Source of the DNA: Bacteroidetes bacterium UKL13-3
GTDB taxonomy: Bacteria; Bacteroidota; Bacteroidia; UKL13-3
DNA length: 64,000 bases
Assembly (NCBI GenBank): GCA_001602415.1
Contig: CP012155.1
Coordinates: forward strand, 744,001-808,000
Reading direction: 5' to 3'
In this document: positions 1 through 64,000 of the stretch, in pieces
Layout of the letters: every line of letters starts with the position of its first letter
Position numbering within the stretch: position 1 is the first letter of the stretch
Translations under genes and position numbers: made by a program
Notes under the pieces: model-generated
The model's input: the letters and a program-made list of their open reading frames with translations, nothing else
Told to the model about the DNA's origin: nothing
The model's database searches: none

Positions 1-1
1 A

Positions 2-526
2 GATAAAGTAATGCATCGCAAGCCCGATTTGCTTGTTTCAGGAATCAATCATGGTTCCAATTCATCTATTAATGTATTGTACTCGGGTACGATGAGTGCA
101 GCCATGGAAGGTGCTATTGAAGGTATTCCCGCTGTGGGTTTTTCTTTGTGTGATTTTGCTTATGATGCCGACTTTAGTTATGCCAAAAAGGTAGCAGCTC
201 AAGTAGCAGAAAACATTTTGAATAACGGTTTACCTCATGGAACACTCTTAAATGTTAACATTCCCAAAGCAACCGAAGCTGAAATAAAGGGTATTAAGAT
301 TTGCAGGCAAGCAAATGCCAAATGGAAGGAAGAGTTTGACGAGCGCAAGGATCCTAACGGACGAAAATACTTTTGGCTAACAGGAAAGTTTATGAACAAC
401 GACAAAGGTGAAGACACGGATGAGTGGGCCCTTGCCAATAATTATGTATCCATTGTGCCGGTACATTTCGACCTTACAGCACACCATGCTATTCCTTTTT
501 TAAATAAATGGAATTTCTCTATTTAA
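2..526 (+). CDS. surE: 5'/3'-nucleotidase SurE, 5'-truncated by window edge
   Basis: SurE is a divalent-metal-dependent nucleotidase that removes phosphate from nucleoside monophosphates in the cytoplasm. The visible part carries the family core: DLLVSGINHGSNSS, followed by the YSGTMSAAMEGAIEGIPAVGFS stretch (residues about 13-45 of the visible frame), then the VNIPK region. The frame is open to base 2 with no stop, so the true start and the N-terminal metal-binding Asp-Asp pair lie outside the window. About 175 codons are seen of a usual 250-260. The gene is followed after 6 bases by a small membrane protein on the same strand, probably cotranscribed. The family call is strong; the exact substrate range cannot be read from the sequence. 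Confidence 0.93.
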   Translation, partial: DKVMHRKPDLLVSGINHGSNSSINVLYSGTMSAAMEGAIEGIPAVGFSLCDFAYDADFSYAKKVAAQVAENILNNGLPHGTLLNVNIPKATEAEIKGIKICRQANAKWKEEFDERKDPNGRKYFWLTGKFMNNDKGEDTDEWALANNYVSIVPVHFDLTAHHAIPFLNKWNFSI

Positions 527-532
527 CTTTTT

Positions 533-826
533 ATGATGAAAATTAAAGACTCAATGTTGCTTGGCCTGTTATTAGGATTGGTTATTCCTGTGTTAGGTGT
601 GATGATATTTTATTACAGTAAATTTGCTGCGGTTGATTTATGGCAATTTTTACAAGTAGCTACCAAACATAAAGTGCTTTCGCCTATGCTAAGTTTATGT
701 GCAATTCTCAACTTAGGAGTGTTTTATATCTTTCTCAACAAAAACTTATACCTCACAGCCAGAGGCATTATTCTCGCTACCATAATTTATGGAGTAACAA
801 TTGTGCTCTTAAAATTTGTGCTGTAA
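533..826 (+). CDS. small hydrophobic membrane protein of unknown function
   Basis: A 97-residue protein with three hydrophobic stretches: about residues 8-26, 50-69 and 74-96. It is probably an inner-membrane protein with three helices. The first two codons are both ATG, and either could be the start. It lies 6 bases after surE and is probably in the same transcript. I do not recognise the family and no catalytic motif is visible. Its length and composition fit a real coding gene, but function is unknown. Confidence 0.6.
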   Translation: MMKIKDSMLLGLLLGLVIPVLGVMIFYYSKFAAVDLWQFLQVATKHKVLSPMLSLCAILNLGVFYIFLNKNLYLTARGIILATIIYGVTIVLLKFVL

Positions 827-931
827 GGTTAGATGAATATATTTGCCAGTGTTATTTGGGAATTGAGATTTGAGAATTAAGACTTAGGATTTAATTCGTG
901 CATCAAACATCTTCAATCTCAAATTCACTCT

Positions 932-1005
<74 letters not shown>

Positions 1006-1011
1006 CGATTT

Positions 1012-1048
1012 GTGAAAACCCTTGCACAGCAAGGGTTTTCACATTTTA
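1012..1048 (+). terminator. intrinsic terminator of tRNA-Ala
   Basis: A perfect 14-bp stem (1012-1025 with 1029-1042) closes a 3-base loop ACA and is followed by ATTTTAT. It lies 6 bases after the tRNA. Confidence 0.9.
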
Positions 1049-1280
1049 TAGTTGACCAAAATTTAAAAATTGAGAGAAATAAAAAGTTAGCACTCAACAT
1101 GATCAATGATGGCATAGATACATTTTGTACTATGGTAATAATGTTGGACCTAGTATTTTGAACCATAAGATAGTTCCACTAACTCCTCCGATAATAAGCG
1201 CTGTAACGAATGTCGGTTATTGCTTGATCGGAATGATATAGATTATGATGTAAAGCAACATAAATCCACCGCATACCCCA
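1049..1280. other. gene-poor scar region; possible membrane-protein remnant on minus strand
   Basis: No intact gene is visible between the tRNA terminator and the relA remnant. On the minus strand, roughly 1217-1310, a short frame reads GVCGGFMLLYIIIYIIPIK. This resembles the hydrophobic end of a PspC-type membrane domain, but it is too short for a firm call. The stretch looks like decayed or rearranged DNA. Confidence 0.3.
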
Positions 1281-1496
1281 GCTGTTATTGTAAGTACCAT
1301 TACGGATATTATTTCGAAACAGCTGCAAATTAATATGCACTCCATCCATGTAGGCTCCAAAGAGGGAATGTTTGAGGGGGCAATTGAACTCGAAGTATTT
1401 GACACCAACCAGTTGGAAGAACTCATGAATAAAATCAACGCTGCAAGTCCGCTCATCAAAGTAAGCCGTGAAGATGCGCAGCAGTTGGTAAAGTGA
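1281..1496 (+). pseudogene. relA: C-terminal ACT-domain remnant of RelA/SpoT
   Basis: The frame reads AVIVSTITDIISKQ, then QINMHSIHVGSKEGMFEG, then LEVFDTNQLEELMNKI, ending at a TGA at 1494-1496. This is the pattern of the C-terminal ACT domain of RelA/SpoT (p)ppGpp enzymes. Nothing resembling the HD hydrolase, synthetase or TGS domains lies upstream. The frame loses its homology near 1281 and meets stop codons before that. RelA next to fur and purA is a familiar Bacteroidota order, and fur and purA follow here, so this is probably the 3' stump of a relA deleted from this locus. A complete RSH gene would have to be elsewhere. Confidence 0.7.
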
Positions 1497-1498
1497 GC

Positions 1499-1660
1499 TT
1501 ACCTCCCGATAATAAATCGTTTGGTGTATTCGCCTTGATTGGTGGAAATACGGATAGAGAACAATCCGGAAGGCATATTGCTGGTATCGATTGATATGGA
1601 AGCTGCTTCGTTTGTATCTTCTTGTTGGATAAGACGACCCATATTATCTATAATTGTATA
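1499..1660 (-). pseudogene. T9SS C-terminal sorting tail, cut by IS4-type element
   Basis: On the minus strand, 54 codons read DNMGRLIQQEDT, then SMPSGLF-like NMPSGLFSIRIST and QGEYTKRFIIGR, ending in TAA at 1501-1499. This is the typical end of a type A T9SS sorting domain (surface or secreted proteins of Bacteroidota). The frame runs straight into the end of the insertion sequence, whose terminal bases supply the in-frame TGA at 1663-1661. The rest of the gene is not found on the other side of the element, so this is a stump. It converges on the relA remnant with only 2 bases between the stop codons. Confidence 0.65.
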
Positions 1661-3076
1661 TCACACTCATCCGAACTTTTTTGAGAATCAATTAAAACTT
1701 CTTTGTAAACCTTTGTTAATATTAGATACGATGTAAAAATCGAAAGAAATAAAGTCCTAAAAAACGATCAAAACAGTATATGATTACCATTAAAGTTAAA
1801 GACGATTTGTTTTATTCTAGCGCTTCTGGCTTTGGGTTGTATGCGGAGTATTACCTAATCAAGCGTTAGATAATAGCATAAGCAGATACGTATTTTCTCT
1901 ACAAAATTAGAGAAGGCTGTTTTACCTTTTGCTTTTACTCTTCTCAATAATTCTAAAAGTAGATAAGCTATCAATGCTACAAATATTTGAGACTTAACCC
2001 CATTTTGACTCGTACTGACAAAGGTTTTAACATTCAGATTTTGCTTAAGCAGTTTAAAGAACGTCTCAATATCCCAACGTCTTTTGTATAGTGCAGCAAT
2101 GGTAGAAGCTTGCCACGTTAAATTATTGGTAATAATTTCTATGGTTGTGTTTTTTTCTTGGTGATATGCCACAACCCTTCTTAGGGTTTGCGTTTCCAAT
2201 TTTAACTCAAGAGCTTTCTTGCCCGTTAAGTGAATAAGTTTATCTATCAGGATATGCTGATCAACCTTGTCAGGAAGTTCCAGTTCTTCTATGACCTGAT
2301 AAACCGTATTATCCTTTATTCGAGTAACAAAAGTATTTTCAGCCTTTATCCTGTCTCGGATTACGCCAAAGTCCCAATAACCTTTATCTTCAATAATAAT
2401 GGTTCCTTTTTCAAATACTACCTGCTCAAAACCCTTGCTATCGTGTACAGATGCTTCGGTGATGTTAACCAAATTGGGAAGCATCATAGCTTCATCCCAT
2501 TGTGTGTGTATTTTAATGCCTCCTTTAGCTGTTCGGAACTTTGCCCAGTCAAACATACTCAAGCATAGGCTAACCGTGCTGCTATCACGTATAAGGATTG
2601 TAAGTGATTTAACATCTTCGATCACGGTTTGATTTGAATACTTGGCAAGGCTACTTCCATAATATTTGAGTAGCTCATTAAACAACTGCTCAAATACTTG
2701 CCAATTACGCTTCTTATTACCATCACTCATGGTTGACTTAGCCGGACTTTGTTCTAATCCAAGGTCGGATATAAAGGTTTCGGATACACCTATTCCAACC
2801 GAAATATCTTCTAAAGTACTGCATTTACAAAGCTGTCCGAACAATAAGGCAACTAACTGGTCGTATGTTTTGTATTTGTGGCAATACTTGTCGCTTTGAT
2901 AGCGATTAATTGCCTTTGTTATAATAAAGCGGGGAATTAAATCGATTACCTGACGAATTACAGGTTTATTACTATTTTTGTTTCTGCGGAAAAGGCTCAT
3001 TTGATTGAGTAGTTAGACACCTCAAATATTTGTGTTCTTTTCCGCTTTTTCTAATTTAGACTTTCGGATAGTTATG
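1659..3076 (-). mobile_element. IS4-type insertion sequence, copy 1 (about 1418 bp)
   Basis: The boundaries were set by comparison with the nearly identical inverted copy at 49455-50872: identity stops at ...CATAACTATCCGAAAG on one end and at ...CATCCGAACTTTTT on the other. The ends form imperfect terminal inverted repeats sharing ATCCGAA. One transposase gene fills the element. No convincing target duplication is seen (left flank ATAATTGTA, right flank AAATGAATT). The junction cuts a T9SS tail on the left. Confidence 0.9.
1855..3000 (-). CDS. IS4-family DDE transposase (DUF4372-type N-terminus), copy 1
   Basis: A 381-residue transposase that cuts and pastes its own element. The N-terminal 70 residues (FRRNKNSNKPVIRQVIDLIP, then KYKTYDQLVALLFGQ) match the DUF4372-type domain of IS4 relatives. 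The catalytic triad is visible: Asp in IRDSSTVSL, Asp in IIIEDKGYWDFG, and Glu in YKRRWDIETFFKLLK, which is the IS4 Y-R-E-K signature. It differs from the copy at 49531 at only about three residues (for example K for E in ILIDKLIH, and S for R in TSQNG). Both look intact and potentially active. Confidence 0.93.
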   Translation of the reverse strand: MSLFRRNKNSNKPVIRQVIDLIPRFIITKAINRYQSDKYCHKYKTYDQLVALLFGQLCKCSTLEDISVGIGVSETFISDLGLEQSPAKSTMSDGNKKRNWQVFEQLFNELLKYYGSSLAKYSNQTVIEDVKSLTILIRDSSTVSLCLSMFDWAKFRTAKGGIKIHTQWDEAMMLPNLVNITEASVHDSKGFEQVVFEKGTIIIEDKGYWDFGVIRDRIKAENTFVTRIKDNTVYQVIEELELPDKVDQHILIDKLIHLTGKKALELKLETQTLRRVVAYHQEKNTTIEIITNNLTWQASTIAALYKRRWDIETFFKLLKQNLNVKTFVSTSQNGVKSQIFVALIAYLLLELLRRVKAKGKTAFSNFVEKIRICLCYYLTLD

Positions 3077-3107
3077 AAATGAATTAAATGAATTAAACAA
3101 TCCTAGC

Positions 3108-3359
3108 ATGGATGTTGATCAATTAAACCTAAGCCAAAAGGTGAATCAATTTCAACATGGTGGGGTTGTGTTTACCGAAAGAGAATTGTTTATTTTAAGT
3201 GCCACGCGAAGTGGTATCAAAGTAACTGAGATTGCGAGACAACTTGGAATTACAACAAGAACAATCTCCCTAATTAAAGAATCATTGCGTGATAAACTTG
3301 AGGTAAAGTCCAATCCGGAACTTGTTCTGGAAGCCATGAAGAATGGTCTTGTTCAATAA
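3108..3359 (+). CDS. orphan LuxR-type helix-turn-helix protein
   Basis: An 83-residue protein. Residues about 20-80 form a LuxR/NarL-type DNA-binding domain (FTERELFILSATRSG, VTEIARQLGITTRTIS, then LRDKLEV). There is no receiver domain. The arrangement resembles the C-terminal half of the response regulators at 20032 and 50972 in this window. The frame opens just after the IS4-type element (in-frame TGA near its end), so the gene may be a 3' remnant of a longer regulator that happens to have an ATG, or a genuine short regulator. No clear ribosome binding site is visible before the ATG. It is followed by fur on the same strand after about 120 bases. Confidence 0.55.
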   Translation: MDVDQLNLSQKVNQFQHGGVVFTERELFILSATRSGIKVTEIARQLGITTRTISLIKESLRDKLEVKSNPELVLEAMKNGLVQ

Positions 3360-3477
3360 TTACCTTGCTTTAGTTTTCTTTAATAATTTGGTTATCAAAG
3401 TAGTCGACAATCTTTCCACGCATATTTTAATCCCCAAATTAAACGCTTATTTTGCGCCTTGTTAAGCAATCGTAATT

Positions 3478-3969
3478 ATGCCATCCAATCAAGTTTCACC
3501 TGCTGTAAAAGAGGAAGTTAAGAGTCTGTTTATTCAGTTCTTGGAGCAAAAACAGCAGCGTAAAACTCCGGAACGTTTTGCCATATTGGATGAAATATAC
3601 AGCAGCAAGGAACACTTTGATGTTGAAACCCTATACGTGCACATGAAAAATCGTAATTACCGTGTGAGCAGGGCAACGGTATACAACACCTTAGATTTAT
3701 TATTGGATGCTGGTTTAGTAGCCAAGCATCAGTTTGGAAAAAACTTAGCGTTGTATGAGCGTTCATACGGTTTTCGTCAACACGATCATCTTATTTGCAA
3801 TGAATGCACGCGTATTTTAGAGTTTTGTGATCCGCGTATTCAACAAATAAAAAGCACAATGGGGGAGTTGTTGCAGTTTGAAGTTACCGGTCATTCGTTA
3901 CATCTGATGGGAAATCCGAAACGCGATGATAAAGGAGTTTGTTTAACCTGTCAGAAGAAAAAAGTATGA
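3478..3969 (+). CDS. fur: Fur-family metal-responsive repressor
   Basis: A 163-residue regulator of iron (or zinc/peroxide) genes that binds DNA as a metal-loaded dimer. The winged-helix N-terminal half ([14 protein letters not shown], then [21 protein letters not shown]) and the metal-binding C-terminal half are present. The latter holds a His-rich [11 protein letters not shown] and a final CLTC, giving two CxxC pairs for the structural zinc. An N-terminal extension of about 25 residues is normal in this phylum. It is upstream of purA, with 193 bases between them. Whether it is Fur, Zur or PerR cannot be decided from sequence alone. Confidence 0.92.
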
Positions 3970-4114
3970 TGTGCAAATGTGCAGCTGAGATGATCTGCAT
4001 AGGGCTCACAGAATGAACAATGAAACTCGCAATTTGAAAAGGTACTGTTAACGCACAAAGAACCGAAATATATTCACCCGATTTAGCGGGTATAAGAAAG
4101 ACAACGAGCATAAA

Positions 4115-4153
4115 AGCCAACAGCTAAAGGTCAATTGCCGATAGCTAATAAAT
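4115..4153 (+). repeat. short intergenic repeat shared with the parB leader
   Basis: AGCCAACAGCTAAAGG and the following bases up to AGCTAATAAAT match, at roughly 80%, the block at 19016-19055. Here it lies 10 bases before the purA start; there it lies about 12 bases before the parB start. The fur-purA gap otherwise contains only a weak 5-bp hairpin (ACCCG/CGGGT, about 4076-4091). Confidence 0.6.
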
Positions 4154-4162
4154 ATAAAACAA

Positions 4163-5425
4163 ATGATAGACGTAGTATTAGGATTGCAGTGGGGAGATGA
4201 AGGTAAAGGGAAGATTGTAGATGTTCTTACGCCACAATATGATGTGGTAGCCCGTTTTCAAGGTGGTCCGAATGCAGGACACTCGCTGGAGTTTAACGGA
4301 CAAAAACATGTGTTGAATACCATTCCTTCGGGCATTTTTCATGAGCATTGCACCAATATCATAGGAAATGGAGTAGTTATTGATCCGGTAACCTTAAAAA
4401 AGGAAATTGAGAAAGTAGCCTCTTCGGGAGGCAATCCAACAAAAAATTTGTTCATCTCACAAAAAGCACATTTGATTTTGCCAACACACCGATTGGTTGA
4501 TGCAGCAAGTGAGGCAAATAAAGGAGAACATAAAATAGGGTCTACGTTGCGTGGAATTAGTCCAACGTACCAAGATAAAATAGGAAGAAGTGGATTGCGC
4601 ATTGGCGATATTCTAGCGCCTAATTTTAGACAGAAATACAATGCTGTTGTTGCCAACCATAAACAACTCTTAGATCGCTTTAATTTTGAATACAACCTAG
4701 AGGAGTTAGAACCTGCATTTTTTGAGGCTGTTGAGTTTTTAAAACAATTTCCTATCATATCCTCGGAATACATGATTAACGATTTGATGAGTAAAGGGAA
4801 AAAAATTATTGGTGAAGGAGCTCAAGGTACGTTGTTGGATATTGATTTTGGTTCCTATCCATTTGTAACATCATCAAACACGATAACCGGTGGCGTGTGT
4901 AATGGTTTAGGTGTTGCTCCTCAGAAAGTAAATAAAGTATACGGTATTTTTAAAGCCTACTGCACACGTGTTGGAAGTGGGCCGTTTCCAACCGAACAAG
5001 AAAACGAAACAGGAGAGAAGCTGCGTAAATTGGGATTTGAATTTGGTGCAACAACAGGAAGGCCCCGCAGAACGGGGTGGTTAGATTTGCCAACCCTTAA
5101 ATACGCAATCATGTTAAACGGAGTAACGGATTTGATTTGCACCAAGAGTGATGTACTCAGTGGGTTTGAAGAGGTATTGGTTTGTGATCAATACCAGATT
5201 GAAGATAAACTAACCAACGAAATTCCATTCAATATTGCCGATGCAGTTATCAATCCTCAGTACAAATCCTTTAAAGGATGGAGTGAGGACCTTACCGGTA
5301 TTCGCCAATACAATGATTTACCTGAAACATTTAAACAATACATGAACTATGTTCAGGCATCAATTGATACCAAGTTGAGTATGATTTCGATTGGGCCCGA
5401 TAGAGAACAAACTATCTTCATGTAA
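4163..5425 (+). CDS. purA: adenylosuccinate synthetase
   Basis: A 420-residue enzyme that converts IMP and aspartate to adenylosuccinate with GTP, the first committed step of AMP synthesis. The N-terminus carries the phosphate loop LQWGDEGKGKIVD with the catalytic Asp and Lys, and GGPNAGHS with the catalytic His. GSTLRGISPTYQDK, VGSGPFPTEQ and the ATTGRPRRTGWLD segment are all present. Length is normal. It follows fur and a short repeat, an arrangement common in this phylum. Confidence 0.97.
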   Translation: MIDVVLGLQWGDEGKGKIVDVLTPQYDVVARFQGGPNAGHSLEFNGQKHVLNTIPSGIFHEHCTNIIGNGVVIDPVTLKKEIEKVASSGGNPTKNLFISQKAHLILPTHRLVDAASEANKGEHKIGSTLRGISPTYQDKIGRSGLRIGDILAPNFRQKYNAVVANHKQLLDRFNFEYNLEELEPAFFEAVEFLKQFPIISSEYMINDLMSKGKKIIGEGAQGTLLDIDFGSYPFVTSSNTITGGVCNGLGVAPQKVNKVYGIFKAYCTRVGSGPFPTEQENETGEKLRKLGFEFGATTGRPRRTGWLDLPTLKYAIMLNGVTDLICTKSDVLSGFEEVLVCDQYQIEDKLTNEIPFNIADAVINPQYKSFKGWSEDLTGIRQYNDLPETFKQYMNYVQASIDTKLSMISIGPDREQTIFM

Positions 5426-5480
5426 ACTCAAACTATCGAAGGTCTTTACATGTTACCTTCCTATCATACGGAACATTCGT

Positions 5481-5969
5481 TTATTCCTTTAGTAGCTTGA
5501 TGGTTTTTTGCTCATCCGGCATGAATATTTTCATAAAATAGATACCCTGCGGAAGTTTCTTAAGTGAAAGAGTATGTCCCGATTGAACATTACTTTCCTT
5601 ATGCAAAATTAGTCCATGTATATCTTGAATGACTATTTCCATGGGCGTGGATTCTTGATTGGTAATCAATAATTGGTCGCTAAATGGATTCGGATAAACT
5701 GTAAATACCGGGTGATTTGTATGATTAGGTAAGTAAACGGTAATGAGATCTGAATATTCGAAACGACCATCAAAATCCACTTGTTTTAGCTGATAATAAA
5801 GTTTTCTGAAGTTTTTTTCTGCTTGTTGCAGTTTGTGAATGAAACGGTAATTACTCAGACTGTTAACTGTTCCGCTTCTGTTCACATAACCAATTTCTGT
5901 CCAATTATTTGCATCAATACTTAACGCTACAGCAAACGGTCTGTTATTAGTCTCGCTGGCGGTTGTCTT
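5481..5969 (-). pseudogene. C-terminal part of a T9SS surface protein, 5' part missing
   Basis: The frame reads TASETNNRPFAVALSIDANNWTE (seen in pieces), then FRKLYYQLKQVDFDGRFEYS and a T9SS type A sorting domain with VYPNPFSDQLLI, LPQGIYFMKIF and IKLLKE at the end. This is the usual end of large adhesin-like or protease proteins whose last domains are an Ig-like 'STASE...YYRLKQ' module plus the sorting tail. There is an in-frame TGA at 5972-5970 where a tryptophan (WSTASE-like) would be expected, and no signal peptide or start upstream. A GTG at 5885 could only give a 134-residue protein without a signal peptide, so a decayed gene is more likely. Confidence 0.65.
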
Positions 5970-6009
5970 TCAATGGATGAAAAAGTGGTGTACACGAATG
6001 TACTAACTT

Positions 6010-6969
6010 TTAGTCTTCATCATCAAACTTATCGTTGTCGGGTGTTGTATCCTCAAAATGATCTATAGGTGGTTCGCCCAATACCGATAGCATTTGGTGA
6101 ATGTCATCAACTTTGGTTGGTTTGTTCATCTTTTCATAAGCAACAACTAAGTTTCGCAGCACACGTTTAATTATATCTACATTGGAACATGCTTCAAAAA
6201 ACTCAAGTCGGGGTTCAATCTGGATTTGTTTTAAAAACTGTTCCAAATTAGCTTTACTAAACACAGCACCATTGTTAAATGCATTGATGTAAAAAAGTAT
6301 TTTGCCTCCCGATCGTTCAATATTCGATGTGTGATTAAATGCATCGCTGATGTTAATGCCCATCGATTCTTCTTTGTATCCTAAAACAAAATGTTGTGGA
6401 AGGTTAACACCGTATACAGGAATATTTAACCGCTGTGCCACTAACATATAAACAACTGCGAGCATAATGGGATTGCCTCGTTTGCTTTCTAATACATTAT
6501 TGATAAACGAATTTTGAGGGTCGTGGTACTGATCGGTGTTCCCTTTAAATCCATGAACGGAGTATATCACATGGTTCATGATTCTGATTTTTTCGTAAGC
6601 CGATAAATCATAATGCATTTCCAACCAAATATCTAACCGAATACGGTCAATCTCATTAGTGAGCAATTGTTTGCTTAAGTCGGGATAGCGGTATTTTGCA
6701 ACGATGTAGAGGCCCTCAAGTAAATCCTGTTCAGGGCTTTTACTCCAATTGCGCAATTCTTCGAGTTCGTGGTCAAATTGAATTTTATGAATGATATTTT
6801 CAACACGTTGCTGATGTTGCGCACTGTTGATACTATCCCATTCATTTTCCAAAATAGGAATAACATCGGCACCAAGTGAAAGCAGTTTTTGCTCTACGTG
6901 CTGCACAACTTCTTCATCCTCGTCTTCCAGTAGTAAAATCAGTGCTAAAACTTCTTTATCACTTAGCAT
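6010..6969 (-). CDS. SirB1-family transglutaminase-like protein
   Basis: A 319-residue protein of the SirB1/UPF0162 family, a transglutaminase-fold group of unclear activity. The middle part shows the family signature: RGNPIMLAVVYMLVAQRL, then VYGVNLPQHFVLGY. The N-terminus resembles HEAT-like helices (ILLLEDEDEEVVQHVEQKLL) and the C-terminus is acidic. It starts 15 bases after the topA stop and is probably cotranscribed with it. No enzymatic role is established for this family. Confidence 0.8.
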   Translation of the reverse strand: MLSDKEVLALILLLEDEDEEVVQHVEQKLLSLGADVIPILENEWDSINSAQHQQRVENIIHKIQFDHELEELRNWSKSPEQDLLEGLYIVAKYRYPDLSKQLLTNEIDRIRLDIWLEMHYDLSAYEKIRIMNHVIYSVHGFKGNTDQYHDPQNSFINNVLESKRGNPIMLAVVYMLVAQRLNIPVYGVNLPQHFVLGYKEESMGINISDAFNHTSNIERSGGKILFYINAFNNGAVFSKANLEQFLKQIQIEPRLEFFEACSNVDIIKRVLRNLVVAYEKMNKPTKVDDIHQMLSVLGEPPIDHFEDTTPDNDKFDDED

Positions 6970-6984
6970 ACGTTAGGCTTTCAA

Positions 6985-9564
6985 TTATGATTTAGCTTTT
7001 TTAGCGCCTACTTTTCGGGGTGCTACTTTCTTTGCCGCTGTTTTTTTAGCTGTAGCCTTTTTGGGAGCTGCTTTTTTAGCTTTAAATGCATCAGGCATCT
7101 CCGCTTCAATAAGTTTTTTTACATCATCAATTGAGATGGTTGCAAGTTCTTCGTTGGTGTATTTTTCACCATCTTTTTTGCGCCCAATTTTAATCATGTT
7201 TTTGCCTAAGCGTATAAATGCTCCCCAACGACCATTTTCTATCGAGATTTTTTCAGCAGGCCATTGCTGTATAAAACGATTGGATTCTTTATCAATCTTT
7301 TTCTCAATCAACTCGTTCATTTGCGGCTGAGTGAGGGTGTCTAAATTATAAGCACGCGGCACATTAATAAACATATCGTTCCACTTAATAAATGGTCCGA
7401 ACCTGCCTTTGCCTTTGGTAATCGGTTTGTTATCAAACATACCCACAGGAGCTTCGGCAGTTTGTTTGGCTGCAATTACTTCAATAGCTTTTGCCAAATT
7501 TACTTCCATTATTTCTTCACCTTTGGGCAACGAAATAAATTCTTCTCCCCACTTCACATATGGTCCAAAACGACCAATATTTACTGATACTTCTTTGCCT
7601 TCAAACTCGCCAATGGTACGAGGTAATTTGAATAACTCAATTGCTTCTTCAAGTGTAATAGAATCCACGCGTTGACCTTGCAAAAGTTTGCCATATTGCG
7701 GTTTTAACGCTTCATCATCACTGTTTTCGCCAAGTTGCACAAACGGCCCAAATCGGCCAACTTTTGCATAAATATTCTTTCCTGTTTTAGGATCTGTTCC
7801 CAGTAATCGTTCGCCACTCTGACGTTCGGCCGTTTCAGTTGTTTTGGCTACTTCTTTATGAAATGGAGTGTAAAACGATTCAATCATTTTATTCCATTGT
7901 AACTGCCCTTGTGCAATTTCATCAAACTCTTTTTCTACCAAAGCGGTAAAATTGTAGTCCATAATATTTTCAAAATGTTTGGATAAAAAATCGGTAACAA
8001 TCATCCCAATATCACTTGGGAAGAGTTTCGATTTTTCGCTCGCAAATTTTTCACTTAATACATCGCGGCTAATTTGATTTTGAGAAAGTGAAAGTGAGGT
8101 AAATTTACGTTCTTTACCTTCTCTATCTTCTTTAACAACATATCCTCTTTTTTGAACTGTGCTAATGGTTGGTGCGTATGTAGAGGGACGACCAATCCCC
8201 AACTCCTCGAGTTTTTTAACCAAACTCGCTTCAGTATATCTAGGGGCAGGACGGGTAAATCGTTCAATGGCGTCAATTTGAATAAGATTCAAGTTTTCGC
8301 CAACTTTTAAGGGTGGCAACATTTTACTGTTATCGTCATCTCCTTCATCATCGGTGCTTTCCATGTATACCTTTAAAAAGCCGTCAAACGTGAGTACTTC
8401 ACCCGTTGCAATTAAACCAATGCCATTGGTTGAAATGCCAATATTTGCAGTGGTTCTGTCAATTTGAGCTTTGCTCATTTGTGAGGCTATAGAACGCTTC
8501 CAAATTAAATCGTATAAACGTTTTTCTTGGGGTGTCCCATCAACATTTTGGTTTTCAAAATAGGTAGGACGGATGGCCTCATGTGCCTCCTGTGCACTGT
8601 CGTTTTTGGTGGTGTATCTTCTTGGATTCGAATAGCGCTCACCATAATTTCTGCTGATGGTTTCTTTTGCGTTCGCAATAGCCAATTCCGATAAGTTTAC
8701 CGAATCGGTACGCATATAAGTAATGAATCCATGCTCATACAATTTTTGCGCAATTTGCATGGTTTGCGAAACAGAGTAGCCCAACTTTCTGCTGGCTTCT
8801 TGTTGCAAAGTTGATGTAGTAAATGGAGCGGAAGGTGATTTTTCTGCTGGTTTTGTTTCTAGTTGGTTAATCACATAACTAGCATTTTTACAACTTTCTA
8901 AAAAGGCTTGTGCTTCTTTTTCGGTATCAAAACGTTTACCCAATTCGGCTTCCATTTGTTTGCCGCCAACATTAAATTTCGCAGTAACCTTAAAGGCTGA
9001 TGAATAATTAAACGCATTGATTTCGCGTTCACGTTCAACAATTAATCTAACAGCAACAGATTGCACGCGACCGGCAGATAAATTGCCTTTAATTTTTTTC
9101 CAAAGCACGGGCGAGAGTTCAAATCCCACTAACCGATCCAACACTCGTCTGGCTTGTTGGGCATCTACTAAATGCTTATCAATTTTGCGCGGATTTTCGA
9201 TAGCCTTTAATATGGCAGGCTTAGTAATCTCATGAAAAACAATGCGCTTGGTTTTGGCGTCATCCAATTTTAATACCTCTGAAAGGTGCCACGAAATTGC
9301 TTCTCCTTCGCGGTCCTCATCGGATGCTAACCAAATCATATCAGCATCTTTCGATAATTTTTTTAGCTCGGCAACAATCGCTTTTTTATCGGCCGATACT
9401 TCGTATATGGGGTTAAAGTTATTGTTAATTTGAATAGCATTGTCTCCCTTGGCCAAATCTCTAATATGGCCGTAACACGATCGTACCGTAAAATCTTTGC
9501 CAAGAAATTTTTCGATGGTTTTAGCCTTGGCAGGCGACTCCACAATTACTAAGTTTTTAGTCAT
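6985..9564 (-). CDS. topA: DNA topoisomerase I
   Basis: An 859-residue type IA topoisomerase that relaxes negative supercoils. It has an N-terminal Toprim domain (VIVESPAKAKTIEKFLG, then ASDEDREGEAISWH with the acidic metal site) and the catalytic tyrosine in FITYMRTDSVNLS. A series of C-terminal repeats of the KVGRFGPFVQLG type follows, at about residues 600-800. It ends in an Ala-Lys-rich basic tail, which is common in this phylum. The repeats lack the zinc-finger cysteines of the E. coli enzyme. An unusually strong Shine-Dalgarno-like GGAGGAAAG lies just upstream of the ATG, which supports this start. Confidence 0.97.
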   Translation of the reverse strand: MTKNLVIVESPAKAKTIEKFLGKDFTVRSCYGHIRDLAKGDNAIQINNNFNPIYEVSADKKAIVAELKKLSKDADMIWLASDEDREGEAISWHLSEVLKLDDAKTKRIVFHEITKPAILKAIENPRKIDKHLVDAQQARRVLDRLVGFELSPVLWKKIKGNLSAGRVQSVAVRLIVEREREINAFNYSSAFKVTAKFNVGGKQMEAELGKRFDTEKEAQAFLESCKNASYVINQLETKPAEKSPSAPFTTSTLQQEASRKLGYSVSQTMQIAQKLYEHGFITYMRTDSVNLSELAIANAKETISRNYGERYSNPRRYTTKNDSAQEAHEAIRPTYFENQNVDGTPQEKRLYDLIWKRSIASQMSKAQIDRTTANIGISTNGIGLIATGEVLTFDGFLKVYMESTDDEGDDDNSKMLPPLKVGENLNLIQIDAIERFTRPAPRYTEASLVKKLEELGIGRPSTYAPTISTVQKRGYVVKEDREGKERKFTSLSLSQNQISRDVLSEKFASEKSKLFPSDIGMIVTDFLSKHFENIMDYNFTALVEKEFDEIAQGQLQWNKMIESFYTPFHKEVAKTTETAERQSGERLLGTDPKTGKNIYAKVGRFGPFVQLGENSDDEALKPQYGKLLQGQRVDSITLEEAIELFKLPRTIGEFEGKEVSVNIGRFGPYVKWGEEFISLPKGEEIMEVNLAKAIEVIAAKQTAEAPVGMFDNKPITKGKGRFGPFIKWNDMFINVPRAYNLDTLTQPQMNELIEKKIDKESNRFIQQWPAEKISIENGRWGAFIRLGKNMIKIGRKKDGEKYTNEELATISIDDVKKLIEAEMPDAFKAKKAAPKKATAKKTAAKKVAPRKVGAKKAKS

Positions 9565-9672
9565 GTTCTTTCCTCCGTTTCAACTGTAATAAGAGTGCGA
9601 GTATACTATTTTTATACTGTTTAGCATTCACTTACCCCGTTTTACTAAGTTTCCAAAATTCAACCGAAATTT

Positions 9673-11538
9673 TTAATTAACCAATAATTTGTGGCTAAAT
9701 GCGGTTTCATCAGTCTCAAAACGAATAAAATACATTCCAGGTTTGATGTTCGTGGAAGGAAGGGTAAGCTCTTGTTTGCCTGCGGATAGTTGTGCGTTTT
9801 CAATTGTTGAAAGCTCCTTACCGGTAATGTCTATCAATTTAACAATAACCTTACTTGCTGTTTTTAATTCAAATGAGAGGGTTGTAGCTTCCTTCATTGG
9901 GTTTGGAAACATAGTAAAGTTTATTTGCTGTTTCGCGTTTTCTTCAATGCCGGTTGGCCAATTGGTGAGGGTAAAGTCATCAACAAAAATATTGTTGCCT
10001 CTTCTGTTTACGAACTCAAAACGGAATCGAGCGTGTGTAAATGTTTTATATGCAGATAAATCAATGGATACTTTTCTCCATTGGTCAGTTGTCGGAAAAA
10101 ACTCATTTGCTGTGGCAGGTGCAGTAGCTAGATCTGTTCCCAATTTGGCAAATACCCTTTGTTCAGTCATTCCAAAATCATTGCTAATGTATAAAATTAA
10201 CGAATCGTTGGATGATGTTGAGCGTTGTGCATAAGCGTAATGAAACGCTACAAATGGGGCTGCATTGGGCGAAAGATCAAACTCCGGTGATTCGAATCCA
10301 TCACGAATATTTGTACGCACCGTGTTGTTTGTGAAGTTACGCATAAACATGCATGATGAGCCACTGTGCGAAACGGTATTGTTTTGTTGCCATCCGTTTA
10401 ATGGGTTTCCAAAGTTGTTTATTTTCCAGCCCGAATTGGCGAAAGATGAACCTTCAAATCCCATAAACGTAGGGAATTTGAATGGTGATGCAGGAACCGG
10501 CAAGTAGTTTCCTGATGCATTAATACCTGCGTATGCAACATTATTGATGCCGCTTCCGTAAATAGTGTTTCGGAAATTAAATAAAGCACTGTATGCTCTT
10601 GTTTTTTGGCCAACAGTATAAGTGTTCATGCAATTTCCGTCTGAGTAATCCATGTAATTGGCAACCATATCTGGCAAATTGGGAATATCGTTGTTGCAAC
10701 TATTTTGGTTGGTGGCACATCCAGAGCTTGATTTTGAAACAGGAGGAGTATCACAAACCTGATCGCCTTCTACATTGCAATTTGCCGCAGTTCCACCCAC
10801 ACAACCACCTTGAAAAGTATGGTATAATCCTAACCAATGACCAACTTCGTGTGTTACTGTTCGTCCTCCTTGGTTTATTTGAGAAAACCCAACTGTTCCA
10901 ATTTGGTCGGCACGAATAACCACGCCATCAGTGCTTGGTTTACTGTTTCTATCCCAAGGGAATTGAGCATATCCAAGCACAATTCCTTGCCCAGTCGAAA
11001 ACCCCACGTTAATTGATTTTACAACCCAAACGTTTAAATACTTATCGCTATCCCAATAACTCAAGGCTTTTACATTGTCGCGCGCATCGGATGTGAGTGT
11101 GCTGTTAATTCGATTGATGCCATCGTGTTTTTGTCCGTTAGGGTCATATTGTGCCAACCGGAACTCTATTTGCATGTCGGTTGAAGCTACATTTGTACTA
11201 AAACCAGGGGTGTTAACTTTTCGCCTAAAATCTTCATTCAAAATTCGGATTTGATCCATAATTTGAAACTGCGAAATATTTTCCTGACTATCTTTTGCAG
11301 CATTATATATCACATGAAATACAACCGGTATGTATATGATTCCATTTCCTTTTTTGGTGAATGATTGTACTTGATTGCGAAGCAGCATGTTCGCTTGTTC
11401 CTCTCTTGTTTTGGCAAGCGGATCAATAAGTGTTTGGTGCACATGTAATTCATCAGTTGCACAAGGAATTACTTGCTGAGCAAACGAAGTGTTTAATGAG
11501 AAGAATAGGAAAAGAAGTACTGTAATTTTGTTATACAT
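9673..11538 (-). CDS. secreted M43 (pappalysin-like) zinc metalloprotease with T9SS tail
   Basis: A predicted extracellular metalloprotease of 621 residues. The chosen ATG at 11538 gives a clean signal peptide (MYNKITVLLFLFFSLNTSFAQ); an upstream GTG at 11562 only adds eight residues. The catalytic zinc motif is HEVGHWLGLYH, preceded by a typical M43 region with DGVVIRADQIG and followed by CDTPP and YMDYSDGNCMN. Residues about 370-540 form a MAM-like or jelly-roll domain (WRKVSIDLSAYKTFTHARFRFEF). A T9SS sorting domain closes the protein (FPNPMKEATTLSFEL, GMYFIRFE, FSHKLLVN). It is probably exported by Sec, then T9SS. Confidence 0.9.
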   Translation of the reverse strand: MYNKITVLLFLFFSLNTSFAQQVIPCATDELHVHQTLIDPLAKTREEQANMLLRNQVQSFTKKGNGIIYIPVVFHVIYNAAKDSQENISQFQIMDQIRILNEDFRRKVNTPGFSTNVASTDMQIEFRLAQYDPNGQKHDGINRINSTLTSDARDNVKALSYWDSDKYLNVWVVKSINVGFSTGQGIVLGYAQFPWDRNSKPSTDGVVIRADQIGTVGFSQINQGGRTVTHEVGHWLGLYHTFQGGCVGGTAANCNVEGDQVCDTPPVSKSSSGCATNQNSCNNDIPNLPDMVANYMDYSDGNCMNTYTVGQKTRAYSALFNFRNTIYGSGINNVAYAGINASGNYLPVPASPFKFPTFMGFEGSSFANSGWKINNFGNPLNGWQQNNTVSHSGSSCMFMRNFTNNTVRTNIRDGFESPEFDLSPNAAPFVAFHYAYAQRSTSSNDSLILYISNDFGMTEQRVFAKLGTDLATAPATANEFFPTTDQWRKVSIDLSAYKTFTHARFRFEFVNRRGNNIFVDDFTLTNWPTGIEENAKQQINFTMFPNPMKEATTLSFELKTASKVIVKLIDITGKELSTIENAQLSAGKQELTLPSTNIKPGMYFIRFETDETAFSHKLLVN

Positions 11539-11647
11539 ATTGATTATAAAAAAGAGTAACACTCTTACTACTAAGAGCGAAGCACAAATAACGCGTTTAT
11601 TTGTTATTTACAGATGACATTATTCAGTTGAATGTTTGCGCCAAAAG

Positions 11648-12724
11648 TTACGAGTACACTTTGTTGCGCAACAGCTGGTCAATCATTACCAATGCTGCCA
11701 TGGCCTCTACAATGGGAACAGCTCTGGGTAATACACACGGATCATGTCGTCCAGTGGCATTAAGTGAGGTTTCGGCAGCATCTGTGTTAACCGTTTGTTG
11801 TGTTTTACTAATGGTTGAAACCGGCTTAAATGCACATCGAAAATAAATGTCTTCACCATTAGAAATACCTCCTTGCACTCCTCCCGAGTGGTTGGTGAGG
11901 GTGGTTATTTTACGGTTTGTTGACACGAAAACATCATTGTGCTCACTGCCTTTCATGGTTATACCCTCAAATCCACTTCCAATATCAAATCCTTTACAAG
12001 CATTAATGCTCAACATGGCTTTGCCCAATTCGGCATGTAATTTATCAAAAACAGGTTCGCCTAAACCTGCAGGTGTTCCGGTTATTAAACATGTTAGCGT
12101 TCCTCCAACACTATCACCTTCGGCTTTCATCTGTTCAATAAGCTGAATCATTTGCAAAGCCGTTGCCTCATCCGGACAACGAACAGCGTTGTTTTCGGTT
12201 AACGATAAATCTAATTCGGTATATGGTTTGGTTACTTTAATATGGGCTACCTGCGAAACAAATGCGGTAATGGTTATTCCGTAACTGTTGAGGAGTTGTT
12301 TGGCTATGGCTCCGGCAATAACGCGTGCAACGGTTTCGCGGGCAGATGCCCTGCCACTTCCTCTGTGGTCCCGAATCCCATATTTTTGCTCATACGTGTA
12401 ATCTGCGTGTGACGGACGATACACATCTTTCAGCGCATCGTAATCTTGAGAACGTTGGTCTTTATTGCGCACAATAACCGCTAAAGGTGTTCCGGTTGTT
12501 TTACCTTCAAACACTCCAGAGAGCACTTCAATGGATTCGTCTTCTTTTCGGTCGGTTGTAATTGCTGACTGACCGGGTTTCCTCCGAGCCAGTTCTTTTA
12601 AGATGTTATTTTCATCAAAAGATAGGTTGGGTGGACAACCATCAATCACCACACCTAAACCTACACCATGGCTTTCACCAAAGGTTGTTATGCGAAAAAG
12701 TTCGCCAAATGAATTTCCTGCCAT
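11648..12724 (-). CDS. aroC: chorismate synthase
   Basis: A 358-residue FMN-dependent enzyme that makes chorismate from EPSP, the last common step of aromatic biosynthesis. Signatures are the N-terminal [20 protein letters not shown], then [29 protein letters not shown] and [13 protein letters not shown] near the C-terminus. Length is normal. It lies near aroA and aroB on the same strand, but a plus-strand toxin-antitoxin pair separates them, so it probably has its own transcript. Confidence 0.97.
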
Positions 12725-12927
12725 GCTTGATGTAAATGATAAATACTAGAGCACGAAGTACGAAATAATAATGGAATAAAGGAAATATGTTCAATTGCGA
12801 GACACTCATTTGATTTGAATATTTAATTTGTCGAAACCATCACTGAAAAATTCTTCAAATGTTATTTGATGAATCCAACCGTATTGAAATAATACTCAAT
12901 CGGCATTCAAAATTAAAAGAACTATAT

Positions 12928-12958
12928 TTGTGGTATGTACTAATAGTATATACTTTTG
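12928..12958 (+). promoter_or_regulatory. mazEF promoter with overlapping operator palindrome
   Basis: TACTTTTG at 12951-12958 fits the Bacteroidota -7 consensus TAnnTTTG, with TTG at 12928-12930 about 20 bases upstream. A 21-base palindrome at 12933-12953, GTATGTACTA-A-TAGTATATAC (one mismatched pair), covers the spacer and the first bases of the -7 element. It sits 13 bases before the antitoxin ATG. This is the expected position for autorepression by the antitoxin. Confidence 0.55.
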
Positions 12959-12965
12959 TTCCATT

Positions 12966-13196
12966 ATGAAAACATTATCATTAAAATTAGATGACGACAT
13001 CTTTGAAGAGGCAGAAGATATTAGGTCTAAGCTTCATTTGGCAAGAAATAGGTATATCAATGAGGCCGTTAGTATCTACAATCGTGTAAACAAGAAGCGA
13101 TTGTTAAAAAAACAACTCGCAAAGGAGTCTTTGCTTACCAGTAAAGACTCTTTAGAAATTTTGCACGAATTTGAAAAGTTAGTGGATGAAAATTAA
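12966..13196 (+). CDS. antitoxin of a MazEF-like pair (ribbon-helix-helix type)
   Basis: A 76-residue protein that starts MKTLSLKLDDDIFEEAEDI, the pattern of a ribbon-helix-helix DNA-binding antitoxin with an N-terminal beta strand. The remaining residues are charged and helical and would bind the toxin. The ATG at 12966 is preferred to an in-frame upstream GTG at 12930, because the latter would place the operator inside the coding region. It overlaps the toxin gene by 11 bases, the classic coupled arrangement. The palindrome just upstream is a likely operator. Confidence 0.8.
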   Translation: MKTLSLKLDDDIFEEAEDIRSKLHLARNRYINEAVSIYNRVNKKRLLKKQLAKESLLTSKDSLEILHEFEKLVDEN

Positions 13197-13521
13197 CCAG
13201 TATGATATTTGGCTTGCAGATCTTAATCCAAGTAGGGGCACAGAACCCGGAAAGACAAGACCTGTAGTTATTGTTCAAACAGATTTGTTAAATGAAACTC
13301 ATTTATCTACTTTAATTTGCCCGATTACAACAAATGTTCAGGCAGAAATTGAGCTTTTGCGTGTTCATTTGAAAAAGAATCAACTCGATAAATTGAGCGA
13401 TGTTTTGGTTGACCAAATACGTGCCATCGACAACAAAAGACTTATTTCACGACTCGGGCAATTAACCAAGGAACAACAAGCAAAACTTCGAAACAATCTT
13501 AGAATAGTTCTCGATATATAG
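13186..13521 (+). CDS. mazF: MazF/PemK-family mRNA interferase toxin
   Basis: A 111-residue protein. Family hallmarks are YDIWLADLNPSRGTEPGKTRPVVIVQ at the N-terminus (with the catalytic Arg), LICPITTN in the middle, and VLVDQIRAIDNKRL towards the end. Such toxins cleave mRNA at short sequence motifs and are neutralised by the upstream antitoxin. The pair is on the plus strand between minus-strand aroC and aroA, which suggests insertion into an older aro gene group. Confidence 0.93.
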   Translation: MKINQYDIWLADLNPSRGTEPGKTRPVVIVQTDLLNETHLSTLICPITTNVQAEIELLRVHLKKNQLDKLSDVLVDQIRAIDNKRLISRLGQLTKEQQAKLRNNLRIVLDI

Positions 13522-13583
13522 ACTTCAGAGAAAGATACTGCGTTTAGCAGCGGCCAGAATGCGCTATTGCTTTTCTCCAAGTC
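13521..13583. terminator. imperfect inverted repeat after mazF
   Basis: GACTTCAGAGAAAG (13521-13534) pairs with CTTTTCTCCAAGTC (13570-13583) apart from two mismatches. It starts in the mazF stop codon region and ends 27 bases before the aroA stop. It could act as a two-way terminator or mark the edge of the inserted pair. There is no strong T-run. Confidence 0.35.
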
Positions 13584-13609
13584 ACTGTGTTGCACTAATT
13601 AAACCAACC

Positions 13610-15034
13610 TCATTGGATAACAAACCCAACCGATTTTAAATCTTCCCAAAAATGCGGATAGGATTTTTCAACCACTTCAGGATGTTCAATCGTAATCGAT
13701 TCTGTTATCAAAGCCAACGGAGCAAATGCCATTGCCATACGGTGATCGGAATAAGTGGAGATGTGAGATGTGAGATTTCGGATTTGAGATTTCGGATTTG
13801 AGATTTCGGATTTGAGATGTTGGATGTTGGAGGATGGATTTTGGAGTTCCTCTTTCTGTGGACTGCCGACTGCAAACCGTGGACTCTTCCTCACTTCAAG
13901 TTCATCATTTGTTATGGTAACATCAAATCCGAGTTTGGTCAACTCTAGTTGAAGGGCTTCCAATCGGTCACTTTCTTTTATGCGTAAGTTTTGCAATCCG
14001 CTTAGGGTTATTGGGGTGTTTAGTGCAGCAGCGGTAACGGCTATAGTTGGAGTTAAATCAGGAAAGGATTTGAGATTTACAATTTGAGATTTGAGATTTT
14101 GGATTTCGGGATTTTTTCGAATTTCGTGATTCGAATTTCGTGCTTCTTTCGTTAACCGAATCCCGTTTGGTTCTTCGGTGGTCAACACATCAAAACGTTC
14201 CATATACTCAGCTATCACAGCATCACCTTGCAAACTATCTAACGATAAATCTTCGAGCAGGATATTGCACTCTTTGCTTAAGGCTGCCATTTCATACCAG
14301 TAGCTCGCGGCACTCCAATCGGACTCAATAAAAAGATGTGAGTCCCGATAGCTATCGGGATGAGACTTTGGAGTTGAGATTTTTTTCGAATTTCGAATTT
14401 CGAATTTTTGTATTTCCCTGGGTATTTCAATACTCAAACCATTCTCGTTATTTAGCTGAACGCTCCACCCAAATCTCTCCATCAATTGGGCTGTCATTTC
14501 AATATACGGAAAAGACGTAACTCTTCCTATAAGTTTTATGGTTAATCCATTTTCACACAAGGGAGCAATCATCATCAACGCACTTACATACTGGCTGCTG
14601 GTTGATGCAGCAATAGAAACTGTTCCTCCGGTTAGTTTTTTTCCATTGATGCGAAGAGGAGGGAAGCCTTCCTTTTCGGTATAGGTAATATCGGCACCCA
14701 GTTGTTTAAGCACATCAACCAACTCTTTGATGGGGCGTTGTTTCATGCGTTCATCGCACAAAAGCGTAACGGATGTATAAGGTGTTGCTGCAAAATAGGC
14801 CGTCAGAAAACGCATGCATGTTCCGGCATTTTTAAGATGAATAACACCTTGGTGTTGCTTCAATGCTTGTTGCATTAACACAGTATCATCAGCAGTTGAA
14901 ATATTGTTTAATGTAAGTGACGCATTGCTTATCTGTTGTAGAATTAATGCACGGTTGCTAATGCTTTTGGAGCTGGGTAGTTTAATGTTTCCGGTAAGAA
15001 TGGAAGTAGGGTGTGAAAGAGTTACTGCGGTCAT
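13610..15034 (-). CDS. aroA: EPSP synthase with three in-frame repeat-derived insertions
   Basis: This enzyme joins shikimate-3-phosphate and phosphoenolpyruvate. Core motifs are intact: GNIKLPSSKSISNRALIL, LKNAGTCMRFLTAYFA, CDERMKQRPIKEL, STSSQYVSALMM, ESDWSAASYW, FPDLTPTIAVTAAAL, LRIKESDRLEAL and YSDHRMAMAFAPLAL. From the ATG at 15034, which overlaps the aroB stop as ATGA, it is 474 residues against about 400-430 usually. The excess lies in three places between conserved motifs: about residues 208-234 (contains PDSYRDS, the translation of a perfect 18-bp palindrome), 295-323 (NPEIQNLKSQIVNLKS) and 376-428 (NIQHLKSEISNPKSQIRNL). Their DNA is the same GATTTGAGATTT-like low-complexity sequence found between genes. 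The enzyme is probably still active because all insertions fall in loops. Confidence 0.93.
   Translation of the reverse strand: MTAVTLSHPTSILTGNIKLPSSKSISNRALILQQISNASLTLNNISTADDTVLMQQALKQHQGVIHLKNAGTCMRFLTAYFAATPYTSVTLLCDERMKQRPIKELVDVLKQLGADITYTEKEGFPPLRINGKKLTGGTVSIAASTSSQYVSALMMIAPLCENGLTIKLIGRVTSFPYIEMTAQLMERFGWSVQLNNENGLSIEIPREIQKFEIRNSKKISTPKSHPDSYRDSHLFIESDWSAASYWYEMAALSKECNILLEDLSLDSLQGDAVIAEYMERFDVLTTEEPNGIRLTKEARNSNHEIRKNPEIQNLKSQIVNLKSFPDLTPTIAVTAAALNTPITLSGLQNLRIKESDRLEALQLELTKLGFDVTITNDELEVRKSPRFAVGSPQKEELQNPSSNIQHLKSEISNPKSQIRNLTSHISTYSDHRMAMAFAPLALITESITIEHPEVVEKSYPHFWEDLKSVGFVIQ
14343..14360. repeat. perfect 18-bp palindrome inside aroA
   Basis: TCCCGATAGCTATCGGGA reads the same on both strands. 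It lies in frame within aroA, in a segment flanked by AATTTCGAATTTCGAA-type repeats and GAGATTT runs, and is translated as PDSYRDS on the minus strand. Confidence 0.9.
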
Positions 15035-16092
15035 AAACCATCGTAGTAGTTGAGTGCAGCAGCAATTTGCGATTCGCTGCATACATGATTGATGGAACCT
15101 TTCCCAATTTTACGCAACAAGGTGAAATTGATACTGTCTTCATTCTCATTTTTCTTGTCTTGGCGCATAATCGAAATGAGCTCAGGAGAAAGAATAGTGC
15201 GCAAAGAATATTTTGGAAAGTATTGGGAAATAAACTCGCCAATCTGCCTCAATTCTTTGTTTGATAAATCCAGCATCACTTTAGAAAGGTAGGCTTCGCA
15301 TATCATTCCAATGGCTACTGCTTCACCATGCTTGAGCGGTTTTTTATCACGTTGCATGGAGTAGGATTCGATAGCGTGACCGATGGTGTGACCAAAATTC
15401 AACACTTTTCGGTAAGATATTTCATGTGGATCTTTTTTAACCACATCCAATTTCAATTTTATGGAACCGTTAATTAAACCACTTATTTTTGCGCTATCAT
15501 CAAATCCCGTTTTAACAACCTTTTCCCAATACGATTTATCTAAAATCAAACCGTGTTTAATCATTTCGGCAAATCCATTTAGGAATTCATCTTTGGGTAA
15601 ACTGTTTAATAAATCGGGATTAATATAAATGGCTTTAGGTTGCGTAATTACACCAATAGCATTTTTTACACCATTGTAATCAATACCGGTTTTTCCACCA
15701 ATGGACGAATCAACCATGGCCAGCAGGGTAGTAGGTACATTAATAAAGTCCATACCACGTTTAAAGGTAGCCGCACAAAAACCACCAATATCTCCAACAA
15801 CACCACCACCCAAATTAATTAAAACGGAGTTTTTATCGGCATGTTGTTTTTGCAATTCATCCCAAATAAACTGGGCTGTGGAAATGTTTTTATGTTGTTC
15901 GCCCGATTGTATGCGTATTAACTTAATATCGAACAAATATTTTGTGAGGGCAGGAAGACAAAATTTTTCAGTATTCTCATCTACCAAAACAAAAACTTTG
16001 GAATATGAGCGTTCAATGAGGTTTTCGAGCAATAGCTCAAATACATCATTACCAATATAAATACTGAAATCTTTTAAGTAGTATTCCTTCAA
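15031..16092 (-). CDS. aroB: 3-dehydroquinate synthase
   Basis: A 353-residue NAD- and zinc-dependent enzyme that closes DAHP into 3-dehydroquinate, step two of the shikimate pathway. Key segments are SGEQHKN, NLGGGVVGDIGGFCAATFKRG (NAD loop), IGGKTGIDYNGVKN, and the zinc ligands in LNFGHTIGHAIES and KHGEAVAIGM. Length is normal. The stop overlaps the aroA start (ATGA), so the two are coupled. It is divergent from the proline dehydrogenase gene across a 62-base gap. Confidence 0.97.
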   Translation of the reverse strand: MKEYYLKDFSIYIGNDVFELLLENLIERSYSKVFVLVDENTEKFCLPALTKYLFDIKLIRIQSGEQHKNISTAQFIWDELQKQHADKNSVLINLGGGVVGDIGGFCAATFKRGMDFINVPTTLLAMVDSSIGGKTGIDYNGVKNAIGVITQPKAIYINPDLLNSLPKDEFLNGFAEMIKHGLILDKSYWEKVVKTGFDDSAKISGLINGSIKLKLDVVKKDPHEISYRKVLNFGHTIGHAIESYSMQRDKKPLKHGEAVAIGMICEAYLSKVMLDLSNKELRQIGEFISQYFPKYSLRTILSPELISIMRQDKKNENEDSINFTLLRKIGKGSINHVCSESQIAAALNYYDGL

Positions 16093-16154
16093 AATTTTAT
16101 TTTTGCGCGAACAAATTTGAGGTTTTTCAGTTAATTTCTATAATAATAGTATAC

Positions 16155-17360
16155 ATGCCACAAGCAGCCACCTTTCAATCCGCTACTAATCTGAGTCTTG
16201 AGAACACAGAAATCGCTTTTCGCTCTAAGTCAAACAGCGATTTGCAGCGTTCATATTACCTTTTTAAGGCGATTGGTTACAATTGGCTGGTAAAATTGGG
16301 ACCTCCAATGGTTGAGTTTGCCTTTAATATTCACCTACCCATAACAGGTATTATTAAGGCAACTGTATTTAAACAATTTTGTGGTGGCGAAACCATTGAT
16401 GATTCTGTGCCAACTATTAAACACCTAGACGAGTATGGCATTGGCTCTATCTTAGACTATTCGGTTGAGGGGAAAGAAGAAGAAAAAGAATTTGAGCACA
16501 CTACCGAAGAAACATTGCTCACCATTGATAAGGCAACCAACAATCCGCAAATTCCTTTTTGTGTGTTTAAAGTTACAGGCCTGGCACGTTTTAATTTATT
16601 GGCAAAAGTGAATGCAAAAGAGGCCTTATCAGTTAGTGAGCAAGAGGAGTTTGATAAGGTGAAAAATCGTGTGGAGCGTATTTGCCGAAAAGCATTTGAT
16701 AATAAGGTTCGTATTTTTATTGATGCTGAGGAAACATGGATTCAAGACACAATTGATGCTTTGGCGCGCGAAATGATGTTGAAGTTTAACAAAGAAACGG
16801 CTACGGTTTACAACACTATTCAACTATACCGTCACGATAGGTTGGCATTTTTAAAACAGAGTTATGAAGATGCCTTAAAACACAATTATTATTTAGGAGT
16901 AAAATTGGTGCGTGGTGCTTATATGGAAAAAGAAGCAGCTCGTGCTTTAGCGTTAGGCTATCCAAATCCAATTCAACCCACAAAACAAAGCTGCGATAAT
17001 GATTATGATGCGGCTCTCACTTTTTGTGTAGAAAAAATTGACAGAATAAGCATTTGTGCGGGTACCCACAATGAACAAAGCAGCATGTTGTTGGATCAAC
17101 TCATGCAAAAGCACTCATTAGCACCAAACGATAAACGTATTTATTTTTCTCAACTGTTTGGGATGAGCGATCATATCAGCTTTAACCTTTCGAGTGCAGG
17201 GTATAATGTTGCCAAATATCTGCCTTATGGTCCTGTAAAATCAGTGATGCCTTACTTATTTAGGCGTGCTGCCGAAAACACATCTGTAAAAGGGCAGTCG
17301 GGCAGAGAGCTCACACTTATCAGCAAAGAAGTAAAGCGCAGAAAAGCCGCCAAAAGGTAA
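16155..17360 (+). CDS. proline dehydrogenase (stand-alone PRODH)
   Basis: A 401-residue flavoenzyme that oxidises proline to pyrroline-5-carboxylate and feeds electrons to quinone. The TIM-barrel signatures are FCVFKVTGLARF, VRIFIDAEETWIQ, YLGVKLVRGAYMEKEAARA, ICAGTHNEQS, YFSQLFGMSDHISF and YLPYGPVKSVMPYLFRRAAEN. This is the monofunctional form; no aldehyde dehydrogenase domain is fused or adjacent. The product joins the membrane side of the respiratory chain, consistent with the aerobic act operon later in the window. Confidence 0.93.
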   Translation: MPQAATFQSATNLSLENTEIAFRSKSNSDLQRSYYLFKAIGYNWLVKLGPPMVEFAFNIHLPITGIIKATVFKQFCGGETIDDSVPTIKHLDEYGIGSILDYSVEGKEEEKEFEHTTEETLLTIDKATNNPQIPFCVFKVTGLARFNLLAKVNAKEALSVSEQEEFDKVKNRVERICRKAFDNKVRIFIDAEETWIQDTIDALAREMMLKFNKETATVYNTIQLYRHDRLAFLKQSYEDALKHNYYLGVKLVRGAYMEKEAARALALGYPNPIQPTKQSCDNDYDAALTFCVEKIDRISICAGTHNEQSSMLLDQLMQKHSLAPNDKRIYFSQLFGMSDHISFNLSSAGYNVAKYLPYGPVKSVMPYLFRRAAENTSVKGQSGRELTLISKEVKRRKAAKR

Positions 17361-17560
17361 TAACGCAACTTATGTTGCAATAGGCTTGCAATGAGCAGGT
17401 TGTTTCAAAAATGAATATACGGTAGTTGCAAGAAAAAAGTTTAATACGACATTAACTCTTTACTTTTCAGCAAATAAAGTATTCAACACCCCTGTTGATA
17501 CGTGGTGTACAAGTCCAACTTTCCTTTCTCTTACTTTGAAGAAATAGAATTGAACAAAAT

Positions 17561-17588
17561 TGTTCCACGAAAAACATGCCGTGAAACA
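17561..17588. promoter_or_regulatory. degenerate parS-like site upstream of parA
   Basis: TGTTCCACGAAAAACA (17561-17576) matches the parS consensus TGTTTCACGTGAAACA at 13 of 16 bases. A second perfect half-site, CGTGAAACA, follows at 17580-17588. The site lies 21 bases before the parA ATG. The parS consensus is conserved across bacteria; whether ParB binds this imperfect copy is inference. Confidence 0.4.
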
Positions 17589-17608
17589 ATTACAGGAAAA
17601 TATACACC

Positions 17609-18415
17609 ATGGGAAAAATTATATCAATTGTTAATCAAAAAGGAGGAGTTGGAAAAACAACCACTGCCATTAATTTAGCGGCAAGCCTAGCTGTATTGGA
17701 GTATAAAACGCTTGTGGTGGATGCCGATCCTCAAGCTAATACAACCTCAGGATTGGGTTTTGATCCGCAAAATGTGAAGTTGGGTTTATATGAAGTGATG
17801 ATTAACGATACCCAAGCAAAAGAAGCGTTGTTTAAAACTGAATTTGAGTATTTAGATGTGCTGCCTTCTACCATTGATTTGGTTGGTGCGGAGATTGAAC
17901 TCATCAACCTTCCAAACAGAGAGCGCATCATGAAACATGCCCTCGAGAAAATTAAAGGGGAATATGATTTTATTATCATTGATTGTTCGCCTTCGTTGGG
18001 CTTAATTACCACTAATGCCTTAACTGCATCCGATTCGGTTATCATTCCAGTGCAGTGCGAATATTTTGCATTGGAAGGTTTGGGTAAATTGCTCAATACA
18101 GTAAAAATTGTACAAGCTGGGTTAAATCCCGATTTGCAAATTGAAGGACTACTCCTTACTATGTACGATATGCGTTTGCGTTTAAGTAATCAGGTGGTGG
18201 AAGAAGTGAAAATGCATTTCCAACAATTGGTGTTTGATACCATCATTCAAAGGAATACGCGTTTAAGTGAAGCACCAAGTTTTGGTAAACCAGTAATTGC
18301 GCACGATGCAGAGTGTAAAGGAACGGTAAACTATCTTAACCTTGCAAAAGAGTTGTTACAAAAAAATGGAATGACCAAACTGAATCAGCAATTCGAACCG
18401 CAATCGTTGAATTAG
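17609..18415 (+). CDS. parA: chromosome-partitioning ATPase ParA/Soj
   Basis: A 268-residue ATPase that binds DNA dynamically and moves ParB-parS complexes during chromosome segregation. The deviant Walker A motif QKGGVGKTTTAINLAASLA is at residues about 10-28, followed by VVDADPQANTTSGLG (Walker A') and FIIIDCSPSLGLIT (Walker B). PVQCEYFALEGLGKL and RNTRLSEAPSFGKP are also present. Length is normal. The partner parB lies downstream but is separated by about 650 bases of repeat DNA instead of the usual short gap. Confidence 0.97.
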   Translation: MGKIISIVNQKGGVGKTTTAINLAASLAVLEYKTLVVDADPQANTTSGLGFDPQNVKLGLYEVMINDTQAKEALFKTEFEYLDVLPSTIDLVGAEIELINLPNRERIMKHALEKIKGEYDFIIIDCSPSLGLITTNALTASDSVIIPVQCEYFALEGLGKLLNTVKIVQAGLNPDLQIEGLLLTMYDMRLRLSNQVVEEVKMHFQQLVFDTIIQRNTRLSEAPSFGKPVIAHDAECKGTVNYLNLAKELLQKNGMTKLNQQFEPQSLN

Positions 18416-18426
18416 TTATGGGAAAT

Positions 18427-18910
18427 TGAGTGATTGGGTAAATGGGTGATTGAGTAAATGAGTAAATGGGTGATTGAGTAAATGAGTAAATGAGTAAATG
18501 GGTAAATGGGTAAATGAGTAAATGAGTAAATGAGTAAATGAGTAAATGAGTAAATGAGTAAATGAGTAAATGAGTAAATGAGTAAATGAGTAAATGAGTA
18601 AATGAGTAAATGAGTAAATGAGTAAATGAGTAAATGAGTAAATGAGTAAATGAGTAAATGAGTGAATGAGTGAATGAGTGAATGAGTGAATGAGTAAATG
18701 AGTAAATGAGTAAATGAGTAAATGAGTAAATGAGTAAATGAGTAAATGAGTAAATGAGTAAATGAGTAAATGAGTAAATGAGTGAATGAGTGAATGAGTG
18801 AATGAGTAAATGAGTAAATGAGTAAATGAGTAAATGAGTAAATGAGTAAATGAGTAAATGAGTAAATGAGTAAATGAGTGAATGAGTGAATGAGTAAATG
18901 GTTGAATGAG
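18427..18910. repeat. octanucleotide tandem repeat between parA and parB
   Basis: About 60 copies of an 8-base unit (TGAGTAAA in phase; variants GGGTAAAT, GAGTGAAT, TGATTGAG) fill 484 bases. On the plus strand each perfect unit holds ATG-AGT-AAA-TGA, with the next ATG overlapping the TGA by four bases. On the minus strand all three frames stay open through the array and read the same 8-residue period (HLLIYSFT). Variant units are grouped: GAGTGAAT blocks at about 18661-18690, 18781-18805 and 18877-18893. The minus frames have no plausible start context or conserved ends, so they are not called as genes. Confidence 0.95.
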
Positions 18911-19055
18911 GAAGAGCCAATCACCAACAGCCAATAAAATTCGAATTCTTGTCAAGCTGAGTTCATCGAAGCAGACCTCTGGTGATGTTAAAATGACAAA
19001 ATAAAATTAATAAACAGCCAACAGCTAAAGGCCAACAGCCAATAGCCAAATAAAT
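18911..19055 (+). repeat. composite repeat leader of parB
   Basis: This stretch holds a CTTGTCAAGCTGAGTTCATC-type element with short inverted ends (TTGTCA at about 18949, TGACAA at about 18993) and the GCTGAG...CGAAG core seen in other intergenic hairpins of this window. It also holds the 19016-19055 block shared with the purA leader (AGCCAACAGCTAAAGG). An unproven 32-codon frame from ATG 18906 to TAA near 19003 also exists; I do not call it a gene. Confidence 0.6.
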
Positions 19056-19066
19056 TGAAAACAGAA

Positions 19067-19948
19067 ATGAGCAATCCGAAACGAAATGCATTGGGCCGTG
19101 GATTAAGTGCCTTATTGGAAAATGCAAGTACAGATGTAACCACAACAGAATCAAAACCTGCTAACTCCATTAGCGAAATATTAATTAGTCAGATAGAGGC
19201 AAATCCTTTTCAGCCACGTACCGAGTTTGAAGAAAACGCGTTAAATGAATTGGCAGAATCTATTCGCGTACATGGCGTTATTCAGCCTATTACAGTTCGT
19301 AAAATGGGGTATGATACCTACCAAATTATTTCCGGTGAACGCAGAACCCGTGCTTCTATTATTGCCGGCATGACTAAAATTCCTGCATATGTTCGTGTGG
19401 CAAACGATCAGGAAATGCTGGAAATGGCGTTGATTGAAAACATTCAACGTGAGGAACTCAATCCTATTGAAATATCGTTAAGTTACAAACGCCTAATTGA
19501 TGAATGTAACTTAAAACAAGATGAATTAGGTGAGCGTGTAGGTAAAAACAGAACAACCGTAAACAACTATTTACGCTTGTTGAGGTTGCCCGAAAAAGTT
19601 CAGTTGGCGTTAAAAGAAAAGGCGATTTCAATGGGACATGCACGTGCTATTATCAATGTGGAAGATCCGCAAAAGCAAGAGTGGATGTTGGAGCAAATGT
19701 TATCAAATGAGCTAAGCGTGCGCGATGTAGAGAGCCTTGCTCGTGAGGCAAATACTTCACCTGCTAAAAAAGCGGAGAAACCTGCAGCACAAAAAAAATC
19801 GGAAGTGTTGGTTGAGTTTCAACAAAATCTTTCTGATAAGTTTAATACCAAAATTTCCATTAAAGCAGATGATAAAGGACGTGGAGCCATAAAAATTCCG
19901 TTCCGCTCCCAAGCCGATTTGCAACGTATTTTGGATATGTTGGGATAA
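19067..19948 (+). CDS. parB: chromosome-partitioning protein ParB
   Basis: A 293-residue DNA-binding CTPase clamp that loads at parS. It begins KRNALGRGLSALLEN, as ParB/Spo0J proteins do. The nuclease-like CTP-binding box is ISGERRTRASIIAG, then MALIENIQREELNPIE. A helix-turn-helix follows (LGERVGKNRTTVNNYLRLLRLP), and the C-terminal dimerisation segment ends GAIKIPFRSQADLQRILDML. The ATG at 19067 gives MSNPKRNALG; an in-frame TTG at 19055 adds only four residues and overlaps the repeat leader. Confidence 0.95.
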   Translation: MSNPKRNALGRGLSALLENASTDVTTTESKPANSISEILISQIEANPFQPRTEFEENALNELAESIRVHGVIQPITVRKMGYDTYQIISGERRTRASIIAGMTKIPAYVRVANDQEMLEMALIENIQREELNPIEISLSYKRLIDECNLKQDELGERVGKNRTTVNNYLRLLRLPEKVQLALKEKAISMGHARAIINVEDPQKQEWMLEQMLSNELSVRDVESLAREANTSPAKKAEKPAAQKKSEVLVEFQQNLSDKFNTKISIKADDKGRGAIKIPFRSQADLQRILDMLG

Positions 19949-19975
19949 GATTTATTACGAGTCATTCAGAAAAAA

Positions 19976-20010
19976 GCCTCCTGTAATTTGTTTGATAGGA
20001 GGCATTTTTA
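19976..20010. terminator. terminator between parB and the convergent response regulator
   Basis: GCCTCCT (19976-19982) pairs with AGGAGGC (19997-20003) around a 14-base loop. It is flanked by AAAAA on the left and ATTTTTA on the right, so it can serve both converging genes. Confidence 0.75.
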
Positions 20011-20031
20011 GTTAAGGAAGTTTTTTAGGTT

Positions 20032-20742
20032 TCAGTTTTGTTTATTTTTAAATGCAACAGGTTGAAGCAATCCCCAATCCGAAAATAATTGGATTAATGT
20101 TAATCTGTTTTCTACCCCCATTTTATTTTTTATGCGCTTTATGTTCATATCAACGGTGTTGGGTGATATATTCATCAAATCGGCTATTTCTTCTCGTTTT
20201 AAATTATGGTAAATAGCACTAACCAATAAAATATGCCTATCAGTTATTTTTATATGCTCACCATTATGGGCTATTATATGATGACTCGATAATTCCGATA
20301 ATTCCGAAAGTTGCTTCTTAATTGGTTTCAAGCTGCGAATCAAATCTTGGTGCATAAGAGGATCAATGTAAAACTGACCCGACCAAATATGTTGGATAGC
20401 CATATTCAGTTTGATGGCAGCAAATCCCTTAAGGAGATATGCGTCTACTCCCACATTCTTGATTTGTGCCGGGAAACTCAAATCAGCAAATGATGTGGCG
20501 CATATACATTTAGTAATTGGATACTCTTGTTTTATAATCTTGCAGGCGCTTATTCCATCTTTTTTGGGCATGATGGTATCGCTTATTACAAGTTGAGGTT
20601 TATATTGCCTGCAAGCATTGATTAGTTCAATTCCATCTTCTACAACGGCTAACACATGATGACCGAGTTCGCTGGCAATTTTAGCATGTAAAAATTTGTC
20701 AATGGGGTTATCGTCTGCTACAACGATGGTTAGTTTTTTCAT
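20032..20742 (-). CDS. NarL/LuxR-type response regulator
   Basis: A 236-residue two-domain regulator. The receiver domain occupies residues 1-120 (VVADDNPIDKFLHAK acidic pocket, phosphoacceptor Asp in LVISDTIMPKKDG, CATSFADL and LLKG switch residues). A linker with SELSELSS follows, then a LuxR-type helix-turn-helix at residues about 165-225 (LKREEIADLMNISPNTVDMNIKRI). No sensor kinase is adjacent. It is a close relative of the interrupted regulator at 50972: both share DDNPID.FLHAKI.SELGHHV and the SEL-type linker. Confidence 0.92.
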   Translation of the reverse strand: MKKLTIVVADDNPIDKFLHAKIASELGHHVLAVVEDGIELINACRQYKPQLVISDTIMPKKDGISACKIIKQEYPITKCICATSFADLSFPAQIKNVGVDAYLLKGFAAIKLNMAIQHIWSGQFYIDPLMHQDLIRSLKPIKKQLSELSELSSHHIIAHNGEHIKITDRHILLVSAIYHNLKREEIADLMNISPNTVDMNIKRIKNKMGVENRLTLIQLFSDWGLLQPVAFKNKQN

Positions 20743-20861
20743 AAGGTTGGTTTATACTTACATCAATATTAACAAAATGAATGGAAAACAAAAAGTATGG
20801 TTTTAGTTACATTTTGTGATACAGAATTGATAGATGTTTGTATTCATAAATTTTATAATCT

Positions 20862-21728
20862 ATGAAAAACACCCTACACATCTTTGTATTATCTGCTTGC
20901 ATAATCACTGCTCATTTTGCAACTGCTCAATGGAGTGGACCAACTGCCAATACGTTAAGTACGGCTAATAATATTAAAATATCGCTGAATGGTGGTTCTG
21001 TGGGAATGCCCGGTACAACATTCCCCAATATTTTTGAAACACAACTAACAGGAATGGGAAGTGGCACAAGTGTTTTGTATCCGCTAACCGTGAGTTATGG
21101 TGGTAAAGTTGGTATAGGAACCAATACCCCAACAGCAGCATTGGATGTTAAAGGTAATATGAGGATAAGTGGTAATACTGCAAACCCAACTTCAATTGAA
21201 ACATTTAGCCGAGGAAACATAACTATCACTACGGATGGATTTCCGGTGAGTAGAGGCTTGTTTATTAAAAGTCCCACAGCTGATATATTGAATGTAACCC
21301 CGGAATTTTTGAGTTACTCGTTGGCTGGAAATACCGTTTTGAAAGTGGATGCTAATGTAAATTCTTTTGGTGATATTATTATTAAAGACAATAACAATGA
21401 TATTAATTTTAGAGACTACACTGATGGAACTGTGCGAGCGAGAGAAGTTAGAGTTAACCTTGCAACTATTCCACCCGATTACGTATTCGAAAAATCATAT
21501 AACTTGCTTCCAATTGAGGAGGTCGAAAAATATATTATCCAAAACAAACACCTTCCTAACGTTCCGTCTGCAAAGGAAATGATGGAACAAGGTTCAATGG
21601 ATGTAAGTGCTATGCAACTTAAATTGCTTGAGAGGGTAGAAGAGCTTACCTTGTATATTATTGAGTTAAAAAACGAAAATGAAAAATTGCAAAAGCGAGT
21701 ATGCTCTATAGAAAATCAAAAATATTAG
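20862..21728 (+). CDS. exported fibre-like protein with C-terminal coiled coil
   Basis: A 288-residue protein with a signal peptide (MKNTLHIFVLSACIITAHFA, cleaved near TAQW). The middle has KVGIGTNTPTAALDVKGNMRISG, a motif typical of repetitive fibre or tail-spike-like surface proteins of this phylum. The C-terminal part, DYVFEKSYNLLPIEEVEKYI, NKHLPNVPSAKEM and then LLERVEELTLYIIELKNENE, is the common 'shufflon-like' ending: a short globular element followed by a coiled coil that probably trimerises. It starts a cluster of surface protein genes and overlaps the next gene by 28 bases. Confidence 0.75.
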   Translation: MKNTLHIFVLSACIITAHFATAQWSGPTANTLSTANNIKISLNGGSVGMPGTTFPNIFETQLTGMGSGTSVLYPLTVSYGGKVGIGTNTPTAALDVKGNMRISGNTANPTSIETFSRGNITITTDGFPVSRGLFIKSPTADILNVTPEFLSYSLAGNTVLKVDANVNSFGDIIIKDNNNDINFRDYTDGTVRAREVRVNLATIPPDYVFEKSYNLLPIEEVEKYIIQNKHLPNVPSAKEMMEQGSMDVSAMQLKLLERVEELTLYIIELKNENEKLQKRVCSIENQKY

Positions 21729-22399
21729 TATTGATGTTGTTATCAATCACAATTGGGAATGTTTCGGCACAACATAAATGGAACATGACTTTTAAAGCTT
21801 ATCCATCTGTAACGTGGTTGCATATCAACTCAAGTTCACCAGCCTACAATAAGCGTTGGGAAAATGTAAATCTGTCGTATCCGGCAAAAGGAGGATTTGG
21901 ATTGGGTATTGGGCTGGAATACGCAGTTTCAGATAAGGTAAGGGTGTTTGCCGATTTACGATACAATAGTTGGGGTGGAAATATCTACGCAATTAGAAAT
22001 GATCCTACTTTTTATCTTGATTTGGACATTAACTACCGAAGTATTAACATACCTGTTGGAATAAAATATTATTACAAAGCCAAGCCTGCATATAATCTTT
22101 ATCTATCAGCAGGAGCTGGACTAGACTATACCTATCATGTAAGTTTCATTCCCACTAATTATTATGGTTCGGTTCCTGCAATAGAAAGAAATGCATCGAT
22201 GCAAACCTATTATGTATTATTAGGAACAGGTATTGAGTTTAAACTAACCAATAAACTAACCGGAACAATAGGTATGGAGTTCCAAAATGATAGATTGTTT
22301 AATCCAAACCGCATTCAAGATTTTGGAGGGTTATTTGGTCAGGAAGAAATTCCACTTTCTTATTCGATGGTGTTGTTTCATGTAGGAGTAATAATGTAA
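21701..22399 (+). CDS. outer-membrane beta-barrel protein
   Basis: A 232-residue protein with an N-terminal signal peptide (KILVLMLLSITIGNVSA, cleaved before QHKW). Alternating hydrophobic and aromatic strands follow (GLGIGLEYAVSDKVRVFADLRYN, then LYLSAGAGLDYTY and GTIGMEFQND), ending in a hydrophobic strand. The pattern fits an eight- to ten-strand outer-membrane barrel of the porin-like 'OMP_b-brl' type. The start overlaps the previous gene, so the two are probably translated from one transcript. Specific role is unknown. Confidence 0.7.
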   Translation: MLYRKSKILVLMLLSITIGNVSAQHKWNMTFKAYPSVTWLHINSSSPAYNKRWENVNLSYPAKGGFGLGIGLEYAVSDKVRVFADLRYNSWGGNIYAIRNDPTFYLDLDINYRSINIPVGIKYYYKAKPAYNLYLSAGAGLDYTYHVSFIPTNYYGSVPAIERNASMQTYYVLLGTGIEFKLTNKLTGTIGMEFQNDRLFNPNRIQDFGGLFGQEEIPLSYSMVLFHVGVIM

Positions 22400-22416
22400 C
22401 GAGAAAAGATGTAATT

Positions 22417-23136
22417 ATGAAAAATGTATTTTTATTTTTATTTTTTTTATTTTTTGTAAAGGTAGTCCAAGCACAGCTGTTTTACAAAAATGATTCTGTC
22501 AGGCGTTCGCCAATTATACATGTTGGATTGGGGGCGTACTCAGGTAGTTATATGCTGAATCCTAACTCAGGTAGTTTAACCTATAATAATAAACCAGGTG
22601 TAGATCAAGGGATAATAGCTAGAGTATGTTTGGATGTTTTTAAAAATATAACAATATCGTCTGACTTGAGATATTCATTGCAAAGCAGTATGGTTGACAT
22701 AAGCAATCACAAATACAGCGAGCACTTTTATTTACAATTAAGCGGCTGGCAGATTCCGTTTACTATCAAATATTCATTTATAAGTAAAAAACAAATTGAA
22801 ATGCTCGGAATATATGCTGGAATGAGTTACAATAGAATGCTCTATGAAACCAGTAGCGATTACTTTATCAGAGCGCAAGGTTTTATCGGAACTACTGGTG
22901 GAGGAGCAACAATTAATGGAATTGAAAAAACATACTATTCTTGGCTAATAGGGTTATCAAAAAAGTTAGATTTAAAACAAGGATTTAGTTTGGTTTTATT
23001 CAATGAATATGAATACAAGGATAAGGCATTTCAATCAGGTGCAAGTGTTACAGATATAAACTCTGGGGTACATGAAAGTTATGTGTCGGTTTTTAATTCA
23101 TCATCAATCCGTTTGGGGGTAATTTTAATATACTAA
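22417..23136 (+). CDS. outer-membrane beta-barrel protein
   Basis: A 239-residue protein with a strongly hydrophobic signal peptide (NVFLFLFFLFFVKVVQA, cleaved before QLFY). Amphipathic strands follow (IIHVGLGAYSGSYM, ITISSDLRYSLQ, MLGIYAGMSYNRM, FSLVLFNEYEY), with a final strand IRLGVILIY. It lies 17 bases after the previous barrel gene and is probably in the same operon. It looks like a paralogue in organisation, though not closely similar in residues. Function is unknown. Confidence 0.68.
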   Translation: MKNVFLFLFFLFFVKVVQAQLFYKNDSVRRSPIIHVGLGAYSGSYMLNPNSGSLTYNNKPGVDQGIIARVCLDVFKNITISSDLRYSLQSSMVDISNHKYSEHFYLQLSGWQIPFTIKYSFISKKQIEMLGIYAGMSYNRMLYETSSDYFIRAQGFIGTTGGGATINGIEKTYYSWLIGLSKKLDLKQGFSLVLFNEYEYKDKAFQSGASVTDINSGVHESYVSVFNSSSIRLGVILIY

Positions 23137-23138
23137 TC

Positions 23139-23657
23139 ATGCGAAAATTCCTAGAGTTCTATCTTGTTTACAGCATACTAATTAGCAAATGTTTCTGTCA
23201 AATTCCAGCTAACCTTGTTCCAAATTTTAGTTTCGAAGAAAGCATCCGTGAATTTGATGAAATTCGTTGCATAACCAGACCTGTCTAAACTAACGTGTCT
23301 TTCTGGCATCGTGGCTGGGAACCAAAAAATGAGGAGATAAAAACTGATCCTAACCGAGAGAATAATAGCCCTAATTGGAGGTCGTTTCTTAACGATAAGA
23401 ATGCTGATGAATGCTATCCATGTGAAAACAAGGTTGTAAATGCGTTTTTGGATGATAAATACGTTTTTATGGGATGTGACATTGATACTAGAAATGGTGA
23501 AAATATATTTACTCCTTTGCATTCAAAACTAGAGATTGGCAAAAAGTATAAATTCAGGGTATTGGCCTATGGTACTCCCAATAGTCATTTTAATATACAC
23601 ATTAGTAAGAAAGGTAAAGGATGGAAGATACTGTCCAAAAAAGTGTGTAAAGTTTAA
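23139..23657 (+). pseudogene. 'NLVPN.SFEE' surface protein fragment, in-frame stop and IS256 truncation
   Basis: From ATG 23139 the frame reads a signal peptide (FLEFYLVYSILISKCFCQIP) and then ANLVPNFSFEE. This is the usual mature N-terminus of Bacteroidota surface proteins, often ones carrying an OmpA-like end. A TAA at 23286-23288 interrupts the frame, which continues in the same phase as NVSFWHRGWEPK ... YCVFMG-like ... KLEIGKKYKFRVLAYGTPNSHFNIHISKK (read in pieces), until it enters the IS256 end at about 23638. The gene therefore carries both a nonsense mutation and a 3' truncation. The missing C-terminus is not found after the element. Confidence 0.7.
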
Positions 23658-24902
23658 AAATCTGATTTTTGTGTTTGAGACTTAAAAACGCAGAAGAATG
23701 AATTTTACACAAGAACAAATTACATCAATATTTGATGAACTAGCAAACAAAGAAAATGGGTATCAATCTTTGTTAAAATTATCATTAGAGGCAATCATGC
23801 GAGCCGAACGTGAACAATTTAATTCAACACACAATGATAGCTCCAACGGCTATCGATTAAGTAGTGTATTTGCTCACAAAAGTAAGATGGAGTTGGTAAT
23901 ACCACGAAGCAGGCATAACAACTATTACCCACTTATTTTGAGTTTAATAAAAGATCAGGATAAGGAAAGTCAGGAACTCGCATTTGAATTATACAGAGCA
24001 GGCTTAACCACCGAACAGGTAGGCGAACTTTTTGGTAAAGTATACGGAAAAACGTATAGCAAATCAGCAATCAGTGCAATGATGGTAGATGCACGTGCAG
24101 ATGTTTTTAGCTGGTTAGAAAGAGAGCTAGATGCTGTTTATCCAATAATCTACATTGATGCTACATATTGGCATACCAGAAGAAACGAACGCGTTTCAAA
24201 TGAAGCTTATTATACAATATTGGGCGTAAAGCAAGACAGAACAAGAGAAGTTTTAAGTATTATTAATCACCCCACAGAAGGCGCAACTAATTGGGAAGAG
24301 GCCTTTGAGTCCCTAAAAAACAGAGGGGTAAAAACAGTTGAGTTGGTAGTTTGTGATGGATTAACAGGTATAGAAAATGTGATATCCAAAGTCTTTCCAA
24401 AGGCAACCATCCAATTATGCACAGTACATTTAACCCGAAATATATTGGCAAAAGTAAAACCAGCCGATAAACAAATGGTTGCTGATGAATTAAAACAAGT
24501 TTTATACCCTGACAACAATGATGATACATCTGCAATAGGGGTTAACAGATTTAATCTTTTCATAGAAAAGTGGACGAGTAAATATCCATCATTTAAAGTG
24601 TATAAAGGCTTTAGGTATGAATATTATTTCAACTATTTGAACTACCATGTTAGCATTAGAAGAATGATTTACACAACCAATTGGATTGAAAGGCTCAATC
24701 GAAATTATAAACGAACATTACGAATGAGAACCTCAATGCCTAACCCTCAATCAGTAGTTTTCTTATTGGCTAGCACCGCTATGAATAGAAAAGAGTTTCT
24801 ATTTCCTATTTACCAATTTAAAGACGAATCGAAACTTTCCTTTTTTTAACTATTTTCGACTAACAATACTTGAATACTAAAAATCTACTTTACACACTTT
24901 TT
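23638..24902 (+). mobile_element. IS256-type insertion sequence (about 1265 bp)
   Basis: Terminal inverted repeats AAAAAGTGTGTAAAGT (left, 23638) and ACTTTACACACTTTTT (right, ending 24902) bracket one transposase gene. The 8 bases outside the ends differ (ACTGTCCA left, AGCACACT right), so there is no target duplication. This suggests that a deletion or recombination joined two sites here. Confidence 0.9.
23698..24849 (+). CDS. IS256-family (mutator-type) transposase
   Basis: A 383-residue DDE transposase of the Mutator/IS256 type. N-terminal features are HDSSNGYRLSS-like NDSSNGYRLS and VIPRSRHNNYYPLIL. The catalytic residues are Asp in YIDATYWHTRR, Asp in LVVCDGLTGIENVI, and Glu in TTNWIERLNRNYKRTLRMRT. 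CTVHLTRN is the family's signature. The frame is intact and close to the ends of the element, so it could be active. Confidence 0.95.
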   Translation: MNFTQEQITSIFDELANKENGYQSLLKLSLEAIMRAEREQFNSTHNDSSNGYRLSSVFAHKSKMELVIPRSRHNNYYPLILSLIKDQDKESQELAFELYRAGLTTEQVGELFGKVYGKTYSKSAISAMMVDARADVFSWLERELDAVYPIIYIDATYWHTRRNERVSNEAYYTILGVKQDRTREVLSIINHPTEGATNWEEAFESLKNRGVKTVELVVCDGLTGIENVISKVFPKATIQLCTVHLTRNILAKVKPADKQMVADELKQVLYPDNNDDTSAIGVNRFNLFIEKWTSKYPSFKVYKGFRYEYYFNYLNYHVSIRRMIYTTNWIERLNRNYKRTLRMRTSMPNPQSVVFLLASTAMNRKEFLFPIYQFKDESKLSFF

Positions 24903-24904
24903 AG

Positions 24905-25336
24905 CACACTACCATTAAAGGAGCACAAGGGAGCATTAACTATTACAATCTTGCGGGTGATAAGGTGCTATCATACAACAAACAATTGCAGTTGCATTAT
25001 GTTACTGTGCCTCTAATGGCTCGTTATTCAATAGGTGAGAAAGGAATACAAGCGTTTGTAAATGCAGGAATGTATTATGGCTATTTAGCGGGTGCTTGGG
25101 TAAACCCGCAAACTAAAGGCATAAGCCATGATGTAACTGCAGATTTTAAACGCAACGATTTTGGTTTGGCAAGTGGCTTAGGAATGTTGTTTCATTTTAA
25201 CAATATGTATAGTATTTCACTAGAATGGCGCAATAATTATGGCTTAACCAATACTGGTGCACAATCAACTAACCAATACAATAGAACCAATCTTTTTCAA
25301 TTGGCTGTTCAGTATCATATACCTGACAATAAATAA
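24905..25336 (+). pseudogene. C-terminal fragment of an outer-membrane beta-barrel protein
   Basis: The frame opens exactly after the IS256 end (TAG at 24902-24904). It reads TIKGAQGSINYYNLAGDK, then LHYVTVPLMARYSIGEK, FVNAGMYYGYLAGAWVNP, FGLASGLGMLFHFN and FQLAVQYHIPDNK. This is the C-terminal two thirds of an OMP_b-brl-type barrel. No start codon or signal peptide is available. It does not continue the fragment on the left of the element, so two different genes were joined by the IS. Confidence 0.7.
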
Positions 25337-25525
25337 GGCTGAAGTTAACTATTTGTAAACTAGCGGAAAACCTTTTACCATGCACCAACGCAGTAATAAC
25401 AAGGTAAGTTGCCTAAATTTTCGTGAACCTTGAGTTTTGACTTTCACAAAATCAAGCGATGAACAATGCAATAATTGCGTTTTAGATTATCAGGATAGTT
25501 TGTTTATCCAACTTATTAAAGTAAA

Positions 25526-26533
25526 CTAAATATTTTTCTTCAATTTCAAAATCGAAAAATCTGTATCTACTTTTTTGATGGTATTGCTCAGATGTCCCAG
25601 TCCGGTGATTTCCATTTCCACCACATCACCATCTTGCAACCATTGAGGTTTGTAGTTTTTGTCGTTTAACAATCCTGTACCGTTTAATTCAAGGAAACAA
25701 CCTGTTCCAACTGTGCCGCTGCCAATTACATCACCCGGTAAAATATCTACACCGTAAGCACAACGTTCTACGATCTCTGCAAAGGTCCAATCCATATCGC
25801 CCACACTTCCTTCGCTCACCAATACACCATTTACCCAGCATTTCATATTAAGGTTGTAACTGTTTCCAACATGACCCGGTTTGGCAGGAACTTTATATTG
25901 CTCCAATTCATCAGGAGTAACAAAATAGGGGCCAATAACGGTTGAGAAGTCTTTTCCTTTAGCCGGCCCCAGGTTGAGCAACATTTCCTCCATTTGTAAA
26001 GTTCGTGCGCTCATATCGTTCATAATCATGTAACCCGCAATGTATTCATCAGCTTCGGCAGCTTTAATGTTGCGGCCTTTTTTTCCGATGACAATGGCTG
26101 CTTCCAATTCGAAATCGAGTTTTTCGAAATGATCGGGCATGCAATCAATTACTCCCGGTCCTTGAATCGCATTGTGATTCGTAAAATAGAAAATAGGGTA
26201 TTGGTCAAATTCTTTAATCATTTCCACACCACGGTTTCTGCGGGCAGCCGCAACATGCTGACGAAATGCATAACCATCGCGACAAGATGTAGGCTGTGGA
26301 ACTGGAGCTTCCAATACCACATCTTTTTCCAAAACAAAAGGTTTGGTAACGTTGCCGGCTTTAATTTGCTCATCCCATTTTTTTGCTTTTTCCATCATGG
26401 CTTCTCCTGCAAATAAAAACTTGCGCATTTTATCCGGGAATGCAGCATCCAGTTCCTTTAACGGCCAGATTTTACCATCATGAATGATTCCCAGTTGGGA
26501 TGATTTGCTGTGTGTGTATGTTACTAGTTTCAT
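25526..26533 (-). CDS. fumarylacetoacetate hydrolase family protein
   Basis: A 335-residue cytosolic enzyme of the FAH fold, which cleaves C-C bonds or hydrates beta-diketo acids with a divalent metal. Seen features are RDGYAFRQHVAAARRNRG, IFYFTNHNAIQGPG, the metal-binding DFELEAAIVIGKKG, MIMNDMSARTLQ, then KGKDFSTVIGPYFVTP and SGTVGTGCFLEL. The length and full N-terminal domain suggest a true fumarylacetoacetase-like hydrolase of tyrosine or related aromatic breakdown rather than the short form. No tyrosine-catabolism partner is adjacent, so the substrate is uncertain. Confidence 0.88.
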   Translation of the reverse strand: MKLVTYTHSKSSQLGIIHDGKIWPLKELDAAFPDKMRKFLFAGEAMMEKAKKWDEQIKAGNVTKPFVLEKDVVLEAPVPQPTSCRDGYAFRQHVAAARRNRGVEMIKEFDQYPIFYFTNHNAIQGPGVIDCMPDHFEKLDFELEAAIVIGKKGRNIKAAEADEYIAGYMIMNDMSARTLQMEEMLLNLGPAKGKDFSTVIGPYFVTPDELEQYKVPAKPGHVGNSYNLNMKCWVNGVLVSEGSVGDMDWTFAEIVERCAYGVDILPGDVIGSGTVGTGCFLELNGTGLLNDKNYKPQWLQDGDVVEMEITGLGHLSNTIKKVDTDFSILKLKKNI

Positions 26534-26547
26534 ATGTTTGTTGATTA

Positions 26548-26579
26548 ATGGTTCATAGTTGATAGTTCATGGTTCATGG
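26548..26579 (+). repeat. left inverted repeat of four-helix-bundle cassette
   Basis: A 32-base arm built from ATGGTTCATAG / ATAGTTCATGG units. The reverse complement of 26972-27003 matches it at 25 of 32 positions. The two arms bracket one small gene. Confidence 0.7.
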
Positions 26580-26582
26580 AAG

Positions 26583-26936
26583 TTATTCCAATGATTTTCG
26601 CAAACCTTGAATCATTTTTGTTAGCTCTTCCTCTTTATCATAAATAAGGTTAAAATCTTCTTCTGAAATAATATTGCGTGTTTTTGCAATAAAAATACAA
26701 CTTACAACTTCAATTCCTGAACGCATAGCAATACCTAAAAATCGCCTAAATTCAGCTTTCGATTGTCCTTGTGATCTTTCTGCAATATTCAAAACAGTTG
26801 AATCGGCAGCTCGTTTAATTTGGGAGGTGAGTATGAATAGCTCCTCTTTAGGAAATTTTTGAGAAATAGTATTAACAATTTCACTGAGTTCTAAAGCCTT
26901 TTGCCAAACATGTAAGTTCTCAAACTGAAATGCCAT
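26583..26936 (-). CDS. four-helix-bundle protein (S23 / 23S rRNA intervening-sequence family)
   Basis: A 117-residue, mostly helical protein. FENLHVWQKALELSEIVN at the N-terminus, LFILTSQIKRAADSTVLNIAER in the middle and FRRFLGIAMRSGIEVVSCIF after it are the hallmarks of the family first met in 23S rRNA intervening sequences and related to the Avd accessory protein of diversity-generating retroelements. It is predicted to form a four-helix bundle that multimerises. The exact role of stand-alone members is not known. Here it sits alone between imperfect inverted repeats, as a small mobile-looking cassette inserted between the FAA hydrolase and SPOR genes. Confidence 0.9.
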   Translation of the reverse strand: MAFQFENLHVWQKALELSEIVNTISQKFPKEELFILTSQIKRAADSTVLNIAERSQGQSKAEFRRFLGIAMRSGIEVVSCIFIAKTRNIISEEDFNLIYDKEEELTKMIQGLRKSLE

Positions 26937-26971
26937 TATCCTAATATATTAACCGTTGGTAATTTTCCTTT

Positions 26972-27003
26972 CTATGAACCATTTACTATGATCTGTGAAC
27001 TAT
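26972..27003 (-). repeat. right inverted repeat of four-helix-bundle cassette
   Basis: CTATGAACC...GTGAACTAT-type arm, the partner of 26548-26579. It ends 3 bases before the stop of the SPOR gene. Confidence 0.7.
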
Positions 27004-27005
27004 TT

Positions 27006-27413
27006 TCAAAGTTTAGGTAAATTTATCTTATCGGGTACAATAAACAATTTATCAAATTCATGCAACAGCTTACGATACACAGCTTCTGCTTCCATCTTGG
27101 TGCGGTAGTCGCCTACGCGTACTTTAAAATAGGGTTGTTGGTATATCAGGTAAACCTCTTCATCGGGCATTAACTGCAATAATTTTGTTTTAGCATCCTG
27201 CGCTTGTTTGCGTTCCGATCCGAAAAAAATTTGCACACGGTAACCTTGAATGCCATTGGCCGACTTATTGGTTTCAATGTTTTTCTCAACCAATGAATCC
27301 AGTCTACTATCGGTTTGTACGCGTACGAATGTGTTTTGCGCATATACATTGGTGAGCATCCAGCACAATAGAGCTAAAAGCAACGATATGGATTTACTGT
27401 TGTTCAACACCAA
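27006..27413 (-). CDS. exported SPOR-domain protein
   Basis: A 135-residue protein with a signal peptide (SISLLLALLCWMLTNVYA, cleaved before QNTF). It carries one SPOR domain at about residues 55-130 (GYRVQIFFGSERKQAQDAKTK, then YFKVRVGDYRTKMEAEAVYR). SPOR domains bind denuded glycan strands of peptidoglycan, usually at division sites. The protein is probably periplasmic. Its start overlaps the end of deoC by 20 bases, so translation is probably coupled. Confidence 0.88.
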   Translation of the reverse strand: MVLNNSKSISLLLALLCWMLTNVYAQNTFVRVQTDSRLDSLVEKNIETNKSANGIQGYRVQIFFGSERKQAQDAKTKLLQLMPDEEVYLIYQQPYFKVRVGDYRTKMEAEAVYRKLLHEFDKLFIVPDKINLPKL

Positions 27414-28086
27414 TAATGTTTAAACTGCTTGATGTGCCAATTTTAGTTGCTCCCGCTTTCATGAGTTCCACTGCAAAATCATGGGTTTTAATGCCCCCCG
27501 AAGCTTTTATTTTAATTTTAGCCGGAAGAATAGAACGCAATAATTTTACTGCTTCTACAGTAGCTCCTTGTGGCGCGTAACCAGTTGATGTTTTAACATA
27601 ATCCACTTCACAATCGATACAAATACGACAAGCTTTGTCAATTTCTTCGGGAGTTAAATAGGCGGTTTCAATAATTACTTTCACTTGTTTGTTTTGCAAA
27701 TGACATACAGTAGTAACTGCTTGAATATCGTTTTGAACCGTAGCGTAATCGCCCGATTTAAAAGCGTTTATGTTTAAAACCATATCCACTTCATCAGCAC
27801 CTGAAATAATAGCTTTTTTAGCTTCTTCTACCTTTGCCGCAACAGTTGAATAGCCTAACGGAAACCCTACTACACTAACAATCTTAATCGCAGTTCCAGT
27901 AAGTTCTTTTTTAGCTAATTGCACAAAATAAGGTGACACACATATACCATAAAAATGATAACCTTTAGCCTCATCGCATAGTTTAATAATATCTTCTTTG
28001 GTGGCATTTGGTTGTAAATTGGTATGCTCTATGGAAGCCGCCAATTCAATCATTTCTTCTACATTCATCTCCATTTCGTTAGTCAT
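27394..28086 (-). CDS. deoC: deoxyribose-phosphate aldolase
   Basis: A 230-residue class I aldolase that splits 2-deoxyribose-5-phosphate into acetaldehyde and glyceraldehyde-3-phosphate in deoxynucleoside salvage. Motifs are the N-terminal IEHTNLQPNATKEDI, ICVSPYFVQLAK, VVGFPLG, EVDMVLNINAFKSGD, the Schiff-base lysine in DYVKTSTGYAPQGAT, and IKIKASGGIKTHD. Length is normal. It lies 11 bases after the secA stop and overlaps the SPOR gene, so secA-deoC-SPOR may be one transcript. Confidence 0.95.
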   Translation of the reverse strand: MTNEMEMNVEEMIELAASIEHTNLQPNATKEDIIKLCDEAKGYHFYGICVSPYFVQLAKKELTGTAIKIVSVVGFPLGYSTVAAKVEEAKKAIISGADEVDMVLNINAFKSGDYATVQNDIQAVTTVCHLQNKQVKVIIETAYLTPEEIDKACRICIDCEVDYVKTSTGYAPQGATVEAVKLLRSILPAKIKIKASGGIKTHDFAVELMKAGATKIGTSSSLNIIGVEQQ

Positions 28087-28097
28087 TTAAATACATA

Positions 28098-31000
28098 TTA
28101 GTTCAACTCTTCTTTTCCGTGGCACGATTTATACTTCTTACCACTTCCACAAGGGCATGGGTCGTTTCTTCCTATTTTATTGGTGTTCACAATTTGTTCT
28201 TGCTTGCGCTCTCCTTGTCCGGCAGCTGCAGTTGCTAATGCCATGGCCTTTTGCACATGCTCTATATCTTCGGCTCTGCTGGTTTGCAATTTAGGTTGAG
28301 GTTTAGGCTGTGGCTTAGCTTCTTGAACAGGATTTGCTGTTTGTTGCGGAATAAATCCTTTAAACAACATCGGTAGCACTTCACGGTTTATGCGACTAAC
28401 CATATCTTTAAACAAGTTGAACGATTCTAACTTGTAAATTAATAGTGGATCTTTTTGTTCGAACACCGCATTTTGAGATGATTGTTTTAACTCATCCATT
28501 TCGCGCAAGTGTTCTTTCCACTCATCATCAATAATCCAAAGTGTTGCCATTTTTTCAAATGTTTTGGCTACTTCCAATCCTTGGTTTTCGTATGCTTTTT
28601 TGAGTGGAACAGGAATTTGCATTCCTCGTATGCCATCGCTAAATGGTACACCTACAAATTCTATTTGCGATCCACGGGTTTCGTATAAATCTTTAATTAC
28701 TGGGAATGCTTCCTGCGCCAAATGCGCACATTTTGTATGGTAATGGTTTAGTAGTTCAGAAAATAATTGGTCAGCAATTTTTTCCACTCTACCATTTAAG
28801 AAAGTTGATTCATCAAGCGTTGTTTCGAATGAGAACAAGCGAATCAATTCCAGTTTAAATTCACCGAAATTCTTTTGATCTTGGTACATCTCCACCAACT
28901 CGTGACTCAAATCGGCAAGCATGTTGGTAATATCCAATTCGAGTTTATCTCCGTATAATGCGTTTCTACGTTTACTATAAATAACCTCACGTTGCGAGTT
29001 CATCACATCATCATATTCTAGCAAACGTTTACGGGTACCAAAATTGTTCTGTTCTACTTTGCGCTGGGCACGTTCAATGTTTTTGGTAATCATGGAGTGT
29101 TCAATGTTTTCTCCTTCTTTCATTCCCAAACGATCCATGATAGAAGCAATACGTTCACTGCCGAATAAACGCATCAAGTCATCTTCGAGCGATACATAAA
29201 AACGAGAAGACCCGGGATCACCCTGACGACCGGCACGACCACGTAACTGTCTGTCAACACGCCTCGATTCGTGACGCTCGGTACCAATAATAGCTAATCC
29301 TCCGGCTTCTTTCACTCCTTCACCTAGTTTAATATCCGTACCGCGACCAGCCATGTTGGTTGCAATGGTTACGGTTCCTGCTTGTCCAGCTTCGGCAACA
29401 ATATCCGCTTCACGTTGATGTTGTTTAGCGTTTAATACATTGTGTTTGATTTTGCGCAATTGCAACATCTTACTCAACAACTCCGAAACTTCAACAGAGG
29501 TAGTTCCTACCAATACCGGTCTACCTGCTTCTGTTAACTTTACAACATCATCAATAACGGCATTGTATTTTTCACGTTTTGTTTTGTAGATTATATCATT
29601 TTCATCTTTACGCGAAATATTGCGGTTGGTAGGAATTACCACCACATCCAATTTGTAAATTTCCCAAAACCTCACCTGCTTCTGTTTCGGCAGTTCCCGT
29701 CATACCGCATAATTTGTGATACATGCGAAAAAAATTTTGTAGAGTTACCGTTGCGTAAGTTTGGGTAGCGGCCTCAACTTTTACATTTTCTTTAGCTTCA
29801 ATAGCTTGGTGTAAGCCATCGCTGTATCTACGTCCATCCATACACGACCGGTTTGTTCATCAACAATTTTCACTTTGTCTTCTTGAATGATGTATTCCAC
29901 ATCGCGCTCAAACATACAGTATGCTTTTAACAACTGATTAATGGTGTGAATGCGTTCCGACTTTATCGAAACTCCAACATCAATTGTTCTTTGTTTTGAG
30001 CTTTTCCTCGTCACTTATAGTTGATTTTTCGATTTCGGCAATCTCGCTTCCAACATCAGGAATAACGAAGAAATGAGGATCCTCACCTGATGCTGTAATC
30101 AACTCAACACTTTTTCGGAAAGATCAACAGAGTTTATTTTTTCATCAATAATAAAAAACAAATCAGCATCTACTTATGCATTTCCTTTTGCTGGTCTTGC
30201 ATGTAATAGTTTTCTGTTTTGTTCAATAATTGGCGCATGCCTTGCTCTCCCAAAAACTTGATGAGTGCTTTGTTTTTGGAAGACCTCTGTATGCTTGTAG
30301 AAGTTTAAATCCACCGTCTTTTTCATTGCCTGCCTCAATCAATTTTTTAGCTTCGGCAAGGCAGTATTTACAAACGCTTTTTGTGCGTTTACTACGCGCT
30401 CGATGCGGGGTTTTAAGATATGGAATTGCTGGTCATCTCCTTTGGGAATAGGACCGGAGATAATCAAAGGTGTACGGGCATCATCAATCAACACCGAATC
30501 CACCTCATCGACCATTGCAAAGTGGTGTTTACGTTGCACCAATTCACTTACATCCCTGCTCATATTATCGCGCAAGTAATCGAAACCAAACTCGTTGTTG
30601 GTTCCGTAGGTAATATCAGCTAAATAGGCTCTTCGTCTATCGGGTGAATTGGGTTGGTGGTAATCAATACAATCTACACGCAATCCGTGGAATTCGAATA
30701 GCGGAGCATTCCATTCGCAGTCACGTCTTGCTAAATAATCATTTACGGTTACAATATGAACTCCCTGTCCGGCAAGTGCATTTAAGTAGGCAGGCAAAGT
30801 AGATACGAGGGTTTTTCCTTCACCCGTGGCCATCTCCGAAATTTTCCCTTGGTGCAACACCACGCCACCAATTAACTGCACATCATAATGTACCATGTTC
30901 CACACCACCGTATTCCCGGCTGCTTCCCAACTGTTGCTCCAAATGGCTTTTTCGCCTTCAATGCGTACTGGCTTTTTTAAACGGGTATATGCCGTAAGTT

Positions 31001-31421
31001 CTTTATCGAAAGTACTTGCTTGAACAACCAATTGTTTGTTCTCGGTTAGTCTCCTGGCAGTTTCTTTAACCACAGCAAAAGCTTCGGGTAAAATTTCCAT
31101 TAGCACTTTTTCCAACTCCTCATCGCGTTGTTTTTTCAACTTATCCATTTGTTTGAAAAACGTATCTTTTTCATGGATATCTAGATCAACAACTTCGGTT
31201 TGTGCTTTTAATGAATCCAATTCAGTATCAATATCTGAAAGATATTCAGCAATGCGTTGTTTGAATTGAGCAGTTTTGTTTCTGAGTTCATCATCTGAAA
31301 GTGATTGCAATTTTGCAAACTCTTGGTTGATGAGGCCAACATATGGCGTGATGGTTTTAAGGTCGCGTTCCGATTTGCTTCCAAATATTTTGGTAACTGC
31401 GCTGAGTATCGAATTGATCAT
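28098..31421 (-). pseudogene. secA: SecA preprotein translocase ATPase, broken by about eight clustered frameshifts
   Basis: SecA drives protein export through SecYEG. The N-terminal 355 residues are intact from ATG 31421 ([20 protein letters not shown]; Walker A region [44 protein letters not shown]). The C-terminal 520 residues are also intact, ending in the zinc-binding tail [18 protein letters not shown]. Between about 30360 and 29670 the reading phase jumps eight times: single-base losses near 30357, 30275, 30174, 30111, 30003, 29970 and 29843, and one gain near 29672. The residues between jumps remain excellent SecA. The net change is a multiple of three. Such clustering, mostly in short homopolymers, in an essential gene suggests sequence errors more than true decay, but as written no full-length protein is made. 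Confidence 0.85.
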
Positions 31422-31545
31422 TGAACTGTTATAAATGCTTTTTAAGGGCGGTAAAAATAATACAATTAACCGTTTTACCCTAAGCATAAATGCAGCCAAT
31501 TGATTTTTATCCGACTTTTTGGCATGGTTTTTACATAAAGGTTTT

Positions 31546-31553
31546 TACCTTTG
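31546..31553 (+). promoter_or_regulatory. -7 element upstream of outer-membrane protein gene
   Basis: TACCTTTG is an exact TAnnTTTG core, 11 bases before the ATG at 31565. A TTG at 31519-31521 lies 24 bases upstream, slightly far for the -33 element. The leader would be very short. Confidence 0.45.
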
Positions 31554-31564
31554 AATACAAGTTT

Positions 31565-32524
31565 ATGAAAACAATATCTTACCTGCTGTTAATCAACGTT
31601 ATTTGCGGATTTGAAACTGCTTCAATGGCACAAAATAAACTGGAATCTACTCCTAAAGTGTATAAAAGCACTCCCGTACAAACGAGTAATCCACGAATAA
31701 AATCTCAACAAGGAGCTCCCGTAGCAACTCCTAATCAACCGAGTAACAATTTACTGAGAAATAATAATTCTCGTACGACCACATCTCCCGTTAAAGATTC
31801 GGTGACTCAACCCGCATTAGTTAATCATTCCAACGAGCTTATTCATGGCGGTTTAGTAAACTTTGGTTTTGCGATTGGTATTCCTCGTGGCGAGTTTAAA
31901 GATGCATCAGGTGGCGATTTAGGTTTTGGGTTTGATCTTACCATTTTGGCAAACTTGAGTGGAGGGAAACGTTCGGCAGCAGACTGGGGGGATCGGTTTG
32001 TAAATGTTTATGCTGGCGGTAATTTTCAATACCTACGGCAAAATGGTGTTACCGATAACCATACCGAGGAAAATTCATTTTCAAGAACAGCTATTGAATC
32101 AAAGGTGGTAAATAATATGTATGCGTTAAATTTAGTTTCACGAATAGAATTTTTTCCAGGACTTGTGAAGTTGTTTGCCGAAGCCAGTGCTGGAGGTCGT
32201 TTGTTTAATGGCGTTCATAAATTAAATGTGGAGGATGTTCCTACGGGACCGTTCACCAATCCGAACGACACTCGTATAACCGATTACAGAAATGGATTAA
32301 GCTCATCTGTTGTTGGAAATATAGCAGGTGGTGTCGGTATCAGAGCTGGTTCAGATCAATTTAAAGTTGAGTTAAAGGTAATGTATGTAAAAGGTACAAC
32401 CGCCAATTATGTTGACATCGAAAGCGTTAAGTTTGATCGCAATACCAATAGTGCAACATACACAACCAAAAGCTCCACAACCGATATGATTATTCCACAA
32501 TTGAGTGTATCGGTTGGGTTTTAA
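31565..32524 (+). CDS. outer-membrane beta-barrel protein with disordered N-terminal region
   Basis: A 319-residue protein. The ATG at 31565 gives a signal peptide (MKTISYLLLINVICGFETAS, cleaved before QNKLE); an in-frame ATG at 31490 would bury it. Residues about 25-95 are rich in Pro, Ser, Thr and Asn. A barrel follows, with VNFGFAIGIPRGEFKDASGG, NVYAGGNFQYLRQNG, LVSRIEFFPGLVKLFAEASAGGR and IIPQLSVSVGF as the final strand. It is divergent from secA. Function is unknown. Confidence 0.75.
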   Translation: MKTISYLLLINVICGFETASMAQNKLESTPKVYKSTPVQTSNPRIKSQQGAPVATPNQPSNNLLRNNNSRTTTSPVKDSVTQPALVNHSNELIHGGLVNFGFAIGIPRGEFKDASGGDLGFGFDLTILANLSGGKRSAADWGDRFVNVYAGGNFQYLRQNGVTDNHTEENSFSRTAIESKVVNNMYALNLVSRIEFFPGLVKLFAEASAGGRLFNGVHKLNVEDVPTGPFTNPNDTRITDYRNGLSSSVVGNIAGGVGIRAGSDQFKVELKVMYVKGTTANYVDIESVKFDRNTNSATYTTKSSTTDMIIPQLSVSVGF

Positions 32525-32552
32525 GAGATGTTTTTTATTTCCCTGAAAATTT

Positions 32553-32560
32553 TAGCTTTG
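32553..32560 (+). promoter_or_regulatory. -7 element upstream of metF
   Basis: TAGCTTTG is an exact TAnnTTTG core, 37 bases before the metF ATG. No good TTG is seen at the -33 distance, so it is a weak call. Confidence 0.35.
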
Positions 32561-32597
32561 TCTGCTGTATACATCATTAAATAGATTTCTTGCACAC

Positions 32598-33551
32598 ATG
32601 AAAGTTACCGAACACATAAAAAACGCCAAGTCAACACTTTTTTCTATTGAAATTTTACCTCCGTTAAAGGGCAAAGATATTCAATCCATTTTTGATGGTA
32701 TTGATCCTTTGATGGAATACAAACCTGCTTTTGTTGATGTTACTTATCACCGCGAAGAGTTTGTGTTGCGCAAACGCAAGGATGGAGGATTTGATAAAGT
32801 GTTTACCCGAAAGCGCCCAGGAACAGTTGCCATTTGTGCAGCCTTGATGAACCGATATAAAATTGACACCGTACCACACTTGATTTGTGGCGGATTTAGC
32901 AAAGAAGAAACCGAAAATGCCCTTATCGATTTAAACTTTTTAGGGATTGATAATGTGCTGGTATTACGTGGAGATAGTATTAAAAACGAACCCAATTTTA
33001 TTCCTGAGCCTGATGGTAACAAAACATCACTGGAGTTATTGCACCAGGTAAAAAACATGAATAATGGGATTTATTTGGATGAAGAAATTTCAAACGCAAC
33101 ACCATCTAACTTTTGTATTGGTGTAAGCGGATATCCCGAAAAACATTTTGAGTCGCCAAACATGAACAGTGATTTGCGTTGGCTAAAACAAAAGATTGAT
33201 AACGGTGCTGATTATATTGTTACCCAAATGTTTTTCGATAATAAACGTTTCTTCGAATTTTTAGATCAATGCAAGAAAATGGGTATTGATAAACCTATTA
33301 TTCCCGGTTTAAAACCACTTACCACCAAAAAACAACTAACAGTATTGTCTAAGTTGTTCCATATCGATTTCCCCGAAGAACTTGTATTGGAGGTAGAGAA
33401 ATGTAAAGACGATAAAGCTGTAAAACAAATTGGTATTGAGTGGGCAATTCAACAATCGCTTGAGTTAAAAAATGCTAGTATTCCTGTTTTACATTATTAC
33501 ACCATGGGATTGAGTGAGGCTACTAAAGCCATTGCAAGTAAGGTTTTTTAG
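32598..33551 (+). CDS. metF: 5,10-methylenetetrahydrofolate reductase
   Basis: A 317-residue FAD enzyme that reduces methylene-THF to methyl-THF for methionine synthesis. Signatures are LFSIEILPPLKGKDI, FVDVTYHREEF, VPHLICGGFSKEETENAL, NVLVLRGDSIKNEP, FCIGVSGYPEKHFESPN, ADYIVTQMFFDNKRFFEF and KPIIPGLKPLTTKKQL. Length matches the family. It converges with the radical SAM gene, with 38 bases between the stops and only a weak hairpin there. Confidence 0.95.
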   Translation: MKVTEHIKNAKSTLFSIEILPPLKGKDIQSIFDGIDPLMEYKPAFVDVTYHREEFVLRKRKDGGFDKVFTRKRPGTVAICAALMNRYKIDTVPHLICGGFSKEETENALIDLNFLGIDNVLVLRGDSIKNEPNFIPEPDGNKTSLELLHQVKNMNNGIYLDEEISNATPSNFCIGVSGYPEKHFESPNMNSDLRWLKQKIDNGADYIVTQMFFDNKRFFEFLDQCKKMGIDKPIIPGLKPLTTKKQLTVLSKLFHIDFPEELVLEVEKCKDDKAVKQIGIEWAIQQSLELKNASIPVLHYYTMGLSEATKAIASKVF

Positions 33552-33589
33552 TTTGTTGCAAACAAGGCTGAGTTTACTCATTTAGTTTG

Positions 33590-35263
33590 TTATTCAATCT
33601 GATTTTTTGTTGTTAGGTTTTTGCTGATGATTTGTGCTTTGGATACTCCGTTGTACTCAAAAATAAGATATTCTTGTTGTTCAAACATGACTCCTGTTTG
33701 TAGGAATAATTTAAAGTCGAATGTTATAGGAACAATAACATGCCGATACTTATGATGATTAAGAGAGTGGTGTTTTATTAGTGCTGTTTTTGTAACTCTG
33801 TCTATCTCCGTTAAATATTGAATCTGTGGTTTTATTTTAGCCTGAAGGTAATAGTCAATAGCTATTAATTGTTGCAGAACTTTATCCTCATGGAAGGCTT
33901 CTTTGGAGTATGCAGTAATCAAATTGTACACATCATTTAAGGTGTGTTTGTGAAAGTCTTTATGTTTACCGAAGTATTTACCCAAACCCAAAAGGAAATC
34001 AAAAATACTATACTGTTGTGATACGTATTTTAGTGTATGAATTGCACGTTTTTTATTCCAGTAAATTTCCAATGCTTCTTCAAGCAATGTAATTTGATAT
34101 AACTCATCTCTTGTTAAATAGTTACTTTCAATAATTTGATAGGGAGGAAGAGGATCAAAAATGTAGCCATGTTCCTTATATTTTTGCCTTACGGGCGTTC
34201 CTCTTAAAAATTTGAGAAAACCCAGTTGAAGTTCCGGAGGGTAAAGTTTAAATACTTCTTCAATACTGTATTTAATATCAGCCCATTCATCAAGTGGCAA
34301 ACCAACAATTAAATCCAAATGCATTTCAATTTTATTATCAAGTTGTTTGATAACGGCACTTGTTTTATCAAAATTCTGTTTGCGGCTAACCTGTAAATTG
34401 GCTTTTTGATTGACGGTTTGAATACCAATTTCAAAACGGAATAAACCTTCAGGCACATGCTCCTGAATATACTTTACAATATCAGGATGAACAATATCGG
34501 CTGTAATTTCAAATTGAAACACGTTTCCGGGTTTGTGGTGTTCAAGAATGAAGTTGAACATATCAATGGTAAAATCTTTTTTAACGTTGAATGTTCGATC
34601 TAAAAACTTAATTACCCTGCCATGATTCATCAAATACAATAAGTTGGATTTAATGTCTTCAATAGGAAGTGTACGTACTTTATTATCTAAACTTGCTAAA
34701 CAAAACTCGCATTTATACGGGCATCCACGAGAGGTTTCGATATAACATACCTTGTTGTATAAATCTTCGGGAGCATCATTTTTATATGGATTGATACCTC
34801 TGTAATTCTCCAAATCAAACATCACCTGCTTAGGCAACAGTTTAATTTCTTCTCCATTTTTGTAAACTAAATTTCCAACAGATTCAATATTGGGGTAGGC
34901 ATCTAAAAATTCAGCAAACGGAATTTCACCCTCTCCTAAAATAATGTAATCAACCTCTGGTAACGTAATTACATCATTGTATTCGTAGCTAACCTCTGGC
35001 CCTCCCAACATAATTTTGATGTTAGGATTCAGTTTTTTTAATGCACGTGCTGTTGCTAAAGTTTGGGTGATATTCCATATATAACAACTGAATGCCACTA
35101 CATCAAAGTCCTTATACTTTTCAGCAATATCATTCGGATTTTCTTTAATCGTAAATTCTCTCCAATCAAGTCCCTCGCGATGCTTATTTAATTCGTACAA
35201 CAACCGAATGGCTAAGTTGAGGTGTATATATTTAGCGTTTAAAGTGGTAAGTAAAACTTTCAT
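33590..35263 (-). CDS. cobalamin-binding-domain radical SAM protein (DUF4080-type)
   Basis: A 557-residue protein. The N-terminal 130 residues form a B12-binding-like Rossmann domain (KVLLTTLNAKYIHLNLAIRL, then VVAFSCYIWN and IMLGGPEVSYEY). The radical SAM core starts with ETSRGCPYKCEFCLASLD, the CxxxCxxC cluster motif. The C-terminal 180 residues match the DUF4080-type extension. The ATG at 35263 is preferred because it starts right at the first beta strand (MKVLLTTLN); an upstream ATG at 35317 adds an unlike segment. Members are common in anaerobes and in this phylum, but the reaction is not known. Confidence 0.85.
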   Translation of the reverse strand: MKVLLTTLNAKYIHLNLAIRLLYELNKHREGLDWREFTIKENPNDIAEKYKDFDVVAFSCYIWNITQTLATARALKKLNPNIKIMLGGPEVSYEYNDVITLPEVDYIILGEGEIPFAEFLDAYPNIESVGNLVYKNGEEIKLLPKQVMFDLENYRGINPYKNDAPEDLYNKVCYIETSRGCPYKCEFCLASLDNKVRTLPIEDIKSNLLYLMNHGRVIKFLDRTFNVKKDFTIDMFNFILEHHKPGNVFQFEITADIVHPDIVKYIQEHVPEGLFRFEIGIQTVNQKANLQVSRKQNFDKTSAVIKQLDNKIEMHLDLIVGLPLDEWADIKYSIEEVFKLYPPELQLGFLKFLRGTPVRQKYKEHGYIFDPLPPYQIIESNYLTRDELYQITLLEEALEIYWNKKRAIHTLKYVSQQYSIFDFLLGLGKYFGKHKDFHKHTLNDVYNLITAYSKEAFHEDKVLQQLIAIDYYLQAKIKPQIQYLTEIDRVTKTALIKHHSLNHHKYRHVIVPITFDFKLFLQTGVMFEQQEYLIFEYNGVSKAQIISKNLTTKNQIE

Positions 35264-35395
35264 ACAAGCTGCAAAGATAGGTGATTCCTTGAATTCTGTT
35301 AATGTATCAAAATGCATTAGGGTTAAATATGTATGTTGTTTGGTTTGAAGAATAACATCTGTGAATTATGTAACAGCTATGCGCAGCATCTAAAC

Positions 35396-35433
35396 TATCT
35401 TTGATAAGTTAATCAGCGTTCTACTCTGATTAA
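35396..35433 (+). promoter_or_regulatory. promoter core and leader hairpin of the signalling operon
   Basis: TATCTTTG at 35396-35403 is an exact TAnnTTTG core. Just downstream, TTAATCAG (35409-35416) and CTGATTAA (35426-35433) form an 8-bp perfect inverted repeat with a 9-base spacer. It is followed by the purine-rich AAGGAAAGG before the TTG start at 35449. The repeat may be an operator or a translational hairpin. Confidence 0.45.
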
Positions 35434-35448
35434 GGAAAGGAACTCAAT

Positions 35449-36009
35449 TTGAAATTATACATCAAGTATATGGTTAGCAATCGCTGCAAAATGGCAGTTA
35501 AGGAAGAATTGCGAAAACTTGGATTGCATTTTATTTTGGTAGAGCTTGGTGAAATTGAAATTATGGAGGATATGTCGGATGACCTTCGTAGTATTTTCAA
35601 AGCCGCACTCCATGAATCTGGGCTAGAATTAATAGATGATAAACGGGCTGTATTGATTGAGAGGGTTAAGAATATCATTATTGAAATGATTCATCACTCA
35701 GACGAGGTGCCAAAGGCTAACATGTCTGATATTTTGAGTACAAAGCTTAATTACAACTACACTTATTTAGCAAATCTTTTCTCTGAGGTTCAAGGAACAA
35801 CCATTGAACAGTTTGTTATTTTACACAAAGTAGAACGCATAAAAGAACTCATTATTTATGATGAACTCAATATCACCGAAATTGCTTGGAAGATGAATTA
35901 TAGTAGCGTGGCTCATTTGTCCAATCAGTTTAAAAAAATAACAGGACTTAGTCCAACACATTTTAAGCAATTAAAGGATAAAAGACGCAGCCCAATAGAG
36001 GATTTATAG
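35449..36009 (+). CDS. AraC-type transcription regulator with HMA-like N-terminal domain
   Basis: A 186-residue protein. The C-terminal 90 residues are an AraC/XylS double helix-turn-helix (LSTKLNYNYTYLANLFSEVQG, LNITEIAWKMNYSSVAHLSNQFKKITG, LSPTHFKQ). Residues 1-80 look like the ferredoxin-like fold of heavy-metal-binding domains; the MVSNRC stretch resembles MxCxxC with its first Cys replaced by Ser. The TTG start at 35449 is chosen because it gives the conserved KLYIKYMVS strand and follows a purine-rich RBS; the ATG at 35470 would remove it. It heads an operon with the hybrid kinase (18-base gap). Confidence 0.82.
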   Translation: MKLYIKYMVSNRCKMAVKEELRKLGLHFILVELGEIEIMEDMSDDLRSIFKAALHESGLELIDDKRAVLIERVKNIIIEMIHHSDEVPKANMSDILSTKLNYNYTYLANLFSEVQGTTIEQFVILHKVERIKELIIYDELNITEIAWKMNYSSVAHLSNQFKKITGLSPTHFKQLKDKRRSPIEDL

Positions 36010-36027
36010 TAGCTCACTTATCACATC

Positions 36028-38646
36028 ATGGAAACACGAAAAGACGAAATACAATATACCCGAGAGATCATTAATATAAGTTTCGATTCATACATCATAA
36101 CTAATATTAATGGAGATATTGTGGATGTAAATCAATCTTTCTGCTTAATTACTGGCTTAGAACGTGAACAATTAATCGACACTTCTTTCTTCAACTACTT
36201 TACTGATTTTAAAGAGGTAAAAGCAGTGTTTGAAAAACTATTGTTAAATGAATCAGTTACCAATTCATTGCATACTATTAAACAAGTAGGCGGATTTCAA
36301 ACAGAGGTTTTGTTAAACGGCACAGTTCACAGAAACGAATTGGGTGGTTTGCAAGGTGAAGTTATTGTTGTGAGAGCAATTGCTGAACAAAAATGGGCGA
36401 TTGATCTGCGAAATGCCAATAAGGAGCTAGCTTTCCAAAATAGTGAAAAAGAGAAACGAGCCGCAGAGTTGGTAATTGCAAATAAGGAACTTGTTTTTCA
36501 AACAGGAGAAAAAGAGAAGCGAGCCGCAGAGTTGGTAATTGCAAATAAGGAACTTGTTTTTCTAACAGAAGAAAAAGAGAAGCGATCCGCAGAGTTGGTA
36601 ATTGCAAATAAGGAACTTGTTTTTCTAACAGAAGAAAAAGAGAAGCGAGCTGCAGAGCTGGTAATTGCCAATTATGCTCGGAGCATCATTGAAGCCAGTT
36701 TAGATCCACTATTTACCTTAACACCCGATGGTAAAATTATGGATATCAATAATGCATCGGTTAGGGTTACTGAGGTTTCTAGGGAAAAGATGATAGGTAC
36801 AAACTTTATCAATTATTTTACTGAACCAAATAAAGCAAAAGAGGTATATGAGCAAGTTTTTGCGAATGGTTTTGTAGCCGATTATCCTCTTACGATAAGA
36901 GACGGAAAATTAACAGATGTTTTATTTAATGGCTCTGTATATAAAGATGAGCAAGGGGATATTTTGGGTATTGTTGTGGTAGCAAGAGATATAACAGAAC
37001 AAAAGAGGAATGAAAGGGAATTAACAGAAGCCAAAATTTTTGCCGAGCTGGCAACCGGAATTTCAGAGGAAGCAAAAGGAAAAGCGGAGTTAGCTACACG
37101 TATCGCTACCGATGCAGTTAAAGCAAAGCAACAGTTCTTGTCCAACATGAGTCACGAAATCAGAACGCCCATGAATGCGATTATCGGTTTTACAAAAGTG
37201 TTACTCAAAACAGACCTATCATCCAAACAAACAGAATATTTGAATGCTATTAAAACAAGTGGCGATGCATTAATTGTTCTGATTAATGATATTTTAGATC
37301 TAGCCAAAGTTGATGCAGGAAAAATGACGTTTGAAAAAGCCCCATTTAGGTTGGCTGCTTCAATTTCTTCAATGGTTCATTTGTTCGAAACAAAAATTCA
37401 AGAAAAAAATCTTGAGATAGTTAAAGAATTTGATCCGAATATCCCCGAAGTGCTTGTTGGCGACTCCGTGCGTTTGCATCAAATTATTTTAAACTTAATG
37501 AGTAACGCTGTTAAGTTTACCTACAAAGGAAAGATTACTATATCTGTAAAACTCATCAGTGAGGATGATAAAAAAGTGAAAATAGAATTTGCTATAGCCG
37601 ATACAGGAATAGGTATTTTAGATAGTAAGATGGAAAAAATTTTTGAAAACTTCCAACAAGCATCCAGTAATACATCTCGATTGTTTGGTGGCACAGGATT
37701 GGGTTTGGCTATTGTGAAACAGTTGGTTGAATCACAAGGTGGACATATTCATGTGAAGAGTGAAATTATGGAAGGATCGGTATTTAGTTTTAGCCTAGAT
37801 TTTGAAAAAACAACAGAAAAAGCTGAACCAGAAACTGAGTACATTGAGAGAGAGCAAGATATGAAGGGTATTAAGGTTTTGGTAGTTGAAGATATTGCAC
37901 TTAATCAATTGCTGATGAAAACCCTTTTGGATGATTTTGGATTTGAAAGAGACATTGCGGCAAACGGCAGGTTAGCTATTGAAAAGTTGGAAAATCAAGC
38001 ATATGATATTATTTTAATGGATTTACAAATGCCCGAGATGAATGGATTTGAGGCAACTGAGTATATTCGAAAGGTGATGAAATCAACCATCCCTATTATT
38101 GCATTAACAGCAGATGTAACTACAGTTGATTTATCGAAATGTATGGCAGTAGGCATGAATGATTATATAGCTAAACCTGTTGATGAAAAATTATTGTATA
38201 CAAAAATAATTACCCAAGTGCGAAAGTCATCAGTTATAAAATTTGCTGCTGCCGAAATAGTTGATATACCACAGACAGCAAAATTAAAACATACCGATTT
38301 GTCGTATTTAATCAAACGAACAAAATCCAATCCATTGTTAATGCTCGAAATGATTCAATTATACCTCGAGCAAACACCGCCATTAGTTATTACAATGAGG
38401 CGGAGTTTAGAGCAAAAAGATTGGAATGCTCTTCAGGCGGCTGTTCATAAATTAGGCCCCTCTTTTTCGATAATGGGTATTAGCAAACATTTTGAAACTA
38501 TGGCTCATAAAGTTCAAGAGTTTGCCAGTAAGTTGGAACAAATGGATGGAATATCTTATATGGTTTTGGAGCTTGAGAAAGTATGCCTTGAATCATGCAA
38601 CGAGCTGAAGGAGGAGTATCATAGAATTAAAACGAAACAACAATGA
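36028..38646 (+). CDS. hybrid sensor histidine kinase (PAS-coil repeats-PAS-HisKA-HATPase-REC-Hpt)
   Basis: An 872-residue cytoplasmic kinase with no membrane helices. The order is: PAS (about 10-125); four near-identical 21-residue coiled-coil units ending KEKRAAELVI (about 130-213); PAS (about 215-330); HisKA with FLSNMSHEIRTPMNAIIGF; HATPase_c with LMSNAVKFTYKG, DTGIGIL and GGTGLGLAIVKQL; a receiver with ILMDLQMPEMNG; and a C-terminal Hpt domain with HKLGPSFSIMG. It therefore carries a complete internal phosphorelay. It sits between an AraC regulator and a single-domain receiver (overlapping by four bases), the likely output partners. The signal sensed is unknown. Confidence 0.95.
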   Translation: METRKDEIQYTREIINISFDSYIITNINGDIVDVNQSFCLITGLEREQLIDTSFFNYFTDFKEVKAVFEKLLLNESVTNSLHTIKQVGGFQTEVLLNGTVHRNELGGLQGEVIVVRAIAEQKWAIDLRNANKELAFQNSEKEKRAAELVIANKELVFQTGEKEKRAAELVIANKELVFLTEEKEKRSAELVIANKELVFLTEEKEKRAAELVIANYARSIIEASLDPLFTLTPDGKIMDINNASVRVTEVSREKMIGTNFINYFTEPNKAKEVYEQVFANGFVADYPLTIRDGKLTDVLFNGSVYKDEQGDILGIVVVARDITEQKRNERELTEAKIFAELATGISEEAKGKAELATRIATDAVKAKQQFLSNMSHEIRTPMNAIIGFTKVLLKTDLSSKQTEYLNAIKTSGDALIVLINDILDLAKVDAGKMTFEKAPFRLAASISSMVHLFETKIQEKNLEIVKEFDPNIPEVLVGDSVRLHQIILNLMSNAVKFTYKGKITISVKLISEDDKKVKIEFAIADTGIGILDSKMEKIFENFQQASSNTSRLFGGTGLGLAIVKQLVESQGGHIHVKSEIMEGSVFSFSLDFEKTTEKAEPETEYIEREQDMKGIKVLVVEDIALNQLLMKTLLDDFGFERDIAANGRLAIEKLENQAYDIILMDLQMPEMNGFEATEYIRKVMKSTIPIIALTADVTTVDLSKCMAVGMNDYIAKPVDEKLLYTKIITQVRKSSVIKFAAAEIVDIPQTAKLKHTDLSYLIKRTKSNPLLMLEMIQLYLEQTPPLVITMRRSLEQKDWNALQAAVHKLGPSFSIMGISKHFETMAHKVQEFASKLEQMDGISYMVLELEKVCLESCNELKEEYHRIKTKQQ
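36415..36666 (+). repeat. four 63-bp direct repeats in the hybrid kinase gene
   Basis: Units encode ANKELVFQTGEKEKRAAELVI with small changes; the last three are nearly identical in DNA. They form an extendable signalling helix between the two PAS domains. Unequal recombination could change the copy number without breaking the frame. Confidence 0.85.
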
Positions 38647-39077
38647 GCGAACATAGCGACATAAAAATATTTTTAGTTGACGATGATGCAGTATTTCTAA
38701 AGGCTCTTGAGATTGACTTTTTGAGTAACGAAAAATTCAATATTGAAACATATCCAACAGGGGAATTATGTGTTCTTAATTTGGATAGAAATCCTGATGT
38801 TGTTATTCTCGACTATCAACTTGATGGTATCCATAAAAGAGCCATGAATGGTATTCAAACACTGGATAAAATAAAAGCATTTAATCCAGATATTCCTGTA
38901 GTTATTCTTTCGTCACAAGATAAGATTGAAGTGGCAGTTAATTGCATGCACCACAAGGCTTTTGACTATGTTGTAAAAAGCGAAACCGCCTTTTTTCGTT
39001 TGCAAAAAATAATTCCTGCAATATTTAAGTTGAAAAAACTAGAGAAGCAGTTAAAGTGGTATATGGAAAGAATGTAG
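38643..39077 (+). CDS. single-domain response regulator
   Basis: A 144-residue receiver domain (IKIFLVDDDAVFLKALEID, phosphoacceptor Asp in VVILDYQLDG, VVILSSQDKIEVAV, YVVKSE). The C-terminal helix is followed by a short basic tail (KKLEKQLKWYMERM). No output domain is present. The start overlaps the kinase stop (ATGA), so the two are translationally coupled, and this is the likely acceptor from the kinase's Hpt domain. Confidence 0.92.
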   Translation: MSEHSDIKIFLVDDDAVFLKALEIDFLSNEKFNIETYPTGELCVLNLDRNPDVVILDYQLDGIHKRAMNGIQTLDKIKAFNPDIPVVILSSQDKIEVAVNCMHHKAFDYVVKSETAFFRLQKIIPAIFKLKKLEKQLKWYMERM

Positions 39078-39102
39078 CACAAGGGTATTTAAGCTCTCGC
39101 AA

Positions 39103-40053
39103 CTAACGCCAACGGCTGTTACGCCAATCTTTTTGTTGAAGTTTTGAGTGAAAGGTCCATGCAACAATTCTACTGATTTTTTGCCCTTGTGCCATTTCAA
39201 TTAGTTTGGTTTCGACTGCATTCACTTCTTCAAGCTTTTTAAATATGGATGCCAACGTGGTTTGTTTTGAAACTAAACTGCTAAACCATAAGCATTGTTT
39301 AGAAAACATCACGCTCTCCGAAATCATGCTTTGTATAAATAATTTTTCGCCTCCATTGCACCACAGTTCGTTTGTGCTTCCGCTAAAGTTTAATGCAGCT
39401 TTGTTCAGTAATTGTTTGCCTGTAAGGTTTCTCACTTTTCGCAAATTTGCCATTCGAGCTTCCTCCGCACTTGCATGAAACGGTGGATTACATAACACAA
39501 AATCAAACTTCTCCTTGGGATGTATAATTCCCTGGAAGATTTGTGATGCATTGGGTTGGTGACGTAAAAAAATGGAATCAGCTAGGGGGTGATTATGATC
39601 TAAAACATGTTGCGCATGTTCCAATGCCTTCTTATCAATATCCGAACCTACAAATTGCCAATCATAAACTTGATGACCAATGAGCGGATACACACAGTTT
39701 GCTCCAACACCAATATCCAATCCTTTTACTGAACTGCCTCGGGGAATATTTCCTCCATTACAAGCTGCCAGTATATCGGCTATATAATGAACATAATCCG
39801 ACCTTCCGGGTATGGGCGGACAAAGATATTGACTAGGTAAATCCCAGTAAGTAATATTGTAAAAATGTTTAAGTAATGCTTTGTTTAGTGTTTTTACAGC
39901 AATGGGATTTGAAAAGTCAATCGACTCATCTCCAAACTTATTGCGCGCCACGAATGGAGTTAGCTCATTGCAAGCTTTTGTTAACGCAGTAAAATCATAA
40001 CGTTCATTGTGAACATTGCGTGGGTGTAGTTCATTTTTATGAGGCTGTTGCAT
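39103..40053 (-). CDS. rlmF: 23S rRNA (adenine-1618 N6)-methyltransferase
   Basis: A 316-residue SAM-dependent methyltransferase. The N-terminus (HPRNVHNERYDFTAL, then NYTYWDLP-like ITYWDLPSQYLCPPIPGRSDYVHY) is diagnostic of RlmF. The SAM motif VKGLDIGVGANCVYPL, FVGSDIDKKALEHA, and the catalytic DFVLCNPPFHAS follow. It lies 5 bases after the pseudouridine synthase gene, so two rRNA-modification enzymes share an operon. Confidence 0.93.
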   Translation of the reverse strand: MQQPHKNELHPRNVHNERYDFTALTKACNELTPFVARNKFGDESIDFSNPIAVKTLNKALLKHFYNITYWDLPSQYLCPPIPGRSDYVHYIADILAACNGGNIPRGSSVKGLDIGVGANCVYPLIGHQVYDWQFVGSDIDKKALEHAQHVLDHNHPLADSIFLRHQPNASQIFQGIIHPKEKFDFVLCNPPFHASAEEARMANLRKVRNLTGKQLLNKAALNFSGSTNELWCNGGEKLFIQSMISESVMFSKQCLWFSSLVSKQTTLASIFKKLEEVNAVETKLIEMAQGQKISRIVAWTFHSKLQQKDWRNSRWR

Positions 40054-40058
40054 GTTTG

Positions 40059-41000
40059 TTATCTCCCGCTCCTGCGGCCTCCTTGTTTATTGTTAGATTT
40101 ACTTGCTGGTCGTCTGTTGCGATTATCCTGATTGTTGCGACTTGATTTTGGAGCATTACGCTTTGAAGAACCAGTTGTATTGTTTTTACGTGAATCGGTT
40201 GTTTTGGAATGAGGAGAGTGATTTGTTTTGGTAGTAGTTGTTGTTTTTTTTGTGCCGGTTTTTGATTTTTTTACATCATCCGAAACAGAACTTTCAATTA
40301 AACTGTAGAGCGTGTTCATTTCTGTTTCGGTTAAATCACGCCAATCACCCAACGGTAGACCTTTTAAGCTGATGTTCATAATTCGCACACGTTCTAATTT
40401 GGTTACTTCATAGCCGAAGTATTCACACATCCTGCGAATCTGTCTGTTTAATCCTTGCACCAAAACAATGCGAAATACAGTAGGGCCCTCTTGCACAATT
40501 TTACATTTGCGCGTAGTAACGCCCATCATCGGAACCCCGTTGGCCATCCCTTGTATTACAGCTTCGGTTAAGTGTTTGTTTACGGTAACAACATATTCTT
40601 TTTCGTGGTTATTTCCCGCCCGCAATATCTTGTTAACCATATCTCCATTATTGGTTAAAAAAATGAGTCCTTGTGAGTCCTTATCTAATCTTCCAATGGG
40701 GAAAATACGTTTACTATGGTTCACAAATTGTACAATATTATCCCTCACACCTTCTTCTGTAGTAGAGGTAACTCCTATGGGTTTGTTTAGTGCAATGAAA
40801 ATAATATCCTCACCTTCTCGTGGCTCAAGATCATGTCCATTTACCCTAACCCGATCACCTACTTTTACCTGATCACCTATACTTGCTCTACGTCCGTTAA
40901 TAAAAACATGCCCTTGTTCAATATATCGATCTGCCTGGCGCCTCGAACATAAGCCGCTTTCACTAATGAATTTATTTAGACGAATGTTTAACGATTGCAT
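40059..41000 (-). CDS. rluF: 23S rRNA pseudouridine synthase, RluF/RluB type
   Basis: A 313-residue protein. The S4 RNA-binding domain ([24 protein letters not shown]) is followed by a catalytic domain with [11 protein letters not shown], then [20 protein letters not shown] (catalytic Asp) and [17 protein letters not shown]. The last 80 residues are a low-complexity basic tail rich in Lys, Thr, Asn, Arg and Ser, as is common in this phylum. The family assignment is firm; RluF rather than RluB is likely but not certain. Confidence 0.88.
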
Positions 41001-41060
41001 GGCGCAATTTAAGAGATTTGGTTGATTAAGTGATTAGGTTGATTGAGTTGAATCAGGGAA

Positions 41061-41645
41061 ATGTGCAGATGTGAGAATGTGAAGATTTGCAGATGGAGGA
41101 TTATTTATTGAGTGGAATACCATCTTCAGTCAGCAAGGCGCTGCCTGAGCTCCACGAAGTGGAAAGGTCGAAGGCAGCTGTGCGTTGGAGCGTATAGATG
41201 AGTGATTAGTTAAATGTGCAGATGTGAGAATGTGAAGATTTGCAGATGGAGGATTATTTATTGAGTGGAATACCATCTTCAGTCAGCAAGGCGCTGCCTG
41301 AGCTCCACGAAGTGGAAAGGTCGAAGGCAGCTGTGCGTTGGAGCGTATAGATGAGTGATTAGTTAAATGTGCAGATGTGAGAATGTGAAGATTTGCAGAT
41401 GGAGGATTAAATAATGAGTGGAATACGATCTTCAGTCAGCAAGGCGCTGCCTGAGCTCCACGAAGTGGAAAGGTCGAAGGCAGCTGTGCGTTGGAGCGTA
41501 TAGATGAGTGATTAGTTAAATGTGCAGATGTGAGAATGTGAAGATTTGCAGATGGAGGATTATATAATGAGTGGAATACGATCTTCAGTCAGCAAGGCGC
41601 TGCCTGAGCTCCACGAAGTGGAAAGGTCGAAGGCAGCTGTGCGTG
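41061..41645. repeat. 153-bp tandem repeat, about 3.8 copies, each with a hairpin
   Basis: Copies begin at 41061, 41214, 41367 and 41520 (period exactly 153), the last cut short at about 41645. They are nearly identical; small changes include ACCATC to ACGATC after GAGTGGAAT. Each contains GCTGCCT and AGGCAGC enclosing TCCAC-GAA-GTGGA, a two-level hairpin (first copy 41140-41178). No gene is seen in 41001-41735. The preceding bases (41020-41060) are GATTAAGTGATTAGG-type low complexity. Confidence 0.93.
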
Positions 41646-41677
41646 GTGACCTTGATAAACCCAGATTTACAAGAAAC

Positions 41678-41717
41678 ACAGAAGCCACCTCGAATCTTAA
41701 TTTGAGATGGCTTCTGT
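41678..41717 (-). terminator. terminator of the phosphohexomutase gene
   Basis: ACAGAAGCCACCTC (41678-41691) pairs with GAGATGGCTTCTGT (41704-41717), 14 bp with one G-U-type mismatch and a 12-base loop. It lies just after the stop of the minus-strand gene. The strand call rests on position; no long T-run follows. Confidence 0.7.
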
Positions 41718-41735
41718 AGTGAATATAAAATTGAA

Positions 41736-43139
41736 TTAAGCGAGAATGGTATGTTTACACGCTTGTAAAATTGCTTCTGCTTTTTCTTGTGTTGACGATT
41801 CGCTATAAACACGCAATACAGGTTCTGTTCCGCTTGCACGAATCATTACCCATTCACCGTTTCCTAAATGGAACTTGAATCCATCCAAATCTTCTACTTT
41901 TTCAATGGTGTAGTTGCCGAATGATGCGTATTTACCGGCTTTGCAATTAGCTAATACTGTTTGTTTAATTTCTTCGGTAATGTGTAAATCAATACGACCC
42001 ATGGCAAAACTTCCAACCACATCATATACTTCCTGAATCAAATCGTCAAGACTCTTGCCTGTTTTGGCCATAAACTCCCATAAGGTTAAACCAATCCAAA
42101 TACCATCACGTTCCGGAATAAAACCTTTGATGGCAATTCCACCACTTTCTTCACCACCTACCAATACGTTTTCTGTAACCATTTTTTCACAGATGTATTT
42201 GAAGCCAATTTTGGTGATTTCAATATCTAAACCATATGCTTTTGCAAGAGCTGTAATTTTAGAAGTTGCACTAAAAGTAGTGATAACTTTACCGCTCATA
42301 CCTTTGTATTTGTGCAGGTAATGTACCAGCAACAAAATGATATGGTGCGAATCCACAAACTCTCCTTTTTTGTTGTACAACCCAATACGATCAGCATCCC
42401 CATCGGTTACCAATCCACAATCAATATCTTCACTTTCCTTAATTAACTCACTGAATTCAGTAAGGTTTTTATGAATAGGCTCAGGTGCTTGTCCATCAAA
42501 TCCTGGATTTTCTTCACAATGCAAAAAGGTGATATCGGGGAACAACCTCCGCATTGCATTTTGCCCAGCACCATACATAGCATCGTAGGCAAATTCCATC
42601 CCGCTGTTTTGAATTGCAGCTAAATCAAATTTACTTTTTACTTCTTCAACATACATGGTTTCTAAATCCACATATTCAATCATCTTGGATTGCACCAATG
42701 TTTCAATGGATGAAAGGGTAGCGGTAACGGTGTTGGGAATGGCATTTTCTACTTCATCAATTACAGCCGGACTGGAAGGTCCTCCGTAATGTGCTTTGAG
42801 TTTAAAACCATTGTATGCCGGTGGATTGTGGCTTGCGGTGATGATGACACCTAAAGCCGCATTGTGCTTTACAGCCCCCAAACTAATCATGGGTGTAGAT
42901 ACAAATCCTTTGGCGAGTTTTACCTTAATACTATTGGCACACATAATTTGTGCAACGGTTTCGGCAAACAACTCACCTGCAAAACGACAATCGTGGCCCA
43001 ATACAATGTTTAAATTATTGGGGTGATTTTTTTTGATGTAATCGGCTGTTCCTTGTGCAACGCGTTTGACGTTGTCAACAGTAAATTCTGCGGCAATAAT
43101 ACCGCGCCAACCATCTGTTCCGAATTTTATTTGATACAT
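41736..43139 (-). CDS. phosphoglucomutase/phosphomannomutase family protein
   Basis: A 467-residue alpha-D-phosphohexomutase that moves phosphate between C1 and C6 of a hexose. The active-site phosphoserine is in VIITASHNPPAYNGFK; the metal loop is GLVTDGDADRIGLY; the sugar-binding loop is VGGEESGGIAI; the phosphate-binding end is MIRASGTEPVLRVY. Substrate (glucose, mannose or glucosamine phosphate) cannot be fixed from these motifs. It starts 9 bases after a DUF5615 toxin-like gene on the same strand and could be cotranscribed. Confidence 0.92.
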   Translation of the reverse strand: MYQIKFGTDGWRGIIAAEFTVDNVKRVAQGTADYIKKNHPNNLNIVLGHDCRFAGELFAETVAQIMCANSIKVKLAKGFVSTPMISLGAVKHNAALGVIITASHNPPAYNGFKLKAHYGGPSSPAVIDEVENAIPNTVTATLSSIETLVQSKMIEYVDLETMYVEEVKSKFDLAAIQNSGMEFAYDAMYGAGQNAMRRLFPDITFLHCEENPGFDGQAPEPIHKNLTEFSELIKESEDIDCGLVTDGDADRIGLYNKKGEFVDSHHIILLLVHYLHKYKGMSGKVITTFSATSKITALAKAYGLDIEITKIGFKYICEKMVTENVLVGGEESGGIAIKGFIPERDGIWIGLTLWEFMAKTGKSLDDLIQEVYDVVGSFAMGRIDLHITEEIKQTVLANCKAGKYASFGNYTIEKVEDLDGFKFHLGNGEWVMIRASGTEPVLRVYSESSTQEKAEAILQACKHTILA

Positions 43140-43148
43140 AGTTTTACG

Positions 43149-43508
43149 TTAATTTTTATTTTGTTCGATAAATTCTTTACCAATCTCAATATAGAATCTA
43201 TCTGAGTTCATAGCCTTTAATAGGATGGTGAGATGATTTTCAAAAATAGTGATTAATTCTTTGTTGGAGATATTTCCTAATGTAATTCTGATTAACTTTT
43301 TAGAAGTCCCGGATATAAAATGACTATTTCTGAAGTCTTGGTCTTTAGATATCACCACATAGTCATTTGCGTCTGCCAATTTACAAATTTCACTATCCGT
43401 TGTGTTCCATTTTTGTTGAAGACCATTTACATACAGGGCTTCAAATCCATGTTGTGATAAAAACTTTACGAGTTGAATGGAGATGTGTACATCGCAGAGA
43501 AATCTCAT
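43149..43508 (-). CDS. DUF5615 PIN-like protein, putative toxin
   Basis: A 119-residue protein with a PIN-like nuclease fold: RFLCDVHISIQLV with an early Asp, LADANDYVVISKDQDF with further acidic residues, then KKLIRITLGNISNKEL. Proteins of this kind are regularly paired with a small DUF433 protein, and one lies immediately upstream here (TAATG stop-start overlap). The pair is widely interpreted as a VapBC-like toxin-antitoxin module, but activity has rarely been tested. Confidence 0.82.
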   Translation of the reverse strand: MRFLCDVHISIQLVKFLSQHGFEALYVNGLQQKWNTTDSEICKLADANDYVVISKDQDFRNSHFISGTSKKLIRITLGNISNKELITIFENHLTILLKAMNSDRFYIEIGKEFIEQNKN

Positions 43509-43735
43509 TAAGCAACCTCTTTTAACGATTTACCTGATGCCAAAATTTTAGCATATTGGAGGGAAGCGAGAATATCTTCTTTCTCCAACTCAGGGTGGTC
43601 ATTTAAAATGTCATCAAACGACATCTCACTTCCCACTAAGTCGAGGATTACTTCCACGGGCCAACGCATATTTCTGATGCAAGGCTTGCCATGACAAATC
43701 TGCTCATTGATGGTTATTCGTTCGAGATAGTTCAT
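43508..43735 (-). CDS. DUF433 protein, putative antitoxin
   Basis: A 75-residue protein of the DUF433 family: RITINEQICHGKPCIRNMRWPVEVILDLV, then DILNDHPELEKEDILASLQYAK. It has a winged-helix/HTH-like fold and is the usual partner of DUF5615 proteins. Its stop shares a base with the start of the PIN-like gene. Confidence 0.85.
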   Translation of the reverse strand: MNYLERITINEQICHGKPCIRNMRWPVEVILDLVGSEMSFDDILNDHPELEKEDILASLQYAKILASGKSLKEVA

Positions 43736-43879
43736 GTATCAAAAATAGGAATTATTATTTAAATAATAAGCGATGTAATAGACAGCTCTTTATAACTTGA
43801 GTTTCACATTTTAAAAGGTCTATTCTCGCGCTAACTATGTGTTTTGGATTTTATTTGATACCTACTTTGGTTGATATAA

Positions 43880-44500
43880 TTAATTGATAAAATCTAAGGT
43901 GTCTCCAGTTAACTTGTCAATATGTTTTACGATCTTCTCTCCGTCTAAGTAAAGGAAACCTAAGTAATTATAACCATTTCCATCATATACACCATTTTTT
44001 AATAAATAGAGATAGTCGCCATTTTGTTGTTTTGTACTACTGTCTAGGTAACTATTTCGACCATTGTACACATCTTTATCTTGTGTACCGACTAAGCTAT
44101 ATTTTAACATACCCAAGGAGTATTCATATTGGTCATCAAAATAAGATTCAAACTCAGAATAACTTTTATAGTAGGTTCTCTTTACGGTAATAATATTAGC
44201 ATTGTCAATACTATGATAGTGTAAAGTAAATGTAGTTAAGTTATACATTGAATGACATGCACCACTCATTAAACAGGAATTGTCACATACATCTATAGTG
44301 GTTGTCTCTGGTAGTATTGAAGATTTTAAATATATGATTGTGTCTTTTGAATTTTTTATTGCAATTAAAGTATCTTTTGAAAAGTACATATTTCCTTCAG
44401 CCGCATTTACACAATGCTCAGCTTTTGTGTCCTTGCAATTATTTTTATTGCATGAGATACCAATAATGCAAAAAGGAATAAGAACTAAGAATACCTTCAT
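43880..44500 (-). CDS. hypothetical lipoprotein
   Basis: A 206-residue protein with a lipoprotein signal (VFLVLIPFCIIGISCNKNN; lipobox GISC at about residue 17). The mature part has several cysteines (NCKDTKAEHC, DVCDNSCLMSGAC) that may form disulfides, and many Tyr, Asp and Asn residues. I do not recognise a family. It lies 10 bases downstream of the acyl-CoA dehydrogenase stop on the same strand. Confidence 0.65.
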   Translation of the reverse strand: MKVFLVLIPFCIIGISCNKNNCKDTKAEHCVNAAEGNMYFSKDTLIAIKNSKDTIIYLKSSILPETTTIDVCDNSCLMSGACHSMYNLTTFTLHYHSIDNANIITVKRTYYKSYSEFESYFDDQYEYSLGMLKYSLVGTQDKDVYNGRNSYLDSSTKQQNGDYLYLLKNGVYDGNGYNYLGFLYLDGEKIVKHIDKLTGDTLDFIN

Positions 44501-44510
44501 ACAAGTTTAT

Positions 44511-45740
44511 TTACACAAACGCGTTAATCCCCGTAATATCCATACCGGTAATCAGCAAATGAATATCATGTGTTCCTTCGTAGGTAACAACGGATTCTAA
44601 ATTCATCATATGACGCATAATCGGATATTCGCCTGTGATACCCATGCCGCCTAGCATTTGGCGTGCATTGCGTGCAACGTTTAATGCTAAATCAACATTG
44701 TTACGTTTGGCCATACTGATTTGAGCCGGTGTTGCGCGGCCTTCATTCATCAATACACCTAATCTCCAGGTTAGTAATTGAGCTTTGGTAATTTCGGTTA
44801 ACATCTCGGCCAGTTTCTTTTGTTGCAATTGGAAACCTCCAATCGGACGGCCAAATTGTTCACGCTCCAATGAATAGCGAACAGCAGTATCGTAGCAATC
44901 CATGGCAGCACCCAAAGCGCCCCAGCTGATTCCGTAACGCGCACTGTTCAGGCAAGTCAACGGACCTTTTAGTCCTTCAACACCCGGTAAAATATTTTCT
45001 TTCGGAACCAGTACATCGCTAAATACCAATTCTCCTGTAGCTGATGCACGTAAGCTCCATTTGTTATGCGTTTCAGGAGTTGAAAAGCCTTCCATTCCTC
45101 GCTCCACAATAATTCCTTTAATTTTTCCTTCTTCGTTTTTTGCCCAAACAACTGCAACATCTGCGTAAGGTGAATTCGAAATCCACATTTTAGCTCCGTT
45201 CAGGATTACGTTTTTGCCATCGCCTGCATCTTTAAAATTGGTCGTCATGCCGGCAGGATTTGAACCGTGGTTAGGCTCCGTTAAACCAAAACATCCCAGC
45301 CATTCGCCTTTGGCTAATTTCGGAAGGTATTTATGTTTTTGCTCTTCGCTACCGAATTTATAAATAGGGTACATTACAAGTGAACCTTGCACGGATGCAG
45401 TTGAACGCACACCTGAATCGCAGCGCTCTAACTCTTGCATCATAATACCGTATGTGATATAGTCCATTCCGCCACAACCGTATTCTGCGGGTAGCTGCGG
45501 TCCGAAACAACCTAAATCTCCAAGTTGTTTCACCATGCTGTATGGGAAAGTTGCTTGTTGAGCAACGTCTTCAATAATGGGCGACAATTCTTTCTTAACA
45601 TAATCGCGCACCATATTGCGGATCATTTTATGTTCGTCTGTCAATAATTCATCCATTAAATAATAATCAGGATGATTGTATAAATCAGGCTTATTGGCTC
45701 TGTGAAAATTCTCGGTTGAAGTGGCTTTTGTATTGCTCAT
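44511..45740 (-). CDS. gcdH: glutaryl-CoA dehydrogenase-like acyl-CoA dehydrogenase
   Basis: A 409-residue FAD enzyme. Features are RCDSGVRSTASVQGSLVMYPIY with the glutaryl-CoA-binding arginine, CFGLTEPNHGSNPAGM, GAKMWISNSPYADVAVVWAK, SLEREQFGRPIGGFQL, ARQMLGGMGITGEYPI, and the catalytic glutamate in VVTYEGTHDIHLLI. It would oxidise and decarboxylate glutaryl-CoA to crotonyl-CoA in lysine or tryptophan breakdown. The RS-TA motif and the C-terminal pattern favour glutaryl-CoA dehydrogenase over short-chain enzymes. Confidence 0.9.
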   Translation of the reverse strand: MSNTKATSTENFHRANKPDLYNHPDYYLMDELLTDEHKMIRNMVRDYVKKELSPIIEDVAQQATFPYSMVKQLGDLGCFGPQLPAEYGCGGMDYITYGIMMQELERCDSGVRSTASVQGSLVMYPIYKFGSEEQKHKYLPKLAKGEWLGCFGLTEPNHGSNPAGMTTNFKDAGDGKNVILNGAKMWISNSPYADVAVVWAKNEEGKIKGIIVERGMEGFSTPETHNKWSLRASATGELVFSDVLVPKENILPGVEGLKGPLTCLNSARYGISWGALGAAMDCYDTAVRYSLEREQFGRPIGGFQLQQKKLAEMLTEITKAQLLTWRLGVLMNEGRATPAQISMAKRNNVDLALNVARNARQMLGGMGITGEYPIMRHMMNLESVVTYEGTHDIHLLITGMDITGINAFV

Positions 45741-45890
45741 ATTTTTGGTTAAATATTGGTGCGAAAGTAGGGTATTTTTTCAAAAAGAAGTTGATAAGGT
45801 TGATTAAGTGATTGGTTGATTAAGTTAATAATGTTGATTAAGTTAGCCGGGTTAATATTAGAACTATAATAGGATAATAAGTAAGATTCA

Positions 45891-46238
45891 ATGAAGTACA
45901 TAACAGCATTAACAGGATTAGAGTTTTACAGTTACCACGGATTATATGCCGAGGAGCAGATTTTGGGGCAACTATTTAAGGTGGATATGAAAGTAACGAT
46001 CGATATTGATAAACCTATTACCTATATCGAGGATGCAGTGGATTATGAAATTTTGTTCAATACGGCTAAAGAAGAGATGGCTGTGAGTCAGGAGTTGATT
46101 GAAACCGTTGCTCAACGCATTTTGGCGAGGTTGCAGAATCATTTTGTTACAGCGACTTCCATCGAGGTCACTATTTATAAACCGAACCCTGCGGGTGTGT
46201 TTAAGAGTGGGGTGGCGAGTGTAACTTTTAGTGTATAA
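45891..46238 (+). CDS. folB: dihydroneopterin aldolase
   Basis: A 115-residue enzyme of folate biosynthesis that converts dihydroneopterin to hydroxymethyl-dihydropterin. LTGLEFYSYHGLYAEEQILGQ is the family signature with the catalytic Glu. IEDAVDYEILFNTAKEEM and IEVTIYKPNPAG match the substrate pocket and the C-terminal strand with its lysine. The gene is alone on the plus strand. The upstream 150 bases are low-complexity GATTAAGTGATTGG-like DNA. Confidence 0.92.
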   Translation: MKYITALTGLEFYSYHGLYAEEQILGQLFKVDMKVTIDIDKPITYIEDAVDYEILFNTAKEEMAVSQELIETVAQRILARLQNHFVTATSIEVTIYKPNPAGVFKSGVASVTFSV

Positions 46239-46262
46239 AAAAAAAGCCCCAAACATTAAATC

Positions 46263-48001
46263 GAGGCCACTGAAAAAGTCATTTGATTAACAAATGTTAG
46301 TAAAAGGGGTAAAAAACGGCAATGTTTTTTGCCCCTTTTTTTGTTTCTTTATTAAGAAATTTAACGGCAGCCAAATGTTATTACAACAGCATAAAATTCA
46401 GATTAGTAACCATTCTTCGTTATAAGATTTAATTGTTCCGAAGCACAATTTGCTTAGAAAAATTAATGAATTAGTAGACTTTTCCTTTGTATACGAGGAG
46501 CTAGTAAATAAATATTGCATGAATAATGGCCGAATGGCGGAAAGTCCAGTTCGCATGTTCAAGTATTTACTTTTGAAAACAATTTATACAATATCTGATG
46601 TTGATGTAGTTGAGCGTTCACGATACGATATGTCATTTAAATACTTTTTAGAAATGATACCAGAAGAGGAAGTAATAAATTCTAGTTCATTGACCAAGTT
46701 TAGAAAACTACGTTTAAAAGACACCGACTTGTTAGATTTATTAATAAACAAAACAGTCAGTATAGCAGTTGAAAAAGGCATCATTCGTTCAAAGTCAATT
46801 ATAGTAGATGCCACACATATGCTATCAAGATCAAATCCATTTTCAGCAATAGAAGTATTACGTGAACGCTCTAAGTTACTCAGGAAAGCGGTGTATTTGT
46901 TTGATGAGGAATGGAAAGAAAATATGCCACAAAAGAACATTGATAATGATTTGGAAAAGGAGTTAGCATATTGCAAAGAGTTAGAGCAACGAATAGAAAA
47001 TGAACCAACTATTAGTTCAATACCTGGTGTAAAAGAAAAACTCAATTTACTAAAAGAAACGATAGAAGATACGCAAGAAAATTTCATCCTATCAAAAGAT
47101 ACTGATGCAAGAATTGGGCACAAATCAGCTGATAGCTCATTCTTTGGATACAAAACACATATAGCCATGACCGAAGAGCGCATTATTACAGCAGCAGTAG
47201 TAACATCGGGTGAAAAAGGAGATGGGCCAGAGTTAACAAAACTTTTACAAATGAGTCAAGAAAATGGAATTGATGTGGATACCATAATAGGCGATACCGC
47301 CTATTCAGGAAAAGAAAATCTTAAAATTACAACAGAGCAAAATATTAAAATAGTAGCAAGGCTAAATCCCTCAATCACACAAGGCACAAGAAAGGATGAA
47401 GATAAATTTGATTACAATAAAGATGCAGATATGTTTGTTTGCCCTGCTGGTCATATGGCATTAAAAAAGGCTCGTCAAGGCACAAAAAATATTGGAAAAA
47501 ACCAAGCAGTAACATACTACTTTGATACAGACAAATGTAAAACATGCCCTTTAAAAGAGGGTTGTTATAAAGAAGGAGCAAAAACAAAAACCTATTCGTT
47601 AACAATTAAATCAGACCTACATCAAGAACAAACAGTCTTTCAAGAAACCGATTATTATAAAGAAAAATCAAAGCATCGTTATAAAATTGAAGCAAAAAAT
47701 AGTGAGTTAAAAAACATACACGGATACGATAGAGCAATATCCTATGGCATTAGTAATATGCAAATGCAGGGTGCACTGGCAATTTTTGCAGTCAACTTAA
47801 AAAGAATTATTAAATTAACAGAGTAAACTCTAAAGTTACGCGAAAAAAGGTCTAAAAATGCATTTTAGGGTGCAACAAGAACCATAAAACATCCTGTAAA
47901 TCTCAAAAGTAAAATTACAAAAAAGCGATTAAGTAAAATTTACATTTTACCTAATCGCTCTAAATTAAGTTTTCATCAAAATGATGCTTTTCAGTGGCCT
48001 C
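46263..48001 (+). mobile_element. IS1182-type insertion sequence (about 1739 bp)
   Basis: Terminal inverted repeats GAGGCCACTGAAAA (left, 46263) and TTTTCAGTGGCCTC (right, ending 48001) bracket one transposase gene. The outside bases read AAAAAAAAAGCC on the left (folB side) and GGCTTTTTTT on the right. No clear target duplication is visible. Confidence 0.88.
46450..47826 (+). CDS. IS1182-family transposase
   Basis: A 458-residue DDE transposase. The N-terminal domain (PVRMFKYLLLKTIYTIS, then SSSLTKFRKLRL) is the IS1182-type DUF772-like domain. The catalytic residues are Asp in SIIVDATHMLS, Asp in VDTIIGDTAYSGKENL, and Glu in the C-terminal KHRYKIEAKNSELKNIHGY. A cysteine cluster (DKCKTCPLKEGC, with an upstream VCPAGH) is typical of the family. 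The first codon in the listed frame is TTG. The frame is intact and may be active. Confidence 0.93.
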   Translation: MLRKINELVDFSFVYEELVNKYCMNNGRMAESPVRMFKYLLLKTIYTISDVDVVERSRYDMSFKYFLEMIPEEEVINSSSLTKFRKLRLKDTDLLDLLINKTVSIAVEKGIIRSKSIIVDATHMLSRSNPFSAIEVLRERSKLLRKAVYLFDEEWKENMPQKNIDNDLEKELAYCKELEQRIENEPTISSIPGVKEKLNLLKETIEDTQENFILSKDTDARIGHKSADSSFFGYKTHIAMTEERIITAAVVTSGEKGDGPELTKLLQMSQENGIDVDTIIGDTAYSGKENLKITTEQNIKIVARLNPSITQGTRKDEDKFDYNKDADMFVCPAGHMALKKARQGTKNIGKNQAVTYYFDTDKCKTCPLKEGCYKEGAKTKTYSLTIKSDLHQEQTVFQETDYYKEKSKHRYKIEAKNSELKNIHGYDRAISYGISNMQMQGALAIFAVNLKRIIKLTE

Positions 48002-48043
48002 CAATTATGCTGCAAGGCTTTTTTTAATGAGTAATGAAAAGGC

Positions 48044-49147
48044 TTATTGAACAAATAATTTTTTAACAACAACTGCTTCTCCTGATTGTATTTTTACAAA
48101 GTAAATACCTGATTTAAGAATGCTTACTGGCAACGTATTAGATGTTTGCGATGCAGTAAAAACAGCTTCTGTTTTACCTGTAACTCCAATAATGCTAATT
48201 ACATCTTTGTGCGGTATTAATCCAACTAGAACCGCTTCCTCTTTTGCAGGATTTGGATACAAATTAATGGCATCTAATCTTGTTAACTCTTCTACGCTGG
48301 TTATAACACTGTTTCTGATAAAAATATTACGAGTAGATTCTGAATAACGAACTATGCCTTTCGACTGGGCTTTTACCCGCCAAATTCCTGCAAACAATAC
48401 ACCTGAAGTAATACCCCTTTGATTAGCCAATTGTAATATAAGCTTTTTGGGTAATTTAATCCCAGGGCTCATACCTGAAGGAAGGTCAAAACGCGGGTTA
48501 CTAAAATCACCGCCAACGGTATCCAATACAAATGTATAAGTAGTTGTATCAACGCCATTTGGGTGCTTACTAGGAGTCCAACTCAATAAAACGGAATCAT
48601 TTAAATTTGTGCTAGTAAGCAAAATGGTATCATTCTGCAACGGAGTTAATAAGTTAAAGGGACTTAACGTTATAACACTGTTTCTGATAAAAATTTTACG
48701 AGTAGATTCTGAATAACGAACTATGCCTTTCGACTGGGCTTTTACCCGCCAAATTCCTGCAAACAATACACCTGAAGTAATACCCCTTTGATTAGCCAAT
48801 TGTAATATAAACTTTTTGGGTAATTTAATCCCAGGGCTCATACCTGAAGGAAGGTCAAAACGCGGGTTACTAAAATCACCGCCAACGGTATCCAATACAA
48901 ATGTATAAGTAGTTGTATCAACGCCATTTGAGTTCTTACTAGGATCCCAACTCAATAAAACGGAATCATTTAAATTTGTGCTAGTAAGCAAAATGGTATC
49001 ATTCTGCAACGGAGTTAATAAGTTAAAGGGACTTAACGTTTGGCCATAAAGATTTGATAATGAAATTAATGTACTTAGGAATAGAAGGGTTAAGACCTTG
49101 TTTAAGTTGTTTGGTAATCTGCTGATTGTTGTAAATGTTTTTTTCAT
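48044..49147 (-). CDS. secreted protein with two near-identical domains and T9SS tail
   Basis: A 367-residue protein with a signal peptide ending near SNLYGQ. Two copies of a 123-residue Ig/fibronectin-like domain follow (LSPFNLLTPLQNDTILLTS, then TYTFVLDTVGGDFSNPRFDL and GIWRVKAQSKGIVRYSEST). They differ at only about half a dozen residues. A T9SS type A sorting domain follows (LYPNPAKEEAVLVGL, SGIYFVKIQ, VVVKKLFVQ). It is probably displayed on the surface or released. The domain resembles SusE/F-type Ig modules but no ligand can be named. Confidence 0.8.
   Translation of the reverse strand: MKKTFTTISRLPNNLNKVLTLLFLSTLISLSNLYGQTLSPFNLLTPLQNDTILLTSTNLNDSVLLSWDPSKNSNGVDTTTYTFVLDTVGGDFSNPRFDLPSGMSPGIKLPKKFILQLANQRGITSGVLFAGIWRVKAQSKGIVRYSESTRKIFIRNSVITLSPFNLLTPLQNDTILLTSTNLNDSVLLSWTPSKHPNGVDTTTYTFVLDTVGGDFSNPRFDLPSGMSPGIKLPKKLILQLANQRGITSGVLFAGIWRVKAQSKGIVRYSESTRNIFIRNSVITSVEELTRLDAINLYPNPAKEEAVLVGLIPHKDVISIIGVTGKTEAVFTASQTSNTLPVSILKSGIYFVKIQSGEAVVVKKLFVQ
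48300..49037. repeat. 369-bp direct duplication within the T9SS gene
   Basis: Units 48300-48668 and 48669-49037 are almost identical in DNA (a few substitutions, for example GGGTGCTTACTAGGAGT against GAGTTCTTACTAGGATC). The unit is exactly 123 codons, so the reading frame is kept. The near-identity at silent positions shows that the duplication is recent or homogenised. Confidence 0.92.
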
Positions 49148-49454
49148 AAATGTTTGTTTTTTGGGTTAGAATAATTGATTTATGGGTCTATATAAAAAAT
49201 GCTAGCACACACAAGTTATGCAGTATAAAACAGACCCGTATTCCATACAGCAAATTCTGTGCCATTAAACCTATTTCGCACAAACGTGTCTTTGGCGAGT
49301 AAACTACTAAACATTTTTAAATTGTTGTTTCATAAGCTGTTGTTTTGTTTTTTGTTTAAAATTAAAACGTATATCCGCAAATATACCACTCCGCAGATAG
49401 GATGCGAACAAAGTCTAAAATGTCATACCCTTTGAACATAATCTGTTATTTTTA
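49148..49454. other. intergenic region without genes
   Basis: About 300 AT-rich bases upstream of the T9SS gene and before the IS4-type copy. GGGTCT (about 49184) and AGACCC (about 49230) form a short inverted repeat. No coding frame or strong promoter core is clear. Confidence 0.5.
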
Positions 49455-50872
49455 CATAACTATCCGAAAGTCTAAATTAGAAAAAGCGGAAAAGAACACA
49501 AATATTTGAGGTGTCTAACTACTCAATCAAATGAGCCTTTTCCGCAGAAACAAAAATAGTAATAAACCTGTAATTCGTCAGGTAATCGATTTAATTCCCC
49601 GCTTTATTATAACAAAGGCAATTAATCGCTATCAAAGCGACAAGTATTGCCACAAATACAAAACATACGACCAGTTAGTTGCCTTATTGTTCGGACAGCT
49701 TTGTAAATGCAGTACTTTAGAAGATATTTCGGTTGGAATAGGTGTATCCGAAACCTTTATATCCGACCTTGGATTAGAACAAAGTCCGGCTAAGTCAACC
49801 ATGAGTGATGGTAATAAGAAGCGTAATTGGCAAGTATTTGAGCAGTTGTTTAATGAGCTACTCAAATATTATGGAAGTAGCCTTGCCAAGTATTCAAATC
49901 AAACCGTGATCGAAGATGTTAAATCACTTACAATCCTTATACGTGATAGCAGCACGGTTAGCCTATGCTTGAGCATGTTTGACTGGGCAAAGTTCCGAAC
50001 AGCTAAAGGAGGCATTAAAATACACACACAATGGGATGAAGCTATGATGCTTCCCAATTTGGTTAACATCACCGAAGCATCTGTACACGATAGCAAGGGT
50101 TTTGAGCAGGTAGTATTTGAAAAAGGAACCATTATTATTGAAGATAAAGGTTATTGGGACTTTGGCGTAATCCGAGACAGGATAAAGGCTGAAAATACTT
50201 TTGTTACTCGAATAAAGGATAATACGGTTTATCAGGTCATAGAAGAACTGGAACTTCCTGACAAGGTTGATCAGCATATCCTGATAGATGAACTTATTCA
50301 CTTAACGGGCAAGAAAGCTCTTGAGTTAAAATTGGAAACGCAAACCCTAAGAAGGGTTGTGGCATATCACCAAGAAAAAAACACAACCATAGAAATTATT
50401 ACCAATAATTTAACGTGGCAAGCTTCTACCATTGCTGCACTATACAAAAGACGTTGGGATATTGAGACGTTCTTTAAACTGCTTAAGCAAAATCTGAATG
50501 TTAAAACCTTTATCAGCACGAGACAAAATGGGGTTAAGTCTCAAATATTTGTAGCATTGATAGCTTATCTACTTTTAGAATTATTGAGAAGAGTAAAAGC
50601 AAAAGGTAAAACAGCCTTCTCTAATTTTGTAGAGAAAATACGTATCTGCTTATGCTATTATCTAACGCTTGATTAGGTAATACTCCGCATACAACCCAAA
50701 GCCAGAAGCGCTAGAATAAAACAAATCGTCTTTAACTTTAATGGTAATCATATACTGTTTTGATCGTTTTTTAGGACTTTATTTCTTTCGATTTTTACAT
50801 CGTATCTAATATTAACAAAGGTTTACAAAGAAGTTTTAATTGATTCTCAAAAAAGTTCGGATGAGTGTGATA
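49455..50872 (+). mobile_element. IS4-type insertion sequence, copy 2 (about 1418 bp)
   Basis: Same length and ends as 1659-3076 but in the opposite orientation. Its ends are CATAACTATCCGAAAG on the left and GTTCGGATGAGTGTGATA on the right. No target duplication is evident (left flank TTATTTTTA, right flank GAATATGAC). A perfect 50-bp palindrome begins 12 bases beyond the right end. Confidence 0.9.
49531..50676 (+). CDS. IS4-family DDE transposase, copy 2
   Basis: A 381-residue transposase, intact, differing from the copy at 1855 at about three positions (E in ILIDELIH; IST and R in VKTFISTRQNG). The catalytic Asp-Asp-Glu set and Y-R-E-K signature are unchanged. The high identity of the two copies shows recent movement within this chromosome. 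Confidence 0.93.
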   Translation: MSLFRRNKNSNKPVIRQVIDLIPRFIITKAINRYQSDKYCHKYKTYDQLVALLFGQLCKCSTLEDISVGIGVSETFISDLGLEQSPAKSTMSDGNKKRNWQVFEQLFNELLKYYGSSLAKYSNQTVIEDVKSLTILIRDSSTVSLCLSMFDWAKFRTAKGGIKIHTQWDEAMMLPNLVNITEASVHDSKGFEQVVFEKGTIIIEDKGYWDFGVIRDRIKAENTFVTRIKDNTVYQVIEELELPDKVDQHILIDELIHLTGKKALELKLETQTLRRVVAYHQEKNTTIEIITNNLTWQASTIAALYKRRWDIETFFKLLKQNLNVKTFISTRQNGVKSQIFVALIAYLLLELLRRVKAKGKTAFSNFVEKIRICLCYYLTLD

Positions 50873-50884
50873 GAATATGACTGT

Positions 50885-50934
50885 TACTGTACTGGTTTCG
50901 GTACATTTTAAAATGTACCGAAACCAGTACAGTA
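50885..50934. repeat. perfect 50-bp palindrome
   Basis: TACTGTACTGGTTTCGGTAC followed by ATTTT forms the left arm of 25 bases. The right arm is its exact reverse complement, with no spacer. It lies between the IS4-type copy and the start of a response-regulator gene (ATG at 50972). It is not part of the IS because copy 1 lacks it. Confidence 0.95.
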
Positions 50935-50971
50935 GGATTTCTAATTTTCATTGATTACTATTGAAGTATCT

Positions 50972-51697
50972 ATGAAAAAAATAAACTCCTTCATCATAGC
51001 TGATGATAATCCCATTGATCTTTTTCTACATGCTAAAATAGTTAGTGAACTTGGACATCACGTGGTAGGTTTGGCGGAATCTGGTGACAAGCTTATTGAG
51101 TTGTGTAAATCGCACAAGGTGGATTATGTTTTAAGTGACACAATTATGCCAAGAGTTGATGGGTTCGCTGCGTGTAAAGTTATCAAAGAGGAGTTCCCAA
51201 ATACAAAAGCGATATGTGTATCATCATTCAATGATTTAACTTTTCCAGTCAGACTAAAGAACAATGGATTTGACGCATATCTGCTGAAGGGTTTTACCTC
51301 GTATAAACTCAATGCTGTAGTTAACCAGTTAGAATAAAACAAGTTTATAATAGATCCAATACTTCATAAAAATTTAATAAAACAACTCAAGCCAATTAAG
51401 GGCTACCTATCAGAATTATCAGAACTATCAGAACTATCAGAACTATCAGAACTATCAGAAAATTTTTACTTTGAATACAACGGAAGTAAGGTTAAAATTT
51501 CAGACAGACATATTTTGTTAGTGAGTGCTATTTATCACAGTCTAAGACGTGAGGAAATCGGAAACCTAATGAATATTGCTCCAGATACTGTTGACCAGAA
51601 TATTAAGAGATTTAAACAAAGACTTGGTGTGGAGAGCAAGATGGAGTTAGTGAAATTATTTATAGAATGGGGGCTTATCGTTAATCTTACGAGATAA
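50972..51697 (+). pseudogene. LuxR-type response regulator interrupted by one in-frame TAA
   Basis: Residues 1-121 are a receiver domain (FIIADDNPIDLFLHAKIVSELG, Asp in YVLSDTIMPRVDGFA, CVSSFNDL, LLKGF). A TAA at 51335-51337 then stops the frame, which continues in phase as NKFIIDPILHKNLIKQLKPI, a linker of SEL units, and a LuxR-type HTH (LRREEIGNLMNIAPDTVDQNIKRF). Alignment with the intact paralogue at 20032 (HIWSGQFYIDPLM) places the stop where Ser or Gly should be, so a single TCA-to-TAA change is likely. As it stands, a receiver-only protein and possibly a separate HTH piece could be made. Confidence 0.85.
51409..51462 (+). repeat. 9-bp microsatellite in regulator linker
   Basis: Six units of TATCAGAAC/T encode (SEL)n between the receiver and HTH domains. 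The paralogue at 20032 has two SEL units at the same place, so the linker length has changed by unit gain. Confidence 0.85.
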
Positions 51698-51727
51698 TTG
51701 ATGAAGATTTAATATATATGCAAAGCC

Positions 51728-51758
51728 AAAGCCCCGAATAACAAGTATTCGAGGCTTT
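51728..51758 (+). terminator. terminator after the split response regulator
   Basis: AAAGCCCCGAATA (51728-51740) pairs with TATTCGAGGCTTT (51746-51758) around ACAAG, with one G-T mismatch, followed by TTC. Confidence 0.75.
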
Positions 51759-51778
51759 TCATAAAGTCATTTTTAAAT

Positions 51779-51817
51779 AGGTGGCTGAGCTCCCGAAGGG
51801 TATGGTCGAGGTCACCT
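51779..51817. repeat. palindromic hairpin element downstream of actF
   Basis: AGGTG (51779-51783) pairs with CACCT (51813-51817), and inside it CCC-GAA-GGG (51792-51800). The conserved bases CTGAGCT and GGTCGAG are shared with the hairpin of the 153-bp repeat, but both stems have different, compensating bases. It lies just past the actF stop. Confidence 0.7.
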
Positions 51818-51823
51818 TAGGCA

Positions 51824-53134
51824 TTATACTCCAGTATCGTGCAAGATACTTTCTTTTAAGAAAGGATGTTTGGTTGGATACGTGTTAGCCTTAGCCAAGG
51901 TGCTCATCACTACATAAAGGAATAAACCTGCGAATAATCCTAAAAAGCCAATTTCCATTAAGCCTACACCTTGTGAAGGAGTTTCGATAATTCCGGTTGG
52001 GTTTTCACCTGTAACCGCAGTAGCTAAGTTCATTGCGCCCGGCATAATGGCAAGGTACATATCGTTCCAGTGACCAATCAAAATACAAGCACCTACAAAT
52101 ATACCAACCTGAAGGTTACGTTTAGCACCTCTTTTCATAAAGAAGAAAAACGGAAGGATAAAGTTAAGCACGAGATTCATGTAGAAAGAGAATTTGTAAG
52201 AACCAAACATACGTGGTTCGTAGTATGCAACTTCCTCAGGAATATTTGCGTACCAAATTAACAAGAACTGTGCAGTCCACATGTATGTCCAAAACATTGA
52301 TACGGCAAATACCCATTTACCTAAATCATGCATGTGTTCATCACTTGCAATACCTTGTAAGTATCCGTTGGAACGCAAGTACCATGTAAGTAAATAAATT
52401 ACCGTCATGGCGCTAGCCCATCCTGAAGCGAAATTATAAATAGTAAAGATGGTTGAATACCAGTGAGCATCAGTGCTCATGGCAATATCCCAAACAAACA
52501 TGGAGAATGTAAACCCAAAAATAACCATGAATGCAGCCGATAGTCTGAATGTTTTGTCAAAATTTTCTAATCCGCCAATTTCGTCTTCGTTACGCGAATA
52601 CTTGCGGAACATGGCAGCACACCATGTCCAAAAAGCAGCAAATAATCCAACACGTGCAAGGAAAAAACTTTTGTTTAGGTACCAAGTCTTTTTAGCCAAT
52701 AATGGATCTGCATCCATCACTCCATCATGTGCCCAGTGGTAGATTCCTCCATGGAATACAACTAAACTCAAAAATACAACGGCAAATACAGCAATAGCGC
52801 CATAAGGCATGAATCCTGTAACGGCTTCAATTACCCTACGCACGGCTACGTACCAACCGGCATTCGAAAGTTGATTGATAGCTAAAAATGCAGTTGCAGT
52901 TGAAGCTATGATAAAAAAGAAATATCCATTGAACAAAATGCTGGCCAATAGTCTTTTGATTGGCAGGTGATGATTTTGTTCATCTGAAAAACCTTCCACA
53001 TGCGGGTGGTAAGTGAAGAACCCTATCAATGCCAATAGCAACCCTGCGCCCATCAAAATATAGGCAAGGCGTTTTGCTTTATCGGTAAAGATGAATTTCT
53101 CTTCTCTGATTTGAACTGTTGTACTATGTCCCAT
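51824..53134 (-). CDS. actF: alternative complex III subunit ActF
   Basis: A 436-residue membrane protein with about ten hydrophobic helices (AYILMGAGLLLALIGFFTY, FIIASTATAFLAINQL, YGAIAVFAVVFLSLVVFHGG, LNLVLNFILPFFFFMKRG). It is one of the two quinol-interacting membrane subunits related to the polysulfide-reductase NrfD/ActC type, and completes the quinol:electron-acceptor oxidoreductase. It is the last gene of the actABCDEF operon. In many relatives cytochrome c oxidase genes follow; here a hairpin and a broken regulator follow instead. Confidence 0.9.
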   Translation of the reverse strand: MGHSTTVQIREEKFIFTDKAKRLAYILMGAGLLLALIGFFTYHPHVEGFSDEQNHHLPIKRLLASILFNGYFFFIIASTATAFLAINQLSNAGWYVAVRRVIEAVTGFMPYGAIAVFAVVFLSLVVFHGGIYHWAHDGVMDADPLLAKKTWYLNKSFFLARVGLFAAFWTWCAAMFRKYSRNEDEIGGLENFDKTFRLSAAFMVIFGFTFSMFVWDIAMSTDAHWYSTIFTIYNFASGWASAMTVIYLLTWYLRSNGYLQGIASDEHMHDLGKWVFAVSMFWTYMWTAQFLLIWYANIPEEVAYYEPRMFGSYKFSFYMNLVLNFILPFFFFMKRGAKRNLQVGIFVGACILIGHWNDMYLAIMPGAMNLATAVTGENPTGIIETPSQGVGLMEIGFLGLFAGLFLYVVMSTLAKANTYPTKHPFLKESILHDTGV

Positions 53135-53164
53135 TTCAGTAAATATTGTTATTATAGTTTAGTA

Positions 53165-53785
53165 TTAGTTAGTTGCTGTTGCAGCTGTTTCTTTTGAGGT
53201 TGAAGCCGTTTTTACACCACTTAACTCGTAAATGTAATGAACAATTTGCCAACGTTGTGCAGGTGTAAGTACACTACCATAAGCACCCATCAAGTTTTTA
53301 CCATGAGTGATTGAATAGAATGCTTTGCCCGGATTGATGGTGGGTAAACGATCTCCGTAAGCAGGTACCTGTGGATATTTTCCGTCAGCTACAATGGTTC
53401 CTTTTCCCAAACCGTCTTCACCATGACAAGGAGTACAGTTGATATTATACAATCGTTTTCCTTCGGAGATATTTTGAGCAGTTTTAGGCAATGGATTGAT
53501 CCATGCAGACGCAACTTCATAGTTGTCATTCGATTTGGCCATACCATACGTTGCATATTCTATTTGTCCGCGAGCGATAGTTCCTTTTACCGGTAAACGC
53601 ATGTTCATTCCATAAGGATTGATGGTATTAGGTTTATCTGCAAGTTGCGACATTGGCTCATAAGCAAATGAAACATACATATTGGGAGCATATTCCGTTC
53701 CCGGATTATCTCCACCTGCACTGCAAGCAGTCATTAAAGAAGCTAAACCTGCTATTGCTAAAAGTGTATATACTGTCTTCTTCAT
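53165..53785 (-). CDS. actE: alternative complex III subunit ActE, monohaem cytochrome c lipoprotein
   Basis: A 206-residue protein with a lipoprotein signal (YTLLAIAGLASLMTACSAGG). It has one haem c motif, CTPCH in INCTPCHGEDGLGKG, and a downstream methionine in HGKNLMGAYGS that may be the axial ligand. It faces the periplasm and passes electrons within the complex. The start is 1 base after the actD stop. Confidence 0.92.
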   Translation of the reverse strand: MKKTVYTLLAIAGLASLMTACSAGGDNPGTEYAPNMYVSFAYEPMSQLADKPNTINPYGMNMRLPVKGTIARGQIEYATYGMAKSNDNYEVASAWINPLPKTAQNISEGKRLYNINCTPCHGEDGLGKGTIVADGKYPQVPAYGDRLPTINPGKAFYSITHGKNLMGAYGSVLTPAQRWQIVHYIYELSGVKTASTSKETAATATN

Positions 53786-53786
53786 A

Positions 53787-54308
53787 TTAAATATCCTTAA
53801 CCCTTTCTCTTACTTCCAATGCACCGCCTGAAACAAAAGCTTCTTCCAAAGATTTTACATCAGTTTTAGTGTGAATATTTACGGCAATTACAAAACGGTC
53901 GTCTGTTACGCGCAAGTCTATCACATCAGTATTTCTTCCAGGAAACATTCTGTTTACAAAAAAGAAACAACCCACCATCCCGAAAGCGGTAAACAAGATA
54001 GATAACTCAAATGTAATCGGAATATAAGTAGGAATGTGCAACGAAGGTTTTCCTCCGATATTCATTTGCCAGTCAAAGTATGAAGCATATACCTGTAAAG
54101 TTACAGCGGATAACAAACCTGTCATAGCAAAAACAAACGCAGCTGTAGAAAGTCGAGTTCTTTTTACACCAATAACTTTATCTAAGTTGTGAACTGCAAA
54201 TGGAGTGTATACATCATGCACATCGTATCCTGATTTAACTAAGTTTTCGGTAACTGTGAATACTGTATCTGCGTTATCGTAAACCCCAAGCATCATTTTA
54301 TTAGCCAT
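53787..54308 (-). CDS. actD: alternative complex III subunit ActD (DUF3341)
   Basis: A 173-residue membrane protein. The N-terminal part (LGVYDNADTVFTVTENLVKSGYDVHDVYTPF) and two central helices (AFVFAMTGLLSAVTLQVYA and ELSILFTAFGMVGCFFFVNRMF) match DUF3341. A structural and anchoring role is known for the family. It overlaps the actC end by 8 bases. Confidence 0.92.
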   Translation of the reverse strand: MANKMMLGVYDNADTVFTVTENLVKSGYDVHDVYTPFAVHNLDKVIGVKRTRLSTAAFVFAMTGLLSAVTLQVYASYFDWQMNIGGKPSLHIPTYIPITFELSILFTAFGMVGCFFFVNRMFPGRNTDVIDLRVTDDRFVIAVNIHTKTDVKSLEEAFVSGGALEVRERVKDI

Positions 54309-55716
54309 GTATTACATCTCCTTTCTCTACACCTGAATGTGCAGTATGAGATGCTTCATGATGATGATCATGAGCGTTAGTAGGAAGAATTGATTTTACT
54401 TCAGCCATATTAATTGTAGGTAAGTATTTGCAGAATAAGAAGTAGAATGTGAAGAACAATCCAAACGAACCAAGCAAGATTGCAAACTCAATATAAGTGG
54501 GAGTGTACATTGTCCAGCTCGATGGAAGAAAGTCGCGGTGCAATGAAGTTACGATAATTACAAAACGTTCGAACCACATACCGATATTAACAATGATTGA
54601 CATTACAAAAATAAACCAAGGTGTAGAGCGGGCCCATTTAGTCCAAAACACTTGAGGTGCAAGTAAGTTACAGCTCATCATAATCCAGTAACTCCACCAG
54701 TATGGTCCAGAAGCTCGATTAATAAATGCATATTGTTCGTATTCTACACCAGAGTAAGCAGCAACAAAGAACTCAGTAATATATGCCAAACCTACCATTG
54801 TTCCTGTTAACATTACAATCCGGCACATCGCATCTAAGTGTCCCATTGTAATATACTCTTGTTGTTTTAATACCACACGACCAACAACTAATAATGTTAA
54901 TACCATTCCAAATCCTGAGAAAATAGCACCAGCCACAAAGTAAGGAGGGAAGATGGTGGTATGCCAGCCTGGTACCAATGATGTTGCAAAGTCCATTGAT
55001 ACAATTGAGTGAACCGAGAATACGAGAGGAGTTGAGATACCTGCAAGAATCAATGAAATCATTTCATAACGGTGCCATGTGCGTGTTGAACCATTCCAAC
55101 CCATTGAGAAGAAATTGTAAACGAATTTGCGAACACCCTGAGCTCTATCACGAACGGTAGCGATATCTGGTATTAAACCGATGTACCAGAATACCAATGA
55201 AACCGAGAAGTATGTTGAGATTGCAAATACATCCCATACTAACGGTGAATTAAAGTTTACCCAAAGTGAACCGAAAGCATTTGGCAAAGGAATTGGCCAA
55301 TAAGCTACCCACGGACGACCCATGTGAGAGAGGATAAACGATGCAGCACACAATACTGCGAAAATCGTCATTGCTTCAGCCGAACGGTTGATTGACATAC
55401 GCCATTTCTGACGGAACAATAACAACACTGCCGAGATTAATGTACCTGCGTGACCAATACCTACCCAGAATACGAAATTGGTAATATCAAATGCCCAACC
55501 AACGGTTTTGTTCAAGCCCCATGCTCCTATACCTTCTAACATGGTCCAGGTTGTTGCAGCAATCCAAATTGCCAATACAACGGCTGATAAGCTAAACCCT
55601 ATCCACCATGATGTTGAGGGTTTGTTTTCCAAGGGACGCAAAATGTCACGGGTTACATCTGCGTATGTTTTACCACCGGTTACTAATGGTTCTCTTATTG
55701 GAGATTCGTATGACAT
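54301..55716 (-). CDS. actC: alternative complex III subunit ActC (NrfD-like quinol-binding)
   Basis: A 471-residue integral membrane protein with about ten helices of the NrfD/PsrC type (WWIGFSLSAVVLAIWIAATTW, FWVGIGHAGTLISAVLLLF, SVHSIVSMDFATSLVPGWHTT). It binds and oxidises quinol and hands electrons to the Fe-S subunit ActB. The C-terminus is His-rich (DHHHEASHTAHS). It lies 32 bases after actB. Confidence 0.95.
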   Translation of the reverse strand: MSYESPIREPLVTGGKTYADVTRDILRPLENKPSTSWWIGFSLSAVVLAIWIAATTWTMLEGIGAWGLNKTVGWAFDITNFVFWVGIGHAGTLISAVLLLFRQKWRMSINRSAEAMTIFAVLCAASFILSHMGRPWVAYWPIPLPNAFGSLWVNFNSPLVWDVFAISTYFSVSLVFWYIGLIPDIATVRDRAQGVRKFVYNFFSMGWNGSTRTWHRYEMISLILAGISTPLVFSVHSIVSMDFATSLVPGWHTTIFPPYFVAGAIFSGFGMVLTLLVVGRVVLKQQEYITMGHLDAMCRIVMLTGTMVGLAYITEFFVAAYSGVEYEQYAFINRASGPYWWSYWIMMSCNLLAPQVFWTKWARSTPWFIFVMSIIVNIGMWFERFVIIVTSLHRDFLPSSWTMYTPTYIEFAILLGSFGLFFTFYFLFCKYLPTINMAEVKSILPTNAHDHHHEASHTAHSGVEKGDVIHG

Positions 55717-55748
55717 ATATTTTTATTAGCTTTTTAAACGTTGATTAA

Positions 55749-58700
55749 TTATGAATGAGCAGCGTGTTCGTGAGCTTTCTCTTCATGTTTTTCTTCTTTG
55801 TGCTCTGCTCCATGTCCAGCATGAGTACCAGCAATTGTTTCGTCTACATTTCTAATCTTAGTCATGTATGAAACAGATGGCTGAACATTGTATTCTTCTA
55901 ACAATACATAGCTTCTTTCATTTTTGAACAACTTAGCGATTTCGCTATTCGAATCATTAATGTCACCGAAGATGATTGCGTTAGAAGGGCATGATTGCTG
56001 ACAAGCAGTTTTAACATCGCCATCTTTAAGGTTACGACCTTCAACTTTAGCTTGCAATTTACCTGCCTGAACGCGTTGAATACAGAATGAACATTTTTCC
56101 ATTACTCCACGTGAACGAACGGTTACATCAGGGTTGATTACCATACGACCAAGATCGTTGTTCATGTAGAAATCAAACTTGTCGTTTTCACGGTATTTAA
56201 ACCAGTTGAAACGTCTAACTTTATAAGGACAGTTATTAGCACAGTATCGAGTTCCTACACAACGGTTGTAAGCCATGTGGTTCAAACCTTCTGAGCTATG
56301 AACTGTTGCCAATACCGGACAAACGGTTTCGCACGGAGCGTGACCACAGTGTTGGCACATCATTGGTTGGAAAGCAACTTTTACGTTTTCAAAGTTGGTT
56401 GTTTCGTCAATCAAACCTTCATCTTTACCTTTCAACATGTTTCCGGCTAAGCCTGCTTCACGTGTAAGGGCTTTTCCATCTTTATCTTTAAAGCTGTAGT
56501 AACGATCGATACGAATCCAGTGCATTTCGCGACTGTTCAATACCTCTTTACGCCCTACAACAGGTACGTTATTTTCGGCTGAGCAACTTACCACACATGA
56601 ACCGCAACCTGTACAAGCGTTCATATCTACAGCCATTGCCCATCGGTGCCCTTTGCTATCACGCTCATCCCATAATGAAATGATGTGTGCGTGTTTGTGG
56701 TTTCCAGCTTTAGGATCTTTAATAAATTCTTGCAGCGAAGCTTCGCGGATAATATCACGACCTTCAATTGTATGGTGCGTTTGGGTTTGAGCCAATTCGT
56801 ATTCTCCCGAAACTTTTGTAACCGTTACATCAGCAGTATTGTATCCAATTGTTTTATTGAATGAAGCCAAACCAAAAGCATTCTTACCAACGTATTTAGC
56901 TACTTTACCACCGCGGGTACGACCGTATCCAACCGCGATTGAAACGGTGTTATTGGCTTGTCCTGGTTGAACTAAAACCGGAATACTTTCAATAGTGAAT
57001 CCTTTGGTTGAAATCGAAACTACGTCACCGTCTTTTACTCCTAACTGATCAGCTGTTACTTTTCCGATAGCTGCGTAGTTATCCCAGCATATTTTAGAGA
57101 TTGGATCTGGTAATTCTTGCAACCAAGGATTGTTTGCATTTCTTCCATCTCCTAAACCTACTTTAGTGTATAAACTGATTTCAATTTTATCTTTTGAAGA
57201 AGTGTATGCTTGATATGCTGCATTAACAGCTGAGGTTGGCAATACGTTATTCTTGTATGATTGAGCTGTTTTTTCGCCTGCGTACATAAAACCATCATGT
57301 AATGATTTGTTCCATGTTGCTTCGTTAACACCCATTGCACTCCAGTTAGCTTTTACAAAAGTATAATAGTCGTTAGCGTTACCAGCCCAACGCAATAAAC
57401 TTTCAGGAGCTTCGCGAGTGTTAAATACTGGAGAAATGGTTGGTTGAATTAATGCGTAATAACCTGCTTTAGGTTCTGCATCACCCCATGATTCTAAGTA
57501 GTGATTATCTGGAGCGTAGAATTTGCATAATGCGCTGGTCTCATCAACTGTTGTGTTTGTTGAAACGGTTAACGCTACTTTTTTCAAACCGTCTTCGAAA
57601 CGTTTTACATTGAAGTAACTGTATGCAGGATTGCTGTTCATGAAGATGACAGCATCTACACCACCATTGTTCATTTCAGTAACAAATGCTTCGAAAGTAG
57701 CATCATTACTGTATTTTTGGTTAGAGTAGTTATCTAAATCAACCGTTGTTCCGATATTACCCAATAAACTGTTGATGGCATTTACCAGTAATTGGTTATC
57801 CAAATTATTTGAACCTGAAACAACTAATGAAGCACCTTTTGCAGCCCATAATTCTTTAGCCGTATTCTCAACAGAGTTTAACGCTAATTCAATATTTTGA
57901 GCCCCCGAGAGGGTAGGAGCACCTGCCATTGCGGCTAACTTATTGTATAAGCTAATCAAAACAACACCTTCGGCAGATGGTTTGATAGGGAAACGCATAT
58001 CAGCATTTGAACCAGTTAATGATAGATTAGACTCGAACTGAATATGACGGCTCATTTCTTTGTTACCATTTCCAGCAGTACCCACTTTACGGTTCGTTAC
58101 CCATTGTTTGGTAAACTCAACCGGTGAAATCCATGTACCCAAGAAATCAGCACCAAAACTTACAATTACTTTTGCTTTATCGAAACGGTAGCCTGGAACA
58201 ATTGCTTTACCAAATGATTGAGCATTCGCTTCAATCATTGCGCTGTTTGAAACAGCCTCGTAAGTAATATGTTTTGTGTTAGGGTATTTGGTAGTAAATT
58301 CTGCAATGGCTTTTTTAGTAGAAGGACTGTTAACAGTACCTGATACTAAACGAATATTTTTTGCTGAGGCTAAACCTGTTTTAATTTTACTATCTAAGGT
58401 ATTCCAGTCAACTTCGTTACCTTCTGATTGTGGTGCTTTTAAACGCTCGTTGTCGTATAATCCTAGGATTGAAGCATGCTCAACAGCACTAGCGCCACCT
58501 TTAAATATTGGCGACTCAGGATTTCCTTCGATTTTAACAGGACGACCTTCGCGTGTTTTAACCAATATACTAGCTCCTGTTTCAGGGTTAGTAGTTGCAT
58601 ACCAATTTGGAATACCTGGAGTGATATTTTCTGGCTTTACAATATACGGAATAACATTTTTAACTGGGGCTTTGTTACAAGCTGCTAATGCTACTGCCGA

Positions 58701-58880
58701 AACACTAAATCCGAAATATTTTAGGAAGTCGCGTCTGTTTGACGTTAACTCACCATCTTGTTCGGTAAGCACTTCTTCTAATGGAATACCTTCAGCAAAC
58801 TCGTTTCTTTTTGCTTTCAAAAACTTAGGATCGTTGTTTAACTCCTCTAATCCTTTCCAGTATGTATTTTTATTTTCCAT
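55749..58880 (-). CDS. actB: alternative complex III subunit ActB, iron-sulfur protein
   Basis: A 1043-residue protein. A twin-arginine signal (NRRDFLKYFGFSVSAVALAACNK) near residues 47-70 exports it to the periplasmic face. Residues about 75-720 form a molybdopterin-oxidoreductase-like domain, which in this family carries no cofactor. The C-terminal part binds Fe-S clusters: CTGCGSCVVSC, CQHCGHAPCETVCPV, CVGTRYCANNCPYKVRRFNW and CSFCIQRV with CQQSCPSNA. The protein ends in a His/Glu-rich tail. It follows actA. Confidence 0.95.
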   Translation of the reverse strand: MENKNTYWKGLEELNNDPKFLKAKRNEFAEGIPLEEVLTEQDGELTSNRRDFLKYFGFSVSAVALAACNKAPVKNVIPYIVKPENITPGIPNWYATTNPETGASILVKTREGRPVKIEGNPESPIFKGGASAVEHASILGLYDNERLKAPQSEGNEVDWNTLDSKIKTGLASAKNIRLVSGTVNSPSTKKAIAEFTTKYPNTKHITYEAVSNSAMIEANAQSFGKAIVPGYRFDKAKVIVSFGADFLGTWISPVEFTKQWVTNRKVGTAGNGNKEMSRHIQFESNLSLTGSNADMRFPIKPSAEGVVLISLYNKLAAMAGAPTLSGAQNIELALNSVENTAKELWAAKGASLVVSGSNNLDNQLLVNAINSLLGNIGTTVDLDNYSNQKYSNDATFEAFVTEMNNGGVDAVIFMNSNPAYSYFNVKRFEDGLKKVALTVSTNTTVDETSALCKFYAPDNHYLESWGDAEPKAGYYALIQPTISPVFNTREAPESLLRWAGNANDYYTFVKANWSAMGVNEATWNKSLHDGFMYAGEKTAQSYKNNVLPTSAVNAAYQAYTSSKDKIEISLYTKVGLGDGRNANNPWLQELPDPISKICWDNYAAIGKVTADQLGVKDGDVVSISTKGFTIESIPVLVQPGQANNTVSIAVGYGRTRGGKVAKYVGKNAFGLASFNKTIGYNTADVTVTKVSGEYELAQTQTHHTIEGRDIIREASLQEFIKDPKAGNHKHAHIISLWDERDSKGHRWAMAVDMNACTGCGSCVVSCSAENNVPVVGRKEVLNSREMHWIRIDRYYSFKDKDGKALTREAGLAGNMLKGKDEGLIDETTNFENVKVAFQPMMCQHCGHAPCETVCPVLATVHSSEGLNHMAYNRCVGTRYCANNCPYKVRRFNWFKYRENDKFDFYMNNDLGRMVINPDVTVRSRGVMEKCSFCIQRVQAGKLQAKVEGRNLKDGDVKTACQQSCPSNAIIFGDINDSNSEIAKLFKNERSYVLLEEYNVQPSVSYMTKIRNVDETIAGTHAGHGAEHKEEKHEEKAHEHAAHS

Positions 58881-58941
58881 GGATAATTTTTTCTCGTTTA
58901 AATGTTGGAATTCGTAATTCTCAATTCGTAATTCTCAATTA

Positions 58942-60231
58942 TTAATAGTGACATTTACCACACTCAAGTCCACCAACGTTTGCAACTGTGGCGTATGACT
59001 TACCTTGAGCTTTTAAATCGTCATGCAATTTTTGGTAGTAGTCGTTGTTTGCAACATCCACTTTCGCTTCGCGGTGACAATTAATACACCAGCCCATTTG
59101 CAATGATGATTGTTGCGAAACTACTTTCATTGTTTCAATCGGACCGTGACATGCTTGACACTCAACTTTACCAACTTTTACGTGTTGTGCGTGGTTGAAG
59201 TAAGCCAAATCAGGTAAGTTGTGAATGCGTACCCATTTGATTGGGGTTTGTGGTTTGGTTGGGTCGTAAGCTTTTTTATCGGCATCCCATCCAACAGCAT
59301 TATATATTTTTTGAATTTCTGGAGATACCTTTCCATCGTAATTTTTACTTGCAGTAACATGCATATGGCAGTTCATACAAGTACTTGCAGAAGGAATGGT
59401 AGCTTGTTTACTCTTATCCGCACCACTGTGACAATACAAGCAGTTTATCTTGTATTTACCAGCATGTAACTCATGCGAGTAGTTGATTGGTTGTGTTGGA
59501 GCATATCCTTGTTGCACACCTACTTCTTTATTTCCATAATCAAACCCTACCAAGCCAGCAACAACTGTAAAAGCTAGGATTACAACGATGGTACCCACAA
59601 CAGGGTGTTTTTTGAATAATTTATAGCGAACAGAAGTTGGTCTTTCTTTCCATGATATTGTTTGTTCAACTTCCTCAGCAACAGCTTCAGGGAATTTTTG
59701 CGCATACAACTGATCAACAACTTTGCGGATGCTGAACAAAATAAATACAATCACAAATAAGATGATTGCTATGATGCTTAATCCCCAAAATGTTGTTGAA
59801 TTGTAGAAACCATCTTGTGCGGTTTGTGCAGTTCCTGTTGTGGCATCGCCACCGGCAACATTAGCTATTGCAGCAGCAGCGGGCTTTTCGCTCTCTGCTT
59901 TGATGTATTCCACTATTGAAGCTAACTGGCCGTCCGAAAGATTTTCGAATGAAGTCATGATCGACTCGTTGTTTTCTTTGTAAAGAGCAACGGCAGTTGC
60001 ATCTCCGCTTTTGATTAGCGCTTGAGAATTCTTAATCCACTTGATAAGCCAAGTAGCTTCTCTTCGTTTGTGAACGTCTTTCAAGGCAGGACCAACAACT
60101 TTTTCATTGATGGCATGACATGAAGTACAGTTTGCTGTGAATAATTTTTCGCCCTCTGCAACGTCTGCAATAGCAAAACGTGTTGAGAATGAAAGAAGAA
60201 GAAACAGTGAGGTAAACTTTAATAATCTCAT
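58942..60231 (-). CDS. actA: alternative complex III subunit ActA, multihaem cytochrome with fused N-terminal monohaem domain
   Basis: A 429-residue protein with a signal peptide (LKFTSLFLLLSFSTRFAIADV). Six CxxCH haem motifs are visible: CTSCH in an N-terminal monohaem domain (residues about 25-110), then CLYCH, CMNCH, CQACH, CINCH and CGKCH in the C-terminal pentahaem part. Between them is a membrane helix (FWGLSIIAIILFVIVFILFSI) and a second one (KHPVVGTIVVILAFTVVAGLVGF). It accepts electrons from ActB and passes them to the oxidase. It is the first gene of the operon, with a promoter 80 bases upstream. Confidence 0.94.
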   Translation of the reverse strand: MRLLKFTSLFLLLSFSTRFAIADVAEGEKLFTANCTSCHAINEKVVGPALKDVHKRREATWLIKWIKNSQALIKSGDATAVALYKENNESIMTSFENLSDGQLASIVEYIKAESEKPAAAAIANVAGGDATTGTAQTAQDGFYNSTTFWGLSIIAIILFVIVFILFSIRKVVDQLYAQKFPEAVAEEVEQTISWKERPTSVRYKLFKKHPVVGTIVVILAFTVVAGLVGFDYGNKEVGVQQGYAPTQPINYSHELHAGKYKINCLYCHSGADKSKQATIPSASTCMNCHMHVTASKNYDGKVSPEIQKIYNAVGWDADKKAYDPTKPQTPIKWVRIHNLPDLAYFNHAQHVKVGKVECQACHGPIETMKVVSQQSSLQMGWCINCHREAKVDVANNDYYQKLHDDLKAQGKSYATVANVGGLECGKCHY

Positions 60232-60310
60232 TGTAAAATGCTGATTTCTTTAGTGATAAAACAACCTGTGATTGATATGGAAAATACACACCAAACCCAT
60301 ATTGAACGCG

Positions 60311-60338
60311 CAAATATATTGACAAAAGTTTAATTCAA
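60311..60338 (-). promoter_or_regulatory. promoter of the act operon
   Basis: On the minus strand TTG (60338-60336) is followed after 17 bases by TATATTTG (60318-60311), an exact -33/TAnnTTTG pair. The leader would be about 75 bases. The rest of 60339-60538 is AT-rich with no gene seen. Confidence 0.6.
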
Positions 60339-60550
60339 TCACGGCTGGGTAAAAAAAAATTATTTAGAGGGGTTCTAAATAAAGAGGGGTTTATAAACTT
60401 GAAACATTTAACAAACAATATCAATGTTTTATATATTCTTTTGATATTTTTTGTTGCCAAAAATGTTAAATATTTTTTTCCTGGGGAGAAAGATTTAATT
60501 CAACACGCACGAGTCTGTTGATTAAGGACGAAAGGAGTGTTTGTCAGTAT

Positions 60551-62512
60551 CTAGGATTTTGTTTTTTGCTTGAAATCTAGTTCTTCAAAAACAGAATTTT
60601 GACTCAAAAATTCGGGCACAATCTCTTTCATCTTACCTACAATCAAGTCTTTGTTTTGCCCACTATACAATGCTATTAAAACATCTACCTGTGTTTTACT
60701 CCAGACAAAATCATACGTCCGCACTTTGGCGATCATTATTTTTGGATGGTAAGTTGGCATGGTAGTTTCCTGATCGGCCAATAGTTCTTCTTTTAATTTT
60801 TCTCCAGGACGTAAACCTGTGAAAACGATTTGAATATCCTTACCAACTTTGAGTCCTGATAGTTTGAGCATTTTACGCGCTAAATCATATATTTTAATCG
60901 ATTGCCCCATATCGAAAATATATATTTCTCCACCGTTACCCATGTTTCCAGCCTCAAGCACTAATTGACAAGCCTCGGGTATGGTCATAAAGTAACGTGT
61001 AATATCAGGGTGGGTTACGGTTATGGGGCCACCTTGCTCGATCTGTTTTCTGAATTTTGGAATAACCGAACCACTCGATTCTAATACATTTCCAAATCGA
61101 GTGGTGATGAATTTGGTGTGGTGAATATTTGTTGCATCTAAGCTCAAATGAGTATTTAACGATTGTACATAAATTTCGGCAATGCGTTTTGATGCTCCCA
61201 TCACATTGGTAGGATTCACTGCCTTATCAGTTGAGATCATTACAAACTTTTCTACTCCGTATTCAACAGCTATGTCGGCAATTAATTTTGTGCCAGCAAC
61301 GTTTACCCAAATGGCTTCCGATGGGTTATCTTCCATTAAGGGAACATGCTTGTATGCGGCTGCATGGTAAACAATATTGGGAGCGTATGTTTCGAACACA
61401 TTGCGCATGCGAGCTTCATTTGTAATATCTCCAATAACGAGCTCAATACTGTTTTTGTAGTTTAATTTATAATTAGTAGAAAGTTCATGATCAAGATCGT
61501 ACAATCTAATTTCCGATTTATCAACCAAAATGAGTTTTAAGGGGTTAAAGTTCTTTAAGATTTGATGCGCCATTTCGCTACCAATAGATCCTGCAGCACC
61601 AGTAATCAAAATTGTTTTTTGAAATAGCTGTTGTGCAATGGCACCTTTATCTAAAACAATGGTATCACGTTCAATGAGGTCTTCAATTCGAACTTGTTTC
61701 AACTGATTATAACTCAACTCTCCGTTAATCCAACGTTCTACAGGAGGTACATTTCGTATGTTGATTTCAAGTTCAAGACATTTTTCAATAATTTCTTGAC
61801 GCCTAGAAGTTGATAGATGCTGGGGGGAAATGATGAGTTCTGTTATGTTTAATTTCTGAATAATATTTTCGAAATCGGAATCGAAATTGTAAATAGTTAT
61901 GTTGTCGATGTATTTAAAGGTCTTACTTGAATCATCATCAAAAAAGGCAACTACTTTTTTTTCTACTTTAACATTGCTGTGTTGCTCAAGTTTTTGTTTG
62001 GCAACCATTCCAGCATCACCAGCACCGAATATGGCATAATTTAATACAATGTTTTTATCGGGTTGGTTGGCCCGCATAAACATTAATTTTACAGATAGCC
62101 TGAAGGCTGTCATTAATATCAAGGACCCTAAATAATCAATGATGATAACCGAAAGAGGGATGATTTGTGTGTGTGTAGGCGAAAATTTAAAATATAGAAT
62201 GTCGATTACAGCCATTAATATGCTGCTAAAACTAACAGTGTAAAATAGCCTTATTCCATCTTGTAAACTAGTATACCTTATGATGCCAGCGTAGATTCTA
62301 AAGTACCTGATAAATACTATTCGAATGGCTAATACAAGAGGCAGCGGATAGAAAAGGGCAATGTTGTATGCTTCGCTATTGAAAAAATTGAACCGTAGCA
62401 GTGTTGCAAACACAAATGAAAAGGTACAAATGGCAACATCAATGGCAAAAATGATCCACCGAGGTGTTGTAGTTGCTGAAGGAAAAAGGGTTTTATAAAT
62501 ATGTGCCATCAC
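60551..62512 (-). CDS. membrane nucleotide-sugar 4,6-dehydratase (CapD/WbpM/PglF type)
   Basis: A 653-residue protein. The N-terminal 150 residues have four to five membrane helices. A first Rossmann-like domain follows (YAIFGAGDAGMVAKQKLE). The catalytic SDR domain has TILITGAAGSIGSEMAHQIL, YHAAAYKHVPLMEDNPSEA and the active-site TDKAVNPTNVMGASKR. These enzymes convert UDP-GlcNAc to a 4-keto-6-deoxy sugar, the first step to bacillosamine-like or other deoxyamino sugars. The next upstream genes on the same strand are a sugar-1-phosphate transferase and an aminotransferase. Confidence 0.92.
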   Translation of the reverse strand: MMAHIYKTLFPSATTTPRWIIFAIDVAICTFSFVFATLLRFNFFNSEAYNIALFYPLPLVLAIRIVFIRYFRIYAGIIRYTSLQDGIRLFYTVSFSSILMAVIDILYFKFSPTHTQIIPLSVIIIDYLGSLILMTAFRLSVKLMFMRANQPDKNIVLNYAIFGAGDAGMVAKQKLEQHSNVKVEKKVVAFFDDDSSKTFKYIDNITIYNFDSDFENIIQKLNITELIISPQHLSTSRRQEIIEKCLELEINIRNVPPVERWINGELSYNQLKQVRIEDLIERDTIVLDKGAIAQQLFQKTILITGAAGSIGSEMAHQILKNFNPLKLILVDKSEIRLYDLDHELSTNYKLNYKNSIELVIGDITNEARMRNVFETYAPNIVYHAAAYKHVPLMEDNPSEAIWVNVAGTKLIADIAVEYGVEKFVMISTDKAVNPTNVMGASKRIAEIYVQSLNTHLSLDATNIHHTKFITTRFGNVLESSGSVIPKFRKQIEQGGPITVTHPDITRYFMTIPEACQLVLEAGNMGNGGEIYIFDMGQSIKIYDLARKMLKLSGLKVGKDIQIVFTGLRPGEKLKEELLADQETTMPTYHPKIMIAKVRTYDFVWSKTQVDVLIALYSGQNKDLIVGKMKEIVPEFLSQNSVFEELDFKQKTKS

Positions 62513-62541
62513 TTTACGAAAATAGCTTTTTTATGTATATA

Positions 62542-63150
62542 TCAACTTATTATATTAAGTATTCTTAACGCAGTTATCAATATGATCTTAAAATCTTGCA
62601 ATACACCAATTTTGTGAACGTACTCGAGGTTAATTCGTAGTTTGTCGGGCATAATCTGTTGAATATAGGTTTGCTCTGGGTTTGTAGATTGTGCCAATAG
62701 GTCATTTTCGTTAAAATAACAGATGGATGCATAATCTGTAATGCCAGGTTTTACTTTTAACACATTGAGTTGCTCGGCCGAATAAAGATTAACATATTTC
62801 CTCACCTCGGGGCGTGGACCCACCATACTCATATCTCCAACAATAACATTGAATAGTTGTGGCAGTTCGTCAAGTTTATATTTTCGCAGAAAATACCCCA
62901 TTCGGGTAATTCGGTTATCCCTTGCTCCAATGGTTAGTTGTCCGAGTTTCTCAGAGTTAGGTTTCATGGTTCTGAATTTGTATAAACAAAAATCAACGCC
63001 ATCTTTACCTACTCTTATTTGCTTAAAAAAGATTCCTCCTCTGGATTCTAAAGCAACAGCTATAGCAATAAGCACAAAAAAGGGAGACAAAATGATGATG
63101 CCTCCCAAACTGAAAATAATATCGAAAAAACGTTTGATGATTAGCTGCAT
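62542..63150 (-). CDS. undecaprenyl-phosphate sugar-1-phosphate transferase (PglC/WcaJ-type)
   Basis: A 202-residue small phosphoglycosyl transferase. It has a re-entrant N-terminal hydrophobic helix (KRFFDIIFSLGGIIILSPFFV), the catalytic Asp-Glu region (LRKYKLDELPQLFNVIVGDMSMVGPRPE) and KVKPGITDYASI. It would attach the first sugar phosphate to the lipid carrier for surface glycan assembly. The short form, without extra membrane domains, is like PglC of bacillosamine-type systems. It lies between the dehydratase and the aminotransferase. Confidence 0.93.
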   Translation of the reverse strand: MQLIIKRFFDIIFSLGGIIILSPFFVLIAIAVALESRGGIFFKQIRVGKDGVDFCLYKFRTMKPNSEKLGQLTIGARDNRITRMGYFLRKYKLDELPQLFNVIVGDMSMVGPRPEVRKYVNLYSAEQLNVLKVKPGITDYASICYFNENDLLAQSTNPEQTYIQQIMPDKLRINLEYVHKIGVLQDFKIILITALRILNIIS

Positions 63151-63189
63151 TATTACTGCAACATACCTATCTTTTAACTATTGTGCAAC

Positions 63190-64000
63190 TTAGCTTTTCA
63201 ACACCTCATTAATTGATGATACAACCGCTTCAATTACTGTTTTTAATTGAGATTCGGTTAAATCAACGTATACAGGAAGCGAAATTTCGTTGGCAAAATG
63301 TGCGTAGGTATTCGGGTATTGGCTGATGTTGTAACCAAGTTGTTTGTAAAAACTTGTCATAGGCAAAGGTAAAAAATGCACGTTTACCGAAACTTGTTTT
63401 GCAAAAATATGTGTAATAATTGTATCACGCTGTTGTTCCGTAATGTTTTGGATGCGCAATGGGTAAACATGAAATGAAGATGTTTTTTGTTCATGTTGGT
63501 ATTGTGGAATTATTGCCCAACCGAATTGTTTGAAGGCATTTGTATAGGTATCGAAAATATGTTTACGCTTACTCAGTATACCAGAATCATAGCGAGACAA
63601 TTCAACCAATCCAATTGATGCCATAATATCGGTCATGTTCATTTTGTATCCGGCTTCTACGATATCATATTTCCAATTGCCGGGTTGCGTTTTGGCAAGA
63701 GCGTCTTTGTTTTGACCATGCAATGTTGTAATGCAAAGTTGGGTGTAGATTTCTTGGTTGTTAAACGGAGCGGGTAAGTTAAATGCTATAGCTCCTCCTT
63801 CTGCTGTGGTTAGGTTTTTTACGGCATGAAATGAGAATACTGAAACATCTGTAAATGTGCCTGCTTTTTTACCATTATACATTGCACCAAATGAGTGTGC
63901 CGCATCGCTCAAAATAAGAATGCGACCGAGTTTTTGTTGCTCGGGAGTTGCGGCAGCAAATAATGATTTGATTTCTGGTTTTGTTACGATTGAATGAAGT
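63190..64000 (-). CDS. DegT/DnrJ/EryC1-family aminotransferase, 5' end beyond window
   Basis: A PLP-dependent sugar aminotransferase. The visible frame is open to base 64000 with LHSIVTKPEIKSLFAAATPE, then ILSDAAHSFGAMYNGKKAG and the Schiff-base lysine in FSFHAVKNLTTAEGGAI. The C-terminal half has KMNMTDIMASIGLVEL and the sugar-binding PLPMTSFYKQLGY. It would transaminate a 4-keto-6-deoxy sugar, matching the dehydratase at 60551. About 270 codons are in the window, so the N-terminal 100 or so residues are missing. Confidence 0.93.
   Translation of the reverse strand, partial: LHSIVTKPEIKSLFAAATPEQQKLGRILILSDAAHSFGAMYNGKKAGTFTDVSVFSFHAVKNLTTAEGGAIAFNLPAPFNNQEIYTQLCITTLHGQNKDALAKTQPGNWKYDIVEAGYKMNMTDIMASIGLVELSRYDSGILSKRKHIFDTYTNAFKQFGWAIIPQYQHEQKTSSFHVYPLRIQNITEQQRDTIITHIFAKQVSVNVHFLPLPMTSFYKQLGYNISQYPNTYAHFANEISLPVYVDLTESQLKTVIEAVVSSINEVLKS

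Follow-up and report, generated by a model that had tools for sequence, protein, structure and literature searches.

Intergenic-type repeat DNA translated within three loops of a Bacteroidota EPSP synthase

Translated repeat insertions have been described for the obligate intracellular Rickettsia and Wolbachia. The Rickettsia palindromic elements (RPE) are 105-146 bp long, end in 12-bp terminal inverted repeats and each constitute an open frame (Ogata 2000, 2002, as related in PMC2229807); according to the same account they also enter RNase P RNA and are tolerated by the enzyme, as tested for guanylate kinase (PMC2229807). REPs within genes have been reported in frame, in uvrA among other repair genes (PMC3733652). 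Dispersed heptamer repeats form a further group, with the cyanobacterial STRR and examples from some Bacteroidetes (PMC4679880) as well as GGGAATC arrays (PMC4692102); TAACTGA arrays can be read through on one strand (LSVISYQ), whereas stops interrupt the opposite strand (PMC4679880).

The locus considered here is the single-copy aroA gene of a Bacteroidota genome, encoding the essential enzyme EPSP synthase and located in a stretch of DNA of 64,000 nucleotides (the window, G000:C1:744001-808000). Dispersed intergenic repeats of the lineage have probably entered this gene at three loops between β-strands and are now translated. The repeats are of two kinds: heptamer arrays, which on the coding strand are mainly (CAAATCT)n and (CGAAATT)n, and an 18-bp palindrome, here called P. 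Translated repeat insertions would thereby be known beyond Rickettsia and Wolbachia, in Bacteroidota whose genomes measure 2-4 Mb, and in a textbook enzyme.

As with RPE, palindromic repeats are dispersed here in intergenic DNA, in frame in conserved protein genes and in RNase P RNA. Unlike RPE, P measures 18 bp, contributes about six residues, lies within heptamer arrays and has a Bacteroidota host; heptamers or unrelated DNA flank it, differently from copy to copy, in place of the remainder of a long stem-loop of about 105-146 bp. Set against the description of RPE, the parallel that the earlier note had drawn lies in translated and tolerated repeat insertions and does not extend to element size. 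The protein-coding palindromic repeats of Wolbachia (Ogata 2005, as related in PMC2229807) appear, likewise by description, to follow the same principle of repeat DNA translated in housekeeping proteins, in a different host group. Known heptamer repeats share with the present ones the dispersed 7-bp tandem arrays, and one known set lies inside purC near its end; they differ in that the unit is another one here and that several blocks lie within enzyme cores, combined with a palindrome.

The aroA gene and its three extra segments

aroA is a single uninterrupted reading frame (15034 to 13613 plus stop; Table 1), and the genome yields one full-length EPSP synthase match. The gene adjoins aroB, with aroC nearby, beyond a small putative toxin-antitoxin pair; the two small adjacent genes between aroC and aroA (12930-13521, plus strand) have, by eye, a MazEF/PemK-type look. 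The protein contains the EPSP synthase domain and is recognised by Pfam PF00275 (271 bits), by sequence comparison with the PDB and by fold, the closest structures being EPSP synthases. The invariant columns of a 34-sequence alignment include K23, R28, D326, K353, E354, D430-R432 and K457, and among them are residues that act in catalysis in E. coli EPSP synthase. Judged by this alignment, the catalytic residues on both sides of the insertions are intact, in agreement with the earlier note.

Table 1. Positions in the window of aroA, its repeat-derived blocks and related intergenic arrays
Feature	Position	Strand	Description
aroA, EPSP synthase	13610-15034	minus	474 aa; sole full-length copy in genome
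Block 1, aa 205-234, PREIQKFEIRNSKKISTPKSHPDSYRDSHL	14333-14422	minus	CGAAATT heptamers, CAAATCT-like units and palindrome P
Block 2, aa 297-323, EARNSNHEIRKNPEIQNLKSQIVNLKS	14066-14146	minus	CGAAATT-type and CAAATCT heptamers
Block 3, aa 383-424, ends SEISNPKSQIRNLTSH	13763-13888	minus	14-mer array of CAAATCCGAAATCT and other low-complexity DNA
Palindrome P, TCCCGATAGCTATCGGGA	14343-14360	no strand	perfect, 18 bp; translated PDSYRD
Intergenic GATTTGA-type array	854-882	no strand	DNA of the same kind as blocks 2 and 3
Intergenic array of 14-mer AATTCGTAATTCTC	58909-58946	no strand	related to the aroA unit, not identical with it

The length of AroA was compared with that of 108 distant Bacteroidota AroA proteins from a scan of a contig collection, which returned no close relative (nearest about 50-55% identical); relatives in named genomes belong to Bacteroidota almost without exception, one metagenome bin being labelled Rhizobium. 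The 474 residues of AroA exceed the median of 412 (range 391-443) by about 62, an excess confined to three loops with lengths of 49, 44 and 58 as opposed to medians of 27, 32 and 28, so that the unusual length first noticed from the sequence holds. The DNA of the three blocks has a period-7 self-identity of 0.44, 0.60 and 0.64, compared with 0.25 for the remainder of aroA, and Tandem Repeats Finder reports 7/14-bp arrays in all three. Every block connects two β-strands neighbouring in sequence. An AlphaFold2 model scores mostly above 90 in the core and below 50 at residues 210-230, 300-303, 312-314 and 389-412. Owing to the excess length, the periodic DNA, the low-confidence segments and the position between strands, the blocks look like disordered insertions within an otherwise normal EPSP synthase.

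The loops would tolerate extra residues, and therefore the enzyme probably remains active and the insertions would be near-neutral or mildly costly passengers. One could argue from the frame kept by all three blocks, in the only aroA of the genome, that selection retained the new loops for an effect on AroA stability, regulation or protein contacts; this is very improbable, as the segments are predicted to be disordered, each lineage with loop inserts has different ones, and the peptide is also present in unrelated proteins. That the repeats were misassembled, or that aroA is a pseudogene on its way out, is less credible still. AroA is unusually long and assemblers can be misled by repeats, but the 3.24 Mb source genome is a single contig, 99.96% complete; the frame stays open over about 300 bp of inserts with the catalytic residues intact, the gene is the only aroA and sits beside aroB with aroC close, and similar insertions occur in independent genomes and genes.

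None of the 108 relatives shares the three blocks in a protein-level comparison, in support of the earlier note, but a few have other repeat-like stretches in the same loops (G009, locus L036; G004, L046; G011, L035; G020, L299; and L098), and repeat-like sequence is also what the loop-length outliers among the relatives contain. Loops 1 and 2 of L036 hold CAAATCAT and TTCACTCA repeats, loop 3 of L098 holds CACCCTGAGCGGAGTCGAAGGG, and in loop 2 of L046 CTTCGACTTCGCTCAGCCTGAC is combined with ACCAAATT repeats; the REP from the L046 AroA has only two exact occurrences in its genome, and its dispersal is thus weakly shown. In G020, P appears in frame in loop 2, tentatively, as the contig with the second half starts seven bases before P. 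Because several relatives carry other repeats there, these loops are recurrent landing places for different repeats and not the site of one event.

Heptamer repeats and the strand that can be read

The DNA of the blocks recurs outside the gene. In the window, GATTTGAGATTT occurs ten times with at most one mismatch (1.0 expected), eight of these within aroA, and across the genome CAAATCTCAAATCT occurs 118 times with at most two mismatches, compared with 28 for the reversed control. The dispersed 7-bp tandem arrays thus exceed chance, as in STRR-like heptamer repeats, and the view that the inserts consist of intergenic-type repeats is borne out. Its details need correction: the intergenic array near 860 is of the GATTTGA type as claimed, that near 58900 has a related but different unit (AATTCGTAATTCTC), and AATTTCGAATTT, which had been put forward as a dispersed unit, was found in the window scan (at most one mismatch) only inside aroA and in a number not above chance. 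An exact 15-bp CAAATCT search gave matches in only 7 of 58 genomes, and relatives therefore mostly use other units. The window contains further tandem arrays, with 59 copies of TGAGTAAA at 18427-18900, 3.8 copies of a 153-bp unit at 41059-41644 and two copies of a 369-bp unit at 48300-49040.

Since 7 and 3 share no factor, a heptamer array yields one seven-residue peptide in every frame. (CAAATCT)n is translated as SNLKSQI in all three frames without a stop, and its complement has TGA in all three; (CGAAATT)n is open on both strands. Because of these TGA codons, an array persists within a gene only in the open orientation and only if its net length is a multiple of three. The heptamer blocks inside conserved genes (two in aroA, one each in uvrA and metH) are all in the open orientation, a rule which rests on these four clean blocks with a chance probability of about 1 in 16. 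Other strong heptamer sites, classified on 69 segments (287 kb) from among the matches listed, lie mostly between genes or at their ends. In UvrA, heptamers encode about 22 additional residues (LEENTKSEIQNPKTKKSDSTNPNSQISNLN) that are missing from a same-genus copy (best segment 77% identical), in a loop that varies across the family anyway, and in MetH they encode a loop that exceeds the E. coli one by 5 residues. Repeats are translated in UvrA too and, more modestly, in MetH. A simple rule for repeats that enter genes emerges: the heptamer reads alike in all frames, and one strand only is free of stops.

The repeats most probably reach their sites through genome-wide processes whose traces remain mostly in intergenic DNA; inside genes, the survivors would be insertions in the open orientation that keep the frame and lie in tolerant loops. 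A different origin has been proposed for bacterial 7-mers, namely slippage (PMC4679880). By replication slippage, short AT-rich loop codons of aroA would have become heptamers in place, independently of the intergenic arrays, with P alone coming from outside. The blocks are indeed imperfect arrays and other genomes have different units in the same AroA loops, but the CAAATCT unit is present at many other, unlinked sites and greatly exceeds the control, block 3 also contains non-heptamer intergenic-type DNA, and slippage cannot generate P. We regard it as unlikely and prefer the entry of repeats from the dispersed pool.

The palindrome P and its replacement footprint

The perfect 18-bp palindrome reported in one block is present; 0.01 occurrences would be expected in the window even with three mismatches allowed. 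The genome holds 44 copies of P, some in tandem arrays, and none of the reversed control. Among the 97 genomes searched, P was found in 30, with a patchy distribution and up to 26 copies in a relative. P can be read in two of three frames, as PDSYR or PIAIG. The proposal that a short palindromic element had created the new protein segments cannot be upheld, as P accounts for about 6 of the roughly 62 extra residues and the remainder comes mostly from heptamer tandem repeats and other low-complexity DNA. P is an element separate from the heptamers, and its sequence had no match in the literature searched, whether narrowly or more widely.

The footprint of P was determined by seeking, in sampled DNA of the same genome, an uninterrupted copy of the flanks of each site. 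Such an empty copy was obtained for 35 sites, and in 29 of them the best spacing includes 3, 4 or 5 bases (18 of 19 when at most one mismatch is allowed), compared with 11 matches, one of them within 3-5 bases, for a control with the right flank reversed. Thus, compared with the empty copies, P stands in for 3-5 bases. With such a defined footprint in a short palindrome, the way in which P spreads can be put to the test. tRNA genes provide the clearest empty copies: replacement begins at tRNA nucleotide 14 in six tRNA copies and falls within the T-loop in others. Common descent may link some of these sites, as for tRNA-Thr in two genera. The replacements in broken tRNA copies lie in D-loops and T-loops.

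P is scattered through these genomes and would land in other repeats. The copy in aroA seems to stand in for 3 bases of a pre-existing heptamer stretch; the flanks GAG[P]TGAG fit such a replacement in a GATGTGA/GATTTGA stretch (net +15 bp, keeping the frame), the empty match being weak with three mismatches. A target-site duplication was considered, as GAG[P]GAG in heptamers resembles one of 3 bp, and was rejected because the replacement of 3-5 bases at tRNA, REP and other heptamer sites explains all cases.

P and REPs are alike as short dispersed palindromes with tandem clusters that are sometimes in frame in genes, uvrA and others in the case of REPs. Unlike REP/RAYT systems, P has neither tag nor adjoining RAYT-like gene and replaces 3-5 bases: the flanks of P sites contain no constant GTAG or CGTC, and of ten Y1_Tnp matches the RAYT-like ones are never next to P, the match nearest a copy being a partial IS200-type one 2.5 kb away. 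Mobilisation by RAYT was rejected on this ground. Translated palindromes and REPs are thus already known elsewhere, and P fits neither RPE, by its size, nor REP/RAYT, by tag and transposase.

P in RNA genes and other protein genes

P is found in frame beyond aroA. In G033, a Gfo/Idh/MocA oxidoreductase carries it in frame, with 39 residues between template-adjacent residues; a scan of viral contigs for this protein gave distant homologues only, which were left out of account. P is also in frame in a 410-aa frame of tentative identity in the relatives. The RNase P RNA gene of the present genome (RF00010, 250 bits; L071:1075-1546, G000:C1 about 1800974-1801445) contains P at the tip of helix P3. 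A long additional stem of the same gene contains CTTCGGCTTCGCTCAGC, which is REP-like.

P may be a mobile element of Bacteroidota, an 18-bp palindrome that moves in a hitherto undescribed way of its own; it would be exchanged for 3-5 bases, often in tRNA-like hairpin loops and sometimes with small GIY-YIG nuclease genes beside tRNAs, and would also enter RNase P RNA as well as protein genes, in which it is translated. We put this forward tentatively, at somewhat less than even likelihood.

Broken tRNA copies that carry P adjoin intact tRNA genes in several genera (L271, L318, L267, L263, L313) and in the present genome (L066, L074, L075). At L319 (G000:C1:170300-175800), an intact tRNA-Asn gene is flanked on one side by about eight 410-bp units, each combining the tRNA 3' half, with P in its T-arm, with a small ORF of about 129 aa for a GIY-YIG nuclease, and on the opposite side by eleven 80-bp units with the tRNA 5' half bearing P in the D-loop. 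One broken tRNA-Ala copy contains, besides P, a second and similarly designed palindrome, TCCCGACAGGCATGTCGGGA (L313:1563-1580), which suggests a family of the form TCCCGA...TCGGGA.
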